DNA from: Gemmatimonas sp.
Lineage (GTDB): Bacteria > Gemmatimonadota > Gemmatimonadetes > Gemmatimonadales > Gemmatimonadaceae
Assembly: GCF_027531815.1 (NCBI RefSeq)
Contig: NZ_JAPZSK010000006.1
Coordinates: 248,001-312,000 of the forward strand
Length of the DNA stretch: 64,000 bases
Reading direction: 5' to 3'
The translations under genes were made by a program, and so were the position numbers. Below the pieces are notes generated by a model. That model made no database searches and was not told where the DNA came from. It saw only the letters and a program-made list of their open reading frames with translations. This document shows, in pieces, positions 1 through 64,000 of the stretch; within the stretch, counting starts at the first letter, position 1; the number at the start of each line of letters is the position of its first letter.

Positions 1-510
1 CGGGTCCTCCACGGCGGCGCCGGCCTTGTACTCGAAGCCGCCAAGGAAGGCGGCGCCCACCACCTCGAGGCGCACGCCTTCGGGGAGCACGAGCTCGACG
101 CCCCCCATGAACGCCACCACCTCGATCTCCGTCATGCCTGGCGCAAAACGCGCCTCCCGCAGGTCGAGCTCTCCGCCGCCGGCCACCGCCCACACCTTGA
201 GCTGGCGTGGCACCAGCCACCCGCCCTTGACGCCGAATCCGCCGGCCACGGCCACCGCGGCACCGCGCTCGGGCACGACCCCTTCGGCGGTGAAGCAGCG
301 CTGCCAATCCTCCAGCGATCGCGAGGGATCGGCCGGGTCGACCAGCAGCTGCTGCAACTCGGCCGGCGTACGCACCCGATAGGCGGCCGCCAGTCGCCCA
401 TCGAGCTGCTCCACCGAAAGCAGGTCGTTCGCAAAGGCCGCGGCGAGCAACCGGACGACCCGGTCACGGTGCGCCTCCGTGACGGGGAGGGGAGCGTAAG
501 GAGAGTGCAT
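1..510 (-). CDS. DUF1707 domain protein with C-terminal LiaF-like region (partial)
   Basis: The gene starts at an ATG (508-510) and runs off the left edge of the window after 170 codons with no stop. Residues about 6-62 fit the DUF1707 (SHOCT-like) module: a short helical stretch with the conserved pattern RDRVVRLLAAAFANDLLSVE followed by an LDGRL-type helix. The remainder, from about residue 90 to the edge, is rich in alternating hydrophobic and glycine residues (WAVAGGGELDLREARF, VVAFMGGVELVLPEGVRL), the beta-solenoid look of the cell-wall-active antibiotics response (LiaF C-terminal) domain. This domain pairing is common in actinobacterial and Gemmatimonadota proteins of unknown, possibly envelope-stress, role. 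Only the truncation by the window edge is certain; function is inferred. Confidence 0.75.
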   Translation of the reverse strand, partial: MHSPYAPLPVTEAHRDRVVRLLAAAFANDLLSVEQLDGRLAAAYRVRTPAELQQLLVDPADPSRSLEDWQRCFTAEGVVPERGAAVAVAGGFGVKGGWLVPRQLKVWAVAGGGELDLREARFAPGMTEIEVVAFMGGVELVLPEGVRLEVVGAAFLGGFEYKAGAAVEDP

Positions 511-601
511 GGGGACGCTACGCGTTCACGCCAGCCGCTGTTTCAGGCGCTGGCGATGCTCCCCTGCCACGTCGACCATGCCGGGCACGAACCGAAGCCC
601 C

Positions 602-2401
602 TTACAGCGCCGGGCGCCGGGTGTGAAAGTCGGTGGCTTTCTGGAACTGGTGCGCCACCGAGAGGATGATGTCGTCGGCGTACAGGTTGCCCGTGATCAC
701 GCCGCAAATGGGCTGCGCCTTGTACACCGGCGCCGGCGTGCTGTCGTTGCCACGTGGCCCGCCGCCACCGAACTGCGGCACGTCGAACTTGTACGGCAGC
801 ACCGCACACGGATGACCGGTTTGCGCGTTGGGGCCCACGTCGGCGTTGGGGGCGCCAATGAAGCCATCCAGCTCCTTCATGAACGCGCCCCACTTCTGCA
901 CCAGCAGCAGGCGGCGACGCTGGTTGTTCACGAAGTCGAAGGCGCGTAGGGTGCGCCCCCCCAGGAAGCGCGGATTCCAATCGGCCGCCGCCATGGGGTT
1001 GGGCTCCCCCTCGCCGATGCCTCGGGGACGCTGCGGCGGCGTGTTGCCGAATGGCCCGTTGGCACCGGGGCCCGTGGCGGGGCGCGCCGGGAGCGCGTTG
1101 AGGTCGAGGTTGAACTCCTTCGCCTTGCGCTGCACGTAACTGTCGAACGCCGCCGCGTATTCGGCATTGAGCCCGCCCCCACCCATGCCCGCCACCGTGG
1201 GACGTGCCCCAATGGGCCTGGGGACCATCCCCAGACTTTTGAGCTTCTCCACCAGTTCCGTTGGCGCATTCGGATCCACGCCAATGCGCAACTTGGCGAG
1301 GGCAATGTTGCGCTCGAAGGTGAACGGCGTGGTCACGGTGCTGGCGTCCTTGGGATCCATGCCGTGCAGCACGTTGAACACCATCGCGCAGTCCTCGGCG
1401 GTGCGGCACATGGGCCCCACGCGGTCCTGCGACCACGACAGCACCATGCCGCCGTGCCGACTCACGCGACCGTACGTGGGGCGCAGCGCGCTAATGCCGT
1501 TGCGAATGCTGGGCGACACAATGGACCCCTGCGTTTCCGTGCCAATAGCAAACGCCACCAGTCCGGCAGCCGTGGCCGACCCGGGGCCGGCCGAGGAGCC
1601 ACTCGACCCAATGGTGGGGTTCCACGGATTGTTGGTGCGACCGCCGTACCACCAGTCGTTCTGCGCGAACAGGCCGGTGGAGAGCTTCGCCAGCAGTACC
1701 GCGCCGGCGTTGCGCAGGCGGACGACGATGTCGGCGTCGTAGTCGAACTGCTGATCCTTGAGGTCACCGGTCCCCCACGACGTGGGGGCGTTCTTCGTGG
1801 CAAAGAGATCCTTGAGGCCATACGGCACCCCGTGCAGTGGTCCGCGCGACTTGCCCGCCGCGAGCTCGCGGTCCATGGCGTCGGCCTCCGCGCGCGCCGA
1901 CTCCTTCATGAGCGTCACCACGCAGTTGAGCGTGGGATTGAGCTTCTCGAGCCGATCGAGGTAGATGTCGGTGATCTGCCGCGACGTGATCTTGCGCGCC
2001 TTGATGAGCGCCGACAGGCGATGCGCCGGCAGGAAGGCGAGAGCCTCGGGCGCCGTGGGTGCTGCCCCCACCCACGGCTCCACCGTGAACGTGCTGCGCG
2101 CGAACGCCTTCACCCCGTGCCGCGCCACCATGCGCTCCATGAGAGCACCGGTGCCCTCGGGATACGGCATGAACTGCAGCGCTGGTGCTTCGCCGTTGCC
2201 GAGCGCCACCGGTTCCTGCGCTGGTGGCTGCCGCCGCGCCGGGCGGGCGATCAGCCCGGCCGTGGCATCGAAGTAGGCTTGCGGTGACTGCGCGCCGAGC
2301 GACCGCACGCCGAGGGTACTGGCCGCCGCCGCCACCAACGAGCGGAAGACGAATTCGCGACGCTCGACGCCGGTAGCGGCGGCGTCGTGCTCCATCGCCA
2401 T
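602..2401 (-). CDS. Tat-exported amidase (amidase signature family)
   Basis: A 599-residue amidase signature enzyme, which would hydrolyse an amide bond with a Ser-cisSer-Lys triad. Visible elements are an N-terminal twin-arginine export signal (ERREFVFRSL, residues about 13-22), the catalytic lysine in GVPYGLKDLF (K197), the glycine/serine loop GSSGSSAGPGSA (residues 265-276) and the nucleophile in ETQGSIVSPS (S293). The substrate cannot be read from sequence. I place the start at ATG 2401, which overlaps the stop of the upstream TonB-like gene by one base (TGATG), so the two are probably translationally coupled; a GTG at 2449 would add 16 residues inside that gene. The location is likely periplasmic. 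Confident in family, not in substrate. Confidence 0.9.
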   Translation of the reverse strand: MAMEHDAAATGVERREFVFRSLVAAAASTLGVRSLGAQSPQAYFDATAGLIARPARRQPPAQEPVALGNGEAPALQFMPYPEGTGALMERMVARHGVKAFARSTFTVEPWVGAAPTAPEALAFLPAHRLSALIKARKITSRQITDIYLDRLEKLNPTLNCVVTLMKESARAEADAMDRELAAGKSRGPLHGVPYGLKDLFATKNAPTSWGTGDLKDQQFDYDADIVVRLRNAGAVLLAKLSTGLFAQNDWWYGGRTNNPWNPTIGSSGSSAGPGSATAAGLVAFAIGTETQGSIVSPSIRNGISALRPTYGRVSRHGGMVLSWSQDRVGPMCRTAEDCAMVFNVLHGMDPKDASTVTTPFTFERNIALAKLRIGVDPNAPTELVEKLKSLGMVPRPIGARPTVAGMGGGGLNAEYAAAFDSYVQRKAKEFNLDLNALPARPATGPGANGPFGNTPPQRPRGIGEGEPNPMAAADWNPRFLGGRTLRAFDFVNNQRRRLLLVQKWGAFMKELDGFIGAPNADVGPNAQTGHPCAVLPYKFDVPQFGGGGPRGNDSTPAPVYKAQPICGVITGNLYADDIILSVAHQFQKATDFHTRRPAL

Positions 2402-3276
2402 CAGCTCGGCTTCAGCGTGCTCCAGGAATTCGAACGGGGTGCTGTCCACGCGTGCGCTCCAGTGGGGAGAGAGTCCGGGGGCAGCCGCATGTCCCGCGGC
2501 TGCGAACCGGCCGAATATCTCCCCGGGATCGCCTCAAGGCGAGAGGACGTGCTGGTCGCGGTGTCGGGGCGCGCCGCGCCGGCCGGCTGAATGCGGAACA
2601 CGAAGGCCTGCTGCACGAGCTGGTTCACCCGCTTGCCGGCAAACACCGCCGCCTTGTAGCGCATGCGCGGCAGCGCATCACGCACGGCCTGCACGAAGAG
2701 CGGGTCCACCTTGTCGAGCACCTGCATGGTGAGCGTGTCGGCGTAGCCGGTGCTGTCCACCACGAACTGTGCGTACACCACGCCCTGCACGCCGGCCTGC
2801 ATGAGCGTGTGTGGGTACACGGGCCCTTCGGCGCTGGGGTCGAGGGCGGCCGTGGAATCCACCTCGATCTCGGTCATGGCCCGCGGCGAATCGCTCGCAG
2901 GCTGCAGCTGCGAATTCTCCTCGAGCAGCTGCGCGCCGGCGGGGGCGAGCGCCACCGGCTGCCGGCCATGATCACTGGGCACGGTTTCGGGCGCCGTATT
3001 CGCGAGCGCCGCCCCACCGAGCCCCACAAACGACAGGCGTTCCTGCGACGGCGGCGGGGTAGCGCGCCGAAACGGCGCCAGAAAACGCACCGATTCATCG
3101 ACGGCCGAGGACGACGCCCGCGCCCGCTGCTCCAGCCACCCCACGAAGGCGAAGCACGCCAGCACGACCACCTCGGCCCCCAGTCCAATCGATTGCTGCC
3201 CCAGGGCACGCCACGACGCGCGTCGAGTGGACTCGAACGCGCGCAGGGTCAGCCGCTGATCGGATGAGGTCGGCAT
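2401..3276 (-). CDS. TonB-family energy transducer-like protein
   Basis: A 291-residue protein with a short cytoplasmic N-terminus, one transmembrane helix at about residues 33-50 (LGAEVVVLACFAFVGWLE), a periplasmic linker, and a TonB C-terminal domain at about 145-232. The domain shows the typical YPHTLMQAGVQGVVYAQFVV opening and ends in a VFRI strand. An extra tail of about 55 residues follows the domain. The ATG at 3276 is preceded by a good ribosome site (GGAGGT). TonB domains normally transmit proton-motive force to outer-membrane receptors, but no exbB/exbD lies nearby. The coupled downstream gene is an exported amidase, so a structural or sensing use of the domain is possible. It is transcribed divergently from the S8 protease gene. 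Confidence 0.8.
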   Translation of the reverse strand: MPTSSDQRLTLRAFESTRRASWRALGQQSIGLGAEVVVLACFAFVGWLEQRARASSSAVDESVRFLAPFRRATPPPSQERLSFVGLGGAALANTAPETVPSDHGRQPVALAPAGAQLLEENSQLQPASDSPRAMTEIEVDSTAALDPSAEGPVYPHTLMQAGVQGVVYAQFVVDSTGYADTLTMQVLDKVDPLFVQAVRDALPRMRYKAAVFAGKRVNQLVQQAFVFRIQPAGAARPDTATSTSSRLEAIPGRYSAGSQPRDMRLPPDSLPTGAHAWTAPRSNSWSTLKPS

Positions 3277-3492
3277 GGGCACCTCCGTGTCTGGTCGGCC
3301 GGGAGCGATCCGGCCCTCGCTTCACTATTCGCCGAGTGGTCGGCGCCCCGCAAGGTGGACGCGAGACGAGCGCGACCGTGGTGGCCGTCAGTACCGCCAC
3401 GAGAACGATCGTGCCAGACTCCATTCATCCTCCACTCGCCGCCTGACACCGGCGAACCGTGCGGTGACGCCTTTCACGTATTCCTCACCCCC

Positions 3493-5157
3493 ATGCCGAT
3501 TCCTGTGCGACTGATTGCCGGCCGCCCGGCCACCATTCTGTTCGCGGCGCTGCTCTCGGCGTGCGCCCGCGCCACACCCACGCCGGTCCCGGCGCCCGCC
3601 GCGCAGCCCCCGGTGGTGCAGCCACCCATCACCGTGTCACCGGCACCCGCCCCCCCCCCGGCGCCAGCCGCCGCCGACACGGCGCGTGCCGACTGGCATC
3701 GCCTCGACTACGACAGTGATGGCGTGCTGGGCGTGGGCTCCGAGCGTGCCCTGCGCGAGCTGCTCGCCGGGCGCCAGCCGCAGCGTGAGGTGCTCGTGGC
3801 GGTCATCGATGGGGGCATCGACACTGCCCACACCTATCTGCGCGGGCGCCTGTGGCGCAACGCCAGGGAGGTGGCGGGGAATGGCCGCGACGATGATGCC
3901 AACGGGTACACGGACGACGTCTGGGGGTGGAACTACATGGTGACGCCCACCGGTCAGGCCGTGGGCGCCGAAACGTTCGAGCTGACGCGCCTGTACGCGG
4001 CATGCCGTGGCACCGGCGCCGGTCGTGGCGTGGCGCGTCCTTCGGCTGCCCGCTGCGACACGATCGCCACGGCGTATCGCGACAAGGTGGACGAGGTAAC
4101 CGGTACCCTCGGCCAGATTCGCGGCATCGAGCGCGTGCTCACCCAGGTGACGGCGGCACTCGAAGGACCGGTGGGGGCGCCGCTGACGCGCAGCACGGTG
4201 CAGGCCTTCGTGCCCACCAATGCCCAGCAGGAGCAGGCCAAGCGCACCTGGCTGCAGCTCGACGCCAATGGGCTGGGTCCGGCGTCCATCGCCGACGCCA
4301 GAAAGGCGTACGAAAGTCAGGCCACCCACGGACTCGACAGCAGCTACTTCCCGCGTGCCGTGAATGCCCCCGGCTCCGCCGATGTGACCGGCCCCGACGC
4401 GGGACACGGGACCCACGTGGCGGGGATCATCGGGGCGGAGCGCAACCCGGCCAACGCCATGATGGGAATTGCCCCCAACGTGCGCCTCATGGCGCTGCGT
4501 GCGGTGCCCGATGGTGACGAGCGCGACGAGGACGTGGCACGCGCCATCCGCTACGCGGTGGACCAGGGCGCGCAGATCGTGAACATGAGCTTCGGCAAGG
4601 CATTCTCGCCCAACAAGGCGGCGGTGGATAGCGCGGTACGCTACGCGCAGTCGAAGGGCGTGCTGCTGGTGCACGCCGCCGGCAACGATGGCGAAAACAA
4701 CGATGTGGTGCCCTCCTTCCCCACGCCGGCGCTGGGCAGCGGCGGCCGCGCCACGCTGTGGCTCGAGGTGGGCGCGAGTTCGTGGAAGGGCACGTCGCGG
4801 CTGGCCACGAGCTTCAGCAACTACGGCCAGCAGCAGGTGGATCTCTTCGCGCCGGGCGAGGACATGCTCAGCACGGTGCCGGGCGGTGGTGTGAAGCGGG
4901 AGGACGGCACCAGCATGGCAGCGCCGGTGGTGTCGGGGGTGGCCGCCCTGCTGCTCGCGTACTTCCCGACGCTCACACCGGCCGACGTGCGCGACATCAT
5001 CGTGCAGTCGGTACGCACCTTCCCGGGGGCCACGGTGGCGCTTCCGGGGGGGAGCGGGCAGCAGGTGCCCTTTGCGTCCCTGTCGCGCACCGGTGGGCTC
5101 GTCGATGCGTACGCCGCGGTGAAGCTGGCGCTGCAGCGCGAGGCCCTGCGCCCGTAG
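3493..5157 (+). CDS. S8 (subtilisin-like) serine protease, lipoprotein
   Basis: A 554-residue subtilase. The N-terminus carries a lipoprotein signal (hydrophobic stretch ending ALLSAC), followed by a proline/alanine-rich spacer, so the enzyme is likely lipid-anchored outside the inner membrane. The triad is visible: Asp106 in VAVIDGGIDTAH, His305 in GHGTHVAGIIGA and Ser474 in DGTSMAAPVVSG. The insertion of about 190 residues between Asp and His is much longer than in classical subtilisin and resembles exported S8 proteases of Bacteroidota and related phyla. ATG 3493 is chosen because it directly precedes the signal; the reading frame is open further upstream (to 3355) without signal-peptide character. 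A DUF2911 gene follows 99 bp downstream. Confidence 0.93.
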   Translation: MPIPVRLIAGRPATILFAALLSACARATPTPVPAPAAQPPVVQPPITVSPAPAPPPAPAAADTARADWHRLDYDSDGVLGVGSERALRELLAGRQPQREVLVAVIDGGIDTAHTYLRGRLWRNAREVAGNGRDDDANGYTDDVWGWNYMVTPTGQAVGAETFELTRLYAACRGTGAGRGVARPSAARCDTIATAYRDKVDEVTGTLGQIRGIERVLTQVTAALEGPVGAPLTRSTVQAFVPTNAQQEQAKRTWLQLDANGLGPASIADARKAYESQATHGLDSSYFPRAVNAPGSADVTGPDAGHGTHVAGIIGAERNPANAMMGIAPNVRLMALRAVPDGDERDEDVARAIRYAVDQGAQIVNMSFGKAFSPNKAAVDSAVRYAQSKGVLLVHAAGNDGENNDVVPSFPTPALGSGGRATLWLEVGASSWKGTSRLATSFSNYGQQQVDLFAPGEDMLSTVPGGGVKREDGTSMAAPVVSGVAALLLAYFPTLTPADVRDIIVQSVRTFPGATVALPGGSGQQVPFASLSRTGGLVDAYAAVKLALQREALRP

Positions 5158-5256
5158 CCCGGGGCGTGATAGCTTCCCGCATCGGCATTCATCGCGTGGA
5201 CGCCAGGGCCTGACCGCCACGGCGTCCCCGCTCACTTCCCTTTCCGGATTTCCTGC

Positions 5257-5850
5257 ATGCGCACCCTGCGTGTTCTTGGCGCCGTTTCGCTGTTGTCCGT
5301 GCTCGCTGCCGCTCCTGCCCTGGCCCAGACGCGTCGCGCGGCGCCCAGCACGCGGGCCACGGCCGAGCTGTCACTGACGCTGGCCGATACCGCCGCGCAG
5401 CGCGCCGCGGGCAAGGCGGCGCTCGTGCGTCTCGACTACGGGCAGCCGCACCTGCGTGGCCGCAAGCTGCTCACCGACAGCCTGGTGCCCATGGGGCGCG
5501 TATGGCGGCTGGGTGCCAACGCCGCCACGCTGCTCACGACCGACGTCGAACTCACCATGGGCGGCAAGAGTGTGGCGCCCGGACGGTACGTGGCCCAGCT
5601 GCTCCCCGAACCGAGCGGCTGGACGCTCATTCTGCAGCAGGAGACCACCGGAGCGGCGCAGGTGAACGTGGCGGCCTACGACAAGGCCAAGGATTACGCG
5701 CGCATTCCGCTCACGGCCACGACGGCGTCACAGTCGGTGGAGAGCCTATCCATGGCCTTCGTGCCTTCCACCGCGCCCGGCATGCAGAAGGGCGATCTCA
5801 CCATCGCGTGGGGCACGGTGATGCTGCGCACGGAGTGGTCGGTCAAGTAG
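5257..5850 (+). CDS. DUF2911 family exported protein
   Basis: A 197-residue secreted protein with a cleavable signal peptide (residues 1 to about 23, ending ALAQ). The mature part matches DUF2911: RLDYGQPHLRGRKL, then VPMGRVWRLGANAATLLTT, then a GGKSVAPGRY strand-turn. These correspond to the family's conserved YGsPsvkGR, VPyGqvWRtGAN and aGtY elements. Function of DUF2911 is unknown; members are periplasmic, beta-rich and common in Bacteroidota and Gemmatimonadota. It follows the S8 protease on the same strand and may share its transcript. The C-terminal half is less conserved but keeps the final strand pattern (GDLTIAWGTVMLRTEW). Confidence 0.88.
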   Translation: MRTLRVLGAVSLLSVLAAAPALAQTRRAAPSTRATAELSLTLADTAAQRAAGKAALVRLDYGQPHLRGRKLLTDSLVPMGRVWRLGANAATLLTTDVELTMGGKSVAPGRYVAQLLPEPSGWTLILQQETTGAAQVNVAAYDKAKDYARIPLTATTASQSVESLSMAFVPSTAPGMQKGDLTIAWGTVMLRTEWSVK

Positions 5851-5902
5851 TCGCGCCTGCCGCGAAATGCTCGTACTGTTGATGGAATGATGCGGCAGAC
5901 GG

Positions 5903-5930
5903 ACTGGGCGCGCGGTACATTGCGCCCAGT
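5903..5930. terminator. Inverted repeat downstream of the DUF2911 gene
   Basis: A 9-bp perfect inverted repeat (ACTGGGCGC at 5903-5911 and its complement at 5922-5930, 10-nt loop) lies 50 bp past the DUF2911 stop. No T-run follows, so it may be a factor-dependent terminator or simply local symmetry. Apart from this, the 211-bp gap before the NYN gene shows nothing I recognise. Confidence 0.35.
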
Positions 5931-6061
5931 TCGTTGGCAGTCGGGGAGAGCGTTGCCTCGCCCGGGACGGCACGGTTGGTGCACGGGTGCGGTGGCAATA
6001 GCACCACCGACGGCCAATCAGCCTGCCGACGGGTTGGAACTCATGCATTGGAGCTGCAGAG

Positions 6062-7459
6062 ATGGCGACGCGCGCAATGGTGTTCATCGATGGGACGTGG
6101 CTGGCCGTGACCGCCAACCGCCTGGCCGACCAGCATGGCCTGCAGGGGCGCACCGGGGGGCCGCTCGACTTTGGCGCGTTGCCGCGCGTGTGTGCGCAGG
6201 CGATTGCCGCCCAAATGGCCACCACCGCCGGCCTCGATGTCGTGCGGACGCATTACTTCGGCTCCATCGCCACCAATTTCGACGCGGTCGATCAGGACGC
6301 GGTGCAGCGGCGCAGTGAGTTCTTCGATAGCCTGCGGCGTCACCATCGCTACGAGGTGTATCGCTACGAGACCGACTACCGGGGGCATCGCGTACGGCGC
6401 ACCCCCGGCGAGGAGGGCTTCGTGCCGCAGGAAAAAGCGGTCGATGTGGGGCTGGCCACCGCGCTGCTCGAGATGGCGGCGGTGTCGGCGTACGACATTG
6501 CCATCGTGGTGTGCGGTGATCGTGACTTCGTGCCGGCGCTGCAGGCGGTGCGCCGGTTGGGCAAGCGCGTGGCCATCGTGAGTGCACGTGGCAGCTGCTC
6601 GCGCGAGTTCAGCGATCCCAACGACCCCATGCGGGTGCGCGACTTCGACCCGCTGTGGCTGGATCTGTTGTGGAGCCAGGTCGTGGCGCCCGGCGCGCGC
6701 TCGCTCCGCTCGGCCGGGGAGTTGGCGTCCGGTCAAGGCCCCGATTTGGCGGGTGAGTTCGCGGACGAGGGTGAGGTGCCCGGGAGTGGGGAGGAGGGCC
6801 ATCCCATGGCCGCGCGTGGCACGGCGGGGGCACTGGCCGATTCGCCTTACAGTGACGAGCGCGACAGCAGTGCACTCAGCGGCGTGGTGACCAAGGTGCA
6901 CGCCAACGGCTACGGCTTCGTACGCGGCGACGACGGGGCCGACTACTACTTCCGCCGCTCCGATCTTGCCGATGTCACCGACTTTCTGCGCCTCGAGCGC
7001 TTCCGCACGCGGCTCACGTTCCGGGTGAGCGAGCTGGCGCGACCGGGGCAGGCAGGGCGCGCCGCCTCGCTGGTGGTGAGCGGTGTGCAGGAAGCCTCGG
7101 TACCGGTGTCGCCGCGGCCGGCGTTCTCAGCGGCGCCATCGCCGGGACTGACCGACGACCTCTGGGCGCTCGACCCGTTTGCGGCGCCGGTGCGGCGGGA
7201 GGCGGCCTCGGTGGCCAGTGCCGAGGCCGTCGAGGCCGTCGAGGCCGTCGAGTCCACGATGGTGACTGGGGGAGTCACGGGAGAGGCGGCGGAAGCGGCC
7301 ACATCACCGGTGGAACGCGAGGTCACGCTGGCCGCACCGGTAGCCGGCGATGTGGCGCCGGCGGCGACCGAGGGGATGGCCGAGATCGGTGCAGACGAGG
7401 CAGCCGCCGCGGTGGCGCCGCGGAAGAAGCGCGTTTCGCGCAAGGCGCTGCCGGCGTAG
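6062..7459 (+). CDS. NYN (LabA-like PIN) nuclease fused to a cold-shock domain
   Basis: A 465-residue protein. Residues about 5-205 form an NYN/LabA-type PIN domain. It has an acidic start (VFIDGTWLAV), the middle aspartate region KAVDVGLATALLEMAA, the VVCGDRDFVPAL strand and a following RVAIVSARGS strand. These acidic residues would bind metal for RNA cleavage. Residues about 272-345 form a cold-shock/S1-like OB fold (SGVVTKVHANGYGFVRGDDG ending LVVSG), which would bind RNA. The last 100 residues are low complexity, including an EAVEAVEAVE tract, and end in a basic tail (PRKKRVSRKALPA). NYN proteins act in RNA turnover; the OB-fold fusion supports an RNA substrate. The next real gene is convergent. 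Confidence 0.87.
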   Translation: MATRAMVFIDGTWLAVTANRLADQHGLQGRTGGPLDFGALPRVCAQAIAAQMATTAGLDVVRTHYFGSIATNFDAVDQDAVQRRSEFFDSLRRHHRYEVYRYETDYRGHRVRRTPGEEGFVPQEKAVDVGLATALLEMAAVSAYDIAIVVCGDRDFVPALQAVRRLGKRVAIVSARGSCSREFSDPNDPMRVRDFDPLWLDLLWSQVVAPGARSLRSAGELASGQGPDLAGEFADEGEVPGSGEEGHPMAARGTAGALADSPYSDERDSSALSGVVTKVHANGYGFVRGDDGADYYFRRSDLADVTDFLRLERFRTRLTFRVSELARPGQAGRAASLVVSGVQEASVPVSPRPAFSAAPSPGLTDDLWALDPFAAPVRREAASVASAEAVEAVEAVESTMVTGGVTGEAAEAATSPVEREVTLAAPVAGDVAPAATEGMAEIGADEAAAAVAPRKKRVSRKALPA

Positions 7460-7506
7460 GGGGTACGGAGCGCCTTTGCGACGAGGGGGCGGCTGACGAG
7501 AGGCGC

Positions 7507-7536
7507 TCAAATGAGCGAACTTACCTGCTCATTTGA
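7507..7536. promoter_or_regulatory. 10-bp inverted repeat, candidate toxin-antitoxin operator
   Basis: TCAAATGAGC (7507-7516) is repeated in perfect inverted orientation at 7527-7536 with a 10-nt spacer. It sits immediately upstream of the remnant antitoxin start (TTG at 7548), is AT-richer than its surroundings, and has the spacing of a dimeric repressor site. Xre/ParS-type antitoxins autoregulate through such repeats, so this is most simply the old operator. Binding is not shown by the sequence. Confidence 0.5.
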
Positions 7537-7547
7537 ACGGAGTCCTG

Positions 7548-7842
7548 TTGACGCTACCGCCCGCGTCACGCAAAGCCGCCGGCAAGCGCGCCGGTGCGCC
7601 GAAAAAGACGGCCATCGTTCGCGGCTCGTCGGGGATGGGCCAGCAACCGGCGCTGCTCGGGCGCCTGCGCAAGCGGGCGCCGCACCTCCTCGCTCGCCGA
7701 GGTGCCTTCGGTGGTGGTGCCCGAGGAAAGCAACGTGCTCATCAATCCCCGGCATGCCGACGTCGGGCGGATCACCACGCGGAAGGTCCGCAGGTGGCTG
7801 AACGCCCCGCGATACTGGAACCCGGCCGCCATGGGCAGATAG
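7548..7842 (+). pseudogene. Decayed Xre/ParS antitoxin - RES toxin remnant
   Basis: Two out-of-register pieces remain. From a TTG at 7548, preceded by CGGAG, about 45 codons read as a basic N-terminus (LTLPPASRKAAGKRAG, then SSGMGQQPALLGRL), like the start of MbcA/ParS/Xre antitoxins. A different frame from about 7687 to the stop at 7842 reads AEVPSVVVPEESNVLINPRH, then ADVGRITTRKVRRWL, which is a clear match to the C-terminal end of RES-domain toxins (pattern VPSVVVPEE.N.LiNP.Hpd). The toxin core, including its catalytic Arg-Glu-Ser region, and the antitoxin C-terminal domain are gone, as if one deletion joined the ends of the operon. RES toxins degrade NAD+; this copy cannot. Confidence 0.6.
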
Positions 7843-7843
7843 C

Positions 7844-7861
7844 CCGCTCGAGCCCGAGCGG
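7844..7861. terminator. Short hairpin after the RES remnant
   Basis: CCGCTCG (7844-7850) and CGAGCGG (7855-7861) form a 7-bp stem with a 4-nt loop between the RES remnant and the convergent end of hsdR. There is no T-run. It may be the old toxin-antitoxin terminator or a weak terminator for hsdR. Confidence 0.3.
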
Positions 7862-7913
7862 TCTCCGCGTACGTTGAGCCGGCCGGTCCGTCGCGGGTGA
7901 TAGCAGACCCAGC

Positions 7914-10900
7914 TTACGGCGCGCGGGCGCGCAGATCTTCGTACAGCCGGCCGTACGTCAGCAGAATATCCAACATCGCCTTCTGAATCGCCGGGGAGTT
8001 GAGCGCCTGCGAAGACATGGCGGTGTGGGCGTCGAGGGCGGCCATGATCGCGTCCTGGTTGGCCTTCGGCAGGTCGGGCGACGCCGCAAACTGCTCCTTG
8101 GTGTTCGACATGGCCTGCTTCCTCAAGACGGGCGACTCCAGGAGCTTCCCCTTGATCACGCCCGTGACGTACGTCAGGCGGTCGGTCTCCGTGAGCTCAC
8201 CGGTGAACAGGTCATTCACCTTCTCGATGATCTCCGCCAACCGCGCCTTCTCGCGGTCCTGCACCGCCCCGGCGCCCGCCTCGGTGATGGGGGGCAGCGG
8301 TACGGGGCTGTCCTTCACCAGCGTCGGCTTCTGCATTCCCTTGTAGCGCAGGGCGTAGTGCGTGAGCTCGAGCTTCGAGAGGTCCACCCCCTCCCGCTCT
8401 CGCCCGAAGTCGAGCAGCCGCAGCAAGTGGCGGTAGAAGATCGCCCGCTTCTCGATCTCCGTGTTGCCGTAGTCGAACAGCTGCGACAGGAACGTGTAGA
8501 GCCGGCCGAACGCGCCCAGATCGCCCTTGAACAGCACCAGGGCGTCCATGGTGTGCTTGGCCGCCTCGGCGGCGGCTTCATCGTCGTTCTCTGTGGCCGC
8601 GCGCCACGTTGCCAGCGCCGCACTGTACTTCTTTATGAGCCGGTCGGCGACGGGATCCACCGCGCGCGCAAGGTCGCGCTGCTTCGATGACGGGTTGAGA
8701 TCCACCGCCGCCACCCGGTCCACCTCGAAATCGTCGTAGTACCCCGTCGCGTCGAGCTTCGCGCGCAGGTTGTAGACGAGATTGGGGTCGGTAGTCGTTT
8801 CCAGCGTGGCGGTCTCGTAGTACACCTTGAATGCCGCCAGCACCTCCTCCGGCTCGTTCATGAAGTCCACCACGTAGGTGGTGTCCTTGCCAGGGTACGC
8901 CCGATTGAGCCGCGACAGCGTCTGCACCGCCTGGATCCCGTCGAGCCGCTTGTCCACGTACATGGCGCACAGCAGCGGCTGATCGAACCCCGTCTGGAAT
9001 TTGTTGGCAGCCAGCAGGATCTGATACTCCGGCCCCTTGAACGCCTCGCGAATGTCACGCCCCTTGAGGCCGGGGTTGAGCGACGCGGTGGCTTCGGTGA
9101 ACGGGTCGGGGCCGCTTTCGCCATCAACCACCTCCCCGGAGAACGCCACCAACGACTGCAAGGCGTAGCCCTTCTCGGCGATGTACTTCTGCAGCGCCAG
9201 CTGCCACCGCACCGCCTCCTTGCGACTGGCCACTACCACCATGGCCTTGGCCTTGCCCCCCAGCAGCAGCGACACCGTGGTGCGGAAGTGCTCGACGATC
9301 ACCTGCACCTTCTGCGCGATGTTGTACGGGTGCAGGCGAACCCACCCCATGATGCCGCGCATCGCCGCGCTGCGTTCGACCTCCTTCTCATCGAACGCGG
9401 CGCCGCCATGGGCCAAGTTGAAGGCGGCCTTGTAGCTCATGTAGTTCTGCAGGACATCGAGGATGAACCCTTCCTCGATGGCCTGCCGCATGCTGTACAC
9501 ATGGAACGGCACCGGCACATTGTCGGGCGCCGGTTTGCGTGTGGAGTCCGGCCTCGTGCCGAACAGCTCCAACGTCTTGTTCTTGGGTGTCGCGGTGAAG
9601 GCCACGAAGGTGATGTTCTGCTCGTCGGCGCGCGCGGCCATCTGGGCGGCGAGCAGGTCTTCCGTACTCACCTCCCCGCCATCCTGCAGGGCGGCCAACT
9701 CTTCGGCGCTCAACAACTCCTTCAGCTTCGCCGCCGCCTCACCCGTCTGTGACGAGTGCGCCTCGTCGGCGAGCACGGCGAAGCGCTTCCCCTCGGTGGC
9801 GGCGAGTTCCCGCACGGCAGCCAGCGCAAAGGGAAAGGTCTGGATGGTACACACCACGATCTTCTTGTCGCCCTGCAGCGCCTCGGCGAGCTGCTCGCTC
9901 TTGGGCTTCCCTTCCCCCTTGATGACGGCCACCACGCCGGTCTTGCGCTGCATGTCGAAGATGGCGTCCTGCAGCTGCCCGTCGATGACCTTGCGGTCGG
10001 ACACCACCACCACGGTGTGAAAGAGCTTCCTGTGCTCGGCGTCGTGCAGCTCGGCGAGAAAGTGCGCCGTCCACGCGATGGAGTTGGTCTTCCCCGAGCC
10101 CGCACTGTGCTGCACGAGGTACTTGGTCCCGGGGCCGTCGGTGACCACCGCGGCCTGCAGGTTGCGTGTGACATCCAGCTGGTGGTACCGCGGAAACAGC
10201 ATGCCCACCGGCTGCTTCTTCTCGTCGCGCACGGTGACGAGATAGCGGCCGATGATCTCGAGCCAGCTCTCGCGCGCCCACACTTCCTCCCACAGATACG
10301 CGGTACGATGCCCGTGCGGGTTGAGCGGGTTCCCCTTGCCGCCCCCGTCACCCTTGTTGAACGGCAGGAAGGTGGTGGCCGGCCCCGCGAGGCGCGTGGT
10401 CATGAACGCCTCGCTGTTGCTCACCGCGAAGTGCACCAGTGCGCCGCTGGGGAAGCTCAACAGCGGTTCGGGCGCCTGCCCCTTGGGATTGGGCACGCGG
10501 TCGAACCGGTACTGGTCGATGGCGTCCTCCACCCGTTGCGTGAAGTCGGTCTTGAGTTCCACCGTGGCCACCGGGATGCCATTCAAGAACAGCACCAGGT
10601 CGATGGCGTTCTCGTTGTGCCGCGAGTAGCGCACCTGCCGCACCACGCGCAGCCGGTTGGTTTCGTAGCGCTCGAGGATGTCGGCGTTGAGGCCGAAGGC
10701 CGGCTTGAACTGCGCGAGTGTCAGCTTGGCCTTGAGCCCCACCAGCTCAATGCCGTTGCGCAGCACGTCGAGCGTCCCGCGCTGGTCCATCTGGGCGCGG
10801 AGGCGATCGAACAGCGTGTCGGCGGCCCTGTCACCGTGATTCTTGACGAGGGCTTCCCACGCCTGCGGCTGGGTGGCCTGCACCCACGCGATCACGTCGG

Positions 10901-11021
10901 CGGGATACAGCGCCCGGGCGCGATCGTACTGGGCGGCGTCGCCCTCGGCATACCGCCAGCCGTGGGCGGCGAGGTGCTCGCAGAGCTCCTCTTCGAAGGC
11001 GATTTCGCGGTGAAGCGTCAT
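7914..11021 (-). CDS. hsdR: Type I restriction enzyme, R (endonuclease/translocase) subunit
   Basis: A 1035-residue HsdR, normal length for the family. The N-terminal PD-(D/E)xK nuclease is visible at D141 (NAIDLVLFL) with E155 and K157 in TVELKTDF. The superfamily 2 translocase follows, with Walker A HSAGSGKTNS (about 305-314), DEAH box LADEAHSSQTGE (about 417-428) and motif III FVAFTATPKNKTLELFG. A helical C-terminal region likely docks on the methylase core. With HsdM and HsdS it would translocate and cut unmodified DNA. The subunit is intact in every motif I can check. It is the last gene of the operon, 84 bp after the DUF4926 gene, and ends convergently to the RES/Xre remnant. Confidence 0.96.
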   Translation of the reverse strand: MTLHREIAFEEELCEHLAAHGWRYAEGDAAQYDRARALYPADVIAWVQATQPQAWEALVKNHGDRAADTLFDRLRAQMDQRGTLDVLRNGIELVGLKAKLTLAQFKPAFGLNADILERYETNRLRVVRQVRYSRHNENAIDLVLFLNGIPVATVELKTDFTQRVEDAIDQYRFDRVPNPKGQAPEPLLSFPSGALVHFAVSNSEAFMTTRLAGPATTFLPFNKGDGGGKGNPLNPHGHRTAYLWEEVWARESWLEIIGRYLVTVRDEKKQPVGMLFPRYHQLDVTRNLQAAVVTDGPGTKYLVQHSAGSGKTNSIAWTAHFLAELHDAEHRKLFHTVVVVSDRKVIDGQLQDAIFDMQRKTGVVAVIKGEGKPKSEQLAEALQGDKKIVVCTIQTFPFALAAVRELAATEGKRFAVLADEAHSSQTGEAAAKLKELLSAEELAALQDGGEVSTEDLLAAQMAARADEQNITFVAFTATPKNKTLELFGTRPDSTRKPAPDNVPVPFHVYSMRQAIEEGFILDVLQNYMSYKAAFNLAHGGAAFDEKEVERSAAMRGIMGWVRLHPYNIAQKVQVIVEHFRTTVSLLLGGKAKAMVVVASRKEAVRWQLALQKYIAEKGYALQSLVAFSGEVVDGESGPDPFTEATASLNPGLKGRDIREAFKGPEYQILLAANKFQTGFDQPLLCAMYVDKRLDGIQAVQTLSRLNRAYPGKDTTYVVDFMNEPEEVLAAFKVYYETATLETTTDPNLVYNLRAKLDATGYYDDFEVDRVAAVDLNPSSKQRDLARAVDPVADRLIKKYSAALATWRAATENDDEAAAEAAKHTMDALVLFKGDLGAFGRLYTFLSQLFDYGNTEIEKRAIFYRHLLRLLDFGREREGVDLSKLELTHYALRYKGMQKPTLVKDSPVPLPPITEAGAGAVQDREKARLAEIIEKVNDLFTGELTETDRLTYVTGVIKGKLLESPVLRKQAMSNTKEQFAASPDLPKANQDAIMAALDAHTAMSSQALNSPAIQKAMLDILLTYGRLYEDLRARAP

Positions 11022-11105
11022 TGGGCGTTCATGGGTTCAACCGGGACAGCGATTCCTGTCACACTGGGGCCAGGATGTTGGCCGACGGGTGCGTCCTGGC
11101 CCAGT

Positions 11106-11363
11106 TCAGGCGGCGTCGGACACGGAGCGGACCGGCCTCACGGCGGGGAGGTCGTCGTCCGCGAGGGGACGTACCTCACTCACGGCAAGGGTACGAAGCG
11201 CCTGGGTCCGCCCGGCGTGCGTCACGAACTCCACCTCGACGGCATCGACGCCATAGACCAGCACGACCGTGCCCACGTCACCAGCGCGCAGTCCGGCGTC
11301 GGGCAGGTCCCGGCGCAGGACAACCGAATCCAGTTCGCGAAAGGCGGGTGTGCTCGGGGTCAT
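11106..11363 (-). CDS. DUF4926-like small protein
   Basis: An 85-residue protein whose first two-thirds fits DUF4926: an opening FRELDSVVLRRDLPDAGL, then a RAGDVGTVVLVYGVDAVEVE turn-strand segment that looks like a small SH3/KOW-like barrel, then GRTQALRTLAVSEVRPL. DUF4926 function is unknown. Its ATG overlaps the stop of the upstream DUF6883 gene by 4 nt (ATGA), so the two are almost certainly translated as a unit. The stop is 84 bp before hsdR. Families of this size overlapping a partner gene can be toxin-antitoxin or adaptor pairs, but nothing here shows which. Confidence 0.75.
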   Translation of the reverse strand: MTPSTPAFRELDSVVLRRDLPDAGLRAGDVGTVVLVYGVDAVEVEFVTHAGRTQALRTLAVSEVRPLADDDLPAVRPVRSVSDAA

Positions 11364-11704
11364 CGAAAGGCCTCCCCTGGGTACGCTGTGACGAAGCGAG
11401 GCGCCTCCTCGCCGCGGAGGACGATCCAGACCGTGACGACCACAGCCGCGCGGCCGGTCGGACCCTGAATCATACCACGCACCACGTACTTCTGCCCATA
11501 CGCTCCAGGCTCTACCAGCTCGGCCTCCCCGTCCCGCGCGACAGCCAGTAGCTGATCGCGCAACGACAGCCAGCCGGCCTGGCTGAAGCCGAGCCGGCCG
11601 AAGAACCGCGCCTTGGACCGCCCATCGCGATGATCGTGCGAAAGGAGATAGTCGCGCACCTTCGCCGCATCGATGACCGCTATCGCGGCGTTGGGGAGTC
11701 GCAT
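11360..11704 (-). CDS. DUF6883-like protein
   Basis: A 114-residue protein with the DUF6883 look: it begins MRLPNAAIAVIDAAKVRDYL, continues LSHDHRDGRSKARFFGRLGF, and ends in a strand-rich segment (KYVVRGMIQGPTGRAAVVVT then VWIVLRGEEAPRFVTAYPG). The HDHRDGRSKARFF stretch (His/Asp/Arg/Lys-rich) is the most distinctive part and could be a catalytic or nucleic-acid-contacting site, though that is a guess. The start is taken at the ATG giving the conserved MRLPNA opening; this start lies 25 nt inside the 3' end of the GIY-YIG gene, and the stop overlaps the DUF4926 start by 4 nt. Function is unknown. Confidence 0.72.
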   Translation of the reverse strand: MRLPNAAIAVIDAAKVRDYLLSHDHRDGRSKARFFGRLGFSQAGWLSLRDQLLAVARDGEAELVEPGAYGQKYVVRGMIQGPTGRAAVVVTVWIVLRGEEAPRFVTAYPGEAFR

Positions 11705-12519
11705 GCAGGAGGGTCGGTGGTCGCTGAAGACGGTGCGGACTGCGCCGAGACCTTCTGGCGCTCGATGGCATCGAGCGTCTGGCGACTCTCGGTCATCCAC
11801 TCGATCCACCCATTGGCACTCCGGCCCAGCAACACGCTGGCCGCACCGCTGGGCGTCCGGAACAGGTGATCACGCGTGAAGCGGAGGCGCTTGCCATCGG
11901 CGACCAGCACCCCCGACGCGATGAGCGGGGCGCGGAGCCGCTCCGCCTGGGTGCCCCCCTGTGACGCGGTGTTCTCGAGCGGGCCAGACGAATCCCGCAG
12001 CACCACGAAGCCATCGGCCGTGTAGTAGCCCCGCCCATCCGCCCCGCGGCGCTGGCAGTGGAACATGACGGGGGCCACCGCCTTCTCGACCGCCTGCACG
12101 AGGGCATCGAACATGGGATAGCCGAGTGTGGAGACCAGCGCCTGCCCGGTCTCGAAGATCTCCAGGCAATCCGCCTCGAGCGGCGGCGGTGTGAAGGGCC
12201 GGTTGCCCTTGTTGCCGTTCTCGTCCCGGAAGCGCCCGGCAGTGCGGATGGCCTGCAAGCAGTGCCACTCCAGAAAAAGGGCGTGGGTCTGGGTGAGCGA
12301 GTTCGTGCGGGAGATCAGCACCAGCGCCCGCTCCCAGAAGTCCTTTTCCTTGTTGTGCGCGGTAAGGCGGGCACGGAGGTCACCGGTCTGCCCTACGTAC
12401 ACCGTATCCTCGCTGCCGTCCTCGGTCTCGCCCACCAGGAAATAGAGCGCCACCTGCGTGCTCTCCGGCATGGCCAGGAAGTCGGCCAGCAGGCTGCGCG
12501 GCACCTCGATGACCTGCAC
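11680..12519 (-). CDS. GIY-YIG nuclease family protein; 5' end disrupted or mis-started
   Basis: From the first usable start (GTG 12519) the frame gives 279 residues. It has a GIY-YIG core (VALYFLVGETED, then TVYVGQTGDLRARL, then a glutamate in HALFLEWHCLQA) and a C-terminal DUF4357-like region (SGVLVADGKRLRFTRDHLF). The first tyrosine motif is degenerate (ALYFLVG rather than GIY). Open reading frame and typical family sequence continue upstream of the GTG for 24 more codons (KTIQIFLPAGDPRGIRIAEI, then TTRIV), back to about 12591. No ATG, GTG or TTG occurs there before the in-frame hsdS stop (12604-12606). A GTG overlapping that stop (12607) is out of frame by one base. The gene sits between hsdS and DUF6883 and probably trims or nicks DNA. 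Confidence 0.82.
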   Translation of the reverse strand: MQVIEVPRSLLADFLAMPESTQVALYFLVGETEDGSEDTVYVGQTGDLRARLTAHNKEKDFWERALVLISRTNSLTQTHALFLEWHCLQAIRTAGRFRDENGNKGNRPFTPPPLEADCLEIFETGQALVSTLGYPMFDALVQAVEKAVAPVMFHCQRRGADGRGYYTADGFVVLRDSSGPLENTASQGGTQAERLRAPLIASGVLVADGKRLRFTRDHLFRTPSGAASVLLGRSANGWIEWMTESRQTLDAIERQKVSAQSAPSSATTDPPACDSPTPR

Positions 12520-12603
12520 GATGCGCGTGGTGATCTCGGCGATGCGGATCCCCCGCGGGTCGCCGGCGGGGAGGAAGATCTGAATGGTCTTGGCGCGTGG
12601 CGG

Positions 12604-13932
12604 TCACGCGGCCTCCGCTGGTGCGAGGCCGCGTACGTCGATTTGGCCGGTGACAGCGGCAGCTATCAGCGCACTTCGTCTCTGAGAGAGGACTTCGACC
12701 AACTTCTGTGCCTCCGCGACGAGCAGATCAATTCGATCAAGCGCCTGCTCAAGGTATGCCATGACCTTCCTCTGCTCTTCGAGGGGCGGCAACGGAATGA
12801 CTACATCCTTCACGTCACCACAATTGAGGTGGGGGTGCAACGCGCCTGTTTGAATGGCTGCGAGTGAGTCCTTGCCGTAGCTCGAATTCAGTACCCAAGA
12901 AATCCATGCGCCCTCGACCACCTCCTTCTTGGGGGACACAATAATGAGAGCATGACAATTACAGCCTTCAAACTCAGGCGTCACGACAGCAGTCTGCCCG
13001 ATATCCCCCGTCTGCACGATAAGCACATCGCCAGCCTGCAAGATCGATTTCGCGTGCTCGTCGCTCCAATCGCGCGAAACGAAGTAAGGGACGTCAAAGA
13101 GAATTCGGTTTGACTTTACGTGCAGGGACTGCAGGTAGCGAACCCCATCCTCAATCAGGATGTCTCGCGTCGGTCCGACATATCCGTTTGTAATCTTCGT
13201 ACTAATGGTTGTCATCCGATGGATGGCCCAGTGCGCAGGGATGGCATCCAGTTCCTCTACGGCGGAGGCGAGCACTGGCGCGTCAGTATCCAGCCCCTTG
13301 GTGACCGCGTGCGAGATCACCGCCTGTCGCTTCTCCTTCAGCAGCGCGATCAGCCGCTCCTGCTCGGCCACGAGGGCGTCGATCTTGGCGGTCTCGTGGT
13401 CGAGTACATCGACGATCGCGCGCTGCTCATTCAGTGGTGGCATAATGGCAATCAACCCTGCAAGTACGTCCGGATAGAGCCTCAAGCGCGAATCAATCAC
13501 GCCCGCGGAGTGCGCCTTGAAGTAAGGCAGATACTGGTCGCATCGCACGAGATAATCGAGAAACCGCGGATACACGCGTGAATTCGGCTCGAAAACGCAA
13601 TAAGACGGGCTGACGATGCCATCGTGCACCGTTACACCCAAACCGCGATTCCAAGCTAGCATGATGTTCACGACAAGATCGTTGCGCTTGCAGACCTTGT
13701 ACCCTTCAAGTGTTTCCGCACGAGTCAGCTGCGCACCGGCCTCGATGATCGCCGAGCGAGGCGTTACACCAGTATACGCAGAGACTGACAGCAATTCTTC
13801 CTCACCACCGATTGAACGCTCGTCTCGCTCGCGTAGAATGTGCTTGAAGCGAGCAAGGTCCCAATGCGCTGGCACCTTCCTCAGCCACTCCACCCCGCTG
13901 TCCTTGTATTCAGGATACCGCGGGAAGCTCAC
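12604..13932 (-). CDS. hsdS: Type I restriction-modification specificity subunit
   Basis: A 442-residue HsdS with the expected two target-recognition domains. The first covers about residues 1-165. The central conserved helix follows (EQRAIVDVLDHETAKIDALV then AEQERLIALLKEKRQAVISH), then the second domain and a matching distal helix (EEQRKVMAYLEQALDRIDLL then VAEAQKLVEVLSQRRSALIA). It sets the DNA sequence read by the methylase and nuclease. It starts at a GTG overlapping the rhuM stop by 4 nt. Base composition is mosaic: both recognition domains are visibly AT-richer than the conserved helices and the rest of the operon, a sign of domain exchange. The recognition sequence cannot be predicted by eye. 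Confidence 0.95.
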   Translation of the reverse strand: MSFPRYPEYKDSGVEWLRKVPAHWDLARFKHILRERDERSIGGEEELLSVSAYTGVTPRSAIIEAGAQLTRAETLEGYKVCKRNDLVVNIMLAWNRGLGVTVHDGIVSPSYCVFEPNSRVYPRFLDYLVRCDQYLPYFKAHSAGVIDSRLRLYPDVLAGLIAIMPPLNEQRAIVDVLDHETAKIDALVAEQERLIALLKEKRQAVISHAVTKGLDTDAPVLASAVEELDAIPAHWAIHRMTTISTKITNGYVGPTRDILIEDGVRYLQSLHVKSNRILFDVPYFVSRDWSDEHAKSILQAGDVLIVQTGDIGQTAVVTPEFEGCNCHALIIVSPKKEVVEGAWISWVLNSSYGKDSLAAIQTGALHPHLNCGDVKDVVIPLPPLEEQRKVMAYLEQALDRIDLLVAEAQKLVEVLSQRRSALIAAAVTGQIDVRGLAPAEAA

Positions 13933-14969
13933 GACTCCCCCCCGCGCGTATCCCGCTTCTTCGCGCGCTTCGGCAGTGCCTTCGCCGCGCGCTCCAAATC
14001 TGCGAGGGTGTCCTGCTCTGCGGCGGCCTCCAACTCCGGCCGGCGACGCGCGTCGAACGCATCGTACGCGACCACGGCACGCTGATTGGCATCCGCGCGT
14101 GACACGCTCCCGCCGTCGGTCAGCACGGCGCGCTCGTTGAAGCGCAGGAAATCATCGAGCTTCTGCTCCCAATCCCGAAGAAACACCTGCTTGCGACGCG
14201 ATGCCTGATCCTCGGCGAAATCGAGAAACATGGTCACGATGCGATTGAGCTCCGTGATCTCCGGCTCCAACAGGTAGTTCTTCGCCACGGTCACGTCACC
14301 ACGACGGATCTGCGCGCCCTTCCACGCCGTGAGCCCCATGGTGGGGGCGTTTGCATCCACACGGCGCGCAATGATCTCCGGCGCCGTGAGCCCAGTGACG
14401 GCGAAGTGCAGCTTGTTCTGCACGGTCTGAAACACCCATGCCGTGTCGTCGGCATTGGGGGCGTAGTCGGCGGCCAGCGCCAGAATATCCCGCACGCGCA
14501 GATACATGCGCCGCTCGCTCGCCCGGATGTCCCGGATGCGTTCGAGCAGTTCATCGAAGTAGTCGGGCACGCCGGCGCCCGGCGGGTTACGCAGGCGCTC
14601 GTCGTCCATGACGAAGCCCTTGCGGAGCAGTTCCTCCAGCTGGCCCGTGGCCCACTGCCGGAACTGCGTGCCCCGAGGCCCACGCACCCGGTACCCGACC
14701 GCCAGAATGGCCTCCAGCCGGTAGTGTTCCACCTCGCGTGCGACCTGCCGGTCACCTTCCTGGCGAACTATCCGGAATTTCCGGATAGTTGCCTCACGGT
14801 CGAGCTCTCCCTCGTCGAAGATGTTGACGAGGTGTTCGTTGATCGTTCGCACATCTCGCTGGTACAGCTCGGCCATGAGCGCCTGTGACAGCCACACCGT
14901 GCCCTCGTCCAGCCGGCACTCGACGCGCGTGCGGCCATCGGGCGCCTGGTACAGGACGATCTCCGACAC
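13929..14969 (-). CDS. rhuM: RhuM family protein inside the type I R-M operon
   Basis: A 346-residue member of the virulence RhuM family, recognised by its opening VSEIVLYQAPDGRTRVECRL, then VWLSQALMAELYQRDVRTIN, the YRLEAILAVGYRVRGPRGTQ segment and QFRQWATGQL. The opening half resembles phage-type DNA-binding (Bro/KilA-like) domains; biochemical function is unknown. RhuM genes are frequently found in type I R-M loci. The chosen GTG (14969) has a GGAGGAG site nine bases upstream; an alternative GTG (14993) overlaps the hsdM stop. Its 3' end overlaps hsdS by 4 nt, so it is cotranslated with the methylase and specificity genes. It may modulate the modification complex, but this is inference. 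Confidence 0.88.
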   Translation of the reverse strand: MSEIVLYQAPDGRTRVECRLDEGTVWLSQALMAELYQRDVRTINEHLVNIFDEGELDREATIRKFRIVRQEGDRQVAREVEHYRLEAILAVGYRVRGPRGTQFRQWATGQLEELLRKGFVMDDERLRNPPGAGVPDYFDELLERIRDIRASERRMYLRVRDILALAADYAPNADDTAWVFQTVQNKLHFAVTGLTAPEIIARRVDANAPTMGLTAWKGAQIRRGDVTVAKNYLLEPEITELNRIVTMFLDFAEDQASRRKQVFLRDWEQKLDDFLRFNERAVLTDGGSVSRADANQRAVVAYDAFDARRRPELEAAAEQDTLADLERAAKALPKRAKKRDTRGGES

Positions 14970-14989
14970 CGAGCCCTGCTCCTCCCCGC

Positions 14990-16786
14990 TCACTGGCTCA
15001 GCTCCCCAATCATCTTCACAATCCGGTCGGTCACCACCTTGAGCTCCGCGTCGATCTCCGCCAACGGCCGCGGCGGAGTGAACACGTAAAAGTGCCGGTT
15101 GAACGGAATCTCGTAGCCCACCTTGGTCTTCTCGTGGTCGATCCACGCGTCGGGCGCGTGCGGCTTCACCTCGCGATCGAAGTACGCCTCCACGCTTTCG
15201 CTCAGCGGCACGTTCTCCGTGTCGCGAAGCGATGAATCGGGCACGGGCTTGCCCTTCCCCTTGCCCTTGGCAGCCAGCACCACGTTTCCCGCCGCGTCGC
15301 GCTCGGGGCGCTCCACGGTGATGGTGCGATACCCGAACGCGTCGTTACGGAAGATCTTCGAGATGGGCTTGCCATCGCGCGTGGCCTCCTCGAAGCCGCC
15401 GAAGAGTCGCGTGATCTCCTCGATATGCGCCGAGCCGATCTCCTTGCGCTTGCTGCCAAGGCTCTTGCGCATCTTCTGCCACATGGCGCTGGCGTCGATG
15501 AGCTGCACCTTGCCCTTGCGGTGCACCGGCTTGCGGTTGCTCACGATCCACACGTAGGTGGCGATGCCGGTGTTGTAGAACAGATCCGTGGGGAGCGCGA
15601 TGATCGCCTCCAGCAGGTCGTTCTCCAGCACGTAGCGGCGAATTTCGCTCTCGCCACTGCCGGCGCCACCCGTGAAGAGCGGGCTGCCGTTGAGCACGAT
15701 GCCGAAGCGGCTGCCGCCGTCCACGGCGGGGCGCATCTTGCTGAGCAGGTGCATGAGAAACAGCAGCGAGCCGTCGGATACCCGCGGCAGCCCGGGCCCG
15801 AACCGCCCGTCGAACCCCTTCTGCTCGTGCTCGCGCCGCACCTCCTTCTCGATCTTCTTCCACTCCACGCCAAAGGGTGGGTTGGAGAGCATGTAGTCGA
15901 ACTTCTTTGTCGGCAGCCCGTCGTTGGAGAGCGTGTTGCCGGGAAAGATGTTGGACACCTCCTGTCCCTTGATGAGCATGTCCGCCTTGCAGATGGCGTA
16001 CGACTCGTCGTTGAGCTCCTGCCCGAACATCACCAGCCGCGCTTCGGGGTTGATCTCGGCCAGGTGCTCGCCCGCCACGCTCAGCATGCCCCCGGTGCCG
16101 GCGGTGGGATCGTAGATGGAGCGTACCACGCCCGGCTTGGTGAGGGCTTCGTCGTCCTCGATGAACAGCAGGTTCACCATGAGGCGGATGACCTCACGTG
16201 GCGTGAAGTGCTCACCGGCCGTTTCGTTGCTCAGTTCGGCGAACTTTCTGATCAGCTCCTCGAACACGCTGCCCATCTGCGCGTTCGAGACCGTATCGGG
16301 GTGCAGGTCGACCGTGGCGAACTTCTCCGTGACCAGATACAGCAGGTTGGCCTTGTCGAGCCGCTCGATCTGGGTGTGGAAGTCGAAGCGCTCGAAGATG
16401 TCGCGCACCGCGGGCGAGAACGCCTGCAGGTAGCTGCGGAGATTCTCGGCGATGTGGTCCTGATCGCCCAGCAGGGTGCGCACGTCCAGCCTGGAGGTGT
16501 TGTAGAACGACTGGTCGGCCGCCTTGAGGAGAAATGGCTCGGGGTTGAGCCCCGCCTTCGAGCGCTTCTCCAGCTCGGCCAGCACGGCGGCCTTGGTGGG
16601 CTCCAGCACGCAGTCCAACCGGCGGAGCACCGTGAAGGGCAGGATGACGCGACCGTACTCGGACTGCTTGAAATCGCCGCGCAGCAGGTCGGCGACGGAC
16701 CAGATGAAGGCGGACAGATTGGGGGTCGCCGTGGCTGCGGCACGCTCAGGGGCGGGGCCGGTGCCGGCGGTCATCACATTGGCCAT
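14990..16786 (-). CDS. hsdM: Type I restriction-modification DNA methyltransferase subunit
   Basis: A 598-residue N6-adenine methyltransferase. It shows the N-terminal helical domain ([20 protein letters not shown]), the [13 protein letters not shown] entry, the SAM-binding motif [11 protein letters not shown] (about 226-236) and the catalytic NPPFG (about 302-306). With HsdS it forms the modification enzyme, which protects host sites from HsdR. It is the first gene of the operon; I choose ATG 16786, with a GTG one codon earlier. The 190-bp leader contains a strong palindrome and lies next to a tRNA gene. All catalytic elements look intact. Confidence 0.96.
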
Positions 16787-16915
16787 CACGACGGGGCTAC
16801 GGATTGGGGAGGGCGGTCGCTTACCAGTCTGTAATGTGGAAGCTCACCCTGACAGAGGCGAGACGCGGGGGTCACGGTACGGGCTCGCTCAATCGCCGAC
16901 AGCACCTCGCAAACG

Positions 16916-16952
16916 CAAAGGTCGCGAACCCGATTGGAGTTCGCGACCTTTG
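16916..16952. terminator. 14-bp perfect inverted repeat between tRNA and hsdM
   Basis: CAAAGGTCGCGAAC (16916-16929) is matched by its exact complement at 16939-16952 with a 9-nt loop. On the minus strand it follows the tRNA gene by about 27 nt, and the strand continues CGTTTGCG, so it is best read as the tRNA transcript terminator. It is also 130 bp upstream of hsdM and could serve as an operator. The rest of the 16787-16978 gap shows nothing else I recognise. Confidence 0.6.
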
Positions 16953-16978
16953 GCACCCGCAGACAGTTACAACACAAG

Positions 16979-17052
16979 TAGCTGGGGGGAGACTCGAACT
17001 CCCGACCTCACGATTATGAGTCGTGCGCTCTAACCGGCTGAGCTACCCAGCC
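16979..17052 (-). tRNA. tRNA with CAT anticodon (Met elongator or Ile2)
   Basis: A 74-nt cloverleaf: acceptor GGCTGGG/CCCAGCT (with a G-T first pair), D-stem GCTC/GAGC, anticodon stem CACGA/TCGTG around loop CTCATAA, and T-arm GGGAG TTCGAGT CTCCC. The anticodon is CAT, and the 3' CCA is not encoded. CAT is read as Met by elongator tRNA or as Ile (AUA) after lysidine modification. The anticodon-arm and AGGTC variable loop look somewhat closer to Ile2, but I cannot decide by eye. It lies in tandem with the initiator tRNA and next to the type I R-M operon. Confidence 0.9.
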
Positions 17053-17103
17053 CCAAAAGCGTGGTCCGCGCATGGAGCGGGCGCGGCACTTCCGGGACGC
17101 AAA

Positions 17104-17127
17104 CGGCCGGCCCTTTCGGACCGGCCG
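17104..17127. terminator. Hairpin between the two CAT tRNA genes
   Basis: CGGCCGGCCC (17104-17113) and GGACCGGCCG (17118-17127) pair over 10 bp with one G-T pair and a 4-nt loop. It lies just 3' of the initiator tRNA on the minus strand. It may be a processing or termination signal; there is no T-run. Confidence 0.4.
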
Positions 17128-17134
17128 AATGCTA

Positions 17135-17208
<74 letters not shown>

Positions 17209-17230
17209 GCAGTCTTGGGATATTAGCCGG

Positions 17231-17614
17231 TCAATCGCCGGAGTCAACCCCGGTCGTGTCGTCGGTCGCACTCTTTTTCACCGAATCACGCGCGGCCGCA
17301 TCACGCGCCACCGAATCGCGCGCCGAGGCGTCGTCCACCCAGTAGAGCAGCTCCTTCGGCCCCTTCACCAACCCGTGCTCCTCGCGCGCAATGCGCTCGA
17401 GCGTGAAGTCGTCGCTGCTCACCAGCTTGAGCGTGGAATCGAGCGCCGCCACCGTGTCACGCAACAACGTCAGTTCCGATTCGATGTCCGCGACACGGTC
17501 GCGCAGCGCGAGCAGATCGGTGGTGCCGTACTCGCCACCTTCCACGGCAAAGGACAGCACCGCCACCGCCCCGCCCACCCACGCCAACCGGCGGATGAGG
17601 GCGCCGCCCGGCAT
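17231..17614 (-). CDS. ftsB: FtsB/DivIC-like septum formation initiator
   Basis: A 127-residue bitopic membrane protein with a short basic N-terminus, one hydrophobic segment (RRLAWVGGAVAVLSFAV, residues about 8-24), then a coiled coil (LLALRDRVADIESELTLLRD then TVAALDSTL) and the family end signature FTLERIAREEHGLVKGPKEL. FtsB bridges FtsL and FtsQ in the divisome. A low-complexity Asp/Ser/Ala tail (DASARDSVARDAAARDSVKK) extends beyond the conserved domain. It is directly downstream of enolase, the classic eno-ftsB arrangement, which supports the call. ATG 17614 is chosen; an in-frame GTG at 17638 would add eight residues. Confidence 0.9.
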   Translation of the reverse strand: MPGGALIRRLAWVGGAVAVLSFAVEGGEYGTTDLLALRDRVADIESELTLLRDTVAALDSTLKLVSSDDFTLERIAREEHGLVKGPKELLYWVDDASARDSVARDAAARDSVKKSATDDTTGVDSGD

Positions 17615-17648
17615 CACGCGCTTGCTGCGCCCCGCCACGCCGCCGCCC

Positions 17649-19134
<1,486 letters not shown>

Positions 19135-19149
19135 TAACGTGCCCTAAAT

Positions 19150-19935
19150 CTACGACGATGTCGGCGCCGGCAGGGGCTCGGCGCGCCGTTCGCGCTCGCC
19201 ACTCACGAGCGCCGGCTCCACGCCGTACACCTCGCGCAGACACACGGCCATGCGCTCCCGCACGCGATCGGCCAGCACATTGCGATCGTTGTAGGTGAGC
19301 CCGGTCGTGGCAATGGGCTCCAGCAGGTGCACGTGCACGGTCCCCGGGCTGGCGCGGAACTCGTCGCGCGGATTCACCTCGATGGTGCCGTGAATGACCA
19401 CCGGCACCACCGGGGCCTGCGAGGCAATGGCCAGCACGAACGGCCCCTTCTTGAAGGGGCGCAGCGCATAGCTGCTGCCGCGCGTCCCCTCCGGATACAC
19501 GAGCACCGGATTGCCCTGCTGGATCTTCTTCGCCGCATCTTCGTAAGCACCGAACGCGGCTTTGCGATTCTCGCGATCGATGTAGATGACCCCCACCCCG
19601 CGCGCCGCGGCGCCGAAAATGGGGATCTTCTCGAGCTCCCGCTTGGCCACGAAGCCGTAATGCGGCAGCACCTCGATCATGCTGGGAATGTCGAACCAGC
19701 TGACATGATTGGCGATGTACACCCGCGGTGCTCCCGCCACGAGCCCATCGTTGCCGTGCAGCACCACCTTCACGCCCGCCGCGCGCAGCAACCACCACGC
19801 CCACCAGCGCGGACACTTTTCGTAGATGCTTCCCGGGCCCTCCTGCACCCCGAAGAGCTGCGCGATGAGCACGGTCGACCCGAAGACGAGTGTCCCGATC
19901 AGCAGGGCGACGAAGGTGAGGGCGGTTCGGAACAT
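19150..19935 (-). CDS. plsC: 1-acyl-sn-glycerol-3-phosphate acyltransferase (PlsC family)
   Basis: A 261-residue membrane-associated acyltransferase. An N-terminal hydrophobic helix (TFVALLIGTLVFGSTVLIA) precedes the catalytic NHVSWFD (HX4D motif, about residue 76) and the YPEGTRGSS motif (about 149). Intervening IPIFGAAARGVGVIYIDREN and PVVPVVIHGT blocks also match the family. It transfers an acyl chain to lysophosphatidic acid to make phosphatidic acid. It is 54 bp downstream of thiL on the same strand. The C-terminal 25 residues are low complexity (Glu/Arg/Pro). Confidence 0.92.
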   Translation of the reverse strand: MFRTALTFVALLIGTLVFGSTVLIAQLFGVQEGPGSIYEKCPRWWAWWLLRAAGVKVVLHGNDGLVAGAPRVYIANHVSWFDIPSMIEVLPHYGFVAKRELEKIPIFGAAARGVGVIYIDRENRKAAFGAYEDAAKKIQQGNPVLVYPEGTRGSSYALRPFKKGPFVLAIASQAPVVPVVIHGTIEVNPRDEFRASPGTVHVHLLEPIATTGLTYNDRNVLADRVRERMAVCLREVYGVEPALVSGERERRAEPLPAPTSS

Positions 19936-19989
19936 CCTTCCAAGTTTAGCGCGGCTGGCGCCGCATACAACTGCGCCGCACCGAACCGG

Positions 19990-20958
19990 CTACCTCGCGA
20001 AGTGATCGTGGCCGGAGTCGGGCGCGGAATGCGCCGCTGGTTCCGTTCCGGCCGGTCGCACCTCGCCAATGACGGTGAGCGGCACCTCGCTGAAGGCACT
20101 CCAGCCACCCGTCACGGCCGCCAGACGCCCGGGGGGTACTGTGACCAGCAACTCGTACTCCTCGCCGCTCCTGAGGGCCTGCGCGGGGGTGAGGCCGGTG
20201 CCCACCGGCAGGCGCGCATGGTCGAGGGAGACCACCACCCCGCTGGCGGCGCCCAGATGCCGAGCGTCGGCGGCCAGACCGTCGGAGATATCCAGCATGG
20301 CACTGGCCCCCATGCGGGCCAGCCACTCGCCCTCGGCCAGACGGGGAGTGGGCGCGGCGAAACGGTCGCGCGCCCACGCGGTGGGTGTGTCTCCCTGCTG
20401 CCACGCCGCGAGTGCCGCCCCGGGGCCGCCCAGCGTGCCGGTGACCATCACCAGGTCGCCCACCTGCGCACCGGCGCGCGACACGGGAGGGTGCGCAACG
20501 CCGATCACGGTGAGGGTGATGGCGAAGGTGGCCCCGCGACTCAGGTTCCCCCCCACAATGCGCGCGCCCGCCGCCCCCACGACGCGGCCTATCCCATCGG
20601 CCACCTCGGCCAGTGCGCCCTGCCAGTCAGGCGGCACCACCAGCGCCACCAGCACACGCTCGGCACGAGCCCCCATGGCCGCGAGGTCGGAGAGTGCCGC
20701 GGCCGCGGCGCGGTGCCCGATCTCCGTTGGCGTGAGCCATTCCCGGCGAAAGTGCACATGCTCGACGCAGGCATCGGTGCTCACCACACGCACTCCGGTG
20801 GCGAGCGGCGGCAACACCGCGGCATCATCACCAATATCCACGGCCAGCGGTCCCCACCGCGCCATGAGCATGCGGATGGTGTCGAACTCCACCCCCGGCC
20901 CCATGGCCTGATGGTCGCGAAAGGCCGCCTGCTGCGCCGAGCCGTGCGTGGTCGCCAT
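19990..20958 (-). CDS. thiL: Thiamine-monophosphate kinase
   Basis: A 322-residue ThiL, which phosphorylates thiamine monophosphate to thiamine diphosphate, the cofactor form. Family blocks are visible: GDDAAVLP (residues about 42-49), STDACVEHVHFRREWLTPTE, IGHRAAAAALSDLAAMGA, then IVGGNLSRGATFAITLTVIG, MLDISDGLAADARHL and the GEEYELLVTV end region. These aspartates form the Mg-ATP site of the PurM/ThiL fold. No other thiamine genes are in the window. It lies between the beta-propeller gene and plsC, both on the same strand. Confidence 0.95.
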   Translation of the reverse strand: MATTHGSAQQAAFRDHQAMGPGVEFDTIRMLMARWGPLAVDIGDDAAVLPPLATGVRVVSTDACVEHVHFRREWLTPTEIGHRAAAAALSDLAAMGARAERVLVALVVPPDWQGALAEVADGIGRVVGAAGARIVGGNLSRGATFAITLTVIGVAHPPVSRAGAQVGDLVMVTGTLGGPGAALAAWQQGDTPTAWARDRFAAPTPRLAEGEWLARMGASAMLDISDGLAADARHLGAASGVVVSLDHARLPVGTGLTPAQALRSGEEYELLVTVPPGRLAAVTGGWSAFSEVPLTVIGEVRPAGTEPAAHSAPDSGHDHFAR

Positions 20959-21025
20959 GCGCGGAAGCTAGAGGCTGCAACGTCGCGGCGTCAGCGTTGT
21001 GGTGGCCGGCACCACACACGCCGGC

Positions 21026-22807
21026 TTACGGCACGAGCCCGTCGGCGCCGCGCCGCAACCGCACGAGCCCCTGCGGCGTGGCGAGAAAGAGCCAGTCGCG
21101 CGTGAACAGCAGATCGAGCACCGGCCCCGGCAGCTCCGCCCCAGTACGCAGGACGCGTACGGCACCGTGCGCACGGTCGCGCAGCACGAGGCCGTCACGA
21201 CCGGCAAGCGCCATCGTGCGCGCATCCAGCGCCACGCGGGTGACCGCACCCAAACGCTGGGGCTCCATCAACGGCAGGGGCTCGGCAGGGGTACCGTTGT
21301 CCGCCCCCCACGCAGCCCAGGCGTTCAGCAGGTACACGGCGTCGTCGGTGGCCACCAGCGCCACGCTGTCGTGCAGCGCCAGCGCACGGACCGGACGCCG
21401 AAGCGCGGAGGCACTGCCGCCGGGACGGCGCATGGCGGCGGGTGCCGCGGGGTCGGCAGGTCGAAGCACGAGCCCGGCTTCGGTACCGGCCCAGAGCACC
21501 TCGCCGGCCGTCTGCAGCGCGTACACGGCCACTCCAGGGAGAGCGACGTTGCCCTCGGGTACGGCGCCCGACGCCGCAGCGGTTTCGCGCAACGTTTCAC
21601 GCTCCATGTCGCGCAACGTGTCGCGCACGAACACCAACCCCTGCGCCGTGCCCGCCCAGGCACCGTTGTCGCGAGCGGCCACGGCGAAGACCCGGTCATC
21701 GGGGAGTCCGGTGAGTCGGCCGTACCGTTGCATCGCCTCGGCACCGTCCAGTTGCACCCGCAGCAGCCCGCTGGCCGTACCCACCCACGCCTGCGCGCCG
21801 CGGGTGACCATGGCAAAGGCACGCACCCCGGCCAGCGGCATGGTGATGGTGCCCTCGATCCAGCGCCAGCGCTGCAGATCGGTGGTGGCGAAGGTGAGGC
21901 CGCCATCGCGATTCGCGAGACCGAGTCCGGCAATCCACACGCCGTCGGCGGCGGGCGCGAGCGCCCCCGCGCCGCCATCGCGCAGCCCATAGGGAAACGC
22001 CGCGGCCGTGCCCACCAACGGGTCCACGCGCAACAGCCCGTCGCCATCGGTACCCACCCACAGCTCGCCAGCGCGATCGGGGGAGGCAGCGGCCGCGCGC
22101 ATGATCACCGAACGCAGCGGCCGGTTCCCGGCGGCATTGTGCCGAAGCTGCAGAAGCGCCTGCTGCACCTGCGCCCGCAGCGCCGGGTAGCGGCCCTCGA
22201 GATCGGCAAGCGACGGCGGCACGACCACCGCCGCCAGTGCCGGTGCACCAGCGAGCGGCGTGGCGATACCAACCCGCGAGACGCGCAGCCATTGCCCGCC
22301 GCTCTGCACCAGCGCATCGCCGCTGGCAGTGGCAGCCCGCTCGAAGACGATGCGCTGCGGCACACCGGTCACGAGCACACGCTGCGCCTGCCCCGTGAGC
22401 GGGCGGTACACGATCACGGCCCCCGGCACCCCGATCCACAGGGCATCCTCCACCGGGTCGCCAACGAGCAGCGAAATGCCCGGGCCCACCGTGCGCGCGT
22501 CGAACGCCGTCGACAGGCCGAGTTCCCGTTGCAGGTCATCGGTTGGGGGCTGCGTCCAGCGCTCGGTGAAGCGATCGAAGATGGCCACGCCGCCGGGCCC
22601 TGCGGCGTAGACGAAGCGCCGTGATGCCGCCACGGCGTTCACGGTGGCGAAGCTGCCCACCAGCACCCGCTCCTCGCCCGGGCTCACGAACCCCGCGGGA
22701 GCCGCGGCTCCCGGTGGCAACGGGGCACAGGCCGCACTGCCAACGGCGGCGAGCGCCTTGGCGAGCACAATGGCGAACGCCCGGGTGCGTGCCGCATAGC
22801 TCGTCAT
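21026..22807 (-). CDS. Beta-propeller protein, probable lipoprotein
   Basis: A 593-residue exported protein. The N-terminus is a hydrophobic signal ending in SAACAPLPPG, compatible with a lipobox. The body consists of repeated short blades with the pattern LWVGTDGDGLLRVDPLVGTA, AWVGTASGLLRVQL, AWAGTAQGLVFVRD, LWAGTEAGLVLRP and LFLATPQGLVRLRRG, as in two-component-regulator propeller and ligand-sensing domains. There is no kinase or DNA-binding domain, so it is not a complete sensor. The start is ATG 22807, 40 bp after the nnr stop; the frame is open far upstream inside nnr, but that part does not look like protein. Function is unknown; it may be an envelope assembly or sensing protein. Confidence 0.8.
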   Translation of the reverse strand: MTSYAARTRAFAIVLAKALAAVGSAACAPLPPGAAAPAGFVSPGEERVLVGSFATVNAVAASRRFVYAAGPGGVAIFDRFTERWTQPPTDDLQRELGLSTAFDARTVGPGISLLVGDPVEDALWIGVPGAVIVYRPLTGQAQRVLVTGVPQRIVFERAATASGDALVQSGGQWLRVSRVGIATPLAGAPALAAVVVPPSLADLEGRYPALRAQVQQALLQLRHNAAGNRPLRSVIMRAAAASPDRAGELWVGTDGDGLLRVDPLVGTAAAFPYGLRDGGAGALAPAADGVWIAGLGLANRDGGLTFATTDLQRWRWIEGTITMPLAGVRAFAMVTRGAQAWVGTASGLLRVQLDGAEAMQRYGRLTGLPDDRVFAVAARDNGAWAGTAQGLVFVRDTLRDMERETLRETAAASGAVPEGNVALPGVAVYALQTAGEVLWAGTEAGLVLRPADPAAPAAMRRPGGSASALRRPVRALALHDSVALVATDDAVYLLNAWAAWGADNGTPAEPLPLMEPQRLGAVTRVALDARTMALAGRDGLVLRDRAHGAVRVLRTGAELPGPVLDLLFTRDWLFLATPQGLVRLRRGADGLVP

Positions 22808-22847
22808 GGGGCGTTGGCGATGCGCGGCGTGCGGCATGGCGGCGCCG

Positions 22848-24488
22848 CTAGACCGAGGGGAGTTCGGCGAGAACGGCCGGGGGGAACGGCGGTGGCGTGG
22901 CCAGCGCGCTCCACACGCTGCGAGTGGCCGCCAGCACCTCGTCCAGCGTGGTGCCGCGTGCCGTGGTGCGCGCCGCGCCGTGCACGCACTCGGCAGCCCG
23001 ACCATGCACGGTGGCGCCCAACACCGCCGCCGCGTCGCCCAACGCGCCTTGTGCCAGCAGCGCGGCCACGATGCCGGCAAGGCTGTCACCGCTCCCCCCG
23101 GTCGCCAGGAGAGGTGTCCCGTGTGGCACGACCCACACGGGGGCGCCGTCGGCTGACGCGACCAGCGTGGGCGTCCCCTTGAGCAGCACGGTGCAGTGGG
23201 CGCGGGCCGCGAAACGCTGCAGCTGGTGTGCGCGCTCGCTCCAGGCTGCGGCGAGTGGTGCGCCCAGCAACCGCGCAAACTCACCGGCGTGCGGCGTGCA
23301 CACCACCGCGCGCGCGTCGCGCGTCCAGTGCTGCAGCAGCGACGCCGTATCGGTACCCAGTGCCGCCGCCGCTTCAGCCGCGTGCCACAAGGCGTCGGCA
23401 TCGAGCAGCAGCGGCACGCCGCGATGCTGGTCGAGCAGTCGCTGCAGCGCGGTGGCCGACCGCGGGCTGCGACCAAGCCCCGGTCCCACGGCGAGGGCAT
23501 CCACCCGCAGCGCCGAGGGCGCGGCAGCACCGGTAGCATCGGCGTGCCGACTCCCCGCCGCTTCGGGCCAGCGGTGCGCGAGGGCCTGCGGCACCAACGC
23601 CTGCACGGCGGCCACGCTCTCGCTGGCCACGACCGCGTGCACCAGCCCGGCGCCGGAGTGCAGCGCCGCCCGTGCGGCCAGCACCACCGCCCCGGCCATC
23701 CCCTCGTCGCCACCGGCGAGCGCTACGCGTCCGCGCGTGCCCTTGTGCGCACACCACGCATCTGCCGCGGCCACCTGCTGCAGGAGCGCGCCCGCGCCAT
23801 GCAGGTCGGCCCAGCGCCACGCGCCGTCATCAGTGTCCCCGGGACGGTCGGCACCGACCCCGAGGCCGATGTCGAGCAGCACCACGCGCCCCACGTGTGC
23901 CCGCTGCAGCAGCGCTCCGCGCTTGATCGTGCCGAACGAGAGTGTGACGTGCGCGGCGGCGCTGCCATCGGCGATCTCGCCGGTCGTGGCATCGAGACCG
24001 CTGGGCACGTCGAGCGCCACGATCGTGGCGCCGCGATCGCGCGCGAGCGTGAGTCGCGCACAGTCGGCCGACAGGCCGTCGCGCAGCGCGCCGCGATGCC
24101 CGGTTCCCAACAGCCCGTCCACCACGATCTGCTCGTTGCCGGTGGGCATGCCATGCACCAGATACGGCGCCGCGATCTGCGCGGCCCGCTGCGCGTCGGG
24201 TGTGCGCGGGGGCATGCGCGCGTGCACCCGCACCGTAACCCCCTGGCGCGCCAGCTGCGCGGCCATCACATACGCATCGCCGCCGTTGTTGCCGCTCCCA
24301 GCCAGCAGGCATACCCCATGCGCCAGGCGGTCGTCGAACTCCCGCAGCAGAAACGCCGCGGCGGTGGAACCGGCCTGCACCATGAGATCGAACGACGGCA
24401 CACCGCCGTTGATGACGGCGCGGTCTCGTGCCGCCGCTTCAACCGCCGTCGTGATGCGGAGGGCGCTCAGACGTGCGCCGTGCTCCAT
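22848..24488 (-). CDS. nnr: Bifunctional NAD(P)H-hydrate repair enzyme (epimerase + dehydratase)
   Basis: A 546-residue fusion. The N-terminal YjeF/NnrE epimerase domain (about 1-220) shows LLAGSGNNGGDAYVMAAQLA and the LALDVPSG-type strand (IVALDVPSGLDATTGEI). The C-terminal NnrD ADP/ATP-dependent dehydratase domain shows an alanine- and glycine-rich entry (AGGDEGMAGAVVLAARAALH), VGPGLGRSPR, TPHAGEFARLLG and GGSGDSLAGIVAALLAQGAL. Together they repair hydrated NADH and NADPH. The start overlaps the Minf_1886 gene by 22 nt. Family members normally have GDG and GTGD where this has GDA and GSGD, both minor changes. It is standard housekeeping. Confidence 0.94.
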   Translation of the reverse strand: MEHGARLSALRITTAVEAAARDRAVINGGVPSFDLMVQAGSTAAAFLLREFDDRLAHGVCLLAGSGNNGGDAYVMAAQLARQGVTVRVHARMPPRTPDAQRAAQIAAPYLVHGMPTGNEQIVVDGLLGTGHRGALRDGLSADCARLTLARDRGATIVALDVPSGLDATTGEIADGSAAAHVTLSFGTIKRGALLQRAHVGRVVLLDIGLGVGADRPGDTDDGAWRWADLHGAGALLQQVAAADAWCAHKGTRGRVALAGGDEGMAGAVVLAARAALHSGAGLVHAVVASESVAAVQALVPQALAHRWPEAAGSRHADATGAAAPSALRVDALAVGPGLGRSPRSATALQRLLDQHRGVPLLLDADALWHAAEAAAALGTDTASLLQHWTRDARAVVCTPHAGEFARLLGAPLAAAWSERAHQLQRFAARAHCTVLLKGTPTLVASADGAPVWVVPHGTPLLATGGSGDSLAGIVAALLAQGALGDAAAVLGATVHGRAAECVHGAARTTARGTTLDEVLAATRSVWSALATPPPFPPAVLAELPSV

Positions 24489-24850
24489 GGATACTCGCGC
24501 CCGAAGGCATCCTCGAAATCGAAGACGCCATGGAAGTCGTCGCGACTGTCCTGTGGCTGGCTGATGAGCAGCCCCAGGTCGACGAGCGTGAACACGATAT
24601 CGCCGATGTCCATGGTGCAGCGTACCCCCCAGTGCTCGAGCACCACGCGGGCCATGACGCCGTAGCGATGCAAGGCGAGATCACGGCACGCCTGGGCCAG
24701 CTCGGGACCGGTGATGTGCCGCCGCTCCACGAGCCGAGTCTGGCTGTGCTCGAGCGCGGCCAGGACGAAAAGGTATGCACGTTCGTCGAACCGCTGCTCA
24801 CGCAGACGGATCTGATCCATGATGCCTTCACGGAACGCCAGCTCAGACAC
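24467..24850 (-). CDS. Minf_1886 family protein
   Basis: A 127-residue protein of the Minf_1886 family, function unknown. Its conserved core is readable: RFDERAYLFVLAALEHSQTR, then HITGPELAQACRDLALHRYG, then VMARVVLEHWGVRCTMDIGD and IVFTLVDLGLL. The GTG at 24850 is chosen because a GGAG site sits just upstream and because the family begins there; the frame is open upstream but that sequence does not fit. The 3' end overlaps nnr by 22 nt, so it heads the minus-strand nnr/propeller/thiL run. Confidence 0.85.
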   Translation of the reverse strand: MSELAFREGIMDQIRLREQRFDERAYLFVLAALEHSQTRLVERRHITGPELAQACRDLALHRYGVMARVVLEHWGVRCTMDIGDIVFTLVDLGLLISQPQDSRDDFHGVFDFEDAFGREYPWSTAHV

Positions 24851-25010
24851 GCTTCCCTGCTCCTCGACGAATTCGACGCGAATGACGACAGCCCGCGAAC
24901 TGCACGCCGCGGCGACGGCGCCGCAGACATGGTGAATACTGAAGACGAGATCGGGCGGCCACAACTCCCGTGGACGCCCGATCCTTTACCTCTGCACAGC
25001 TTTGTGATGC

Positions 25011-25037
25011 GCACACCACGGAAATGCCGTGGTGTGC
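25011..25037. terminator. Hairpin after glyA
   Basis: GCACACCACGG (25011-25021) and its exact complement at 25027-25037 form an 11-bp stem with a 5-nt loop, six bases past the glyA stop on the minus strand. There is no strong T-run. It separates the glyA operon from the Minf_1886 gene. Confidence 0.65.
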
Positions 25038-25042
25038 GGGAG

Positions 25043-26341
25043 TTACACCCGCGCGACGGCGCGGTACAGCGGGAAGCGATCGGCGAGCGCCTTCACATCG
25101 GCCTTGACCGCGGCCACCGTGTCCGCATCGTCGTGATGCGTGAGCACGCGGTCGATGAGGGCGGCGATCTGCTGCATGGCGTCACCATCCATGCCGCGCG
25201 TGGTCACCGCCGGCGTGCCGATGCGAATGCCACTGGTGATGAACGGCGACTGCGTTTCGTTGGGCACGGTGTTCTTGTTCACCGTGATCCCGGCCTGGTC
25301 GAGCACCTTCTCGGCCACCTTGCCGGTGAGCCCCTTGTTGCGGAGGTCCACCAGCATGAGGTGGTTGTCGGTGCCGCCACTGACGATGTGATAGCCGCGC
25401 GACACGAGCGCCGCGGCGAGCACCTGCGCGTTCTCCACCACCTGGCGGCAGTACGCCGTAAACGACGGCTGCAGCGCCTCGTGGAACGCCACGGCCTTGG
25501 CGGCAATGACATGCTCCAGCGGTCCGCCCTGCATGCCGGGGAACATGGCCTTGTCGATGGCCTTCGCGTGCTCCGCCTTGCACAGAATGATGCCGCCGCG
25601 CGGACCACGCAGCGTCTTGTGAGTGGTGCTGGTGACCACGTCGGCAAAGGGTACCGGCGACGGATACGCGCCGGTGGCGGCCAGCCCCGCGAAGTGCGCC
25701 ATGTCGACCCAGAACAGCGCGCCCACTTCGCGCGCGATGTCGGCGAACGCCTGCCAGTCGATGACGCGCGAGTACGCGCTGTAGCCGGCAATGATGATCT
25801 TGGGGCGATGCTCGCGCGCCTGGGCGCGCATGTGGTCGTAGTCGATGATGCCGTCGCCGGTAACGCCGTACGACACCGCCTTGTACAGCAGACCGGAGAA
25901 GTTGACCGGCGAGCCGTGCGTGAGGTGCCCGCCCTGCGACAGGTCCATACCGAGGAAGGTCTCGCCCGGCTTCATGAAGGCGAGAAACACCGCCGCGTTG
26001 GCGCTCGCACCGCTGTGCGGCTGCACGTTGGCGTGATCAGCCTGAAAAAGCTGCTTCGCGCGATCGATGGCCAGTTGTTCGATCTTGTCCACCACCTCAC
26101 AGCCGCCGTAGTAGCGCTTCCCCGGCAACCCCTCGGCGTACTTGTTCGTGAGCGGCGACCCCATGGCCTCCATCACGGCGGGCGACACGAAGTTCTCACT
26201 CGCAATGAGTTCGAGGCCGTCGCTCTGTCGTTCGACTTCCTCGGTCAGCAGGTGCGCGATCTCCGGGTCGGTGGCGCTCAGCGCGCCGCCCGGAGGCAAA
26301 CGATCCCACTGCGACCAATCGGCACTCGCTCCAGCACTCAT
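25043..26341 (-). CDS. glyA: Serine hydroxymethyltransferase
   Basis: A 432-residue PLP enzyme that interconverts serine and glycine with tetrahydrofolate, feeding one-carbon metabolism. Diagnostic blocks are [68 protein letters not shown] and the PLP lysine in [14 protein letters not shown] (about K241). The ATG at 26341 overlaps the rpiB stop by 4 nt. It is the last gene of the long minus-strand operon that starts with thiolase, and is followed by a hairpin. Confidence 0.98.
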
Positions 26342-26817
26342 GCCCCGCTCCCCGGAGCGTCCGCTCCGTTCTGTTCGTTCGTCTGCTCGATCTTGTGCAC
26401 GCGCGTTTCGTGGCGCCCGCCCTCGAAGGGCGTATCGAGCCACGTCTTGAGGATGGCCACCGCGTCTTCGTCGGAGACGAACCGCGCGGGGAGCACCAGC
26501 ACGTTTGCGTCGTTGTGCTTGCGGGCCAGTCCGGCGATTTCGGGGTTCCACACCACGGCGGCGCGGACCCCGGGATACCGATTGGCCACATAGCTCATGC
26601 CCAGCCCCGTGCCGCACAGCAGGATGCCACGGTCGGCAGCGCCGTCGCTGACCTGCTGCGAGAGCGGGTGGGCGTAATCGGGGTAGTCGGTGCTGGCGGT
26701 GCTGTGCGTGCCGATGTCGTCCACCTCGTACCCGAGCGAGTCGAGCACGAGACGCAGCCGTTCCTTGAGTTCGAAACCGGCGTGATCGGACGCGATGGGA
26801 ATGCGCTCTTTGGTCAT
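26338..26817 (-). CDS. rpiB: Ribose 5-phosphate isomerase B
   Basis: A 159-residue RpiB/LacAB-family isomerase that interconverts ribose 5-phosphate and ribulose 5-phosphate. Key blocks are [35 protein letters not shown], the phosphate-binding [20 protein letters not shown] and [20 protein letters not shown] followed by NVLVLPAR. The cysteine in [10 protein letters not shown] is the usual catalytic base. The ATG (26817) shares one base with the leucine dehydrogenase stop. The last 20 residues ([16 protein letters not shown]) are a nonconserved tail. Confidence 0.95.
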
Positions 26818-27893
26818 CAGGATTCCTTGTTGGGGTACTGCGGCCACGTCCTCATCATACCGCGAACGGCGGCGATACGCTGCTCGGCCACCCGATCGGC
26901 CGCCATGTACGTGGGAATGCCGGTACTCTTGGCCAGGGCGAAGACGCTCAGCACGGTCTCGTAGATCTCGTCGGCCTTGCGCAGCGAGCGGTCGCGGCTC
27001 CAGCCGGTGAGCTCACTGTACACGTTGATCACACCGCCGGCATTGGCCACGTAGTCGGGCGCATAAAGCACCCCGCGCGCCTCGAGCTCGTCACCATGCC
27101 GGTCTTCGAGCAGCTGGTTGTTGGCGGCGCCCGACACGATCTCCACCTGCAGTCGCGGGATGGTGTCGTCGTTGAGGATCCCCCCCAGCGCGCAGGGCGC
27201 GAAGATGTCGGCCCTGGCCGCGTAGATGTCGTCGAGCGGCACCGCCGTGGCGCCGAACTCCTTCACCACACGATCGACACGCGTGGCGTCGATGTCGGTC
27301 ACGACGAGATCGGCGCCGGCCCGGTGCAGCTCCCGCGCCAGGTGACTGCCCACCGAGCCGAGCCCCTGAATGGCCACCGTGCGGCCCGTGAGCTCCTTGC
27401 TCCCCCAGCGCTGAAACGCCGACGCCTGGATGGCGCGGAACACCCCGCGTGCCGTGACACTCGACGGATCCCCCGACTTGGAGCCGATGCCGGCCACGTG
27501 CGTGGTTTCCATGTGCACGAAGTCCATGTCCTCGACGGTCGTGCCCACATCCTCGGCCGTCACGTAGCGGCCGCCCAACGAGTCCACGAACCGCCCGTGC
27601 GCCCGAAACAGCATTTCGCGGTGCGGGGTCTTGTTGTTGCCGATGATCACCGACTTGCCGCCGCCCAGATTGAGGCCGGCCACGGCGTTCTTGTATGTCA
27701 TGCCGCGGGAGAGGCGCAGCGCGTCCACCACCGCCTCCTCGTCGCTTGCGTAGCTCCAGAAGCGGCAGCCGCCGAGCGCCGGCCCGAGGGTGGTGTCGTG
27801 AATGGCGATGATGCCGCGGTAGCCACTCGCCTTGTCGTGACAGAACACGACCTGCTCGTGGCCCATCTCGGCGATGGTGTCGAAGTAGTGCAT
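26817..27893 (-). CDS. Leucine (Glu/Leu/Phe/Val) dehydrogenase
   Basis: A 358-residue amino-acid dehydrogenase of the leucine/valine type, which oxidatively deaminates branched-chain amino acids with NAD+. Motifs are [12 protein letters not shown] (as [13 protein letters not shown]), the catalytic lysine in [32 protein letters not shown], the Rossmann [20 protein letters not shown] and [17 protein letters not shown]. The start is ATG 27893, ten bases after the acyl-CoA dehydrogenase stop. Its place with acyl-CoA dehydrogenase, hydroxyacyl-CoA dehydrogenase and thiolase suggests branched-chain amino-acid catabolism, although glutamate-type specificity cannot be excluded by eye. Confidence 0.92.
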
Positions 27894-27903
27894 GCAGGAT
27901 CCG

Positions 27904-29088
27904 TCAGTCGGGGAGGATACCGTCGGCGGCCGCGGCGGCGGCCAGCGTTTCGCGCGCAATCACGATGCGCTGGATCTCCGAGGTGCCTTCGTAGATCTCG
28001 GTGACCTTGGCGTCGCGCAGATGGCGCTCGACGGGGTAGTCGGTCACGTAGCCGTAGCCGCCATGGATCTGCACCGCTTCGTTCGTGACCCACATGGCGG
28101 TCTCGGAGGCAAAGAGCTTCGCCATGCTGCTGTAGCGCGTGACCTTCTCCCCGCGCTCCTTGGCCGCGGCCGCCGCGTGCAGCAGGGTACGGGCCGCCGT
28201 GATGCGGGTGGCCATGTCGGCGATCTTGAACTGGATGGCCTGGAACTCGGCGATGGGCTTGCCGAACTGCTTGCGCTCACCCACGTAGCGCACGCTGGCC
28301 TCGAGCGCGGCGCGCGCAATGCCGATGGCCTGCGCCGCAATGCCAAGCCGCCCATGGTCGAGCGACCCGAGCGCATAGATGAGCCCCTTGCCCTCGTCGC
28401 CCAGCAGCCGGTCGCCGGGCACGCGGCAGTTGTCGAGCACGATCTGGAGGGTGGGCGAGGCACGCATGCCCAGCTTGTTCTCCTTCTTCGTGACGTGGAA
28501 GCCCGGCAGGTCGGGGGTGAGGATGAAGGTGCTGATCCCCTTGCTCCCCCGGCGGGCGTCGGGCGTGTCGGTGCGGGCCATGCAGAGGATGACCTGCGCT
28601 TCGTTCCCGTGGCTCACCCACGCCTTGGTGCCGCTCAACAGCCAGTCGTCACCGTCACGCACCGCCTGGGTGCGCAGGCTCGCGGCATCGGAGCCGGCCT
28701 CGGGCTCGGAGAGCGCGAAGGCCCCGAGCCACTCCCCGCGCGCCATGGGCGGCAGGTAGTGGGTGCGCTGCGCCTCGTTGCCGAAGCTCAGGATCATCTG
28801 GGTGGGCAGCGAATTGTGCACACTCAGCGTGACCGCCGCGGTGGCGTCACCCACGGCGATCTCCTCGAGCGCCAGCAGGTAGCTCTGCGCATCGAGGCCG
28901 AGGCCATCGTACTGCTCGGGGATGAGCATGCCGAGGAACCCCAGCTCGGCCATCTGCTCGACCATGAGGCGATCGAAGCGCTGCGCGCGGTCGCGCTCGC
29001 CGGCGAGCGGCGTGAGTTCGCGCGCGGTGTACTCGCGTGCCAGTCGCTGGATTTCGCGCTGGGTATCAGTGAGGGGCAGGAGCGACAT
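27904..29088 (-). CDS. Acyl-CoA dehydrogenase
   Basis: A 394-residue FAD-dependent acyl-CoA dehydrogenase that oxidises an acyl-CoA to its 2-enoyl-CoA. Signatures are GAFALSEPEAGSDAASLRT, the WLLSGTKAWVSHGNEA strand, GIAAQAIGIARAALEASVRY, QLGSP-like region replaced by QFGKPIAEFQAIQFKIADMA, and the catalytic glutamate in AKVTEIYEGTSEIQRIVIAR. The short/branched-chain class is likely from overall length and the EIYEGTSE position; exact chain specificity is not readable. It lies in the same operon as 3-hydroxyacyl-CoA dehydrogenase and thiolase. Confidence 0.95.
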   Translation of the reverse strand: MSLLPLTDTQREIQRLAREYTARELTPLAGERDRAQRFDRLMVEQMAELGFLGMLIPEQYDGLGLDAQSYLLALEEIAVGDATAAVTLSVHNSLPTQMILSFGNEAQRTHYLPPMARGEWLGAFALSEPEAGSDAASLRTQAVRDGDDWLLSGTKAWVSHGNEAQVILCMARTDTPDARRGSKGISTFILTPDLPGFHVTKKENKLGMRASPTLQIVLDNCRVPGDRLLGDEGKGLIYALGSLDHGRLGIAAQAIGIARAALEASVRYVGERKQFGKPIAEFQAIQFKIADMATRITAARTLLHAAAAAKERGEKVTRYSSMAKLFASETAMWVTNEAVQIHGGYGYVTDYPVERHLRDAKVTEIYEGTSEIQRIVIARETLAAAAAADGILPD

Positions 29089-29094
29089 GTGGGG

Positions 29095-29958
29095 TCAGTA
29101 CTGGTAGAAGCCGCGACCGCTCTTGCGGCCAAGCCACCCCGCCGCGACGTACTTCCGCAGCAGCGGGCAGGGACGGTACTTCGGATCGCCGAGGCCGTCG
29201 TGCAGCACCTCGAGAATGGCGAGGCAGGTATCGAGCCCGATGAAGTCGGCAAGCGTGAGCGGCCCCATGGGGTGATTCATGCCGAGCTTCATGACCGTGT
29301 CGATGGCCTCCGGCGTGCCCACCCCCTCCATCACGCAGTAGATGGCCTCGTTGATCATGGGCATGAGGATGCGGTTGGCCACGAAGCCGGGGAAATCGTT
29401 CACTTCCACCGGCGTCTTGCCGAGCGCCCGGGAGAGCGCCATGACCTGCGCGGTCGTGGCATCGCTGGTCGCGAGGCCGCGAATGACCTCCACCAACTGC
29501 ATGACCGGCACCGGGTTCATGAAGTGCATGCCGATGACGAGCTCGGGGCGCTTGGTGCGCGCCGCAATCTCGGTGATGGAAATGGAGCTCGTGTTGCTGG
29601 CGAGGATGGCGCCCTCGGGCGCCAGCCGATCCAGCTCCTCGAAGATGCGGAACTTGAGGTCCGTGCGTTCGGTGGCGGCTTCCACGACGATCTGCGCCGT
29701 GCCCACGGCATCGAGCGCGGTGGCCGTCTGAATGCGCGCAAGCGCCGCGCCCGCGACCTCGGCGTCGAGCGCGCCCTTCTTCACCTGGCGCTCGAGATTC
29801 CTGGCGATCGTGTCACGCCCGCGGGCAAGGGCGTCGGCACTCACGTCGATCATGGTGACCTCGTGGCCGCTCACCGCGAACACGTGCGCAATCCCGTTGC
29901 CCATCTGCCCCGCGCCGATGACCGCCGCGCGCTGCATGCCACCCACCGTATCGGACAT
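29095..29958 (-). CDS. 3-hydroxybutyryl/3-hydroxyacyl-CoA dehydrogenase
   Basis: A 287-residue NAD-dependent dehydrogenase. The Rossmann motif [20 protein letters not shown] (near the N-terminus) is followed by [20 protein letters not shown], the catalytic histidine in [20 protein letters not shown], and [20 protein letters not shown] with a C-terminal helical domain. It oxidises 3-hydroxybutyryl- or longer 3-hydroxyacyl-CoA to the 3-keto form. It sits six bases from the CPBP gene and six bases before the acyl-CoA dehydrogenase start. PaaH/Hbd-type length. Confidence 0.95.
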
Positions 29959-29964
29959 ATCGCT

Positions 29965-30768
29965 TCAATGCCTCGTGTACTTGGAAAAAGTGAGGAGTCC
30001 ACCACTCAACACCAACGCTGCCACCGCGCCACCTTCCGGCCCCCAGGAGCCGCCGGTGAGCCACGCCGGTCCCAATACAACCGCCTTGTAGCCCGGTGTG
30101 GCGAACGGCAACCCGCTTACCGGCACGTGCAGCACGGCCGCCATGACCCAGTTCCACGCCAGATGCGCCGTGAACGCCGCCGGCAGTCCCGCACGTTCAC
30201 GAATGACGCACAGGCACCACCCGGCCAGCATCACGATGCCGGTGGTGCGCGCACCGGCCCCCGGGTTGAGCAGATGCACCATGCCGAACGCCACGCTGCT
30301 GGCGGCTCGTGCCAACAGCGGCCCCTGCCCGGCTGGTGTGGCCTCGGCGGCCGTGGCGTAGAGATAGCCGCGGAAGGCGTACTCCTCCCACAGGGCCGCC
30401 GGGGCAAGCACCACCAGAAGTCGCAGCGCCGTTCCGCCCCAGCTTTCCCCGGCAAACGCCTGCGCCGGTACGGCGTCGAAGCGGAGCTGACCGAAGCCCC
30501 ACAGCACCAGCGTCGTGAGCAGGATGGCACCGGTGCCCACAGCGGCCCCCACCAGCAGCGGCCGGGCGCGCCAACTGCCTTCCGGCACGCCCAGCACCGC
30601 CCAGGGCACCTCGTCCAGGAAGCGGAAGCCGGTCCAGCACCCGGCCAGCACCCCCACCAGCATGCTGACGGGGTACATGGGGACCGGCTCGCCCATCGCC
30701 CGCGAGAGCAGGCCGAAGAGCGGTGCCGCCAGCGACTCGAAGACTCCCTGGGCGAGGATCCACGCCAC
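29965..30768 (-). CDS. CPBP family intramembrane protease
   Basis: A polytopic membrane protein (at least 267 residues) with the CPBP/Abi signature: paired glutamates in WEEYAFRGYLY (E128-E129, R133), then FGMVHLLNPG, and HLAWNW for the third motif. Hydrophobic segments appear near residues 3-20, 33-48, 70-92, 115-127, 150-165, 170-188 and 240-258. The start is uncertain: GTG 30768 is the first standard codon, but the frame stays open and membrane-like for 14 more codons (LTVFARVLWRLVAFG) back to a CTG by the thiolase stop. These enzymes process prenylated or exported substrates; here one is wedged in a beta-oxidation operon, which is unexpected. Confidence 0.85.
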   Translation of the reverse strand: MAWILAQGVFESLAAPLFGLLSRAMGEPVPMYPVSMLVGVLAGCWTGFRFLDEVPWAVLGVPEGSWRARPLLVGAAVGTGAILLTTLVLWGFGQLRFDAVPAQAFAGESWGGTALRLLVVLAPAALWEEYAFRGYLYATAAEATPAGQGPLLARAASSVAFGMVHLLNPGAGARTTGIVMLAGWCLCVIRERAGLPAAFTAHLAWNWVMAAVLHVPVSGLPFATPGYKAVVLGPAWLTGGSWGPEGGAVAALVLSGGLLTFSKYTRH

Positions 30769-30809
30769 CCCGAAGGCGACGAGCCGCCAGAGAACGCGCG
30801 CGAAGACCG

Positions 30810-32018
30810 TCAGGAAACGCGTTCCACCGAAAGGGCCACCGCATCACCGCCACCGAGGCACAGCGTGGCCACGCCGGTGCGCAGGTTGCGATCGATGAGC
30901 GCGTGCAGCAGCGTGACCAGTACGCGCGTGCCGCTCGCGCCAATGGGGTGCCCCAACGCAATGGCACCGCCGTGCACGTTCACGCGATCCCCGTCCCACC
31001 CCAGCCCGGCCCCGTCTGCCAGCGCCTGGCTGGCGAAGGCTTCGTTGGCCTCGATGAGGTCGTAATCGCCAATGGTGGTGCCCGCCTTGGCCATGAGGTT
31101 CTTCACGGCCGTAATGGGCGCGAAGAACAGCTCCTGCGGGTCCCCGGCGCCCGTGGCGTAGCCCGTGATGCGCGCCAGGATGGTGAGGCCGTGCGCACGC
31201 GCATATGCCTCACTGGTCACCACCACCGCGGCCGCGCCGTCGTTGAGCGACGAGGCGTTGCCGGCCGTCACCGACAGGGTGTTGGGGTCGCCCTTCCCCG
31301 GGAAGGCGGGGCGCAGCTTTGCGAGAGACTCGGCCGTGGTATCGGCGCGCGGCCCTTCGTCGGCGTTCACCACGGTGGGGCCCTTGCGGCCGGGAATCTC
31401 CACCGGGACGATCTCGGCGGTGAACTTGCCGGCCTGCTGCGCCGCCACGGCCTTGGCGTGCGACGCGGCGGCAAAGGCATCCTGCGCCTCGCGCGACACG
31501 CCCGCCTTGGTGGCCGTGTATTCCGCATGCGAACCCATGTGTACGTTGCAGGTCCCGCACCAGAGCCCGTCCCTGATCATGCCGTCGACCATGGTCTGGT
31601 CGCCGATCTTCACGCCACCACGCATGCCGTACACGTAGTGCGGCGCGTTGCTCATGCTTTCCTGACCACCGGCCACGATGACCTGCGCATCACCGGCCTT
31701 GATGGCCTGCGCCGCCAGCATCACCGCCTTGAGCCCGGAACCGCACACCTTGTTCACGGTGAGTGCCGACGCCGTGCTGGGCACGCCAGCCTTGAGCATG
31801 GCCTGCCGTGCCGGGGCCTGTCCGGTGCCCCCCTGCAGCACGTGCCCCATGATGACTTCCTGCACCGCGGCAGGGTCCACGCCACTGCGCTGCAGGGCGG
31901 CACGGATGGCAATGGCGCCGAGTTCCGGCGCGGAAAGGGAGGCCAAGCCTCCGAGATACCGGCCGATCGGTGTGCGCGCGGCACCCACGATCACCGGCTG
32001 GCGAGTCATGTCGGACAT
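30810..32018 (-). CDS. Acetyl-CoA acetyltransferase (thiolase)
   Basis: A 402-residue thiolase II. The nucleophilic cysteine lies in ALTVNKVCGSGLKAVMLAAQ, the acyl-CoA loop in AGGQESMSNAPHYV, the histidine region in LIEANEAFASQALA and GGAIALGHPIGASGTRVLVT, and the second cysteine in CLGGGDAVAL. It condenses or cleaves acetoacetyl-CoA. I start at ATG 32018 (MSDMTRQPVIVGAARTPIG), the usual family start. It heads the seven-gene minus-strand operon and is divergent from the TerB-like gene; the 200-bp gap should hold both promoters, which I cannot identify by eye. Confidence 0.96.
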   Translation of the reverse strand: MSDMTRQPVIVGAARTPIGRYLGGLASLSAPELGAIAIRAALQRSGVDPAAVQEVIMGHVLQGGTGQAPARQAMLKAGVPSTASALTVNKVCGSGLKAVMLAAQAIKAGDAQVIVAGGQESMSNAPHYVYGMRGGVKIGDQTMVDGMIRDGLWCGTCNVHMGSHAEYTATKAGVSREAQDAFAAASHAKAVAAQQAGKFTAEIVPVEIPGRKGPTVVNADEGPRADTTAESLAKLRPAFPGKGDPNTLSVTAGNASSLNDGAAAVVVTSEAYARAHGLTILARITGYATGAGDPQELFFAPITAVKNLMAKAGTTIGDYDLIEANEAFASQALADGAGLGWDGDRVNVHGGAIALGHPIGASGTRVLVTLLHALIDRNLRTGVATLCLGGGDAVALSVERVS

Positions 32019-32218
32019 GGGATGGGAAACGGGCGGAAGACGACGCTGGGGAGCGCTTTGGGGATGCCACGTCAAGTTAATGGGCGGGCAGGAGCGGGGG
32101 CTTGTTACTGAAAACTGTCTGTGACTCGGGGACAGGATGGGGCGCAGGGGGCTGGGGCCGCAGGCGGGTGCGCGGGGGTTTCCGGAACGATGGCCCAACC
32201 CCTGCAGTATCACGGAGC

Positions 32219-32680
32219 ATGCTTGATACCCTGCGCATGCTCATCGCCGACAGCCTGCCGACTGTCACCGAGTTGGACCCGCCGATACACGAGGCGGACA
32301 TCCGCGTCGCCGCCTGTGCCCTGCTGCTCGAAATCGCGCACGCCGACCAGCGCCTGTCACGGGACGAACGCGCCGTGATCCTGCGTTCGCTCACCACCTA
32401 CTTTGGCGTGGACGATCGCGGCGCCCTGGAGCTGATTGCCGAAGCGGAGCGGCAGTGGAGCGAGCGCGTCGATCGCTCGGCGTTCACGAACCAGCTGCTG
32501 GCCGAGTACGATCAGGATCAGCGTCATGTGCTCTCCGACCTGCTCTGGGACGTCGCGGGGGCCGATGGCTGGCTGGGAGACCACGAGACGCTGCTCACGA
32601 CGCAGCTGTCGGCGCTGCTGGGTGTGCCGGCGCGCCGCGTGGAGGGCGACCGCCCCCCCGCCCCCCCACTGGACGCGTGA
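32219..32680 (+). CDS. TerB-like (tellurite resistance B fold) protein
   Basis: A 153-residue helical protein resembling the TerB/DjlA-N fold: IHEADIRVAACALLLEIAHA, then DQRLSRDERAVILRSLTTYF, then LLAEYDQDQRHVLSDLLWDV and AGADGWLGDHETLLTTQLSA. The DGWLGDHE acidic loop matches the metal-binding turns of TerB proteins. Role is unknown; TerB modules occur in stress and phage-defence contexts, but this one is single-domain. The ATG is at 32219. The plug-domain gene follows 23 bp downstream on the same strand. Confidence 0.78.
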   Translation: MLDTLRMLIADSLPTVTELDPPIHEADIRVAACALLLEIAHADQRLSRDERAVILRSLTTYFGVDDRGALELIAEAERQWSERVDRSAFTNQLLAEYDQDQRHVLSDLLWDVAGADGWLGDHETLLTTQLSALLGVPARRVEGDRPPAPPLDA

Positions 32681-32703
32681 GGGGCGTGCTTCGAAGTTGC
32701 AGG

Positions 32704-34212
32704 ATGCGTGCGATCCGACTGCTCCCTGCCCTTCTCTTTCCGGCGGTGGCCGGAGCTCAGGTCCGTCAGCCTGTACGGCGACCCGCTCCGGCACCCAAGC
32801 CCGCCACGGCTCCGGCACCCAAGCCCGCCACCGCGGGCCCGACGCTGCAGATCCCTCTGGCGAAGATCACCGGCGAGGTGTTCGACAGTGTGGCGGTGGC
32901 GCCGCTCGCCAACGCCACCGTGCAGTTCGTGGCGGCGGACAATCCGCAGAATGTCCGCAGCATCCGCACCGACTCGGTGGGGCAATTCTTTCTCGACTCG
33001 ATGCGCGTGGGGTCGTATCTCGTGGGGATCATCCACGAGCAGGTCGACCGGCTCGGGCTTGAGAACCGCATTGTGCAGGTGAACATCGCCGGCAGCGGCG
33101 ATGTGTCGCTGTCGCTGGGGCTTCCGTCGGCGGCCAGCCTGATGAAGACCAAGTGTGCCGCGGCCGGCGAGGGGAACGACCGCGGCGCGTTCATGGGGAT
33201 GGTCCGTACCGCCCGCGGCACGCCGCTCGAAGGCAACGCGCGGGTCCGGGTGCAGTACCTCGAAACGGTGATCGGGCCGAGCGGCATGTCGCGCCGCTTC
33301 CCGTCGCGGTTTGCCGACGCGCAGCCCACGGGGGCGTTCGTGCTCTGCGGGGTGCCCCCCGAGGCCAGCGTGACCACGCGCGCTTATGCCGGTCCCGACT
33401 CGAGCGGGGTGGTGGAGCTGGTGGTGCCGCGCAATGGCTTGCTGGTCCGCGATCTCATCATTGCCAGTCCGCAGCGCGTGGCTGTGGCTCCCACGTCCGC
33501 GGCCGAGCGGCCACGTACCCTGCTCAAGGGCACCAGCCGCGTGCGGGGCGTGGTGCGTGACAGCGTTGGCAAGCCGCTGGTGGGCGCGCGGGTGTCGGTC
33601 CCGGGCACGGGCGCCGAAGGCGTCTCAACGGGCGGCGGCGCCTTCACCTTCGAAGCGCTCCCCGGGGGCTCGTGGATGGTGGAAGCCCGCGCGGTGGGCT
33701 TCGAGCCGAGGCGCGTGGCCGTGGATTTCATCGAGAATGCCGAGGCCGTGACCGAAATCAGCCTCGCGGGGCTCGCGCCGCGCATGGATACGGTGAAGGT
33801 CACCGCCGATCGCTGGAGCCGGGAGATGGCCGCGTTCGAGGAGCGCAAGAAGATGGGGGGCGGCTACTTCCTCGACGATCAGCAGCTCGAACGACGCAAC
33901 GCGCTCTTCGCGGCCGACATCCTGCGCGGCACCCCCGGCGTCACGATCCAACCCGGGGCGAGCGCCGGTCGCGACCGCGTCACGATGCGTGGCAACGCCG
34001 GGGCGGGCACCTGCATCCCGGCGGTGTTCGTGAACGGCATGAATACGCCCATTCCCGACGGTGTGATCGAGAACGTGGTGTCGACCAACGACATTCGCGC
34101 CGTGGAAGTGTACAGCCGCACGGGCTCGACTCCTCCCGAGTTCATGAGCCGCAACGGCTGCGGCAGCATCGTCATCTGGACCGGGCAGCGGCGCCGACCG
34201 AACGACCGGTAA
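32704..34212 (+). CDS. Carboxypeptidase-regulatory repeats plus TonB plug domain, no barrel
   Basis: A 502-residue exported protein with a signal peptide (ending AVAGAQ), an Ala/Pro/Lys repeat, then two or more carboxypeptidase-regulatory-like beta modules (LAKITGEVFDSVAVAPLANA and SRVRGVVRDSVGKPLVGARV, GAFTFEALPGGSWMVEARA). A C-terminal TonB-receptor plug follows (NALFAADILRGTPGVTIQPG, then VTMRGNAGAGTCIPAVFVNG, ending VEVYSRTGSTPPEFMSRNGC). A beta-barrel of about 500 residues should follow a plug but is absent: the frame stops at 34212 and no barrel sequence is seen downstream. It may be a stand-alone adhesin or adaptor, or a truncated receptor. Confidence 0.8.
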   Translation: MRAIRLLPALLFPAVAGAQVRQPVRRPAPAPKPATAPAPKPATAGPTLQIPLAKITGEVFDSVAVAPLANATVQFVAADNPQNVRSIRTDSVGQFFLDSMRVGSYLVGIIHEQVDRLGLENRIVQVNIAGSGDVSLSLGLPSAASLMKTKCAAAGEGNDRGAFMGMVRTARGTPLEGNARVRVQYLETVIGPSGMSRRFPSRFADAQPTGAFVLCGVPPEASVTTRAYAGPDSSGVVELVVPRNGLLVRDLIIASPQRVAVAPTSAAERPRTLLKGTSRVRGVVRDSVGKPLVGARVSVPGTGAEGVSTGGGAFTFEALPGGSWMVEARAVGFEPRRVAVDFIENAEAVTEISLAGLAPRMDTVKVTADRWSREMAAFEERKKMGGGYFLDDQQLERRNALFAADILRGTPGVTIQPGASAGRDRVTMRGNAGAGTCIPAVFVNGMNTPIPDGVIENVVSTNDIRAVEVYSRTGSTPPEFMSRNGCGSIVIWTGQRRRPNDR

Positions 34213-34245
34213 GGAAGCGGCGGAGCACGGTCGATGCCGCACGTG

Positions 34246-34425
34246 ACAGCGTCACGGGAGACGGCGTCACGGGAGACGGCGCCACGGGAGACGGCGTCAC
34301 GGGAGACGGCGTCATGGAAGACGGCGTCACGGGAGACGGCGTCACGGGAGACGGCGTCATGGAAGACGGCGTCATGGAAGACGGCGTCATGGAAGACGGC
34401 GTCATGGAAGACGGCGTCAGGGAAG
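34246..34425. repeat. 15-bp minisatellite, twelve direct copies
   Basis: Twelve tandem 15-bp units alternate between two types, ACGGCGTCACGGGAG and ACGGCGTCATGGAAG, with single-base variants. A degenerate thirteenth unit runs to 34440. All three frames are open on both strands only because the unit length is a multiple of three; no gene call is justified. It lies after the plug-domain gene and before the convergent GGDEF gene. Confidence 0.95.
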
Positions 34426-34446
34426 AAAGCGTGATGCTGAATGCGG

Positions 34447-34477
34447 TATGGGAACGGCGGTGTGCGCCGTTGCCATA
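34447..34477. repeat. Hairpin at the centre of the repeat array
   Basis: TATGGGAACGGCG (34447-34459) and CGCCGTTGCCATA (34465-34477) pair over 13 bp with one mismatch and a 5-nt loop. It separates the direct copies on the left from the inverted copies on the right. Confidence 0.8.
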
Positions 34478-34486
34478 AGTTCTTCC

Positions 34487-34572
34487 CATGACGCCGTTCC
34501 CATGACGCCGTCAAACATGACGCCGTCAAACATGACGCCCTACCTCAAGGTGCCGCCAGACATGACGCCGTC
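34487..34572. repeat. Inverted copies of the same 15-bp unit
   Basis: Five copies of CATGACGCCGT (or CATGACGCCC), the complement of the left-array core ACGGCGTCATG, start at 34487, 34501, 34516, 34531 and 34561 with 14-30 nt steps. Together with 34246-34425 they make a long imperfect inverted repeat around the central hairpin. The last copy ends 16 bp before the GGDEF stop. The 375-bp gap from 34213 to 34587 therefore holds repeats and no gene. Confidence 0.9.
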
Positions 34573-34587
34573 TCGCGGCGCCCGTCG

Positions 34588-35835
34588 TCAGTCGTCGTAC
34601 CCGACCACCAGGTTCATCCCCGCCTGCCGGGCACGCCCGACCGCCGTGCCGGCCGTGGCCAGCAGCGCATCCACGCCGGTGATCCCTTCGGTGACTTCGG
34701 CCACGCCCACTGAGAGAGTGGTACGCACGGCAGTGAATTCACCGGAGAACACGTGGCGCGCCATGCGCTCGCGAATGCGCTCGGCCAGCACGAGGCCGCC
34801 TGAGAGTTCGGTACTGGGGAGCAACACGCCGAAGGCTTCGCCGCCAATACGTCCCACCACGTCGGTCGTGCGCGACTCCTGGCGGCACACCCACGCGATG
34901 GCGCGCAGCCATTCATTGCCGAAGGCCTCCCCGTGCTGATCGGCCAGGTCGCGGAAGCGGTCGGGGTCGACGAGCAGCAGCGTGAGCGGCTGGCCGTACC
35001 GACGGGCACGGGCCACTTCGCTCTGCGCCACATCGAAGAACGCGCGCCGGGCCGAGACCCCGGTGAGGTAATCGGTGGTGCTGGAGGTATCGTCACGCAG
35101 CCGTTCCTCGAGCCGGCGGCGCTCCGATACATCGTGGGACACCACCGAGTACCCCACCGCCGCGCCCGACGTGTCGCGCAGTGCGGTCACCACCGTGGTC
35201 GCCCAGAAGGTCGTGCCGTCCTCACGCTGCCGGTGGCCCTCTTCCTCACACCAGCCGTTGCGGGCAGCGAGGGCGAGGGTCTCGGCCACATAGCCAGCCC
35301 CGCCGCGGTCGGGCGGCAACAGCGCCGACATGCTTTGCCCGATGATGGCCCCGCTGCCGAACAGGTGCACGCGCTCGGCGGCACTGCTCCAGCTGTCCAC
35401 CTTGCCCTCGGCGTCGAGCGTGTAGATGGCGTACTCCCGCACGGCGCCCTGCACCGCATTGAGTCGCTGTTCAAGACGCGACACCAGGCCGCGCGCCGAG
35501 GCCAGCGACGACGCGTCGGTGGTCACGGCCACGATGCGTCCCGTGGACACCTTGACGAGCGTGAGGAACACGCCGCTGTGCTGGCCGGGCGCCAGCAGTT
35601 CAAGGTTCTCCACGATGATGCCGCGCGGCCCGTCGAAGCCGCGCACCCGTGCCGGCAGGTCGGGCGCGACGTCGGCGAGGGTGTTGAACAGGTCGTCGAG
35701 CGACCCGGAACTGGTGAAAGGCGTGAGGAGGCGCCGCGCCGCGAGATTGGCGACTTCGACCCGGCCGTGTTCATCGACATCGACGAGACCGACCGGCGAC
35801 AGCAGGAAGAGATCGAGCAGCGCCTCCGGGGTCAC
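34588..35835 (-). CDS. PAS-PAS-GGDEF protein with degenerate GGEAF active site
   Basis: A 415-residue signalling protein: an N-terminal PAS-like region (about 1-115), a second PAS domain (about 130-250, with EYAIYTLDAEGKVDSWSSAA and VVTALRDTSGAAVGYSVVSH), a linker helix, then a GGDEF domain (about 260-410). The active site reads RIGGEAFGVLLP, GGEAF at 331-335, so the catalytic/metal-binding fourth residue Glu is Ala. The inhibitory c-di-GMP site RTTD at 322-325 is kept. It is thus more likely a c-di-GMP receptor than a cyclase. The GTG start overlaps the thrS stop by 4 nt, so it is translationally coupled to the synthetase gene. Confidence 0.88.
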   Translation of the reverse strand: MTPEALLDLFLLSPVGLVDVDEHGRVEVANLAARRLLTPFTSSGSLDDLFNTLADVAPDLPARVRGFDGPRGIIVENLELLAPGQHSGVFLTLVKVSTGRIVAVTTDASSLASARGLVSRLEQRLNAVQGAVREYAIYTLDAEGKVDSWSSAAERVHLFGSGAIIGQSMSALLPPDRGGAGYVAETLALAARNGWCEEEGHRQREDGTTFWATTVVTALRDTSGAAVGYSVVSHDVSERRRLEERLRDDTSSTTDYLTGVSARRAFFDVAQSEVARARRYGQPLTLLLVDPDRFRDLADQHGEAFGNEWLRAIAWVCRQESRTTDVVGRIGGEAFGVLLPSTELSGGLVLAERIRERMARHVFSGEFTAVRTTLSVGVAEVTEGITGVDALLATAGTAVGRARQAGMNLVVGYDD

Positions 35836-37832
35836 GCCAGGGCCTCCCCACTCGCGCCGGCATCGGTGGCCGGAGCGGCGGCTGTCGCGAGGGCGCGGGT
35901 GCGGATCTCCTCGAGCACCCGTTCGACGAAGGCCTCCTGCGACAGGATCTCCTGTTTCTTGCCGGCGCCGCGGGCCCGCAGCGCCACCGTGTGCTCCTCC
36001 GCCTCACGGCGCCCGATGACGCACATGTACGGCACCTTCTCCACCTCGCCCTCGCGCACGCGGTAGTTGAGCGTTTCGTTGCGGGCGTCGAGCGTGGCGC
36101 GAATGCCGAGCGCCTTCATGCGTGCCACCAGCTGCTGCGCGTGGTCGTTGTAGTCGATCGCGATGGGAATCACGCGCACCTGCTCGGGCGCGAGCCAGAG
36201 CGGGAACGCGCCGCCGAAGTGCTCGATGAGGATGGCAATGAACCGTTCGAACGACCCGCTCACCGCGCGGTGGATGACGACCGGGCGGTGCGGTGCATTG
36301 TCCTCGCCGGTGTAGCTGAGGTCGAACCGCTCCGGGGCGTTGTAGTCGAGCTGGATGGTGCCCAGCTGCCACGCGCGCCCGATGCTGTCGGTCACGTCGA
36401 AGTCGATCTTGGGGCCATAGAAGGCGCCGTCGCCCTCTTTCATCTCGTACGGCCGCCCCGTGCCATCGAGCGCCGCCCGCAGCGCCGCTTCAGCGCGATC
36501 CCACAGCTCGTCGCTGCCGATGCGCTGCTCGGGACGCGTCGCGAACTTGAGCGTGGCCTTGAGTCCGAAGGTATCGTAGTACGACAGGATGAAGTCCATG
36601 AGGAACTTCACCTCGCTCTCGATCTGATCTTCGCGCAGGTACACGTGGCAGTCGTCCTGCGAGAACTGCCGCACCCGCGTGAGGCCGGAGAGCGCCCCCG
36701 ACAGCTCGTTGCGGTGCAGCACGTCGAAGGTCACGTAGCGCACCGGCAACTCGCGGTAGCTGTGCTTGTGCGACGCGAACAGCACGTGATGCGACGGGCA
36801 GTTCATGGGCTTGAGCGACATGTCGTGCTCCCCCGTCTCGTTGTCGAGCACGAGGAACATGTTCTCCTTGTACTTGCCCCAGTGTCCCGACTGCTCCCAC
36901 AGCTTCTTGTTGTACAGCAGCGGCGTCTTGATTTCCTGGAACGCCTCCTGCTGCCGCTCGCGCACGAACCCTTCGAGCGTGTTGTAGAGCGTGGTGCCCT
37001 TGGGGGTCCAGAACGCGGCACCTGGGGCCTGCGGGAACAGCTGGAACAGACCGAGCGCCTTGCCCAGCACGCGGTGATCGCGCTTCTTCGCCTCCTCGAG
37101 ATTGTGCAGGTGCGTCTCGAGTTCGTCCTTCTTGAAGAAGGCGGTGGCGTAGATGCGCTGCAGCATTTGCCGCTTCACGTCGCCGCGCCAATAGGCACCG
37201 GCGGTGTGCAGCAGCTTGAAGTGCTTGAGGTGCGACGTGTCGGGCACGTGGGGGCCGCGGCACAGGTCGATGAACGGCCCGTCGGTGTACGTGCTGATGA
37301 TCTCGTCGGTGCCGTCGAAGTCGGCCAGTCGCTCGAGCTTGAGCGGGTCGTCGGCAAAGAGCTGCTTCGCTTCGTCCACCGAGACTTCGGCGCGCACGAA
37401 CGGGTACTTCTCGGCCACCACCTTGCGCATCTCGGCTTCGAAGGCGGCCAGATCCTCGGGGGTGAACGGTGACTCCACCTCGAAGTCGTAGTAGAAGCCG
37501 TCGTCGATGGCGGGGCCGAAGCCGATCTTCGCGTCGGGGCGCAGGCGGCGCACGGCGGTGGCCAGGATGTGCGCGCCCGAGTGCCGCAGCACGCCCAGTG
37601 CCCGCGGATCCTTGTCGGTAATGACCACGAATCGGCCCGAGCGGCGCAGCGGGGTCATGAGATCCTGGACGTCGCCGTCGACGGCCACGGCCAGCGCCGC
37701 CTGCAGCAGGCGTGCGCCAATGGAGCCGACCACATCGCGGGCGAGGGTCCCCGGCGCGACTTCGCGCGTGTTGCCATCGGGGAGCGTGAGCACGATCGGA
37801 CCTTCACCAGCAGCGGACGTTCCGGCAATCAT
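35832..37832 (-). CDS. thrS: Threonyl-tRNA synthetase
   Basis: A 666-residue class II synthetase. Domains in order are TGS (IVLTLPDGNTREVAPGTLAR), the SAD editing domain (LRHSGAHILATAVRRLRPDA then the CRGPHVPDTSHLKHFKLLHT zinc-type motif), the catalytic core with MNCPSHHVLFASHKHSYREL, motif 2 RNELSGALSGLTRVRQFSQD, motif 3 HRAVSGSFERFIAILIEHFG, and a C-terminal anticodon domain. It is the standard aminoacylation enzyme for threonine. ATG 37832 is chosen; the frame is open 18 codons further. A GGDEF gene is translationally coupled downstream. Confidence 0.98.
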   Translation of the reverse strand: MIAGTSAAGEGPIVLTLPDGNTREVAPGTLARDVVGSIGARLLQAALAVAVDGDVQDLMTPLRRSGRFVVITDKDPRALGVLRHSGAHILATAVRRLRPDAKIGFGPAIDDGFYYDFEVESPFTPEDLAAFEAEMRKVVAEKYPFVRAEVSVDEAKQLFADDPLKLERLADFDGTDEIISTYTDGPFIDLCRGPHVPDTSHLKHFKLLHTAGAYWRGDVKRQMLQRIYATAFFKKDELETHLHNLEEAKKRDHRVLGKALGLFQLFPQAPGAAFWTPKGTTLYNTLEGFVRERQQEAFQEIKTPLLYNKKLWEQSGHWGKYKENMFLVLDNETGEHDMSLKPMNCPSHHVLFASHKHSYRELPVRYVTFDVLHRNELSGALSGLTRVRQFSQDDCHVYLREDQIESEVKFLMDFILSYYDTFGLKATLKFATRPEQRIGSDELWDRAEAALRAALDGTGRPYEMKEGDGAFYGPKIDFDVTDSIGRAWQLGTIQLDYNAPERFDLSYTGEDNAPHRPVVIHRAVSGSFERFIAILIEHFGGAFPLWLAPEQVRVIPIAIDYNDHAQQLVARMKALGIRATLDARNETLNYRVREGEVEKVPYMCVIGRREAEEHTVALRARGAGKKQEILSQEAFVERVLEEIRTRALATAAAPATDAGASGEALA

Positions 37833-38025
37833 CGGACGGGACAGCGAAAGGACGCGAGCGACATCTGCCACGTGCCGACCAGGCACCTGGCACGAGGACG
37901 CACGGCTACGGTCCGTGGCAGTCGACCTCGCTCGGCAAGAGTGGTCAAGTTATCCTTCCATGAGAACTTACGCCACGAGGCGGCTTTCGCCGGCGACGTG
38001 GCCGGTACTTTGCGAGGGATGGGAG

Positions 38026-38544
38026 ATGGGACGCGCACGACGAGGACCAAGCAACTCACGGACCGGGACGTTGCTGCTGGTGGCGCTGGGCGCCGTGGCC
38101 GGGCTGGCCATTGGCATGGCCCTAGCTGACCGAGCAGGCGGCGTGAGCGGCCTGCTGCGTCGCACCAACCGGCGGCGTGATCGCGATGCCGAGAGGGCGC
38201 GGGACGCCGAATGGGAAGCGGGATGGGACGGCCTCGACGCGCCCCCCGACGACGATCCGCTCGAAGCCGACGACACCCCTCACGAGGCGGCGGCGCCAAC
38301 CGCGGCCCCGACCCGGCCGTCGGCCGAGGAGCTGGAACAGCGGGTGCTCGAGGTATTCCGCAACGACCCTCTGCTGGCGACCCGCAACGTGGACATCGGC
38401 GCCGACCATCATGGCCGCGTGGAACTCACCGGATGGGTGGAGGAGCGCCGCGAGGTGGAGTACGCCCTCACGCTGGTGCGGGGCGTGCCCGAGGTGACCG
38501 GCGTGGTGAGCAACCTCATGATCCGGCGGCGCGCCGCCGGCTGA
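38026..38544 (+). CDS. BON domain membrane-anchored protein
   Basis: A 172-residue protein with a hydrophobic segment near the N-terminus (GTLLLVALGAVAGLAIGMAL, residues about 14-33), a charged Arg/Asp/Glu-rich linker, and a C-terminal BON domain (about 98-168) marked by LEVFRNDPLLATRNVDIGAD, HHGRVELTGWVEERREVEYA and GVPEVTGVVSNLMIRRR. BON domains bind membranes or phospholipids and occur in envelope-stress proteins such as OsmY. The ATG at 38026 has a GGGAG site upstream. It is divergent from thrS and followed by a terminator hairpin before valS. Confidence 0.88.
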   Translation: MGRARRGPSNSRTGTLLLVALGAVAGLAIGMALADRAGGVSGLLRRTNRRRDRDAERARDAEWEAGWDGLDAPPDDDPLEADDTPHEAAAPTAAPTRPSAEELEQRVLEVFRNDPLLATRNVDIGADHHGRVELTGWVEERREVEYALTLVRGVPEVTGVVSNLMIRRRAAG

Positions 38545-38578
38545 CCAGCGGCGGCGGGGGCGGCGCATTCGGCAGGCG

Positions 38579-38610
38579 CCGCCCGGCCCACTCGGGGGGG
38601 CCGGGCGGTT
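38579..38610 (+). terminator. GC-rich terminator hairpin before valS
   Basis: CCGCCCGGCCC (38579-38589) pairs perfectly with GGGCCGGGCGG (38598-38608), 8-nt loop, followed by TTATCTTT. It ends the BON gene transcript and lies 13 bp before the valS start. Confidence 0.75.
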
Positions 38611-38623
38611 ATCTTTCCGGGCT

Positions 38624-41371
38624 ATGACTGCGCCCGATACCGCTCTGCCCACGACGTACAACGCCGCCGCCACCGAGCCTTCCTGGTATGCCCGGTGGAC
38701 CGAGCATGGGGTCTTCACCGCCGATCCGGTGCGCGGTGCCACGCGCGAGCCGTTCGTCATCGTCATCCCGCCGCCCAATGTGACGGCGGTATTGCACATG
38801 GGGCACGGGCTCAACAACACCGTGCAGGACGTGCTCATCCGCTGGCGACGCATGGCGGGCGACGAGGCGCTCTGGGTGCCCGGCACCGACCACGCCGGCA
38901 TCGCGACGCAGAACGTGGTGGAGAAGCAGCTTGCCGCACACGGCCAGACCCGCTTCGACCTGGGTCGTGAGCCGTTCGTGCAACGGGTGGCCGAGTTCGT
39001 GGACAAGACGGGCGGCGAAATCCTCAATCAGCTCAAGTCCATCGGCTCGAGCGCCGACTGGACGCGCACCGCCTACACCTTCTCCCCCGAACTGTCGCGC
39101 GCCGTGCGGGAGACGTTTGTGCGCCTGCACGAGGATGGCCTCGTGTACAAGGGACACCGCGTCATTCACTGGTGCCCGCGCTGCGGCACCAGCCTGTCGG
39201 ACGAGGAGGCGGAGTTCACCGACACCAACGGCAAGCTGTATCACCTGCGCTACCCGCTGGCGGATGATCCCACCCGGGGGATCACGGTGGCGACGACGCG
39301 CCCGGAGACGATGCTGGGTGACGTGGCGGTGGCGGTGAACCCCGACGACGAGCGCTATCAGGCGCTGATCGGCAAGCACGTCGTGCTGCCGCTCAACGGG
39401 GTGCGCATTCCCATCGTGGGCGACAGCTACACCGACCCGGCCTTCGGGTCGGGCGCCGTGAAGATCACGCCGGCGCACGATGCGAACGACTTCGAGGTGG
39501 CCAAGCGCCACGCCCTCGCGATGCCCGTCATCATCGACGCCGAGGGCATCGTGCGCGAGGTGGAGGGCGCGGCAGGACGCGTGCCCGACGCGCTGCGCGG
39601 CCTCGATCGCTTCGCTGCCCGCAAGGCCATCGTGATGCTGCTCGAGGAAGCGGGTGCGCTGCAGAAGATCGAGCCTCACGCCCACAGTGTGCGCCACTGT
39701 TACCGGTGCGACACGGTGGTGGAGCCCCGTCTCTCCGATCAGTGGTTCGTGCGCATGCAGCCGCTCGCCGACAAGGCGCTGGCCGCCCTGCGCACCGGCG
39801 AGCTGCGCATCCTGCCCGAACGGTGGGAAGCGGTGTACGTGAACTGGCTCGAGGGCATTCGCGACTGGAACATCTCCCGCCAGATCTGGTGGGGGCACCG
39901 CGTGCCCGTGTGGTACTGCACCGCGTCGTGCGGCCACGCGCCCATCGTGTCGCGCACGGATGTCACGTCGTGCCCCGGCTGCGGCGGCACCGTGCGCCAG
40001 GACGACGACGTGCTCGACACCTGGTTCTCCAGCTGGCTCTGGCCCTTCAGCACGCTCGGCTGGCCCGACGACACGCCCGACCTCAAGGCGTTCTATCCCG
40101 GTGATGTGCTCGTGACCGCCCCCGAAATCCTGTTCTTCTGGGTGGCGCGCATGGTCATGAGCGGCTGCTGGTTCATGGGCAAGGCGCCGTTCCATACGGT
40201 GTACCTGCACGGCACCGTGCGCGACATGCAGCATCGCAAGATGTCCAAGTCGCTGGGCAACGGCATTGACCCGCTCGACGTGGTGCAGCTCTACGGCGCC
40301 GATGCACTGCGCTGGACCATGGTGTCGGGACTCGGCCTCGGGGTGGACGTGATGCTCGACCCGAGCGACCTCGACAAGTCGTTCTCGCCGGGGCGCAACT
40401 TCTGCACCAAGCTGTGGAACATCGGTCGCTTCCTGCTCTCCCGTGTGGGCAGCGAACCGGTGGCCCCGGTCGCGCAACTCGACCGCGCGCAGCTTGCCCC
40501 CGCCGATCGCTGGATTCTCGAGCGCCTCGACGTGGCCATCGCCGACTGCGATGCCGCACTGGGGCCGGCGCGTCCGGGCAACGGCGCCACATGGAGCGAC
40601 ACCGAGCGGGGACGCGGGCTGCGCCTCAGCGAGTACGCCGAGGCGGCGCGCCGCTTTGTCTGGAACGAGCTGGCCGACTGGTACCTCGAGAGCATCAAGC
40701 CGCGCCTCGCGGCGGAGGGCACCGCCGACCGGGAAGTGGCGCGGGCCGTGCTGGCGCACGCCTTCGATGGCGCCTTGCGGCTGCTGCACCCCGTGGTGCC
40801 GTTCATCACCGAAGAGCTGTGGCAGAAGCTGCCGCAGACCACACCCGGCACCTTCCTCGCGCAGGCCGCCTGGCCGGTGCCGTCGGGTGAGGCGCCCGGC
40901 GCCGGCGATGCCTTCGAACTGGTGCGCGCCGCGGTGGCCGCGATCCGACAGGTCCGTTCGGAGTACAACGTGAATCCGGGTGCGTGGGTGGACGCCGTGC
41001 TGGTGGCCACCGGGGAGGCGCAGGCGGTGATGACGCTGCAGGCCGACACCGTGGGATCCCTCGCGCGGGCCAAGGTCCGCGTGGAACACACCAACCCGGG
41101 GGGAGCCGCCGCGCAGCTGTTGCTGGCAGGCGGTGTGGAGTTGGTGGTGCCACTGGCCGGGATGGTGGATCTCGACAAGGAGAAGCAGCGCTTGGAGACG
41201 GAAATCGCGCAGCTCGACAAGCAGCTCACGGCGCTGGAGGGGCGTCTCGCCAATGCGGGGTTCGTGGCGAAGGCGCCACCGGCGGTGGTGGAGGCTGAGC
41301 GCACCAAGGCAGCGGAGTGGGGGGCCCGGCTGACGCAGCTGCGCGACAAGCTCGCCACCCTCGGCGCGTGA
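38624..41371 (+). CDS. valS: Valyl-tRNA synthetase
   Basis: A 915-residue class I synthetase. The HIGH motif is HMGH (about residues 58-61, in PNVTAVLHMGHGLNNTVQD), the editing domain contains VATTRPETMLGDVAVAVNPD, and KMSKS is intact (QHRKMSKSLGNGIDPLDVVQ, about residue 536). The anticodon-binding domain and a C-terminal coiled-coil arm (DLDKEKQRLETEIAQLDKQL) complete it. It charges tRNA-Val. The stop overlaps a GTG of the next frame (GTGA), which may couple the Ig-like lipoprotein gene. Confidence 0.98.
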   Translation: MTAPDTALPTTYNAAATEPSWYARWTEHGVFTADPVRGATREPFVIVIPPPNVTAVLHMGHGLNNTVQDVLIRWRRMAGDEALWVPGTDHAGIATQNVVEKQLAAHGQTRFDLGREPFVQRVAEFVDKTGGEILNQLKSIGSSADWTRTAYTFSPELSRAVRETFVRLHEDGLVYKGHRVIHWCPRCGTSLSDEEAEFTDTNGKLYHLRYPLADDPTRGITVATTRPETMLGDVAVAVNPDDERYQALIGKHVVLPLNGVRIPIVGDSYTDPAFGSGAVKITPAHDANDFEVAKRHALAMPVIIDAEGIVREVEGAAGRVPDALRGLDRFAARKAIVMLLEEAGALQKIEPHAHSVRHCYRCDTVVEPRLSDQWFVRMQPLADKALAALRTGELRILPERWEAVYVNWLEGIRDWNISRQIWWGHRVPVWYCTASCGHAPIVSRTDVTSCPGCGGTVRQDDDVLDTWFSSWLWPFSTLGWPDDTPDLKAFYPGDVLVTAPEILFFWVARMVMSGCWFMGKAPFHTVYLHGTVRDMQHRKMSKSLGNGIDPLDVVQLYGADALRWTMVSGLGLGVDVMLDPSDLDKSFSPGRNFCTKLWNIGRFLLSRVGSEPVAPVAQLDRAQLAPADRWILERLDVAIADCDAALGPARPGNGATWSDTERGRGLRLSEYAEAARRFVWNELADWYLESIKPRLAAEGTADREVARAVLAHAFDGALRLLHPVVPFITEELWQKLPQTTPGTFLAQAAWPVPSGEAPGAGDAFELVRAAVAAIRQVRSEYNVNPGAWVDAVLVATGEAQAVMTLQADTVGSLARAKVRVEHTNPGGAAAQLLLAGGVELVVPLAGMVDLDKEKQRLETEIAQLDKQLTALEGRLANAGFVAKAPPAVVEAERTKAAEWGARLTQLRDKLATLGA

Positions 41372-41382
41372 GTCTGGGACGC

Positions 41383-42753
41383 ATGGTGGCGGGGCACGCG
41401 CGGGCGCTGCGCCGGTTGGTGGTCGTGGTGGCGGCGCTTGCCGGCGGGGTGGCCTGTGCCAACCAGGCGCTTCCGCGCGGCGGCCCCGAAGACGTCGCCG
41501 CGCCGAAGATCGTACGCATCACCCCCGAAAACAACGCCGTCTCCGCGCGTCCCGGTCAGGTGGTCCTCAAGTTCGACGAAGTCATCAGCGAAACACCCGC
41601 CAGCGGTCGCGATCTTGAAGAGCTCATTTTCATCAGTCCCAAGAGCGGTGCCCCGCGCGTGGACTGGGATCGGACCTCCATTGGCATCCGCCCCTCTCGT
41701 GGCTGGAAGCCCAACACGGTGTACACCGTGCAGGTGAAGGCGGGGCTGCAGGACCTGTATCAGAACAAGATCGACTCGTCTATCCGCGTGGTCTTTTCCA
41801 CCGGTCTGCCCATCCCCGACACACGCCTTTCCGGCGTGGTGTTCGACTGGCCCGAAGGACGTGGGTTGAGCGGCGGCGTGGTGGAAGCCGTGAGTCAGGA
41901 TACCACCATCGTGTACCAGGCAGTGGCCGACTCGGTGGGGCGGTTCGCACTGCGCAACATTCCCGTTGGGCCGTACTTCCTGCGCGCGTACGGTGACCGC
42001 AACAACAACAAGGATCTCGACCCGCTCGAGATCTGGGACTCCGTGCGGGTGACGCTCACGCAGGAGGCAAGCGCCGAGTTCTATGCGGTGGGGCGCGATA
42101 CGGTGGGGTTGCGCATTGCCACGATCGAACCGACCGACAGCAACCGCGTGCTGAAGGTCACGTTCGACAAGCCGTACGCGGTGGACCAGTTCTTCGTGCG
42201 CGAGGGGGCGCGATTGGTGCAGCTGCCCGATTCCACCCTCATGAGCGTGAAGCTGGTGCAGACGGCGCAGCAGAAGCTGCAACTGGACTCGCTGCTCGTG
42301 CGCCGCAAGGCCGATTCCCTGGCCGCCGCGGCGGCAGCGAAGGATTCACTCACCCCCGAGCAGCGGGCTCGCCGCGACTCGGTGGCGGCCGTGCGGCGCG
42401 CCGACAGCGTGCTCGCGGTCACTCGCCAGCGCGAGCGCGCGGCCCGTGAGGCGGCGCGCGCGGCCGGGCGGCGCTACAACCCGGCCGATACGGTGCCCCC
42501 GCCGCAGCTCAAGCGCCCGAAGGTGTACAAGGAGATGTATATCACGCTCGACGCGCCGCTTCCCGACGGCAAGAGCTACCGCCTGCAGCTGAACGGGGTG
42601 CGCAGTCTCAACGAGATCGTGAAGTCGCCCGCGCGCAATTTCACCATCCCCAAGGCGAAGGTGGACAGCAGCAAGCTGGAGGCAAGACCTGACAGCGCCG
42701 TGCGCCGCGATACCAGCACGGCCGGCGCCGGGCGGCCGCGCGGTCGTGGGTGA
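41383..42753 (+). CDS. Ig-like domain lipoprotein
   Basis: A 456-residue lipoprotein: signal LVVVVAALAGGVAC at the N-terminus, then a bacterial Ig-like (SbsA/Big-type) domain with IVRITPENNAVSARPGQVVL, KFDEVISETPASGRDLEELI and GWKPNTVYTVQV. A carboxypeptidase-like module follows (LSGVVFDWPEGRGLSGGVVE, PVGPYFLRAYGDRNNNKDLD). A coiled, Ala/Arg/Asp-rich region at about 320-400 precedes a C-terminal strand-rich end. These proteins are common in Bacteroidota and Gemmatimonadota outer membranes; role unknown. ATG 41383 chosen; a GTG at 41368 overlapping the valS stop would add five residues. Confidence 0.85.
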   Translation: MVAGHARALRRLVVVVAALAGGVACANQALPRGGPEDVAAPKIVRITPENNAVSARPGQVVLKFDEVISETPASGRDLEELIFISPKSGAPRVDWDRTSIGIRPSRGWKPNTVYTVQVKAGLQDLYQNKIDSSIRVVFSTGLPIPDTRLSGVVFDWPEGRGLSGGVVEAVSQDTTIVYQAVADSVGRFALRNIPVGPYFLRAYGDRNNNKDLDPLEIWDSVRVTLTQEASAEFYAVGRDTVGLRIATIEPTDSNRVLKVTFDKPYAVDQFFVREGARLVQLPDSTLMSVKLVQTAQQKLQLDSLLVRRKADSLAAAAAAKDSLTPEQRARRDSVAAVRRADSVLAVTRQRERAAREAARAAGRRYNPADTVPPPQLKRPKVYKEMYITLDAPLPDGKSYRLQLNGVRSLNEIVKSPARNFTIPKAKVDSSKLEARPDSAVRRDTSTAGAGRPRGRG

Positions 42754-42757
42754 GCGC

Positions 42758-43345
42758 ATGGAGCCGCTCCGCCCTGCCCTGTTCGTCGATCGCGATGGTA
42801 CGCTCATCGCCGATGCCCATTACCTGTCTGACCCGGCCGGTGTGCGGCTGCTCCCCGACACGGGCACGGCGGTACAACTGGCCCGGACAGTGGGCGTACC
42901 GCTCGTGATCGTCACCAACCAGTCGGGCATTGCGCGCGGCCTCATCACCGCGGCCCAGTACGAGGCGACCCGTGCGCGCACCGAAGCGCTCATTCATGCG
43001 GCGGGTGGTGTGGTGCTGACCACGTATCACTGTCCGCATTACGTCGACTTCACAGGGCCCTGCGAGTGCCGCAAGCCCGGACTTGGCATGTACCAGCAGG
43101 CGGCGCGCGACTACCCGCTCGATCTCGCGCGCAGCGCCTACATTGGCGACCGCTGGCGTGACGTGCAGCCGGCGCTGGCCACCGGAGGGCTGGGCATTCT
43201 CGTGCCCGGACGCGAAACCCCGGTGGCCGATCAGACGCGCGCCGAAGAGGCGGTCAGGCAGCAGGCCCCCATTGCCGTGGCCCGCACGCTCACCGAGGCG
43301 GTGACGCTGGCCATCACCCGGCTCGGCATGGGCGTGGCCCCGTGA
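42758..43345 (+). CDS. gmhB: HAD-superfamily phosphatase, GmhB-like
   Basis: A 195-residue HAD phosphatase of the histidinol/heptose-bisphosphate type. Motif I is FVDRDGTLIAD (D11, D13), motif II VIVTNQSGIARG, motif III CRKPGLGM and motif IV YIGDRWRDVQPAL. The insert CPHYVDFTGPCECRKPG holds the Cys/His zinc loop typical of GmhB. It would remove the 7-phosphate of glycero-manno-heptose 1,7-bisphosphate in LPS core synthesis; GmhB versus HisB-N is decided by the zinc loop and small size. An upstream GTG (42746) is an alternative start. Confidence 0.88.
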   Translation: MEPLRPALFVDRDGTLIADAHYLSDPAGVRLLPDTGTAVQLARTVGVPLVIVTNQSGIARGLITAAQYEATRARTEALIHAAGGVVLTTYHCPHYVDFTGPCECRKPGLGMYQQAARDYPLDLARSAYIGDRWRDVQPALATGGLGILVPGRETPVADQTRAEEAVRQQAPIAVARTLTEAVTLAITRLGMGVAP

Positions 43346-43376
43346 TCATCCCTCCGGTTGCCCACGGGCCCCACGC

Positions 43377-44132
43377 ATGACCGCATCCGCCGCGGTGTCC
43401 ACCCCGTCCCGCATCGCCGTGCTGGCGTCCGGGGGCGGCTCCAATCTGCAGGCGCTGCTCGATCACTTCAGCGGCGCCGGCGCCGCGCAGGGTGAAATCG
43501 TGTGGGTCGGTTCGGACAAGGCATCCGCCGGTGCCTTGCAGCGGGCAGCCGGGGCCGGGATTGCCACGGACGTGGTGACCGATCCGCGCGACGGCGGCGC
43601 GCTCATCGCCATGCTCGATGCCGCGCGCGTCGACCTGCTGGTGCTGGCGGGATATCTCAAGCTCATCCCCGAGGCGGTGGTGCACGCCTTTTACGGACGG
43701 CTCGTGAATGTGCACCCGGCGCTGCTGCCGGCCTTCGGAGGACCCGGGATGTATGGCCGACACATTCACGCGGCAGTCCTTGCGCACGGCGCTACGGTCA
43801 CCGGCGTCACGGTGCACTTCGTGGACGCCCAGTACGACCGCGGCCCCATCATCGCGCAGTGGCCGGTGCCGGTGCTCCCGGGCGACACGGCGGAACGCCT
43901 GGCCGCGCGCGTGCTGCGTGTGGAGCACCGGCTGCTGCCGCTGTGCGTAGGCGCGGTGGCCACCGGCGCCATCGTGCTCGGCGACGATGGCCAGGTCCAT
44001 GGCCATCTCGACGGACCGGTGAGCCCCGCAGCACCGGCTTGGCGCTTCGGTCTCGTGGCCGATCCACCGGCCGCCCCCTCGCATGACGGCGCCGCGTTCG
44101 CACAGGACGTGGCCCGACTCTTTCCGCGCTGA
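43377..44132 (+). CDS. purN: Phosphoribosylglycinamide formyltransferase
   Basis: A 251-residue PurN, which transfers a formyl group from 10-formyl-tetrahydrofolate to GAR in purine synthesis. Blocks present are RIAVLASGGGSNLQALLDHF, LVLAGYLKLIPEAVVHAFYG, RLVNVHPALLPAFGGPGMYG, and HGATVTGVTVHFVDAQYDRG followed by PIIAQWPVPVLPGDTAERLA. The usual catalytic Asn-His-Asp are represented by NVHPALLP and the VDAQYDRGP aspartate. It precedes purH, giving a purine cluster. The last 40 residues are a nonconserved extension. Confidence 0.96.
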   Translation: MTASAAVSTPSRIAVLASGGGSNLQALLDHFSGAGAAQGEIVWVGSDKASAGALQRAAGAGIATDVVTDPRDGGALIAMLDAARVDLLVLAGYLKLIPEAVVHAFYGRLVNVHPALLPAFGGPGMYGRHIHAAVLAHGATVTGVTVHFVDAQYDRGPIIAQWPVPVLPGDTAERLAARVLRVEHRLLPLCVGAVATGAIVLGDDGQVHGHLDGPVSPAAPAWRFGLVADPPAAPSHDGAAFAQDVARLFPR

Positions 44133-44182
44133 AGCTCGCGCGGCCTCTTCACTCCACGTCCTGCCTCTCCGGATTCCCCTTC

Positions 44183-45712
44183 ATGCGCGCCCTGCTTTCC
44201 GTCTCCGACAAATCGGGCCTCGTGCCCTTCGCCCAAGGGTTGGCTGCCGCGGGTGCGGAACTCGTCTCCACCGGCGGCACGGCGCGCACATTGCGCGAGG
44301 CCGGGCTCGCGGTGCGGGACATCAGCGAGTTGACTGGCTTTCCCGAGATGCTCGACGGGCGCGTGAAGACGCTGCACCCGGTCGTGCACGGTGGTCTGCT
44401 GGCGCGCCGTGACCTGCCGGAGCACATGGAGGCCATCAAGGCGCATGGCATCGGCACGATCGATCTGGTGGTCGTGAATCTGTATCCGTTCCGCGAAACG
44501 GCCGCGAAGCCTGGGGTGCATCCGGACGACGTGATCGAGAACATCGATATCGGCGGGCCGAGCATGCTGCGCTCGGCGGCCAAGAACTTCGAGAGCGTAT
44601 GGGTGATCGCCGACCCGAGCGATTACGCACGGGTGCTGACGCACGTGACGGCAGGTACCGACGACGCCGCACTCCGCCGCCTGCTCGCGGAGAAGGTGTA
44701 CGCCCATACGAGCGCGTATGACGCGGCCATCGCGCAGTGGTTTGCGCAGCAGCGCGGCGAGCCGTTCCCCGACCGGTATCCGCTGGCGTTCGAGAAGCAG
44801 CAGAGCCTGCGCTACGGCGAGAATCCGCAGCAGCGCGCGGCCTTCTACGTGGAGAAGCCGGGTGCCGGACTGGGCGCGCTCGTGCAGAAGGGGGGCAAGG
44901 AGCTGTCGTTCAACAACCTGCTCGACCTCGAGGGGGCGCTGCTGGCCATCGAACCCTTCGCCGAGCAGCCGGCGTGTGCGATCATCAAGCACACCACGCC
45001 GTGCGGTCTGGCCACCGGCAGCGATGCGCTTGATGCCTACCGCAAGGCGCTGGCCTGTGATCCGGTGAGCGCGTTCGGCAGTGTGATTGCCTTCTCCGTG
45101 CCGGTGGATGTGGCGGCGGCCGAGGTCATCTCGAGCCTGTTCGTGGAGTGCATCGTCGCGCCGCGCTTCGAGGACGAGGCGGTGGAGATTCTTGGCCGCA
45201 AGAAGAACCTGCGGGTGCTCGAGGGACGCGCCACCTGGCCGGCCAACACCATGGATCTCAAGCGTGTGCGCGGCGGCCTCCTCGTGCAGGACCGCGCGCC
45301 GGCTCCCACCGATCCGCAGCAGTGGAACGTCGTGACCACCCGCCAGCCGACCGGCGATGAACAGCGGGACCTGCTCTTCGCCTGGAAGGCGGTGGCAAGC
45401 GTGAAGAGCAATGCGATCGTGCTGGCCCGCGGCGGGGCGACGATCGGCATTGGGGCGGGGCAGATGAGCCGCGTGGACGCCAGCTTCGTGGCGGTGCACA
45501 AGGCCACGTCCCTCGGGCACACCACGCAGGGCGCCGCGTTGGGGTCGGACGCCTTCTTCCCCTTCCGCGACGGGATCGATCAGGCCGCCGCGGCGGGGGT
45601 TACGGCCATCGTGCAGCCAGGGGGCAGCGTGCGCGACGAGGAAGTGATCGCGGCCGCGAACGAGCACGGCATGACGATGATCTTCACGGGCGAACGGCTC
45701 TTCCGCCACTGA
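44183..45712 (+). CDS. purH: Bifunctional AICAR formyltransferase / IMP cyclohydrolase
   Basis: A 509-residue PurH that performs the last two steps of purine biosynthesis. The N-terminal IMP cyclohydrolase part shows [40 protein letters not shown] and the [12 protein letters not shown] segment. The C-terminal transformylase shows [40 protein letters not shown] (KHxxPCG), [15 protein letters not shown] and [20 protein letters not shown]. Both domains are complete. It follows purN and ends at a bidirectional hairpin. Confidence 0.98.
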
Positions 45713-45730
45713 GCGCTGCGCGGTGCGTGG

Positions 45731-45765
45731 TGAGAGCTGAGCCCTTGTATCTGGCTCAGCTCTCA
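45731..45765. terminator. Bidirectional hairpin between purH and the membrane gene
   Basis: TGAGAGCTGAGCC (45731-45743) and its exact complement at 45753-45765 make a 13-bp stem with a 9-nt loop, between two convergent genes. A near-copy of the right arm (GGCTCACCTCTCAT) follows at 45776-45789, one mismatch over 14 bases. Confidence 0.7.
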
Positions 45766-45812
45766 TCGCGATCCGGGCTCACCTCTCATGTGTCCGCCGC
45801 CGTGCTGCGGAC

Positions 45813-46061
45813 TCAGCCCTCGAGCTCGCGATCCCTGGTCGCGTGGTATGCCCCCAGCGCCGAGATCATCACCAGCAGCGGCTGCTCCAGCATGAGGTAC
45901 TGCACCTTGCTCACGGGCAGCAGCAAGACGGTGCCGGCAATGAGGTACACCATGGCTTCCGTGCGCCCCGCGCGCCGGTAGGCCTGCTGCAAGCTCCATG
46001 CAAACAGGCCAACGGCGAGCCCCGCCATCATGGCCAGCACGATTCTGAACCCCACCAGCAT
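45813..46061 (-). CDS. Small membrane protein, unknown
   Basis: An 82-residue protein made of hydrophobic segments: residues about 4-25 (FRIVLAMMAGLAVGLFAWSL), 36-52 (AMVYLIAGTVLLLPVS) and 58-70 (LEQPLLVMISALG), separated by short charged turns. I do not recognise the family. It starts 14 bp after the stop of the PLP-enzyme gene on the same strand, so it is likely the distal gene of a two-gene operon. The start at ATG 46061 is the one that gives an uninterrupted membrane protein. Confidence 0.7.
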   Translation of the reverse strand: MLVGFRIVLAMMAGLAVGLFAWSLQQAYRRAGRTEAMVYLIAGTVLLLPVSKVQYLMLEQPLLVMISALGAYHATRDRELEG

Positions 46062-46075
46062 GGGCGGCGATCCCC

Positions 46076-47323
46076 TCAGGCCGCGAGTTCGGTGAGTGCC
46101 CGTACCAGCAGGTCGAGCTCCTGCGTGGTGGTGAACAGCTGCGGCGTGACGCGCACGCCGGTCACGCCGGCGCTGTCGATGGCCACGGTGAAGATGCGGT
46201 AGCGATCCTGCAGGGCGGTGGCGAGATCGCCGGGCGTCATGCCGGTGATGCCCACGTTCGCAATGGCCCCGGTCCGCGCCGGGTCGCTCGGGGTGAACAG
46301 GCGAATGCGCGGGATCGTGCGCACCCGGCTTGTCCAATACTGCTGCAACCAGCGCAGCCGCTCCTGCTTGCGCTGGATACCGATCGCCTCGTGGAAGACG
46401 ATCGCATCCTCGATCGCGAGGTCGGTCGCCACCGGGTGCGTCCCGGTGTGATTGAGCTTGCGGATGTCGGTCGCGGCAAAGCCCTCGTCGCCGTAGAGCG
46501 GCCACAGCCGCTCGACCGCGTCTGACTTCACGTACAGGATGCCGGCGCCGAGGGGGGCGCCGAGCCACTTGTGCAGGGAGGCGCCGTAGAAATCGCAGTG
46601 GAGATCGGGGATGCGGAAGTCCAGCTGCGCAAAGGTGTGGGCGCCGTCGACCATGACCGGGACGCCGCGCGCGTGGGCCATGTCGCAGATCTTGCGCACC
46701 GGCAGGATGTGGCCGGTGATGTTGATCATGTGACAGACCATGAGCAGCTTCGTGCGCGGGGTGATGGCGTTGGCATACACCTGCACCACGTCATCGTCGC
46801 TCAGCGGATCGAGCGGCACGGTGACGCGGGTGTTCACGCTTCCCCATCGCCGCGCCATGAGGGCGAAGTGGTCGAGCATGGCCCCGTAGTCGTGCACGGC
46901 CATGACCGCCTCGTCGCCGGCGCGCCAGTCGAAGCCGCTGACGACCGTGTCGAGCGATTCGGTGGTATTGCGCGTGATGATGAGGTCGTCTGGGGGGCAC
47001 CCCGCCAGTGCCGCCAGCCGCGCGCGCACACGGGACTTGTCGGCAGCCTGCACCGTGCGCATGTAGCGGCTGCTCACCGCATTCACGTCGCGGATGTGCT
47101 GCAGATAGCGTTCGAGCACCGGCTGCGACTGCATGGAGTAGTAGCCATGCTCGAGATGCACGAACGCGGTGGGCACGGCATACTTCGCCCGCAGGCCGCT
47201 CCAGAAGTCGTCGCGGCGCGCCAGGTCGGCGGGTGGCAGGGCCAGGAGCCGCTGCTGTGACGGGGACAGGGCCAGTGCGGCGGCCGCCCCGCCCAGGGTA
47301 CGAAGAAAGTCGCGCTTGTGCAT
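46076..47323 (-). CDS. Class V PLP-dependent aminotransferase / isopenicillin-N-epimerase-like enzyme, exported
   Basis: A 415-residue fold-type I PLP enzyme. It begins with a KRDFLRTLGGAAAALALS segment, a Tat-like (KR instead of RR) or Sec signal, so it is probably exported. The core shows LIITRNTTESLDTVVSGFDW, VPVMVDGAHTFAQLDFRIPD (PLP-contact aspartate) and the lysine in FYGASLHKWLGAPLGAGILY. The HTGTHPVATDLAIEDAIVF segment matches isopenicillin N epimerase and cysteine-desulfurase relatives. Substrate is unknown. It is divergent from the DUF2723 gene and followed by an 82-residue membrane protein. Confidence 0.9.
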   Translation of the reverse strand: MHKRDFLRTLGGAAAALALSPSQQRLLALPPADLARRDDFWSGLRAKYAVPTAFVHLEHGYYSMQSQPVLERYLQHIRDVNAVSSRYMRTVQAADKSRVRARLAALAGCPPDDLIITRNTTESLDTVVSGFDWRAGDEAVMAVHDYGAMLDHFALMARRWGSVNTRVTVPLDPLSDDDVVQVYANAITPRTKLLMVCHMINITGHILPVRKICDMAHARGVPVMVDGAHTFAQLDFRIPDLHCDFYGASLHKWLGAPLGAGILYVKSDAVERLWPLYGDEGFAATDIRKLNHTGTHPVATDLAIEDAIVFHEAIGIQRKQERLRWLQQYWTSRVRTIPRIRLFTPSDPARTGAIANVGITGMTPGDLATALQDRYRIFTVAIDSAGVTGVRVTPQLFTTTQELDLLVRALTELAA

Positions 47324-47551
47324 GCCCCAACGGGTCAGATGTGACGGCAACGTCCCAGCGCGGGTTGGGAGGTGCCCCGGAGCGCCGCCCCGGGAAAGTA
47401 AGCGATCAGGACCGCTGGCGTGACGGGGGCCGCCGACGGGTTGTGCCCCCTCCGCTGCGGGGCGAACTTTGGTGATTCCAGAAAATCCGCAGCACCTCGG
47501 CCGTACACCGGCGTCCCTCCGGCCGCCGGCCGCACACCCTCCGATCAGTCC

Positions 47552-49882
47552 ATGACCGTCGCAGCGACCGCTTCCGCGACCTCGACCAGCTTCGGCACCA
47601 GCCGTGCCGAAGCGGCCGAACTCGATTACCGACCGTCCTACCTCGCCGCCGCGCTCGCGGGGCTCGTGACCTTTCTGCTGTATATCGTCACGCTGGCCCC
47701 CACCACGTCGATGTGGGACACCAGCGAGTACATCGCGGCCGCCTACGTGCTCGGGCTCCCGCATCCGCCGGGCAATCCGTTTTTCGTGCTCATTGGTCGG
47801 GTGGCCAGCATCCTTCCCATCGCGCCCACCGTGGCCATGCGCATCAATGTGCTGGCGGCGCTCTCCAGCGCCGTGAGCGCGATGTTCTGGTTCCTCGTGA
47901 CCGAACGGGTGCTCGTGCAGTGGATGCCGCGTCGCTGGCAGCGCATTGTGGGCGGGTCCCTGGCCGTCCTCATCGGGGCCACCGCGTTCACCGTGTGGAA
48001 CCAGTCGGTGGTGAACGAAAAGGTCTACACCGTCTCGCTCGTGGGGCTGGCCATCATCTGCTGGCTCACCGTGCGCTGGTGCGATGATCCGGAAGGCCCC
48101 ACCGCCGACCGCGTACTCGTCCTCATCGCCTATCTGCTGGGGCTCGGCTACACCAACCACATGGCCGGCATGCTGGCGGCGCCCGCCGTGGGCGTGGCCG
48201 TGCTCATTCGCCGGCCGCAGACGGTGCTGCGCTGGAAGCTGCTGGTGGCCTGCGCCGCCGCCCTCGTCTTCGGGCTCACCCCCTTTGCCACGCAGCCCAT
48301 TCGCGCTGCGCATTTCCCCGCAATCAACGAAGGGGAACCCACGGGGTGTGTGACCGAGATCAAGCTCGATTGCACCTTCAGTGCGCTCACCTACGAGCGC
48401 TTCATGTACAACTTCAACCGCGGCCAGTACGGCAAGCCGGAGCTCGGCGAACGCCAGGCCCCCTTCGCCGCGCAGCTGGGGATGTACTGGCTGTACTTCA
48501 AGTGGCAGTGGCTGCGCGACGCGTACAACGAGAACCCGGGGCTGCAGAACGGGCTCGCCGTGTTCTACTTCATCCTCGTCATCCTCGGCGGATGGATGCA
48601 CTGGCAGAAGGACCGACGCAGCTTCTGGTTCTTCGGTCCGCTCGTCTTCACGATGACGCTGGGGCTCATCTTCTACCTGAACTTCAAGTACGGGCATTCG
48701 CAGGCGCCCGAGCTGGGGGACAGCGTGCCCCGCGAAGTGCGCGACCGTGACTACTTCTACCTCTGGAGCTTCTCGGCGCTCAGCGTGTGGGCGGCGCTGG
48801 GGCTGTTCTACCTGTGGGAAACGGTGGCCTCGCTCTTTGGCGCCGACGAGGTGCGGTTGGGCAAGCAGACGGTTACCGAACCGCGCACCCGCAGTTTCCT
48901 GCTCGCGTCGCCGCTTTTGGCCGTGGCGTTCATCCCGCTCGTCGGCAACTGGACGCAGGCCTCGCGCGCCGGGCAGACCGACACCACCGACTTCGCCCGC
49001 GACCTGCTCAACTCCGTCGAGCCGTACGGCATTCTCATCACGGTGGGCGACAACGACACCTTCCCGCTCTGGTATGCGCAGGAGGTGGAAGGGATCCGTC
49101 GCGACGTGATCGTGGCGAACACGTCGCTGCTCAACACCGACTGGTACGTGCGCCAGCTGCTGCGCCGTCCCGCCTTTGACTACGACGAGGCCAAGGGACC
49201 GGCCCTCTACAAGGGCGGCAACTGGAAGAAGCCCTCGGGGCCGCCGGTGAAGATGACCTTCGACGAGGCCGACGCGCTGCCGCTGGCGATCGCGACCCCG
49301 GAGAACGCCGCCTTCCAGAAGGACGACATCATTGCCCAGCCGCGCCTGCCGCAGATCATGAAGGCCGACCAGATGGTGTACTTCATGCTGCGCGACGCCT
49401 TCCCCGATCGTGGCATGTTCTTCAGCCGCACGGCCGGCGGCTACCCGTACGAGCTGGGGCTCGAGCGGTATGTCGTGACCCAGGGCATGGTCAAGAAGCT
49501 GATGCCGAAGCCCGTCACCCCCAGCGACGACATCGTGCTTATTCCCGGCGAAGGCGCCATGGATGTGACACGATCGATGGCGCTCTGGAAGGATGTCTTC
49601 ACCGCCACCAAGTCGCTTGCCGCCCGCAACGGCTGGGTGGACGACGCGTCGGTCGGCATCCCCGACCTGTACGTGATCAGCGGCATCACGCTGGCTGAGG
49701 CGTTGGCGCAAACCGGCCGCACGGAAGAGTCGCGCACGGTCTACGACCAATCGAAGCAGATCGCCACGGCCATGCGACGGGCGCAGATCTTCGGCTTCGA
49801 CCGGCAGCCCACCCTCCCCATTGCCCCGGGAGCCGACACCGCGGCGCAACCGCTGTTGTTGCCGCCGGCCGACAGCAAGTAG
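47552..49882 (+). CDS. DUF2723 polytopic membrane protein (mannosyltransferase-like)
   Basis: A 776-residue integral membrane protein. The N-terminal region carries the DUF2723 signature TLAPTTSMWDTSEYIAAAYV followed by LGLPHPPGNPFFVLIGRVAS, matching the WDsgEfia...HPPGaPl motif of protein O-mannosyltransferase-like GT families. At least ten hydrophobic segments follow, up to about residue 450, then a soluble C-terminal region of about 300 residues (with TVGDNDTFPLWYAQEVEGIR). The acidic DTSE residues would be catalytic in the GT-C superfamily. The family may glycosylate exported proteins or lipids in Bacteroidota-like bacteria. The start ATG at 47552 is preceded by a 228-bp divergent gap. 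Confidence 0.92.
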   Translation: MTVAATASATSTSFGTSRAEAAELDYRPSYLAAALAGLVTFLLYIVTLAPTTSMWDTSEYIAAAYVLGLPHPPGNPFFVLIGRVASILPIAPTVAMRINVLAALSSAVSAMFWFLVTERVLVQWMPRRWQRIVGGSLAVLIGATAFTVWNQSVVNEKVYTVSLVGLAIICWLTVRWCDDPEGPTADRVLVLIAYLLGLGYTNHMAGMLAAPAVGVAVLIRRPQTVLRWKLLVACAAALVFGLTPFATQPIRAAHFPAINEGEPTGCVTEIKLDCTFSALTYERFMYNFNRGQYGKPELGERQAPFAAQLGMYWLYFKWQWLRDAYNENPGLQNGLAVFYFILVILGGWMHWQKDRRSFWFFGPLVFTMTLGLIFYLNFKYGHSQAPELGDSVPREVRDRDYFYLWSFSALSVWAALGLFYLWETVASLFGADEVRLGKQTVTEPRTRSFLLASPLLAVAFIPLVGNWTQASRAGQTDTTDFARDLLNSVEPYGILITVGDNDTFPLWYAQEVEGIRRDVIVANTSLLNTDWYVRQLLRRPAFDYDEAKGPALYKGGNWKKPSGPPVKMTFDEADALPLAIATPENAAFQKDDIIAQPRLPQIMKADQMVYFMLRDAFPDRGMFFSRTAGGYPYELGLERYVVTQGMVKKLMPKPVTPSDDIVLIPGEGAMDVTRSMALWKDVFTATKSLAARNGWVDDASVGIPDLYVISGITLAEALAQTGRTEESRTVYDQSKQIATAMRRAQIFGFDRQPTLPIAPGADTAAQPLLLPPADSK

Positions 49883-49934
49883 CCAGAAGGCCATCGCCTC
49901 GAAACACAGAAACGGCTGAAGCGTTCATGAGGGC

Positions 49935-52232
49935 ATGAGCTGGTCTGCCCTGCTGTTCCTGCTGGCCATGGGTCAGCCACCGGCCGCGCGCCCCGATTCC
50001 ATCGGCGAGGTGCGCGGCCGGGTCATTGACGCCGAGAGCCGCGCCCCGGTGGCGGCCGCCACCGTGGTCGTGCGCGGCACCCGGATCGGGACGCTCACCG
50101 GCGATGATGGGCGCTATGTGCTGCCGGGCGTTCCGGCCGGACGGCCCACGCTGGTCGTCTCCCGCGTAGGATACACGCCGGCCACGCGTGAGGTCACCGT
50201 GGCCATCGGCGAACGTACCACGCTGGACGTGGTGCTCACCCCCGGCGGTACGCAGCTGACCACGGTGCGCGTCGCGGCCGAGGCCACCGAACGGGAGCAG
50301 TTCCGCCTGTCGGCCGCGCCGGGGGTGATGACCGTGCGCGGGGAAACGCTCAAGCGGGTCCCGGTCATTGGTGAGCCCGACGTGCTGCGCGTCGTGCAAC
50401 TGCTCCCCGGGGTCGTGGCCACCAACGACTTCACCGCGGGCTACAACGTGCGCGGCGGTGAAAGCGACCAGAATCTGGTGCTGCTCGACGGCTTCCCCAT
50501 CTACAACCCGTTTCACCTGGGTGGCCTATTCGGCACGTTCATCGACGAAACGGTGGGCGAGTTCGAGCTCATGCCCGGCGGGTTTCCGGCGCGCTACGGC
50601 ACGCGGCTCTCCAGTGTGCTCAACGTGGTGCCCAAGGCCGAGGCGCGCAGCGGCGTGCACGGCGCGGTGGGGGTCTCGCTGCTGGCCACCACCCTCTCGC
50701 TGGGTGGCACCGTGCGGGGCACCACCAGCTGGAACGTGGCCGCCCGGCGTACCTACGCCGACCGCTTCGTGTCGCTGTTCACCGACAACCAGTTGCCGTA
50801 CTGGTTCACGGATGTGCAGAGCCACATCCGGCATCGCTTCAGCAATGGTGGCACGCTGTCGGCCACGGCGTATTGGGGAAGCGATGTGATCGATGCGTCG
50901 CTCGCGATCTTCGGTGATTCAACCTCGGCCGGCGGTGGGCGGCTCGCCTTCGACTGGGGCAATTCGCTGCTCGGCGTGGCGTACGAGCAACCGCTGGGGG
51001 CACGCGGTACCCGCTGGCTTGGCGCCGACTCGGCGCGTGTCATGCAGCGTCTGTCGAGCACCGGCTTCGGCACGACGCTCGATCTGGGCAACGGCTCCCT
51101 GCGCTTCGACAACTCCCTTGCCGACCGGCGCGCGTGGGGTGAGGTGGCCCGGTGGCGCGGACGGCACGAGACCCTCGCCGGCTACGAGTGGTCGAGCTAT
51201 CAGCTGGGCTTCGCCGCCACGGCGAGCGCCGCCGGCTCCGACGCCATTCTCGACGTGAACAACGGTCCGACGGCGGCGAGCGTGTATGTGGATCACACCG
51301 TGCGCGGCAGCCGTGTGCTGGCGCGGGTGGGGCTGCGCGGCGAGACCGTGACCGGCACCGGGTGGCAAGGGGTGTCGCCGCGGGCCTCGGTCAAGTGGTT
51401 TGCCTCCCGCGACCTCGCGTTCACCGTGAGCGGCGGGCGCACCACGCAGTGGACGCCGGCGCTGCGCAACGAGCAGGCGCCAGTGCGGGTGTTCGACTTC
51501 TGGCTCGTGGCCAACCGCTCCACCCCGGTGGCGTCCGCGTGGCAGGGCATCGTGGGTGGTGAGCGCTGGTTCGGCGCGTCGCGCTTCGTGCGGCTCGAGA
51601 CGTGGCTCAAGGATTACGACCGCCTGCCCGTTTCCAACCTCTTCAACGATCCGGACGTGCAGGGTGACGAGTTCGTCGAAACCGAGGGGCGCTCCTACGG
51701 CGTCGACCTGCTGGTGCGACAGCTCGAATCACAGAAGCTGTCGGGGTGGCTGGCCTACTCGTACGGCGTGAGCTGGCGCGATGGTCCGGAGGGGCGCTTC
51801 GCCCCCGTGCAGGATCGTCGGCACAACCTGAACGTGGTGACCTCGTACCGTCCGGGGGGGCGCTTCGGGTACGGAGCACGACTGGGGCTGGGCACCGGCA
51901 CCCCCTTCACCGATGTCGTGGGACAGCTGGTGCGGCGTCGCTACGACCCGCTGTCCAACAGCTTCGCCACGCAGAATACCCCGGTGTCGCGCGAGCCCAT
52001 TGGCGGCCGTCGCAACGGCGCCCGCTTTCCACTGGTGCAGCGCCTGGACCTGAGCGTGACGCTCACCCGCCCGGGAAAGCGCACGTGGGCCCCCTACCTG
52101 TCGCTCGTGAACGCCTACAATGCGCGCAACGTGTTCACCTACATCTTCGACTATACCGCCAATCCGCCCACGCGCACGGCGTTCACCCAGTTCCCGCTGC
52201 TGCCCACCGTGGGCGTCACGGTGACCTGGTGA
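49935..52232 (+). CDS. TonB-dependent outer-membrane receptor
   Basis: A 765-residue receptor: signal peptide, then a carboxypeptidase-regulatory-like domain (GRVIDAESRAPVAAATVVVR with GDDGRYVLPGVPAGRPTLVV), the plug (VRGETLKRVPVIGEPDVLRV, then YNVRGGESDQNLVLLDGFPI and YNPFHLGGLFGTFIDETVGE), and a beta-barrel ending LPTVGVTVTW with a terminal aromatic. This is a Bacteroidota-type (SusC-like but short) receptor. Its stop shares a base with the start of the next gene, a lipoprotein, so the two form a receptor/lipoprotein pair. Ligand unknown. Confidence 0.94.
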   Translation: MSWSALLFLLAMGQPPAARPDSIGEVRGRVIDAESRAPVAAATVVVRGTRIGTLTGDDGRYVLPGVPAGRPTLVVSRVGYTPATREVTVAIGERTTLDVVLTPGGTQLTTVRVAAEATEREQFRLSAAPGVMTVRGETLKRVPVIGEPDVLRVVQLLPGVVATNDFTAGYNVRGGESDQNLVLLDGFPIYNPFHLGGLFGTFIDETVGEFELMPGGFPARYGTRLSSVLNVVPKAEARSGVHGAVGVSLLATTLSLGGTVRGTTSWNVAARRTYADRFVSLFTDNQLPYWFTDVQSHIRHRFSNGGTLSATAYWGSDVIDASLAIFGDSTSAGGGRLAFDWGNSLLGVAYEQPLGARGTRWLGADSARVMQRLSSTGFGTTLDLGNGSLRFDNSLADRRAWGEVARWRGRHETLAGYEWSSYQLGFAATASAAGSDAILDVNNGPTAASVYVDHTVRGSRVLARVGLRGETVTGTGWQGVSPRASVKWFASRDLAFTVSGGRTTQWTPALRNEQAPVRVFDFWLVANRSTPVASAWQGIVGGERWFGASRFVRLETWLKDYDRLPVSNLFNDPDVQGDEFVETEGRSYGVDLLVRQLESQKLSGWLAYSYGVSWRDGPEGRFAPVQDRRHNLNVVTSYRPGGRFGYGARLGLGTGTPFTDVVGQLVRRRYDPLSNSFATQNTPVSREPIGGRRNGARFPLVQRLDLSVTLTRPGKRTWAPYLSLVNAYNARNVFTYIFDYTANPPTRTAFTQFPLLPTVGVTVTW

Positions 52233-53419
52233 TGCGTCCGTTTCCCGACATGCACAGCGGCCGCCGCGCGCTGGTGGCCGCGCGGACGATGGGGCTGGCG
52301 CTGGCGCTGGCAGCCTGCGAGTTCGACAAGGTGAGTGTGGCTCCGCCCGCCCCGCTGGTGGTGGTGCACGCGGTGCTCAACGCCGACGCCGCGGAACAGG
52401 TGATCCTCGTGGAGGCATCGCTTACCGGGCGCGTGGGAATCAACGACAGCCGCGATTTCAACCCGCTCGATCCCATTCGCACCGCGGGCGGCGAACCCAT
52501 TGCCGGCGCCGATGTGCGGCTGCTCGCCGGCGCCGACACCGTGGGCGTGCGCGCCACCGAGAGCCGCATAGGCACGCGCGGCACCGGCCGCTACGCGATT
52601 CCCCGCAGTGCCCTCGCGGTTACGCCCGGGCAGCGATACCGACTGCGCGTGCGCACCAGCGACGGCCGTGTCGTGACGGGAGAAACACTCGTACCGGGTG
52701 CGCCTCCGGGGTGGGTGGCCGGCGCGCTGCCGGTGCAACGTGCGTCGTTCGTGCGCGACACCGACACCCTGCGGCTCACCTGGCCCGCGGTGACCGGTGC
52801 GCGCACCTATGCCGTTCGCGTCGAAACGCCGTATGGTCCGTGGGCGCTCTTTTCCGACAGCACGCGCTTTTCTCTGACCGGTACCCTGCGGAACTTCCTC
52901 GCGGACGGGCTCCCCAACGTCTGGTTCCCCGGCTTTCGCCAGATTGCCACCGTCGTGGCGGTCGATCGCAACTTCTACGACTACAATCGCTCCGGGAACG
53001 ACCCGTTCGGCGGTACGGGGCTCATCAGCAGCGTGCAGGGTGGCCTTGGCCTCTTCGGCAGTCTCGTCGAACTGCGGCGGCAGGAGGTGACCGTCACGCA
53101 GCGCGATCGCGCCCCGCTCGACGCGGCATGGACCGGCACGAGTACCACGGGCGCCACGGTGGTCGTCGACCTGTGGGCCGAAGATCCCGGGCCGCGATTC
53201 TCTGCGGTCAGCGGGCGCGTGCGGGCGCCGGAGCAGTTCGCCGTGGGCACGCTCGGCGGCGACGGGACGCTGCGCCTGGCCACGCTGCGCAGCACGTCGG
53301 GGGCGGACACGGCGGGGCTGTTCACCGGACGCCTGCAGGGCGACTCGATCACGGGCAGCTGGTCGACGCGGTTCGACAGCAGCGGCCCCCGCCTGTTCCG
53401 ACGCTCACGCCGACCATAG
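52232..53419 (+). CDS. DUF4249-like lipoprotein, receptor partner
   Basis: A 395-residue lipoprotein with a signal ending LALAACEF. The body is beta-rich (PAPLVVVHAVLNADAAEQVI, VEASLTGRVGINDSRDFNPL, YAIPRSALAVTPGQRYRLRV), resembling DUF4249 proteins of Bacteroidota, which are encoded next to TonB receptors. The ATG (52232) shares one base with the receptor stop (TGATG). It probably works with the receptor as a surface lipoprotein. The family assignment is by pattern only and less sure than the pairing. A strong terminator follows. Confidence 0.72.
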   Translation: MRPFPDMHSGRRALVAARTMGLALALAACEFDKVSVAPPAPLVVVHAVLNADAAEQVILVEASLTGRVGINDSRDFNPLDPIRTAGGEPIAGADVRLLAGADTVGVRATESRIGTRGTGRYAIPRSALAVTPGQRYRLRVRTSDGRVVTGETLVPGAPPGWVAGALPVQRASFVRDTDTLRLTWPAVTGARTYAVRVETPYGPWALFSDSTRFSLTGTLRNFLADGLPNVWFPGFRQIATVVAVDRNFYDYNRSGNDPFGGTGLISSVQGGLGLFGSLVELRRQEVTVTQRDRAPLDAAWTGTSTTGATVVVDLWAEDPGPRFSAVSGRVRAPEQFAVGTLGGDGTLRLATLRSTSGADTAGLFTGRLQGDSITGSWSTRFDSSGPRLFRRSRRP

Positions 53420-53454
53420 CGAGAAGGGCGACGTCCGGCGCCATGGTCCGTTCC

Positions 53455-53495
53455 AACGACCGGGAGGTACATTCCCGTGTCCCGGTCGTTTTTCC
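53455..53495 (+). terminator. Rho-independent terminator
   Basis: AACGACCGGGA (53455-53465) pairs perfectly with TCCCGGTCGTT (53480-53490), a 14-nt loop, then TTTCC. It ends the receptor/lipoprotein operon and lies 20 bp before the amidohydrolase start. Confidence 0.88.
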
Positions 53496-53514
53496 TACCG
53501 ACGGAGTTTCCGGC

Positions 53515-54720
53515 ATGTTCGTGTCCCGCGTTGCCCGCCCGATGGCTGCCCTCGCTCTCCTTACCCTGCCCGGCGTGGCCATGGCGCAGGGGTTCCGCGG
53601 CGGCACACAGATCAAGCCGGGCGAGGAGTGCCCCCCGGGCACCACCGAGATCCGCCCGCGTAGCTGCCTGGCCCCTGAGGGAGCCGTGCCGAGCATCGTG
53701 GACTATCGGCCCAAGAGCACGCTCAAGGTGCCAGCAACGATGCGCATGAAGGCCAAGTTTCCCGTCGTGGATTTCCACGGGCATCCGTCCGGACAGCTGG
53801 GGAGCGTGGACGCCATCGAGCGCATGGGCAAGCAGCTCGACTCGATCGGCGTGCGCCTCATGCTTGTGGCCAACAACGTGAGCGGCGAGGCGCTCACCCG
53901 CGGCATCGCCATCGTGAACAGCACGCCCACCATGAAAGATCGCGTGCGCTTCCTCACCGGTATCAGCTTCGCCGGTGTGGGGACCCCTGGCTGGGCGGAG
54001 AAGACGGTGGCCCAGATGGAAGCCGACAAAAAGGCGGGGGCCGTGGGCATTGGCGAGGTGGGCAAGGGCTTCGGCCTGTCCACGCGCAAGGCCGATGGCT
54101 CGCGCCTCAAGCTGAACGATCCCGAGCTCAAGCCGGTGTGGGCCGCGGCAGCCCGCCTCAAGCTCCCGGTGTTCATCCATACGGCCGACCCGCAGGAGTT
54201 CTTCCGCCCCGTCGACTACACCAACGAACGGTGGCTCGAACAGTCCCTCTTCCCGGAGCGGCGGTACCCGCAGGATCGGTATCCGAGCTTCGAGCAGCTC
54301 ATGGCCGAACGGGACAGTCTCTTCAAGGCCAATCCGCAAACCACATTCGTGGCGGCGCATCTGGGATGGCACGCCAACGATCTGGGCCGACTGGGGCGCA
54401 TGTTCGACGAGATGCCGAACGTGCTGGGGGAGATGGGGGCAGTGCTCTACGACATTGGCCGGCAGCCGCGCGCCGCCCACGATTTCTTCGTGAAGTATCA
54501 GGACCGCATTCTCTTCGGCAAGGACAGTTACCAGCCGGAGGAGTATCCGTACTACTGGCGCGTGCTCGAAACACGCGACGACTACTTCGACTACTACCGC
54601 GACTACCACGCGTTCTGGAAGCTGTACGGCATCGACCTGCCCGATGTGGTGCTGAAGAAGGTGTACTACCAGAACGCGCTCCGCATCACGGGCATCCCCA
54701 CCACGGGCTGGCCGAAGTAA
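53515..54720 (+). CDS. Exported amidohydrolase (TIM-barrel metal-dependent hydrolase)
   Basis: A 401-residue protein with a signal peptide (ending GVAMAQ), a Cys-containing exported spacer, then an amidohydrolase_2-type barrel. Metal ligands are readable: DFHGHPSG (HxH at the first strand), VFIHTADPQEFFRPVDYTNE, FVAAHLGWHANDLGR, and ILFGKDSYQPEEYPYYWRVL for the aspartate. The ligand set resembles ACMSD-like decarboxylases and related hydrolases; substrate unknown. It follows a strong terminator and so should have its own promoter. Downstream is the riboswitch-like leader region. Confidence 0.87.
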   Translation: MFVSRVARPMAALALLTLPGVAMAQGFRGGTQIKPGEECPPGTTEIRPRSCLAPEGAVPSIVDYRPKSTLKVPATMRMKAKFPVVDFHGHPSGQLGSVDAIERMGKQLDSIGVRLMLVANNVSGEALTRGIAIVNSTPTMKDRVRFLTGISFAGVGTPGWAEKTVAQMEADKKAGAVGIGEVGKGFGLSTRKADGSRLKLNDPELKPVWAAAARLKLPVFIHTADPQEFFRPVDYTNERWLEQSLFPERRYPQDRYPSFEQLMAERDSLFKANPQTTFVAAHLGWHANDLGRLGRMFDEMPNVLGEMGAVLYDIGRQPRAAHDFFVKYQDRILFGKDSYQPEEYPYYWRVLETRDDYFDYYRDYHAFWKLYGIDLPDVVLKKVYYQNALRITGIPTTGWPK

Positions 54721-54726
54721 GCGTCC

Positions 54727-54749
54727 ATGCATTCGCCGGTTGAATGCAT
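54727..54749. terminator. Small hairpin after the amidohydrolase
   Basis: ATGCATTC (54727-54734) and GAATGCAT (54742-54749) pair over 8 bp with a 7-nt loop, six bases after the stop. No T-run is present. It may end the amidohydrolase transcript. Confidence 0.45.
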
Positions 54750-54835
54750 CGGGTCCGAAAATTCGAATCGTGTACCTATTGTTGCCCTCATGGCGGCGCC
54801 CTAACGTGATGGGGTGATCGCTCTCGCGATCGCAT

Positions 54836-54997
54836 CCTGGTTGGGGAGTAGCCGCCCGTGCCGGACACGGGAGCGGTCGACCGTCATCACGAGACGCGAG
54901 TCTCCGGTCGGCCGCGTGCGGAAGCATCCGCATTGCGCGAGACCACCGCACACTCTGTGTCGTGCGGTGTCGCGCTGCCCCTGGCGAGTCCACCGCA
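54836..54997 (+). ncRNA. Candidate yybP-ykoY manganese riboswitch
   Basis: The leader of the 156-residue gene contains the two conserved strands of the yybP-ykoY (manganese) riboswitch. GGGGAGTAG (54843-54851) begins it, and CCTGGCGAGTCCACC (about 54980-54994), matching the family's GGCGAGACC end, closes it. Between them lie a hairpin (CCGCCCGTG paired with CACGGGAGCGG) and the internal element CGTCATCA, followed by GAGAC GCGA GTCTC inside a GACCG/CGGTC stem. This is the arrangement seen in the structurally solved examples. An additional long hairpin (ACCGCAC with GTGCGGT) precedes the closing strand. The call rests on motif order and pairing by eye; a covariance search would settle it. Confidence 0.72.
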
Positions 54998-55006
54998 CGG
55001 CACCGC

Positions 55007-55018
55007 CCCCTGGAGGGG
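55007..55018 (+). promoter_or_regulatory. Hairpin covering the ribosome site of the 156-aa gene
   Basis: CCCC (55007-55010) can pair with GGGG (55015-55018), with loop TGGA, hiding part of the GGAGGGG ribosome site six bases before ATG 55025. It sits right after the candidate riboswitch and would make a natural expression platform. Confidence 0.45.
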
Positions 55019-55024
55019 ATGCCG

Positions 55025-55495
55025 ATGAACGAAGCGCTGGAAACACCGTGGCGCGGGCGTATGCGGTTGTTGTCTGCCGATCGTCACCTGCCGCGTCGCA
55101 ATGAGCCGCTCACCGAACAGGAGCGTGACGCCATCGAGGCGTGGCTCACCAACGGCTCGAACATCATCACGTACACGCGTGGCCGACCGACGCGCGAGGG
55201 GCGCCCGGTCTGGGTGGTCACCACGCAGGGGGTGCTCATTGCCACCCTCACCGATGAAGGATTCGACCGCGTGCGGGCGCGTGCACATTGGGTGCCGGCC
55301 GAGCACCTGCGGCGGGTGGACATGGTCACCGACGCCGAGTTGCCGATGGTACGCGTTGTGACCATCTCGCGCCGGTTCGTACTGCACGGTGTGGACGTGG
55401 ACAGTGCCGTGCGCTTTGTGGCGCTGGCCAAGGCGGCCATGGCCGCCAGCGAGCCACCGCGCCGTGGTGTTGCCCGGACCACGGAGCTGCGCTGA
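55025..55495 (+). CDS. Unknown protein under a riboswitch-like leader
   Basis: A 156-residue soluble protein that I do not recognise. Two parts can be seen: an N-terminal helical region (LTEQERDAIEAWLTNGSN) and a strand-rich middle (PVWVVTTQGVLIATLTDEGF, then RVRARAHWVPAEHLRRVDMV and VRVVTISRRFVLHGVDVDSA) ending in an alanine-rich helix. The layout resembles small bacterial PH-like folds. It has no membrane segment, so it is not MntP, TerC or UPF0016. ATG 55025 is chosen for its GGAGGGG site; ATG 55019 is an alternative. The stop shares a base with the ompH-like start. Confidence 0.78.
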   Translation: MNEALETPWRGRMRLLSADRHLPRRNEPLTEQERDAIEAWLTNGSNIITYTRGRPTREGRPVWVVTTQGVLIATLTDEGFDRVRARAHWVPAEHLRRVDMVTDAELPMVRVVTISRRFVLHGVDVDSAVRFVALAKAAMAASEPPRRGVARTTELR

Positions 55496-56118
55496 TGCGC
55501 CCCTCACCAAATCGGCGCAGCCACGCGCGGGACCTGTTGCGTCATGGAGTGGCCGCCGTGGCTCTCGCCTCCCTCGCGCTGGTGGGCGAGGCGCGAGCCC
55601 AGGGCACGTCGTCCTCGCCGCGCGCCAAGGGCGCCGCGCCTCCGCTTCGCGTGGCCGTGTTCAATGCGCGGGTGGTGTTCGACTCCATGCCCGAGCGCTC
55701 GGCGGCCGAGTCGGAGTTCGCTCTCGAGCAGGCGAAGGCGCGCACACTGCTCAGCGCCGCCACCGATTCACTGCGCGCGGCACTCGACGAGTTCGTACGC
55801 CACGAAGCGCGCCTGACACCGCGGCAGCGCGAGGCGACGGCCATGCATCTGCGCGCGCGCGAGCTGCTGGTGGAGGAAATGGCCGCCAATCTCGACCATG
55901 TGATCCTCACGCGGCAGGCCGAACTGCAGCAGCCGTTGCGCGAGCGAGTACGTGCCGCCGTACGCGCCGTGCGACTGCGTGCCGGCTATGACCTCGTGCT
56001 CGATCGCTCGAACGATCAGGTCATCTTCGACGCCGACGACAAGGCCGATATCACGGCGGCCGTGCTGCGTGAACTGCGGGAGCAAATGCAGATCGCCCGC
56101 TCACCGAACGGACGGTGA
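55495..56118 (+). CDS. OmpH/Skp-family periplasmic chaperone
   Basis: A 207-residue exported protein: signal peptide (ending GEARAQ), then the OmpH-type start of the mature domain (PPLRVAVFNARVVFDSMPER, with the family VavfnsrrVf pattern), a long coiled-coil of about 110 residues (ALEQAKARTLLSAATDSLRA through LRARELLVEEMAANLDHVIL), and the return strand GYDLVLDRSNDQVIFDADDK. Skp-like chaperones hold outer-membrane proteins in the periplasm. It is translationally coupled to the upstream unknown gene (TGATG), so it is probably under the same riboswitch-like leader. Confidence 0.85.
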   Translation: MRPSPNRRSHARDLLRHGVAAVALASLALVGEARAQGTSSSPRAKGAAPPLRVAVFNARVVFDSMPERSAAESEFALEQAKARTLLSAATDSLRAALDEFVRHEARLTPRQREATAMHLRARELLVEEMAANLDHVILTRQAELQQPLRERVRAAVRAVRLRAGYDLVLDRSNDQVIFDADDKADITAAVLRELREQMQIARSPNGR

Positions 56119-56127
56119 GCGGGCGAT
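56092..56127. terminator. Bidirectional terminator hairpin
   Basis: ATCGCCCGCTCACCG (56092-56106) and its exact complement (56113-56127) form a 15-bp stem with a 6-nt loop. The ompH stop lies inside the stem. It sits between the convergent ompH and YccA genes. Confidence 0.85.
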
Positions 56128-56163
56128 TGCGACGTGCGGGGCGATGCGGCGCGGACTGCGATG

Positions 56164-56913
56164 TCAGTCGCGGCGCCCCTGCAAGCGCGACAGCAGTCGC
56201 AGCAGCTCGAGATACAGCCAGATCAGCGTAACCATGAGGCCGAAGGCGGCGAACCACTCCATCGCCTTCGGCGCCCCCATACGCGCCCCTTCCTCGATGC
56301 GGTCGAAGTCGAGCACCAGATTGAGTGCCGCAACGCCGGCAATGGCCACATTCACGCCAATGGCGAGCCAGCTCGTGCTGGTGAAGTAGCCGACCTGCAC
56401 CCCGAAGAGCGACAGCAGGAAGGAGCCGAGGTAGAAGAGGCCGATGCCGATGACGGCGCCCAGCATCATGCGCTTGAAGCCGGCCGTCGCGCGCAGAATG
56501 CGCAGGCGATAGAGCACCAGCACTCCCGCTGCGACCCCGAAGGTGAGCAGCACCGCCTGCTGCGGCAGCCCGGCGAAGCGCGTGTTGTAGAGCGCCGAAA
56601 TGGCGCCCAGCAAGATCCCTTCCAGCGACGCATAGATGGGCGCGGTCCACGGCGCCCACTGGGGGCGGAAGCTGGTCACGAGGGCGAACACGAACCCGCC
56701 CAGGCCACCCACGAGCATGGCGGGCATGACCAGCTCCGGGCGGCCGCCAGCCACCTGTTACCAGGTCATCGTGGCCGAAAAGACCACGACGGCCAACAGC
56801 AGCATGGCTTTCCCAGCCGTCCCGGCCACGGTCATGGCGCCGGGAGAAACGAGGCCGAAGGTCTGGCGCGCCGTGTCCGCGAAGCGCGAAAGGACTGGAT
56901 TGTTGGTACGCAT
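56164..56913 (-). pseudogene. Bax inhibitor-1/YccA homologue interrupted by an in-frame stop
   Basis: In one continuous frame the sequence reads MRTNNPVLSRFADTARQTFG, then PGAMTVAGTAGKAMLLLAVV and VFSATMTW, then a TAA at 56758-56760, then QVAGGRPELVMPAMLVGGLG and six further membrane segments to the stop at 56164. Together 250 codons match the usual length and order of the YccA/BI-1 family, in which the equivalent position is normally a tyrosine (W-Y-Q), so one TAC/TAT-to-TAA change would explain it. The family encodes seven-helix membrane proteins linked to FtsH or calcium leak. A GTG just after the stop could restart a 196-residue product lacking the first helix. Sequencing error is possible. 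Confidence 0.78.
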
Positions 56914-57001
56914 GAAGCGGGGAGCTGAGGGACAGGTTGCCGTGTGGCCGCCACCGCTCCGCCTGCCCGGCACGGGCAGCGCGGGACGGGGCACTCCCGG
57001 A

Positions 57002-58009
57002 CTATACACCAAGAACGCGGGAAACGATCGGCTCGAGCCCACCCCGCAGGGGATCGCACACGGGAACTCCCACCTCCTCGGCCACCCGGTCCCGGTATGC
57101 CAGCCAAGCCTCGGGAGACAGGGACGACGAATTGACCGATACCCCGGCAAGCTGCACCGCCGGATTGGTCACCCGCGCCGCTTCGAGATACTGGGCCGCG
57201 GCGTTGGCGAGTGGTGGAATGCGGAACTGGGGCCGGTGCTCGATGTGCAGGCGCGAGGCGTCGTGACAGAGCACGATCCAGTCGGGCTGGGAGCCGTGCA
57301 GCAGTCCCAGGGTGACGCCCGCGTAGGCCGGGTGAAACAGCGATCCCTGCCCCTCGATGACATCGTAATGCGCCGGGTCGTTGTCGGGAGACAGCGTCTC
57401 AGCCGCTCCCGCCACGAAATCCGCCACCACGGCGTCAATGGCAATGCCGCTCCCGGCGATCATGATGCCGGTCTGCCCGGTCGCCCGAAAGGTCGCGCGG
57501 GCCCCACGCGCCGTGAGCGCCTGCGTGAGCGCCAGCGCGGTGTATTTCTTCCCCAGTGCGCAGTCGGTACCCACCGTGGCGATGCGCATGCCGGTGCGCT
57601 TGCGCCCGGTGCCGGCGGCGAACCGCTGTGTGGTGTGGCGCACGTCCACGAGCCGCCCCCCGTGCCGCGCGGCGGCATCCACCAGGTCGGGGAAGTCGGT
57701 GAGCCGTGTGTGCATGCCGCTCACCACATCGAGTCCGGCGGCAATGGCGGCGAGCAGATCGGCCTGCCAGGCCTGGGGCAGCGTGCCGCCGACCGACGCC
57801 ACCCCAATGACCAGACTGCCGGCCCCCGCCGCGGCAGCGTCGGCCGGAGAACGGCGCGGCAAACCGAGCGAGACCGAGCACTCGGGAAGGCTCCACTCGC
57901 CGCACACCTTGTCCGGACACCAGTCGCGAAGCCCGGAGGCGGTCTTGGCGTCGGTGATGTGCTGGGCACCACCGAGGAAGAGCAGATAGGGAGCGCGAAG
58001 CGTGAGCAT
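57002..58009 (-). CDS. DUF1611 family protein (DgcN-like)
   Basis: A 335-residue protein of the DUF1611 family. The N-terminal domain opens PYLLFLGGAQHITDAKTASG and continues WCPDKVCGEWSLPECSVSLG; the C-terminal domain has a P-loop, TVGTDCALGKKYTALALTQA, then GQTGIMIAGSGIAIDAVVAD and DNDPAHYDVIEGQGSLFHPA. Some DUF1611 members (DgcN) are reported D-glutamate N-acetyltransferases encoded with a dipeptide-epimerase-like partner, which is not in this window. The start is ATG 58009. It is divergent from the aldo/keto reductase, with a 63-bp gap. Confidence 0.85.
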   Translation of the reverse strand: MLTLRAPYLLFLGGAQHITDAKTASGLRDWCPDKVCGEWSLPECSVSLGLPRRSPADAAAAGAGSLVIGVASVGGTLPQAWQADLLAAIAAGLDVVSGMHTRLTDFPDLVDAAARHGGRLVDVRHTTQRFAAGTGRKRTGMRIATVGTDCALGKKYTALALTQALTARGARATFRATGQTGIMIAGSGIAIDAVVADFVAGAAETLSPDNDPAHYDVIEGQGSLFHPAYAGVTLGLLHGSQPDWIVLCHDASRLHIEHRPQFRIPPLANAAAQYLEAARVTNPAVQLAGVSVNSSSLSPEAWLAYRDRVAEEVGVPVCDPLRGGLEPIVSRVLGV

Positions 58010-58072
58010 GGGGTAGAGTCTGGCACGTCCCGCACGATGCGGGAAGGCAGGGGGCCGCCACATATTTCCCGC

Positions 58073-59041
58073 ATGATCTCCCGTCGCGATTTCCTCGTTG
58101 GCACCGCCGGCGTCGGTGCCTCACTCGGGCTCACGCCCCAGCTGCTTCGGGCGCTGGCGGCGCTGCCTCAGGGCCCGCTGCTGCAGCGCGCCATTCCCGC
58201 CACCGGCGAGACGATTCCCGTCATCGGGCTGGGAAGTTCGGCGACGTTTGCGAGCGTGGCCCGCTCGGAGGACGTCACGGCGTTGCGGGCGGTCTTTCAG
58301 GCCATGGTCGATCGCGGAGCACGCGTCTTCGACACGGCGCCGTCGTATGGCGCATCGGAGGCCGTCGCGGCCACGCTCGTGAACGAGATGGGCATTGCCG
58401 GCAAGCTGTTCTGGGCGACCAAGGTGAACGTGGCCGGGCGCGGTGGCGCCGCCGCCGATCCGGTCGCCGCGCGCGCGCAAGTCGAGACCAGTCTCACGCG
58501 GTTCGCGCAGCCGAAGATCGATCTCCTGCAGGTGCACAACATGGGCGACCCGCCAACGCAGCTGAAGGTGGCGCGCGAGTTCAAGCAGGCCGGCAAGGTG
58601 CGGTACGTAGGCATCACCACCACCTTCCCCAACCAGTACGCCTCGCTCATCGATGTGATGCGCAACGAGCCGCTCGACTTCATCGGCGTGGACTACGCGG
58701 CCGACAATCGTGACGTGGAAGACGTCATTCTGCCGCTTGCCCAGCAGCGGAAGATCGCCGTGCTTGCCTACGCCCCGTTCGGTCGCACGAGCCTCTTTCG
58801 CCGGGCGGCCAACACCCCGCTGCCGGAGTGGGCGCGGGAGTTCGACGCCACCACGTACGCGCAGTTCTTCCTCAAGTTCTGCCTCTCGCACCCCGCCATT
58901 ACAGCGGTGACGCCGGCCACGAGCCAGGCGAAGAACATGATCGACAACATCGGTGGCGGCATCGGGCGCCTGCCCACCCCGGCCCATCGCGAGCAGATGA
59001 TCACGTTCGTGGATGCCTTGCCGGCGTTGCCCGGGCGCTGA
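58073..59041 (+). CDS. Tat-exported aldo/keto reductase
   Basis: A 322-residue aldo/keto reductase with a twin-arginine signal (ISRRDFLVGTAGVGASLG) at the N-terminus, so it is probably periplasmic. The (beta/alpha)8 active site is visible: aspartate and tyrosine in VFDTAPSYGASE, lysine in LFWATKVNVAGR and histidine in LLQVHNMGDPPTQ. The C-terminal NADP-binding region has TAVTPATSQAKNMIDNIGGG. Cytoplasmic members use NADPH, which is scarce outside, so an exported member is unusual. Ends 51 bp before tRNA-Ser. Confidence 0.93.
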   Translation: MISRRDFLVGTAGVGASLGLTPQLLRALAALPQGPLLQRAIPATGETIPVIGLGSSATFASVARSEDVTALRAVFQAMVDRGARVFDTAPSYGASEAVAATLVNEMGIAGKLFWATKVNVAGRGGAAADPVAARAQVETSLTRFAQPKIDLLQVHNMGDPPTQLKVAREFKQAGKVRYVGITTTFPNQYASLIDVMRNEPLDFIGVDYAADNRDVEDVILPLAQQRKIAVLAYAPFGRTSLFRRAANTPLPEWAREFDATTYAQFFLKFCLSHPAITAVTPATSQAKNMIDNIGGGIGRLPTPAHREQMITFVDALPALPGR

Positions 59042-59092
59042 CGACCGATCATTTTGCCGAGACGGCGGTGGCGTTCGCGCGCCGGCCGGACA

Positions 59093-59179
59093 GGGGGGAT
59101 GGTCGAGTGGTTTATGGCTCCGGTCTTGAAAACCGGCGTACCGGCAACGGTACCGTGGGTTCGAATCCCACTCCCCCCG
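59093..59179 (+). tRNA. tRNA-Ser (TGA)
   Basis: An 87-nt class II cloverleaf: acceptor GGGGGGA/TCCCCCC, anticodon loop CTTGAAA (anticodon TGA, reading UCA), a long variable arm (GCGTACCGGCAACGGTACC region) typical of serine tRNA, and T-arm GTGGG TTCGAAT CCCAC. The discriminator is G. CCA is not encoded. The start codon of the next gene begins 3 nt after the last tRNA base. Confidence 0.95.
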
Positions 59180-59181
59180 TT

Positions 59182-60228
59182 ATGAGCACTCCCTTGCGTG
59201 TTTCGTGGCTGTTGCTGTGCGCGGTTACCACCGTGGGCAGGGCGCAGCCACCGGTTCCGCGGGTCACCGAGTTGCCCAGTGCCGCCTCGGCGCTCCTGCA
59301 GGCCGTGCACGCCGTGAACGCGCAGGTGGTGTGGGCGTCGGGCCACAAGGGCACAGTCGTGCGCTCGCGCGACGGCGGAAACAGCTGGGAACGGCTCGAG
59401 ACGCCAGCCGGCGACTCGCTCGAGTTCCGCGACATTCACGCCGTGCATGCCGACACCGCCTGGATCCTCTCCGCCGGCAGCGGGTCCAGGTCGCGCATCT
59501 ATCGCACGACCAACGGTGGTGCCACCTGGCGCCTGCAATTCCGCAACGCCGACTCGGCGGCGTTCTACGACTGCCTCTCGTTCGGCTCGTCCAGTACGGG
59601 AGTGGCGTACGGCGACGCGTCGCAGCAGCGCACGAACATCCTGCGCACCGAGGACGCCGGACACACGTGGCAACTGCTTGCCCCCACGGCCGTCCCGGCG
59701 CCGCTCCCCGGTGAAGGGGCGTTCGCCGCCAGTGGCCTCTGCGTGGTGCACGGAAACGCCAACACGGTGTACATCGCCACGGGGTCGCCCGGGTCTCGGC
59801 TGTTCCGCAGTCGCGATGCCGGACGGAGCTGGAGCGTGGAGAACACGCCGTTCACGCGGGGGGGGGCCGCCGGGCTGTCGGGGCTGTCGTTCGCCTCGCC
59901 GCAACGTGGCATTGCCGTGGCCGGCGACATGAACCGCCTGCGCACCGATTCGGCGCACAGTGTCGTGGGAGTCACCACCGACGGCGGTCGCACCTGGTCC
60001 ATGCGCGCTCGCCCACCCCGCCCCGGCGCGCTCGCCGGTGTGACCTGGGTGCCCGGTGCTGATCCCGGCACCGCCGTGGCCGTGGGATTCGGCGGGGCGT
60101 TCTACACGCGCGATGAAGGGCGCAGTTGGATCACAATCACCACCGACGTCACCACCGGCGTATCTGCCGTGGGGCGCCAGGTGTGGATAGGTGGTGCCAA
60201 CGGCAAGCTGTGGCGCGTGGACTTCTAG
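59182..60228 (+). CDS. YCF48-like beta-propeller, exported
   Basis: A 348-residue exported propeller with a signal peptide (SWLLLCAVTTVGRAQ) and repeated blades of the photosystem II assembly factor YCF48/BNR type: TVVRSRDGGNSWERLETPAG, RIYRTTNGGATWRLQFRNAD, NILRTEDAGHTWQLLAPTAV, LFRSRDAGRSWSVENTPFTR, GVTTDGGRTWSMRARPPRPG and YTRDEGRSWITITTDV. Such proteins bind nucleotides or protein partners; in non-phototrophs their role is unknown. Its ATG is 3 nt after tRNA-Ser and there is no ribosome site between, so it may be translated from a leaderless message made by tRNA 3' processing. Confidence 0.9.
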   Translation: MSTPLRVSWLLLCAVTTVGRAQPPVPRVTELPSAASALLQAVHAVNAQVVWASGHKGTVVRSRDGGNSWERLETPAGDSLEFRDIHAVHADTAWILSAGSGSRSRIYRTTNGGATWRLQFRNADSAAFYDCLSFGSSSTGVAYGDASQQRTNILRTEDAGHTWQLLAPTAVPAPLPGEGAFAASGLCVVHGNANTVYIATGSPGSRLFRSRDAGRSWSVENTPFTRGGAAGLSGLSFASPQRGIAVAGDMNRLRTDSAHSVVGVTTDGGRTWSMRARPPRPGALAGVTWVPGADPGTAVAVGFGGAFYTRDEGRSWITITTDVTTGVSAVGRQVWIGGANGKLWRVDF

Positions 60229-60420
60229 CTCACACGACCGGCGTGGCGGCACATGGCGCGCACAGGCCATCATGGGATCCACAGGACCCGCGCCATTGCC
60301 ATTGCCTCCGCGCTGCGCCCCCGACTACATTTCCGCTCCGTCGTGATTCTTCGGAGCCAAGGCGGCGAAGGCGTCCAACCTGTTGCCCGGCAACAGATTC
60401 GCGGCGTCCTCGAGGGGTGA

Positions 60421-60510
60421 GGAGAGATGGCCGAGAGGCTGAAGGCACCGGTTTGCTAAACCGGCATAGGGGGTCAACCCCTATCGCGGGTTCGAATCCC
60501 GCTCTCTCCG
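60421..60510 (+). tRNA. tRNA-Ser (GCT)
   Basis: A 90-nt class II cloverleaf: acceptor GGAGAGA/TCTCTCC, anticodon loop TTGCTAA (anticodon GCT, reading AGC/AGU), a long variable arm (CATAGGGGGTCAACCCCTAT), and T-arm GCGGG TTCGAAT CCCGC. CCA is not encoded. It lies 1.2 kb from tRNA-Ser(TGA) on the same strand and just before a terminator. Confidence 0.96.
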
Positions 60511-60514
60511 TGCC

Positions 60515-60553
60515 GCGGGTCCGCCGGGTCTCCGGCGGACCCGCGCTTTTTTT
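60515..60553 (+). terminator. Rho-independent terminator after tRNA-Ser
   Basis: GCGGGTCCGCCGG (60515-60527) pairs perfectly with CCGGCGGACCCGC (60532-60544), 4-nt loop, followed by GC and seven T residues (60547-60553). It is the cleanest factor-independent terminator in the window. Confidence 0.95.
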
Positions 60554-60600
60554 GTTCCGGCTTTTCGTCGCATTCCGACCCTCTCCGGTCTGTGTCCTTC

Positions 60601-62058
60601 ATGACGGCTGCGTCTTCCGGCAAGCGCCCTCGCGTGCGCTTCGCCCCCTCGCCCACGGGCTTCCTGCACGTGGGCGGCGCGCGCACGGCGCTCTTCAACT
60701 GGCTGTACGCCAAGAAGTACGATGGCGATTTCCTGCTGCGCATCGAGGACACCGACCGCCAGCGCAGCACCGACGAAAGCACGCGCGCCATCTTCGAAGG
60801 CATGGAGTGGCTCGGCCTCACGTGGGACGAAGAGGTCGTGTACCAGGGGGCCAACGTGGCCCGGCACTATGCCGACGCGCACCGTCTGCTGGACGCGGGG
60901 GCGGCGTACCGCGACTTCACGCCGGCCAGCGAGCTCGAGCGACTGCGCGCCGAGGCGGAGGCACGGGGTGATGCGTTCAAGTTCGATCGCACCCATGCCG
61001 AGCTGAGCGAACACGAATTGGCCGAGAAGCTCGCCAGCAACGAGCCGTATGCCATCCGCTTCCGCGTGCCGGAGGGCACGACCGAATGGCCCGATCTCGT
61101 ACACGGGCGCATCGCCTTTCCCAACAAGGACATCGAGGACTTCATCATCCTCCGGTCCGACGGCACGCCGGTGTACAACATGGCGGTCGTGTCCGACGAC
61201 ATCGCGATGGGCATCACGCTCGTCATGCGCGGCGACGACCACATCTCCAACACCCCCAAGCAGATCCTGCTCTATCGGGCGCTCGGGGCCGAGGTGCCGC
61301 AGTTCGGCCACGTACCCATGATTCACGGCACCGACGGCAAGAAGCTGTCGAAGCGTCACGGCGCCACGGCGGTGGGCGATTACCAGCACCAGGGGCTGTT
61401 GCCGCAGGCCATGCTCAACTTCCTGGCGCTGCTCGGCTGGTCACCCGGAGACGACACGGAAGTGATGACCATGCCGGAGCTCATCGAGCGCTTCAGCGTG
61501 CACGGCCTGCACGCCAAGGCGGCGGTGTTCGACACGAAGAAGCTGGAGTGGATGAACGGCCAGCATCTCGCACAGATCCCCATCGATCAGCTGGCCACCA
61601 TCGTCGCGCCCATGGTGGAGCGCGCAGGCTTGGCCACCGTGGCCGACCTGCAGGCGCGTCACCAGTGGTTCTGCGGCGTGCTGGAGCTGCTGCGCATTCG
61701 CGCACGCCTCACCGACGAGATCGTGGCGCAGGCGCGCCCCTTCTTCGTGGAGTCGGTAGAGTACGACCCTGAGGCGGTGAGCAAGCAGTGGCGCGATGCC
61801 GCCGCCACCGCCGACATTCTCGATGCCACGCGGGAACGGCTCGCCTCGCTCGAGACGTGGGAGCCGGCGGCCATGGAGGAAGGGCTGCGCAAGCTCGCCG
61901 AAGAGCGCAGCATTTCGGGTGGCAAGATCTTCCAGCCGCTGCGCGTGGCGCTGACCGGCCTTACGGTGAGCCCGGGCATCTTCGACGTGCTGCTGTACGT
62001 GGGGCGCGAACGCTCACTGGCACGCATCGCCGAAGCGGTGGCCTACCTGAGGCAGTAG
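60601..62058 (+). CDS. gltX: Glutamyl-tRNA synthetase
   Basis: A 485-residue class I synthetase. The N-terminal HIGH-type motif is SPTGFLHVGGARTALFNWLY (H23, with GG for GH), GDDHISNTPKQILLYRALG follows, and the KLSKR motif (KMSKS equivalent) is at about residues 248-252 (DGKKLSKRHGATAVGDYQHQ). The C-terminal helical anticodon domain is complete. It charges tRNA-Glu (and possibly tRNA-Gln as substrate for an amidotransferase; not testable here). ATG 60601 is chosen over an in-frame GTG at 60592. The terminal TAG lies inside a palindrome shared with the convergent gene. Confidence 0.98.
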   Translation: MTAASSGKRPRVRFAPSPTGFLHVGGARTALFNWLYAKKYDGDFLLRIEDTDRQRSTDESTRAIFEGMEWLGLTWDEEVVYQGANVARHYADAHRLLDAGAAYRDFTPASELERLRAEAEARGDAFKFDRTHAELSEHELAEKLASNEPYAIRFRVPEGTTEWPDLVHGRIAFPNKDIEDFIILRSDGTPVYNMAVVSDDIAMGITLVMRGDDHISNTPKQILLYRALGAEVPQFGHVPMIHGTDGKKLSKRHGATAVGDYQHQGLLPQAMLNFLALLGWSPGDDTEVMTMPELIERFSVHGLHAKAAVFDTKKLEWMNGQHLAQIPIDQLATIVAPMVERAGLATVADLQARHQWFCGVLELLRIRARLTDEIVAQARPFFVESVEYDPEAVSKQWRDAAATADILDATRERLASLETWEPAAMEEGLRKLAEERSISGGKIFQPLRVALTGLTVSPGIFDVLLYVGRERSLARIAEAVAYLRQ

Positions 62059-62072
62059 CGCGGCGCTACTGC
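62052..62072. terminator. Palindrome containing both stop codons of convergent genes
   Basis: GCAGTAGC (62052-62059) and GCTACTGC (62065-62072) pair perfectly with loop GCGGC. The gltX TAG and the stop of the minus-strand gene both lie within the arms, so one symmetric hairpin can end both transcripts. Confidence 0.75.
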
Positions 62073-63127
62073 TTGTCGACGCTCTTCGGTTCAGCCTTGA
62101 GGGGCGCCGCAAGACTCGCGCTGGGTGCGCGCAGCCGCTCGCGTCGTTCGGCGTCGCGACGCTTGTCCATTTCCTTGACGATGCGCTTGAACTCGGCCTC
62201 GCCCATGCCGCGTTCGGACATGCGCTGAATGTCCGCACGTCCCGCGTTGATGCGCGCAGCATTGGCCATCCCCGCAGGATTGGCTGACATGCCGGCGGCG
62301 GTGGCGGCATTGAGGGGGAGCAACGCCAGCAGCGCATTGGGAATCATGACCTTCCCCAGGCGAATGCCCTGCTGGTCCCATCCCCACTTGTTGCCGCTCT
62401 TGTCGGTCTTGGTCCAGTCGCCGGGGGCGCGCCCGTACTGTCCGCGCCCCTGCGCCCGGTTGAGCGAGTCGAGCGAGTCGCGTGCCGCGGTGAGCATGCC
62501 GGCCATGATGCTGTCCAGCTTGTCGGCCCGGTCACCCGACGCGATGCCGGTGCCCCCAGCCCCGCCCTGTCCCACGGGACCACGCCAAACGCGTTCATCG
62601 GTGTAGCCGGGGCGGACGCCTCGCACATTGGGGTCGAGCGCGCCAATGCCGTTGCCCACGGTGCCGCCACTACCGGTATCGCGCGGCGTTGGGGCTGCGG
62701 GCGGCGGGACGGCAGGCCGGCTGTCGGCCTGCTGGTTGAACGGGAGTGCCGACGGACGCGGCACCGCAGGCTGTTCGGCCACCGGGCGACGCACTTCGGT
62801 AGGCGGCTCCGTCTTGGGCGGCACGGGCGTGATGTACGTGACCCGTTCCTCGCGGGTCGCCTGACCGTCGTTGAATTGCAGCCACTGCGGCACGCCGTAC
62901 CCCAGCGTCAGCGCCTGAATGAGCACGCCGCCCACGAGCACGTGCAGTGCCACGGCCACGGCCACGGCCCGCGGTGACCGCTTCTCGCCACGGGGGAACC
63001 CGGAGAGACGCGCCCCCAGTGAGCCCTTCGCCACGCGGTGTCTGCCCGCACCGGCACCATCCCCCCGCTCGGCAGGGCCGGACGGACGGCCGTCTGGCGG
63101 CGGCGTCTTGGCGGGAGGACGGGGCAT
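62066..63127 (-). CDS. Proline-rich single-pass membrane protein, TonB-like N-terminus
   Basis: A 353-residue protein. Residues about 1-50 are basic/proline-rich and cytoplasmic, a single hydrophobic helix at about 53-74 (RAVAVAVALHVLVGGVLIQA) follows, then a long proline-rich linker (PKTEPPTEVRRPVAEQPAVP), then a Gly/Ala/Arg-rich region and a helical C-terminus (AGMANAARINAGRADIQRMS through DKRRDAERRERLRAPSASLA). This layout is that of TonB energy transducers, but the C-terminal TonB domain is missing. I cannot assign a family. ATG 63127. It is convergent with gltX and 45 bp downstream of the FAA hydrolase gene. Confidence 0.7.
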   Translation of the reverse strand: MPRPPAKTPPPDGRPSGPAERGDGAGAGRHRVAKGSLGARLSGFPRGEKRSPRAVAVAVALHVLVGGVLIQALTLGYGVPQWLQFNDGQATREERVTYITPVPPKTEPPTEVRRPVAEQPAVPRPSALPFNQQADSRPAVPPPAAPTPRDTGSGGTVGNGIGALDPNVRGVRPGYTDERVWRGPVGQGGAGGTGIASGDRADKLDSIMAGMLTAARDSLDSLNRAQGRGQYGRAPGDWTKTDKSGNKWGWDQQGIRLGKVMIPNALLALLPLNAATAAGMSANPAGMANAARINAGRADIQRMSERGMGEAEFKRIVKEMDKRRDAERRERLRAPSASLAAPLKAEPKSVDKQ

Positions 63128-63172
63128 ACGAGAAAGATACTCGGATTTTTCGGTGGGAGGGGGGCCCGGCGG

Positions 63173-63790
63173 TCAGCTGGCGGCTACTACCGGATTTGAC
63201 ACCCGGCTCAAGCCGACCAGTTCCACCTCGACGACGTCACCCGGAGACAACCGCCCCACCCCGTGCGGGGTGCCCGTGGCCACCACATCGCCGGGTTCGA
63301 GGGTGAGGTACTGCGAGATGTAGTGCAGCAGGAACGGAATGCGGAACGCCATGTCCCCACCCCGGGCCCGCTGCACTTCCACCCCGTTGAGGCGCGTGAC
63401 CAGCTCGATGGCGTCGAGGTCGGCCGGCGCCGGCACCGGTTCGCCAATGGGGCAGAAGGTGTCGAGCCCCTTTGCCCGCGCCCACTGCCCGTCGTTCTTC
63501 TGGAGATCGCGCGCGGTCACATCGTTGAGCGCGACCACCCCGCCGATGGCCGCCACCGCCTCGGCTTCACTGGCCGCCCGGCTGAGCCGCGCGCCCATCA
63601 CGATGGCGATCTCCCCCTCGTACTCGATGTGCGTGGACACGGGGTGCAGCACGATGGCCTCGCCTTCGCGAATGATGGACGAGGGCGGCTTGAGGAACAG
63701 CAACGGTTCCGCCGGCAGGTCGTTGCCCATTTCCTTCGCGTGCAGGAGATAATTGCGGCCAACGCAGACGATCTTGGAGGGACGTGGCAT
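63173..63790 (-). CDS. Fumarylacetoacetate hydrolase family protein
   Basis: A 205-residue FAH-fold enzyme. It opens PSKIVCVGRNYLLHAKEMGN, followed by LLFLKPPSSIIREGEAIVLH, the metal-binding EYEGEIAIVMGARLSRAASE, VALNDVTARDLQKNDGQWAR, the lysine in KGLDTFCPIGEPVPAPADLD and GDVVATGTPHGVGRLSPGDV near the end. These are the acidic metal ligands and substrate lysine of 2-keto-acid hydrolases/decarboxylases (for example acylpyruvate hydrolase, oxaloacetate decarboxylase); the exact substrate is not readable. ATG 63790 is chosen; frame is open upstream but without similarity. The gap from 63791 to the partial gene at the edge shows no feature. Confidence 0.92.
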   Translation of the reverse strand: MPRPSKIVCVGRNYLLHAKEMGNDLPAEPLLFLKPPSSIIREGEAIVLHPVSTHIEYEGEIAIVMGARLSRAASEAEAVAAIGGVVALNDVTARDLQKNDGQWARAKGLDTFCPIGEPVPAPADLDAIELVTRLNGVEVQRARGGDMAFRIPFLLHYISQYLTLEPGDVVATGTPHGVGRLSPGDVVEVELVGLSRVSNPVVAAS

Positions 63791-63926
63791 GGGGGATGGC
63801 TGGTGGGTGGCGGCGGCGGGGGAAGAACGGCTACAGCGTAAAGGGTAAAGTGTTGCCACCTGACAGTACGGCGCCAGAAGCCGTCTCCCGTTGACGCGGT
63901 GCGGTTGGGAGGCAACTCCTGACACG

Positions 63927-64000
63927 TTACGCTTTTGCTGTCCCCCCCGCCCCCCGCTGCCGGTAGAACCTCGCGACTTCACCGCGCACCTCCTCCCACG
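63927..64000 (-). CDS. C-terminal end of an unidentified gene (partial)
   Basis: The last 23 codons at the right edge, reading on the minus strand, give WEEVRGEVARFYRQRGAGGT followed by AKA and a TAA at 63927-63929. Its amphipathic composition looks like the end of a real protein and not random translation, but it is too short to identify. The rest lies outside the window. Confidence 0.4.
   Translation of the reverse strand, partial: WEEVRGEVARFYRQRGAGGTAKA

Follow-up and report, generated by a model that had tools for sequence, protein, structure and literature searches.

A two-gene operon in Gemmatimonas sp., encoding a predicted PH-fold protein and an OmpH/Skp-like chaperone, lies behind a leader that we read as a yybP-ykoY Mn(II) riboswitch. 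With a probability of roughly 0.8, this switch turns on the operon in response to abundant Mn(II) and belongs to a Mn-responsive regulon for envelope quality control. The locus lies within the window, that is, the whole 64,000-nucleotide stretch of DNA analysed here; its features are listed in Table 1, read from left to right. The start of the OmpH gene overlaps the stop of the 156-codon ORF (TGATG at 55495), which bears out the coupling proposed in the first-pass annotation, and the two overlapping genes would together yield a cytoplasmic PH-fold protein and the chaperone. Downstream, the gene of a Bax inhibitor-1-like membrane protein (56167-56754, minus strand) is convergent with the OmpH gene.

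Table 1. Features of the riboswitch-led operon, in window coordinates.
Feature	Position	Strand	Basis or remark
Amidohydrolase gene, 3' end	54720	+	Start of the region
Leader, ~300 bases	Between the amidohydrolase gene end and 55025	+	
yybP-ykoY (Mn) aptamer	54836-54948	+	Covariance models R1/R2, covariation, invariant core
P1	54840-54844/54943-54947	+	
GGGGAGUAGC, 5' portion of L1/P1 core	54843-54852	+	At least 39 of 40 leaders
P2	54855-54871	+	
P3a	54873-54883/54905-54915	+	
L3	54884-54890	+	Seven bases, UCAUCAC
L3 adenosine	54886	+	Position of Mn-coordinating A41 (L. lactis)/A48 (X. oryzae); invariant, 52 of 52
P3b	54891-54904	+	
P4	54917-54932	+	
3' switch strand GCGAGACCACCGCAC (P1 3' side)	54937-54951	+	Contains invariant GCGAGACC
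Competing arm, complementary to switch strand	54962-54975	+	Anti-P1 hairpin, about -25 kcal/mol, no U-tract
Alternative partner of competing arm (54957-54969) once P1 has formed	54991-55003	+	Constrained fold, prediction
Small hairpin over Shine-Dalgarno site (GGAGG, 55012-55016)	54998-55024	+	
156-codon ORF (predicted PH-fold protein)	55025-55495	+	No Pfam match; AlphaFold2, Foldseek, VIA-align
OmpH/Skp-like ORF with signal peptide	55495-56118	+	PF03938, 70.6 bits (cut-off 32.4)

Aptamer and conserved core

The leader is more stable than chance (fold z = -3.5), and the helices of its four-way junction, P1, P2, P3a/P3b and P4, covary. Across 40 leaders, two-sided changes were observed at 26 of the 33 pairs, with 94.7% of cells paired; covariation was 0.559 vs 0.169 in shuffles, none of 500 of which reached the observed value. 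When newly found members were added (52 leaders), two-sided changes rose to 29 of 33 pairs and pairing to 96.4%. The alignment was fitted to the model, and therefore slid controls matter; these paired just 32-41% of cells.

At least 39 of the 40 leaders preserve GGGGAGUAGC, CGUCA..AC, CGG and GCGAGACC, as well as the L1 strands GGGGAGUAG and GAGACC, which are nearly invariant in the 52-leader set. The L3 adenosine is invariant in that set, both E. coli sequences included. Crystal structures place the N7 of this adenosine on Mn (PMC6754395), and the L3 sequences used for comparison were drawn from the same source. The first-pass annotation had pointed to a 5' conserved strand and an internal element, which are indeed present (GGGGAGTAG at 54843-54851 and CGTCATCA at 54882-54889), and to an order of stable hairpins that was also recovered. 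Its choice of aptamer 3' strand, GGCGAGTCC at 54983-54991, had to be given up, as this stretch falls in the expression platform, is unconserved among relatives and reads GGCGATTTCC in the closest of them. The true 3' strand is GCGAGACC at 54937-54944, likewise preserved in at least 39 of 40 relatives, and E. coli mntP has GCGAGACCAUaUGCAC at the position equivalent to the 3' switch strand. We also considered the minimum-energy pairing of GGGGAGUAGC with GCUGCCCC as a conserved off-state and rejected it, since it is absent from the closest relative.

Standard annotation passes over this leader. An Rfam scan of the window at gathering cut-offs returned tRNAs only; with the threshold lifted, RF00080 was the top riboswitch match in the window at 18 bits (gathering 45), its alignment running through GGGGAGUAGCCG and the L3 loop. 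The leader is also the best RF00080 match of the genome (E 0.013); second to it comes a site on contig C17 that is itself a riboswitch copy. E. coli mntP and alx are experimentally validated Mn riboswitches, and RF00080 of Rfam 15 at gathering misses both in K-12 (L104:3457-3576 and L105:2368-2502). The RF00080 score that the first-pass annotation had proposed as a check is therefore uninformative, and we dropped it as the deciding test.

Two covariance models were built from the leaders themselves: R1 from seven Gemmatimonas leaders, with the structure hand-drawn from the four-way junction of the class, and the wider R2 from 40 leaders. R1 matched E. coli mntP (31.6 bits, 1.3e-6) and alx (26.1 bits, 2.9e-5) with no other match in 16 kb, and R2 scored them at 44.0 and 39.6 bits, respectively. 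Within the genus, R1 matched 11 of 30 genomes, and phylum-wide 31 of 395; R2 extended to 75 of the 395 phylum genomes and 32 of 138 genera. Judged from sequence, the leader holds a true aptamer of the yybP-ykoY (manganese) riboswitch class. It resembles the known members (RF00080; E. coli mntP/alx, L. lactis yoaB, X. oryzae) in its P1-P4 four-way junction, its L1 (GGGGAGUAG...GAGACC), its seven-base L3 with UCA and a 3' P1 strand that doubles as the switch strand, and it differs from them in having no U-tract terminator and in an output that is a PH-fold protein and an OmpH/Skp-like chaperone rather than a transporter. The initial proposal of this class with a non-transporter output is thus supported both by the comparison of nine relatives and by the cross-recognition of mntP and alx.

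Genes behind related switches

Approximately 101 distinct leaders from Gemmatimonadota were sorted by their downstream gene. They precede TerC (about 30 leaders), HtpX (M48; about 25), HtpX and TerC in a single operon (19, in order-level relatives), an outer-membrane barrel (8, of which one follows a PH-like gene and one, L177, lies beyond the genus), an SPFH/Band 7 lipoprotein (5), a PH-fold gene with OmpH (5, plus one truncated by a contig end) and OmpH directly (4). Single leaders precede a P-type ATPase, a CDF efflux protein, a universal stress protein with two Usp domains (L118, G112:C4) and a gene whose type was not assigned. TerC, CDF and P-type ATPase genes are classical Mn riboswitch outputs, and their leaders therefore tie the family to Mn.

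The genome that contains the window carries four copies, and all four switch-led operons encode envelope or envelope quality-control functions. In addition to the PH-OmpH operon, the switches precede the barrel gene on C17, htpX on C1 (24679-24819), where the Mn riboswitch is joined to a textbook intrinsic terminator, and, on C5 (296242-296379), an SPFH/Band 7 lipoprotein gene followed by that of a small outer-membrane-like protein, an arrangement of the SPFH type shared by five genomes in the genus. No aptamer was found in the 1.5 kb flanks of the two TerC genes of this genome.

The barrel was modelled with a pLDDT of 79 as a signal helix and about 12 strands, resembling small outer-membrane channels of the KdgM/NanC kind. 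Close barrel loci carried the switch in 7 of 7 cases, and none of five distant barrel paralogues did. At one locus (L027, G021:C33), the Mn riboswitch, a PH-like gene and the barrel form a single overlapping operon, so that the PH-like gene partners either OmpH or the barrel. In several species (L021-L026), the barrel start is overlapped by an out-of-frame ORF that begins at an upstream ATG behind a fair ribosome site, possibly a leader ORF or a sign of a mis-set start.

By analogy with the class, Mn(II) is most likely the ligand and ON the direction of control. The yybP-ykoY fold could instead sense another metal or signal here, so that a cue other than Mn(II) governs the envelope genes: some variants of the motif may have altered specificity (review, PMC7266159), which would account for genes at odds with a Mn ligand, and the outputs at these loci are not Mn transporters. 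We regard this as unlikely, given that the L3 adenosine is kept in 52 of 52 leaders and the L1 strands are nearly invariant, and that the same type of aptamer in the same phylum lies upstream of TerC, CDF and P-type ATPase genes.

Expression platform and direction of control

At nearly all loci, an arm immediately downstream of the 3' P1 strand is complementary to it. In most TerC/HtpX leaders, the resulting switch hairpin (-28 to -51 kcal/mol) is followed by T-rich sequence, giving an intrinsic terminator, and P1 formation would prevent this terminator, making an ON switch. The envelope branch retains the switch hairpin, at about -12 to -39 kcal/mol, and has no U-tract after it. One HtpX leader (L042, G372:C423) has a very stable switch hairpin without a U-tract, unlike its relatives.

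A search of the window leader for an intrinsic terminator found none. Because the U-tract is absent, control is probably translational and/or Rho-dependent, as in E. coli mntP, where ON control operates via translation and Rho without an intrinsic terminator (PMC11647493). Without Mn(II), the 3' switch strand would pair with the competing arm; Mn(II) would dock L1 (GGGGAGUAG/GAGACC) onto L3 (UCA) and so stabilise P1, and the freed arm is then predicted to pair with its alternative partner and break the ribosome-site hairpin. The partner site overlaps the 5' side of this hairpin, which covers the ribosome site as the first-pass annotation had described. Computed ribosome-site accessibility in the window leader was 0.39 free vs 0.35 with the aptamer, and a clear rise was seen only in some relatives; with results this mixed, we did not take accessibility as the rule across the envelope branch. 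As soon as the platform has been transcribed, the non-aptamer state is the more stable one in free folding, by about 11-24 kcal/mol, and switching would therefore have to be kinetic.

The missing U-tract and the mixed ribosome-site predictions would also be compatible with a real aptamer working in the OFF direction, with the envelope genes expressed less in the presence of Mn(II). This is improbable, because the competing hairpin takes the 3' P1 strand just as in ON switches and, where a U-tract is present, forms the terminator of the TerC/HtpX relatives; moreover, E. coli mntP shows that a switch without an intrinsic terminator can be ON (PMC11647493).

The PH-OmpH operon and a proposed role in envelope quality control

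The 156-residue protein had no Pfam match and no PDB sequence match. AlphaFold2, run with six sequences, gave a model (pLDDT 81) with 22 disordered N-terminal residues, seven strands and a C-terminal helix. The solved structural neighbours of this model are PH domains (best Foldseek E 3.4e-4), and VIA-align returned Z values of up to 10.8 over about 100 residues, including 9.1 for the bacterial PH domain 3hsa. By modelled structure alone, the protein is a PH fold, outside any named Pfam PH/bPH family. It lacks a signal peptide and has a predicted cytoplasmic location, which conflicts with its earlier placement in a periplasmic unit. Five further genomes of the genus contain a homologue, and the leader is present at each of the six loci of the gene for which upstream DNA was available.

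The OmpH protein of the window matches PF03938 over its full length, as expected of OmpH/Skp, and begins with a signal-like stretch as read from its sequence. Across the genus, OmpH proteins fall into two groups by identity to that of the window, one of 48-100% (ten genomes) and one of 26-32%. In the first group, 9 of 9 loci with sufficient upstream sequence carried the riboswitch, whereas none was found at any examined locus of the second. In the window's genome, the OmpH gene of the 26-32% group lies directly behind a BamA-like gene on contig C24 (BamA read from sequence); as that copy is BamA-linked, the window's OmpH, behind its riboswitch, is an extra paralogue. It is thus a putative dedicated second OmpH/Skp-like periplasmic chaperone. 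This strict link to a single gene clade, together with the covariation and the cross-recognition of mntP and alx, already refutes the reading of the leader as chance motifs in a GC-rich, hairpin-rich sequence with no riboswitch, which could appeal to the 18-bit RF00080 score and its E of 0.013 in the genome and to which we give a negligible probability.

A manganese-linked quality-control function of the PH-OmpH operon would fit these data, and the case for it is strengthened because the sister switches precede HtpX, SPFH and outer-membrane genes. With the HtpX, SPFH and barrel switches, the operon probably forms a regulon that meets the load which Mn-rich conditions would place on the outer membrane and on secretion. 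In B. subtilis, TerC proteins (MeeF and MeeY) co-purify with HtpX, FtsH, PrsA and flotillins of the SPFH family (PMC10246235), and the same kinds of genes, TerC, HtpX, SPFH and a secretion chaperone, stand behind Gemmatimonadota Mn riboswitches. Unlike the B. subtilis set, known from co-purification, the Gemmatimonadota link is a shared RNA regulator, and OmpH/Skp and the barrel are Gram-negative parts; the TerC/HtpX/SPFH/Skp-like set looks like a Gram-negative counterpart joined by RNA. More tentatively, and at somewhat less than even odds, Mn(II) riboswitches may be a master control of Gemmatimonadota envelope quality control (HtpX, SPFH, a dedicated Skp, an outer-membrane channel and a PH-fold partner), with the PH-fold protein and the barrel as new parts of Mn handling or of the Mn loading of exported proteins.

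The aptamer class is already known; what is new are the output genes, the transporter-free envelope regulon and its oversight by standard Rfam annotation. Mn riboswitch targets known so far are chiefly cation transporters. Our literature search, with key subscription papers outside it, found no report linking a yybP-ykoY riboswitch to OmpH or placing HtpX behind one, the hits for HtpX being incidental, and an earlier mention of HtpX in Dambach 2015 Mol Cell is possible. Since the curated Rfam cut-off misses the Gemmatimonadota switches as well as two textbook ones, Mn regulons are probably under-counted.

In this one genome, four switches place chaperone, protease, scaffold and outer-membrane genes, and no transporter, under a Mn sensor, which provides candidates for how Mn status couples to envelope assembly. 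Coming from an unrelated direction, the envelope switches agree with the B. subtilis finding that TerC proteins act at the secretion machinery together with HtpX, FtsH and flotillins. These results suggest that manganese is used to tune envelope protein quality control in these bacteria.
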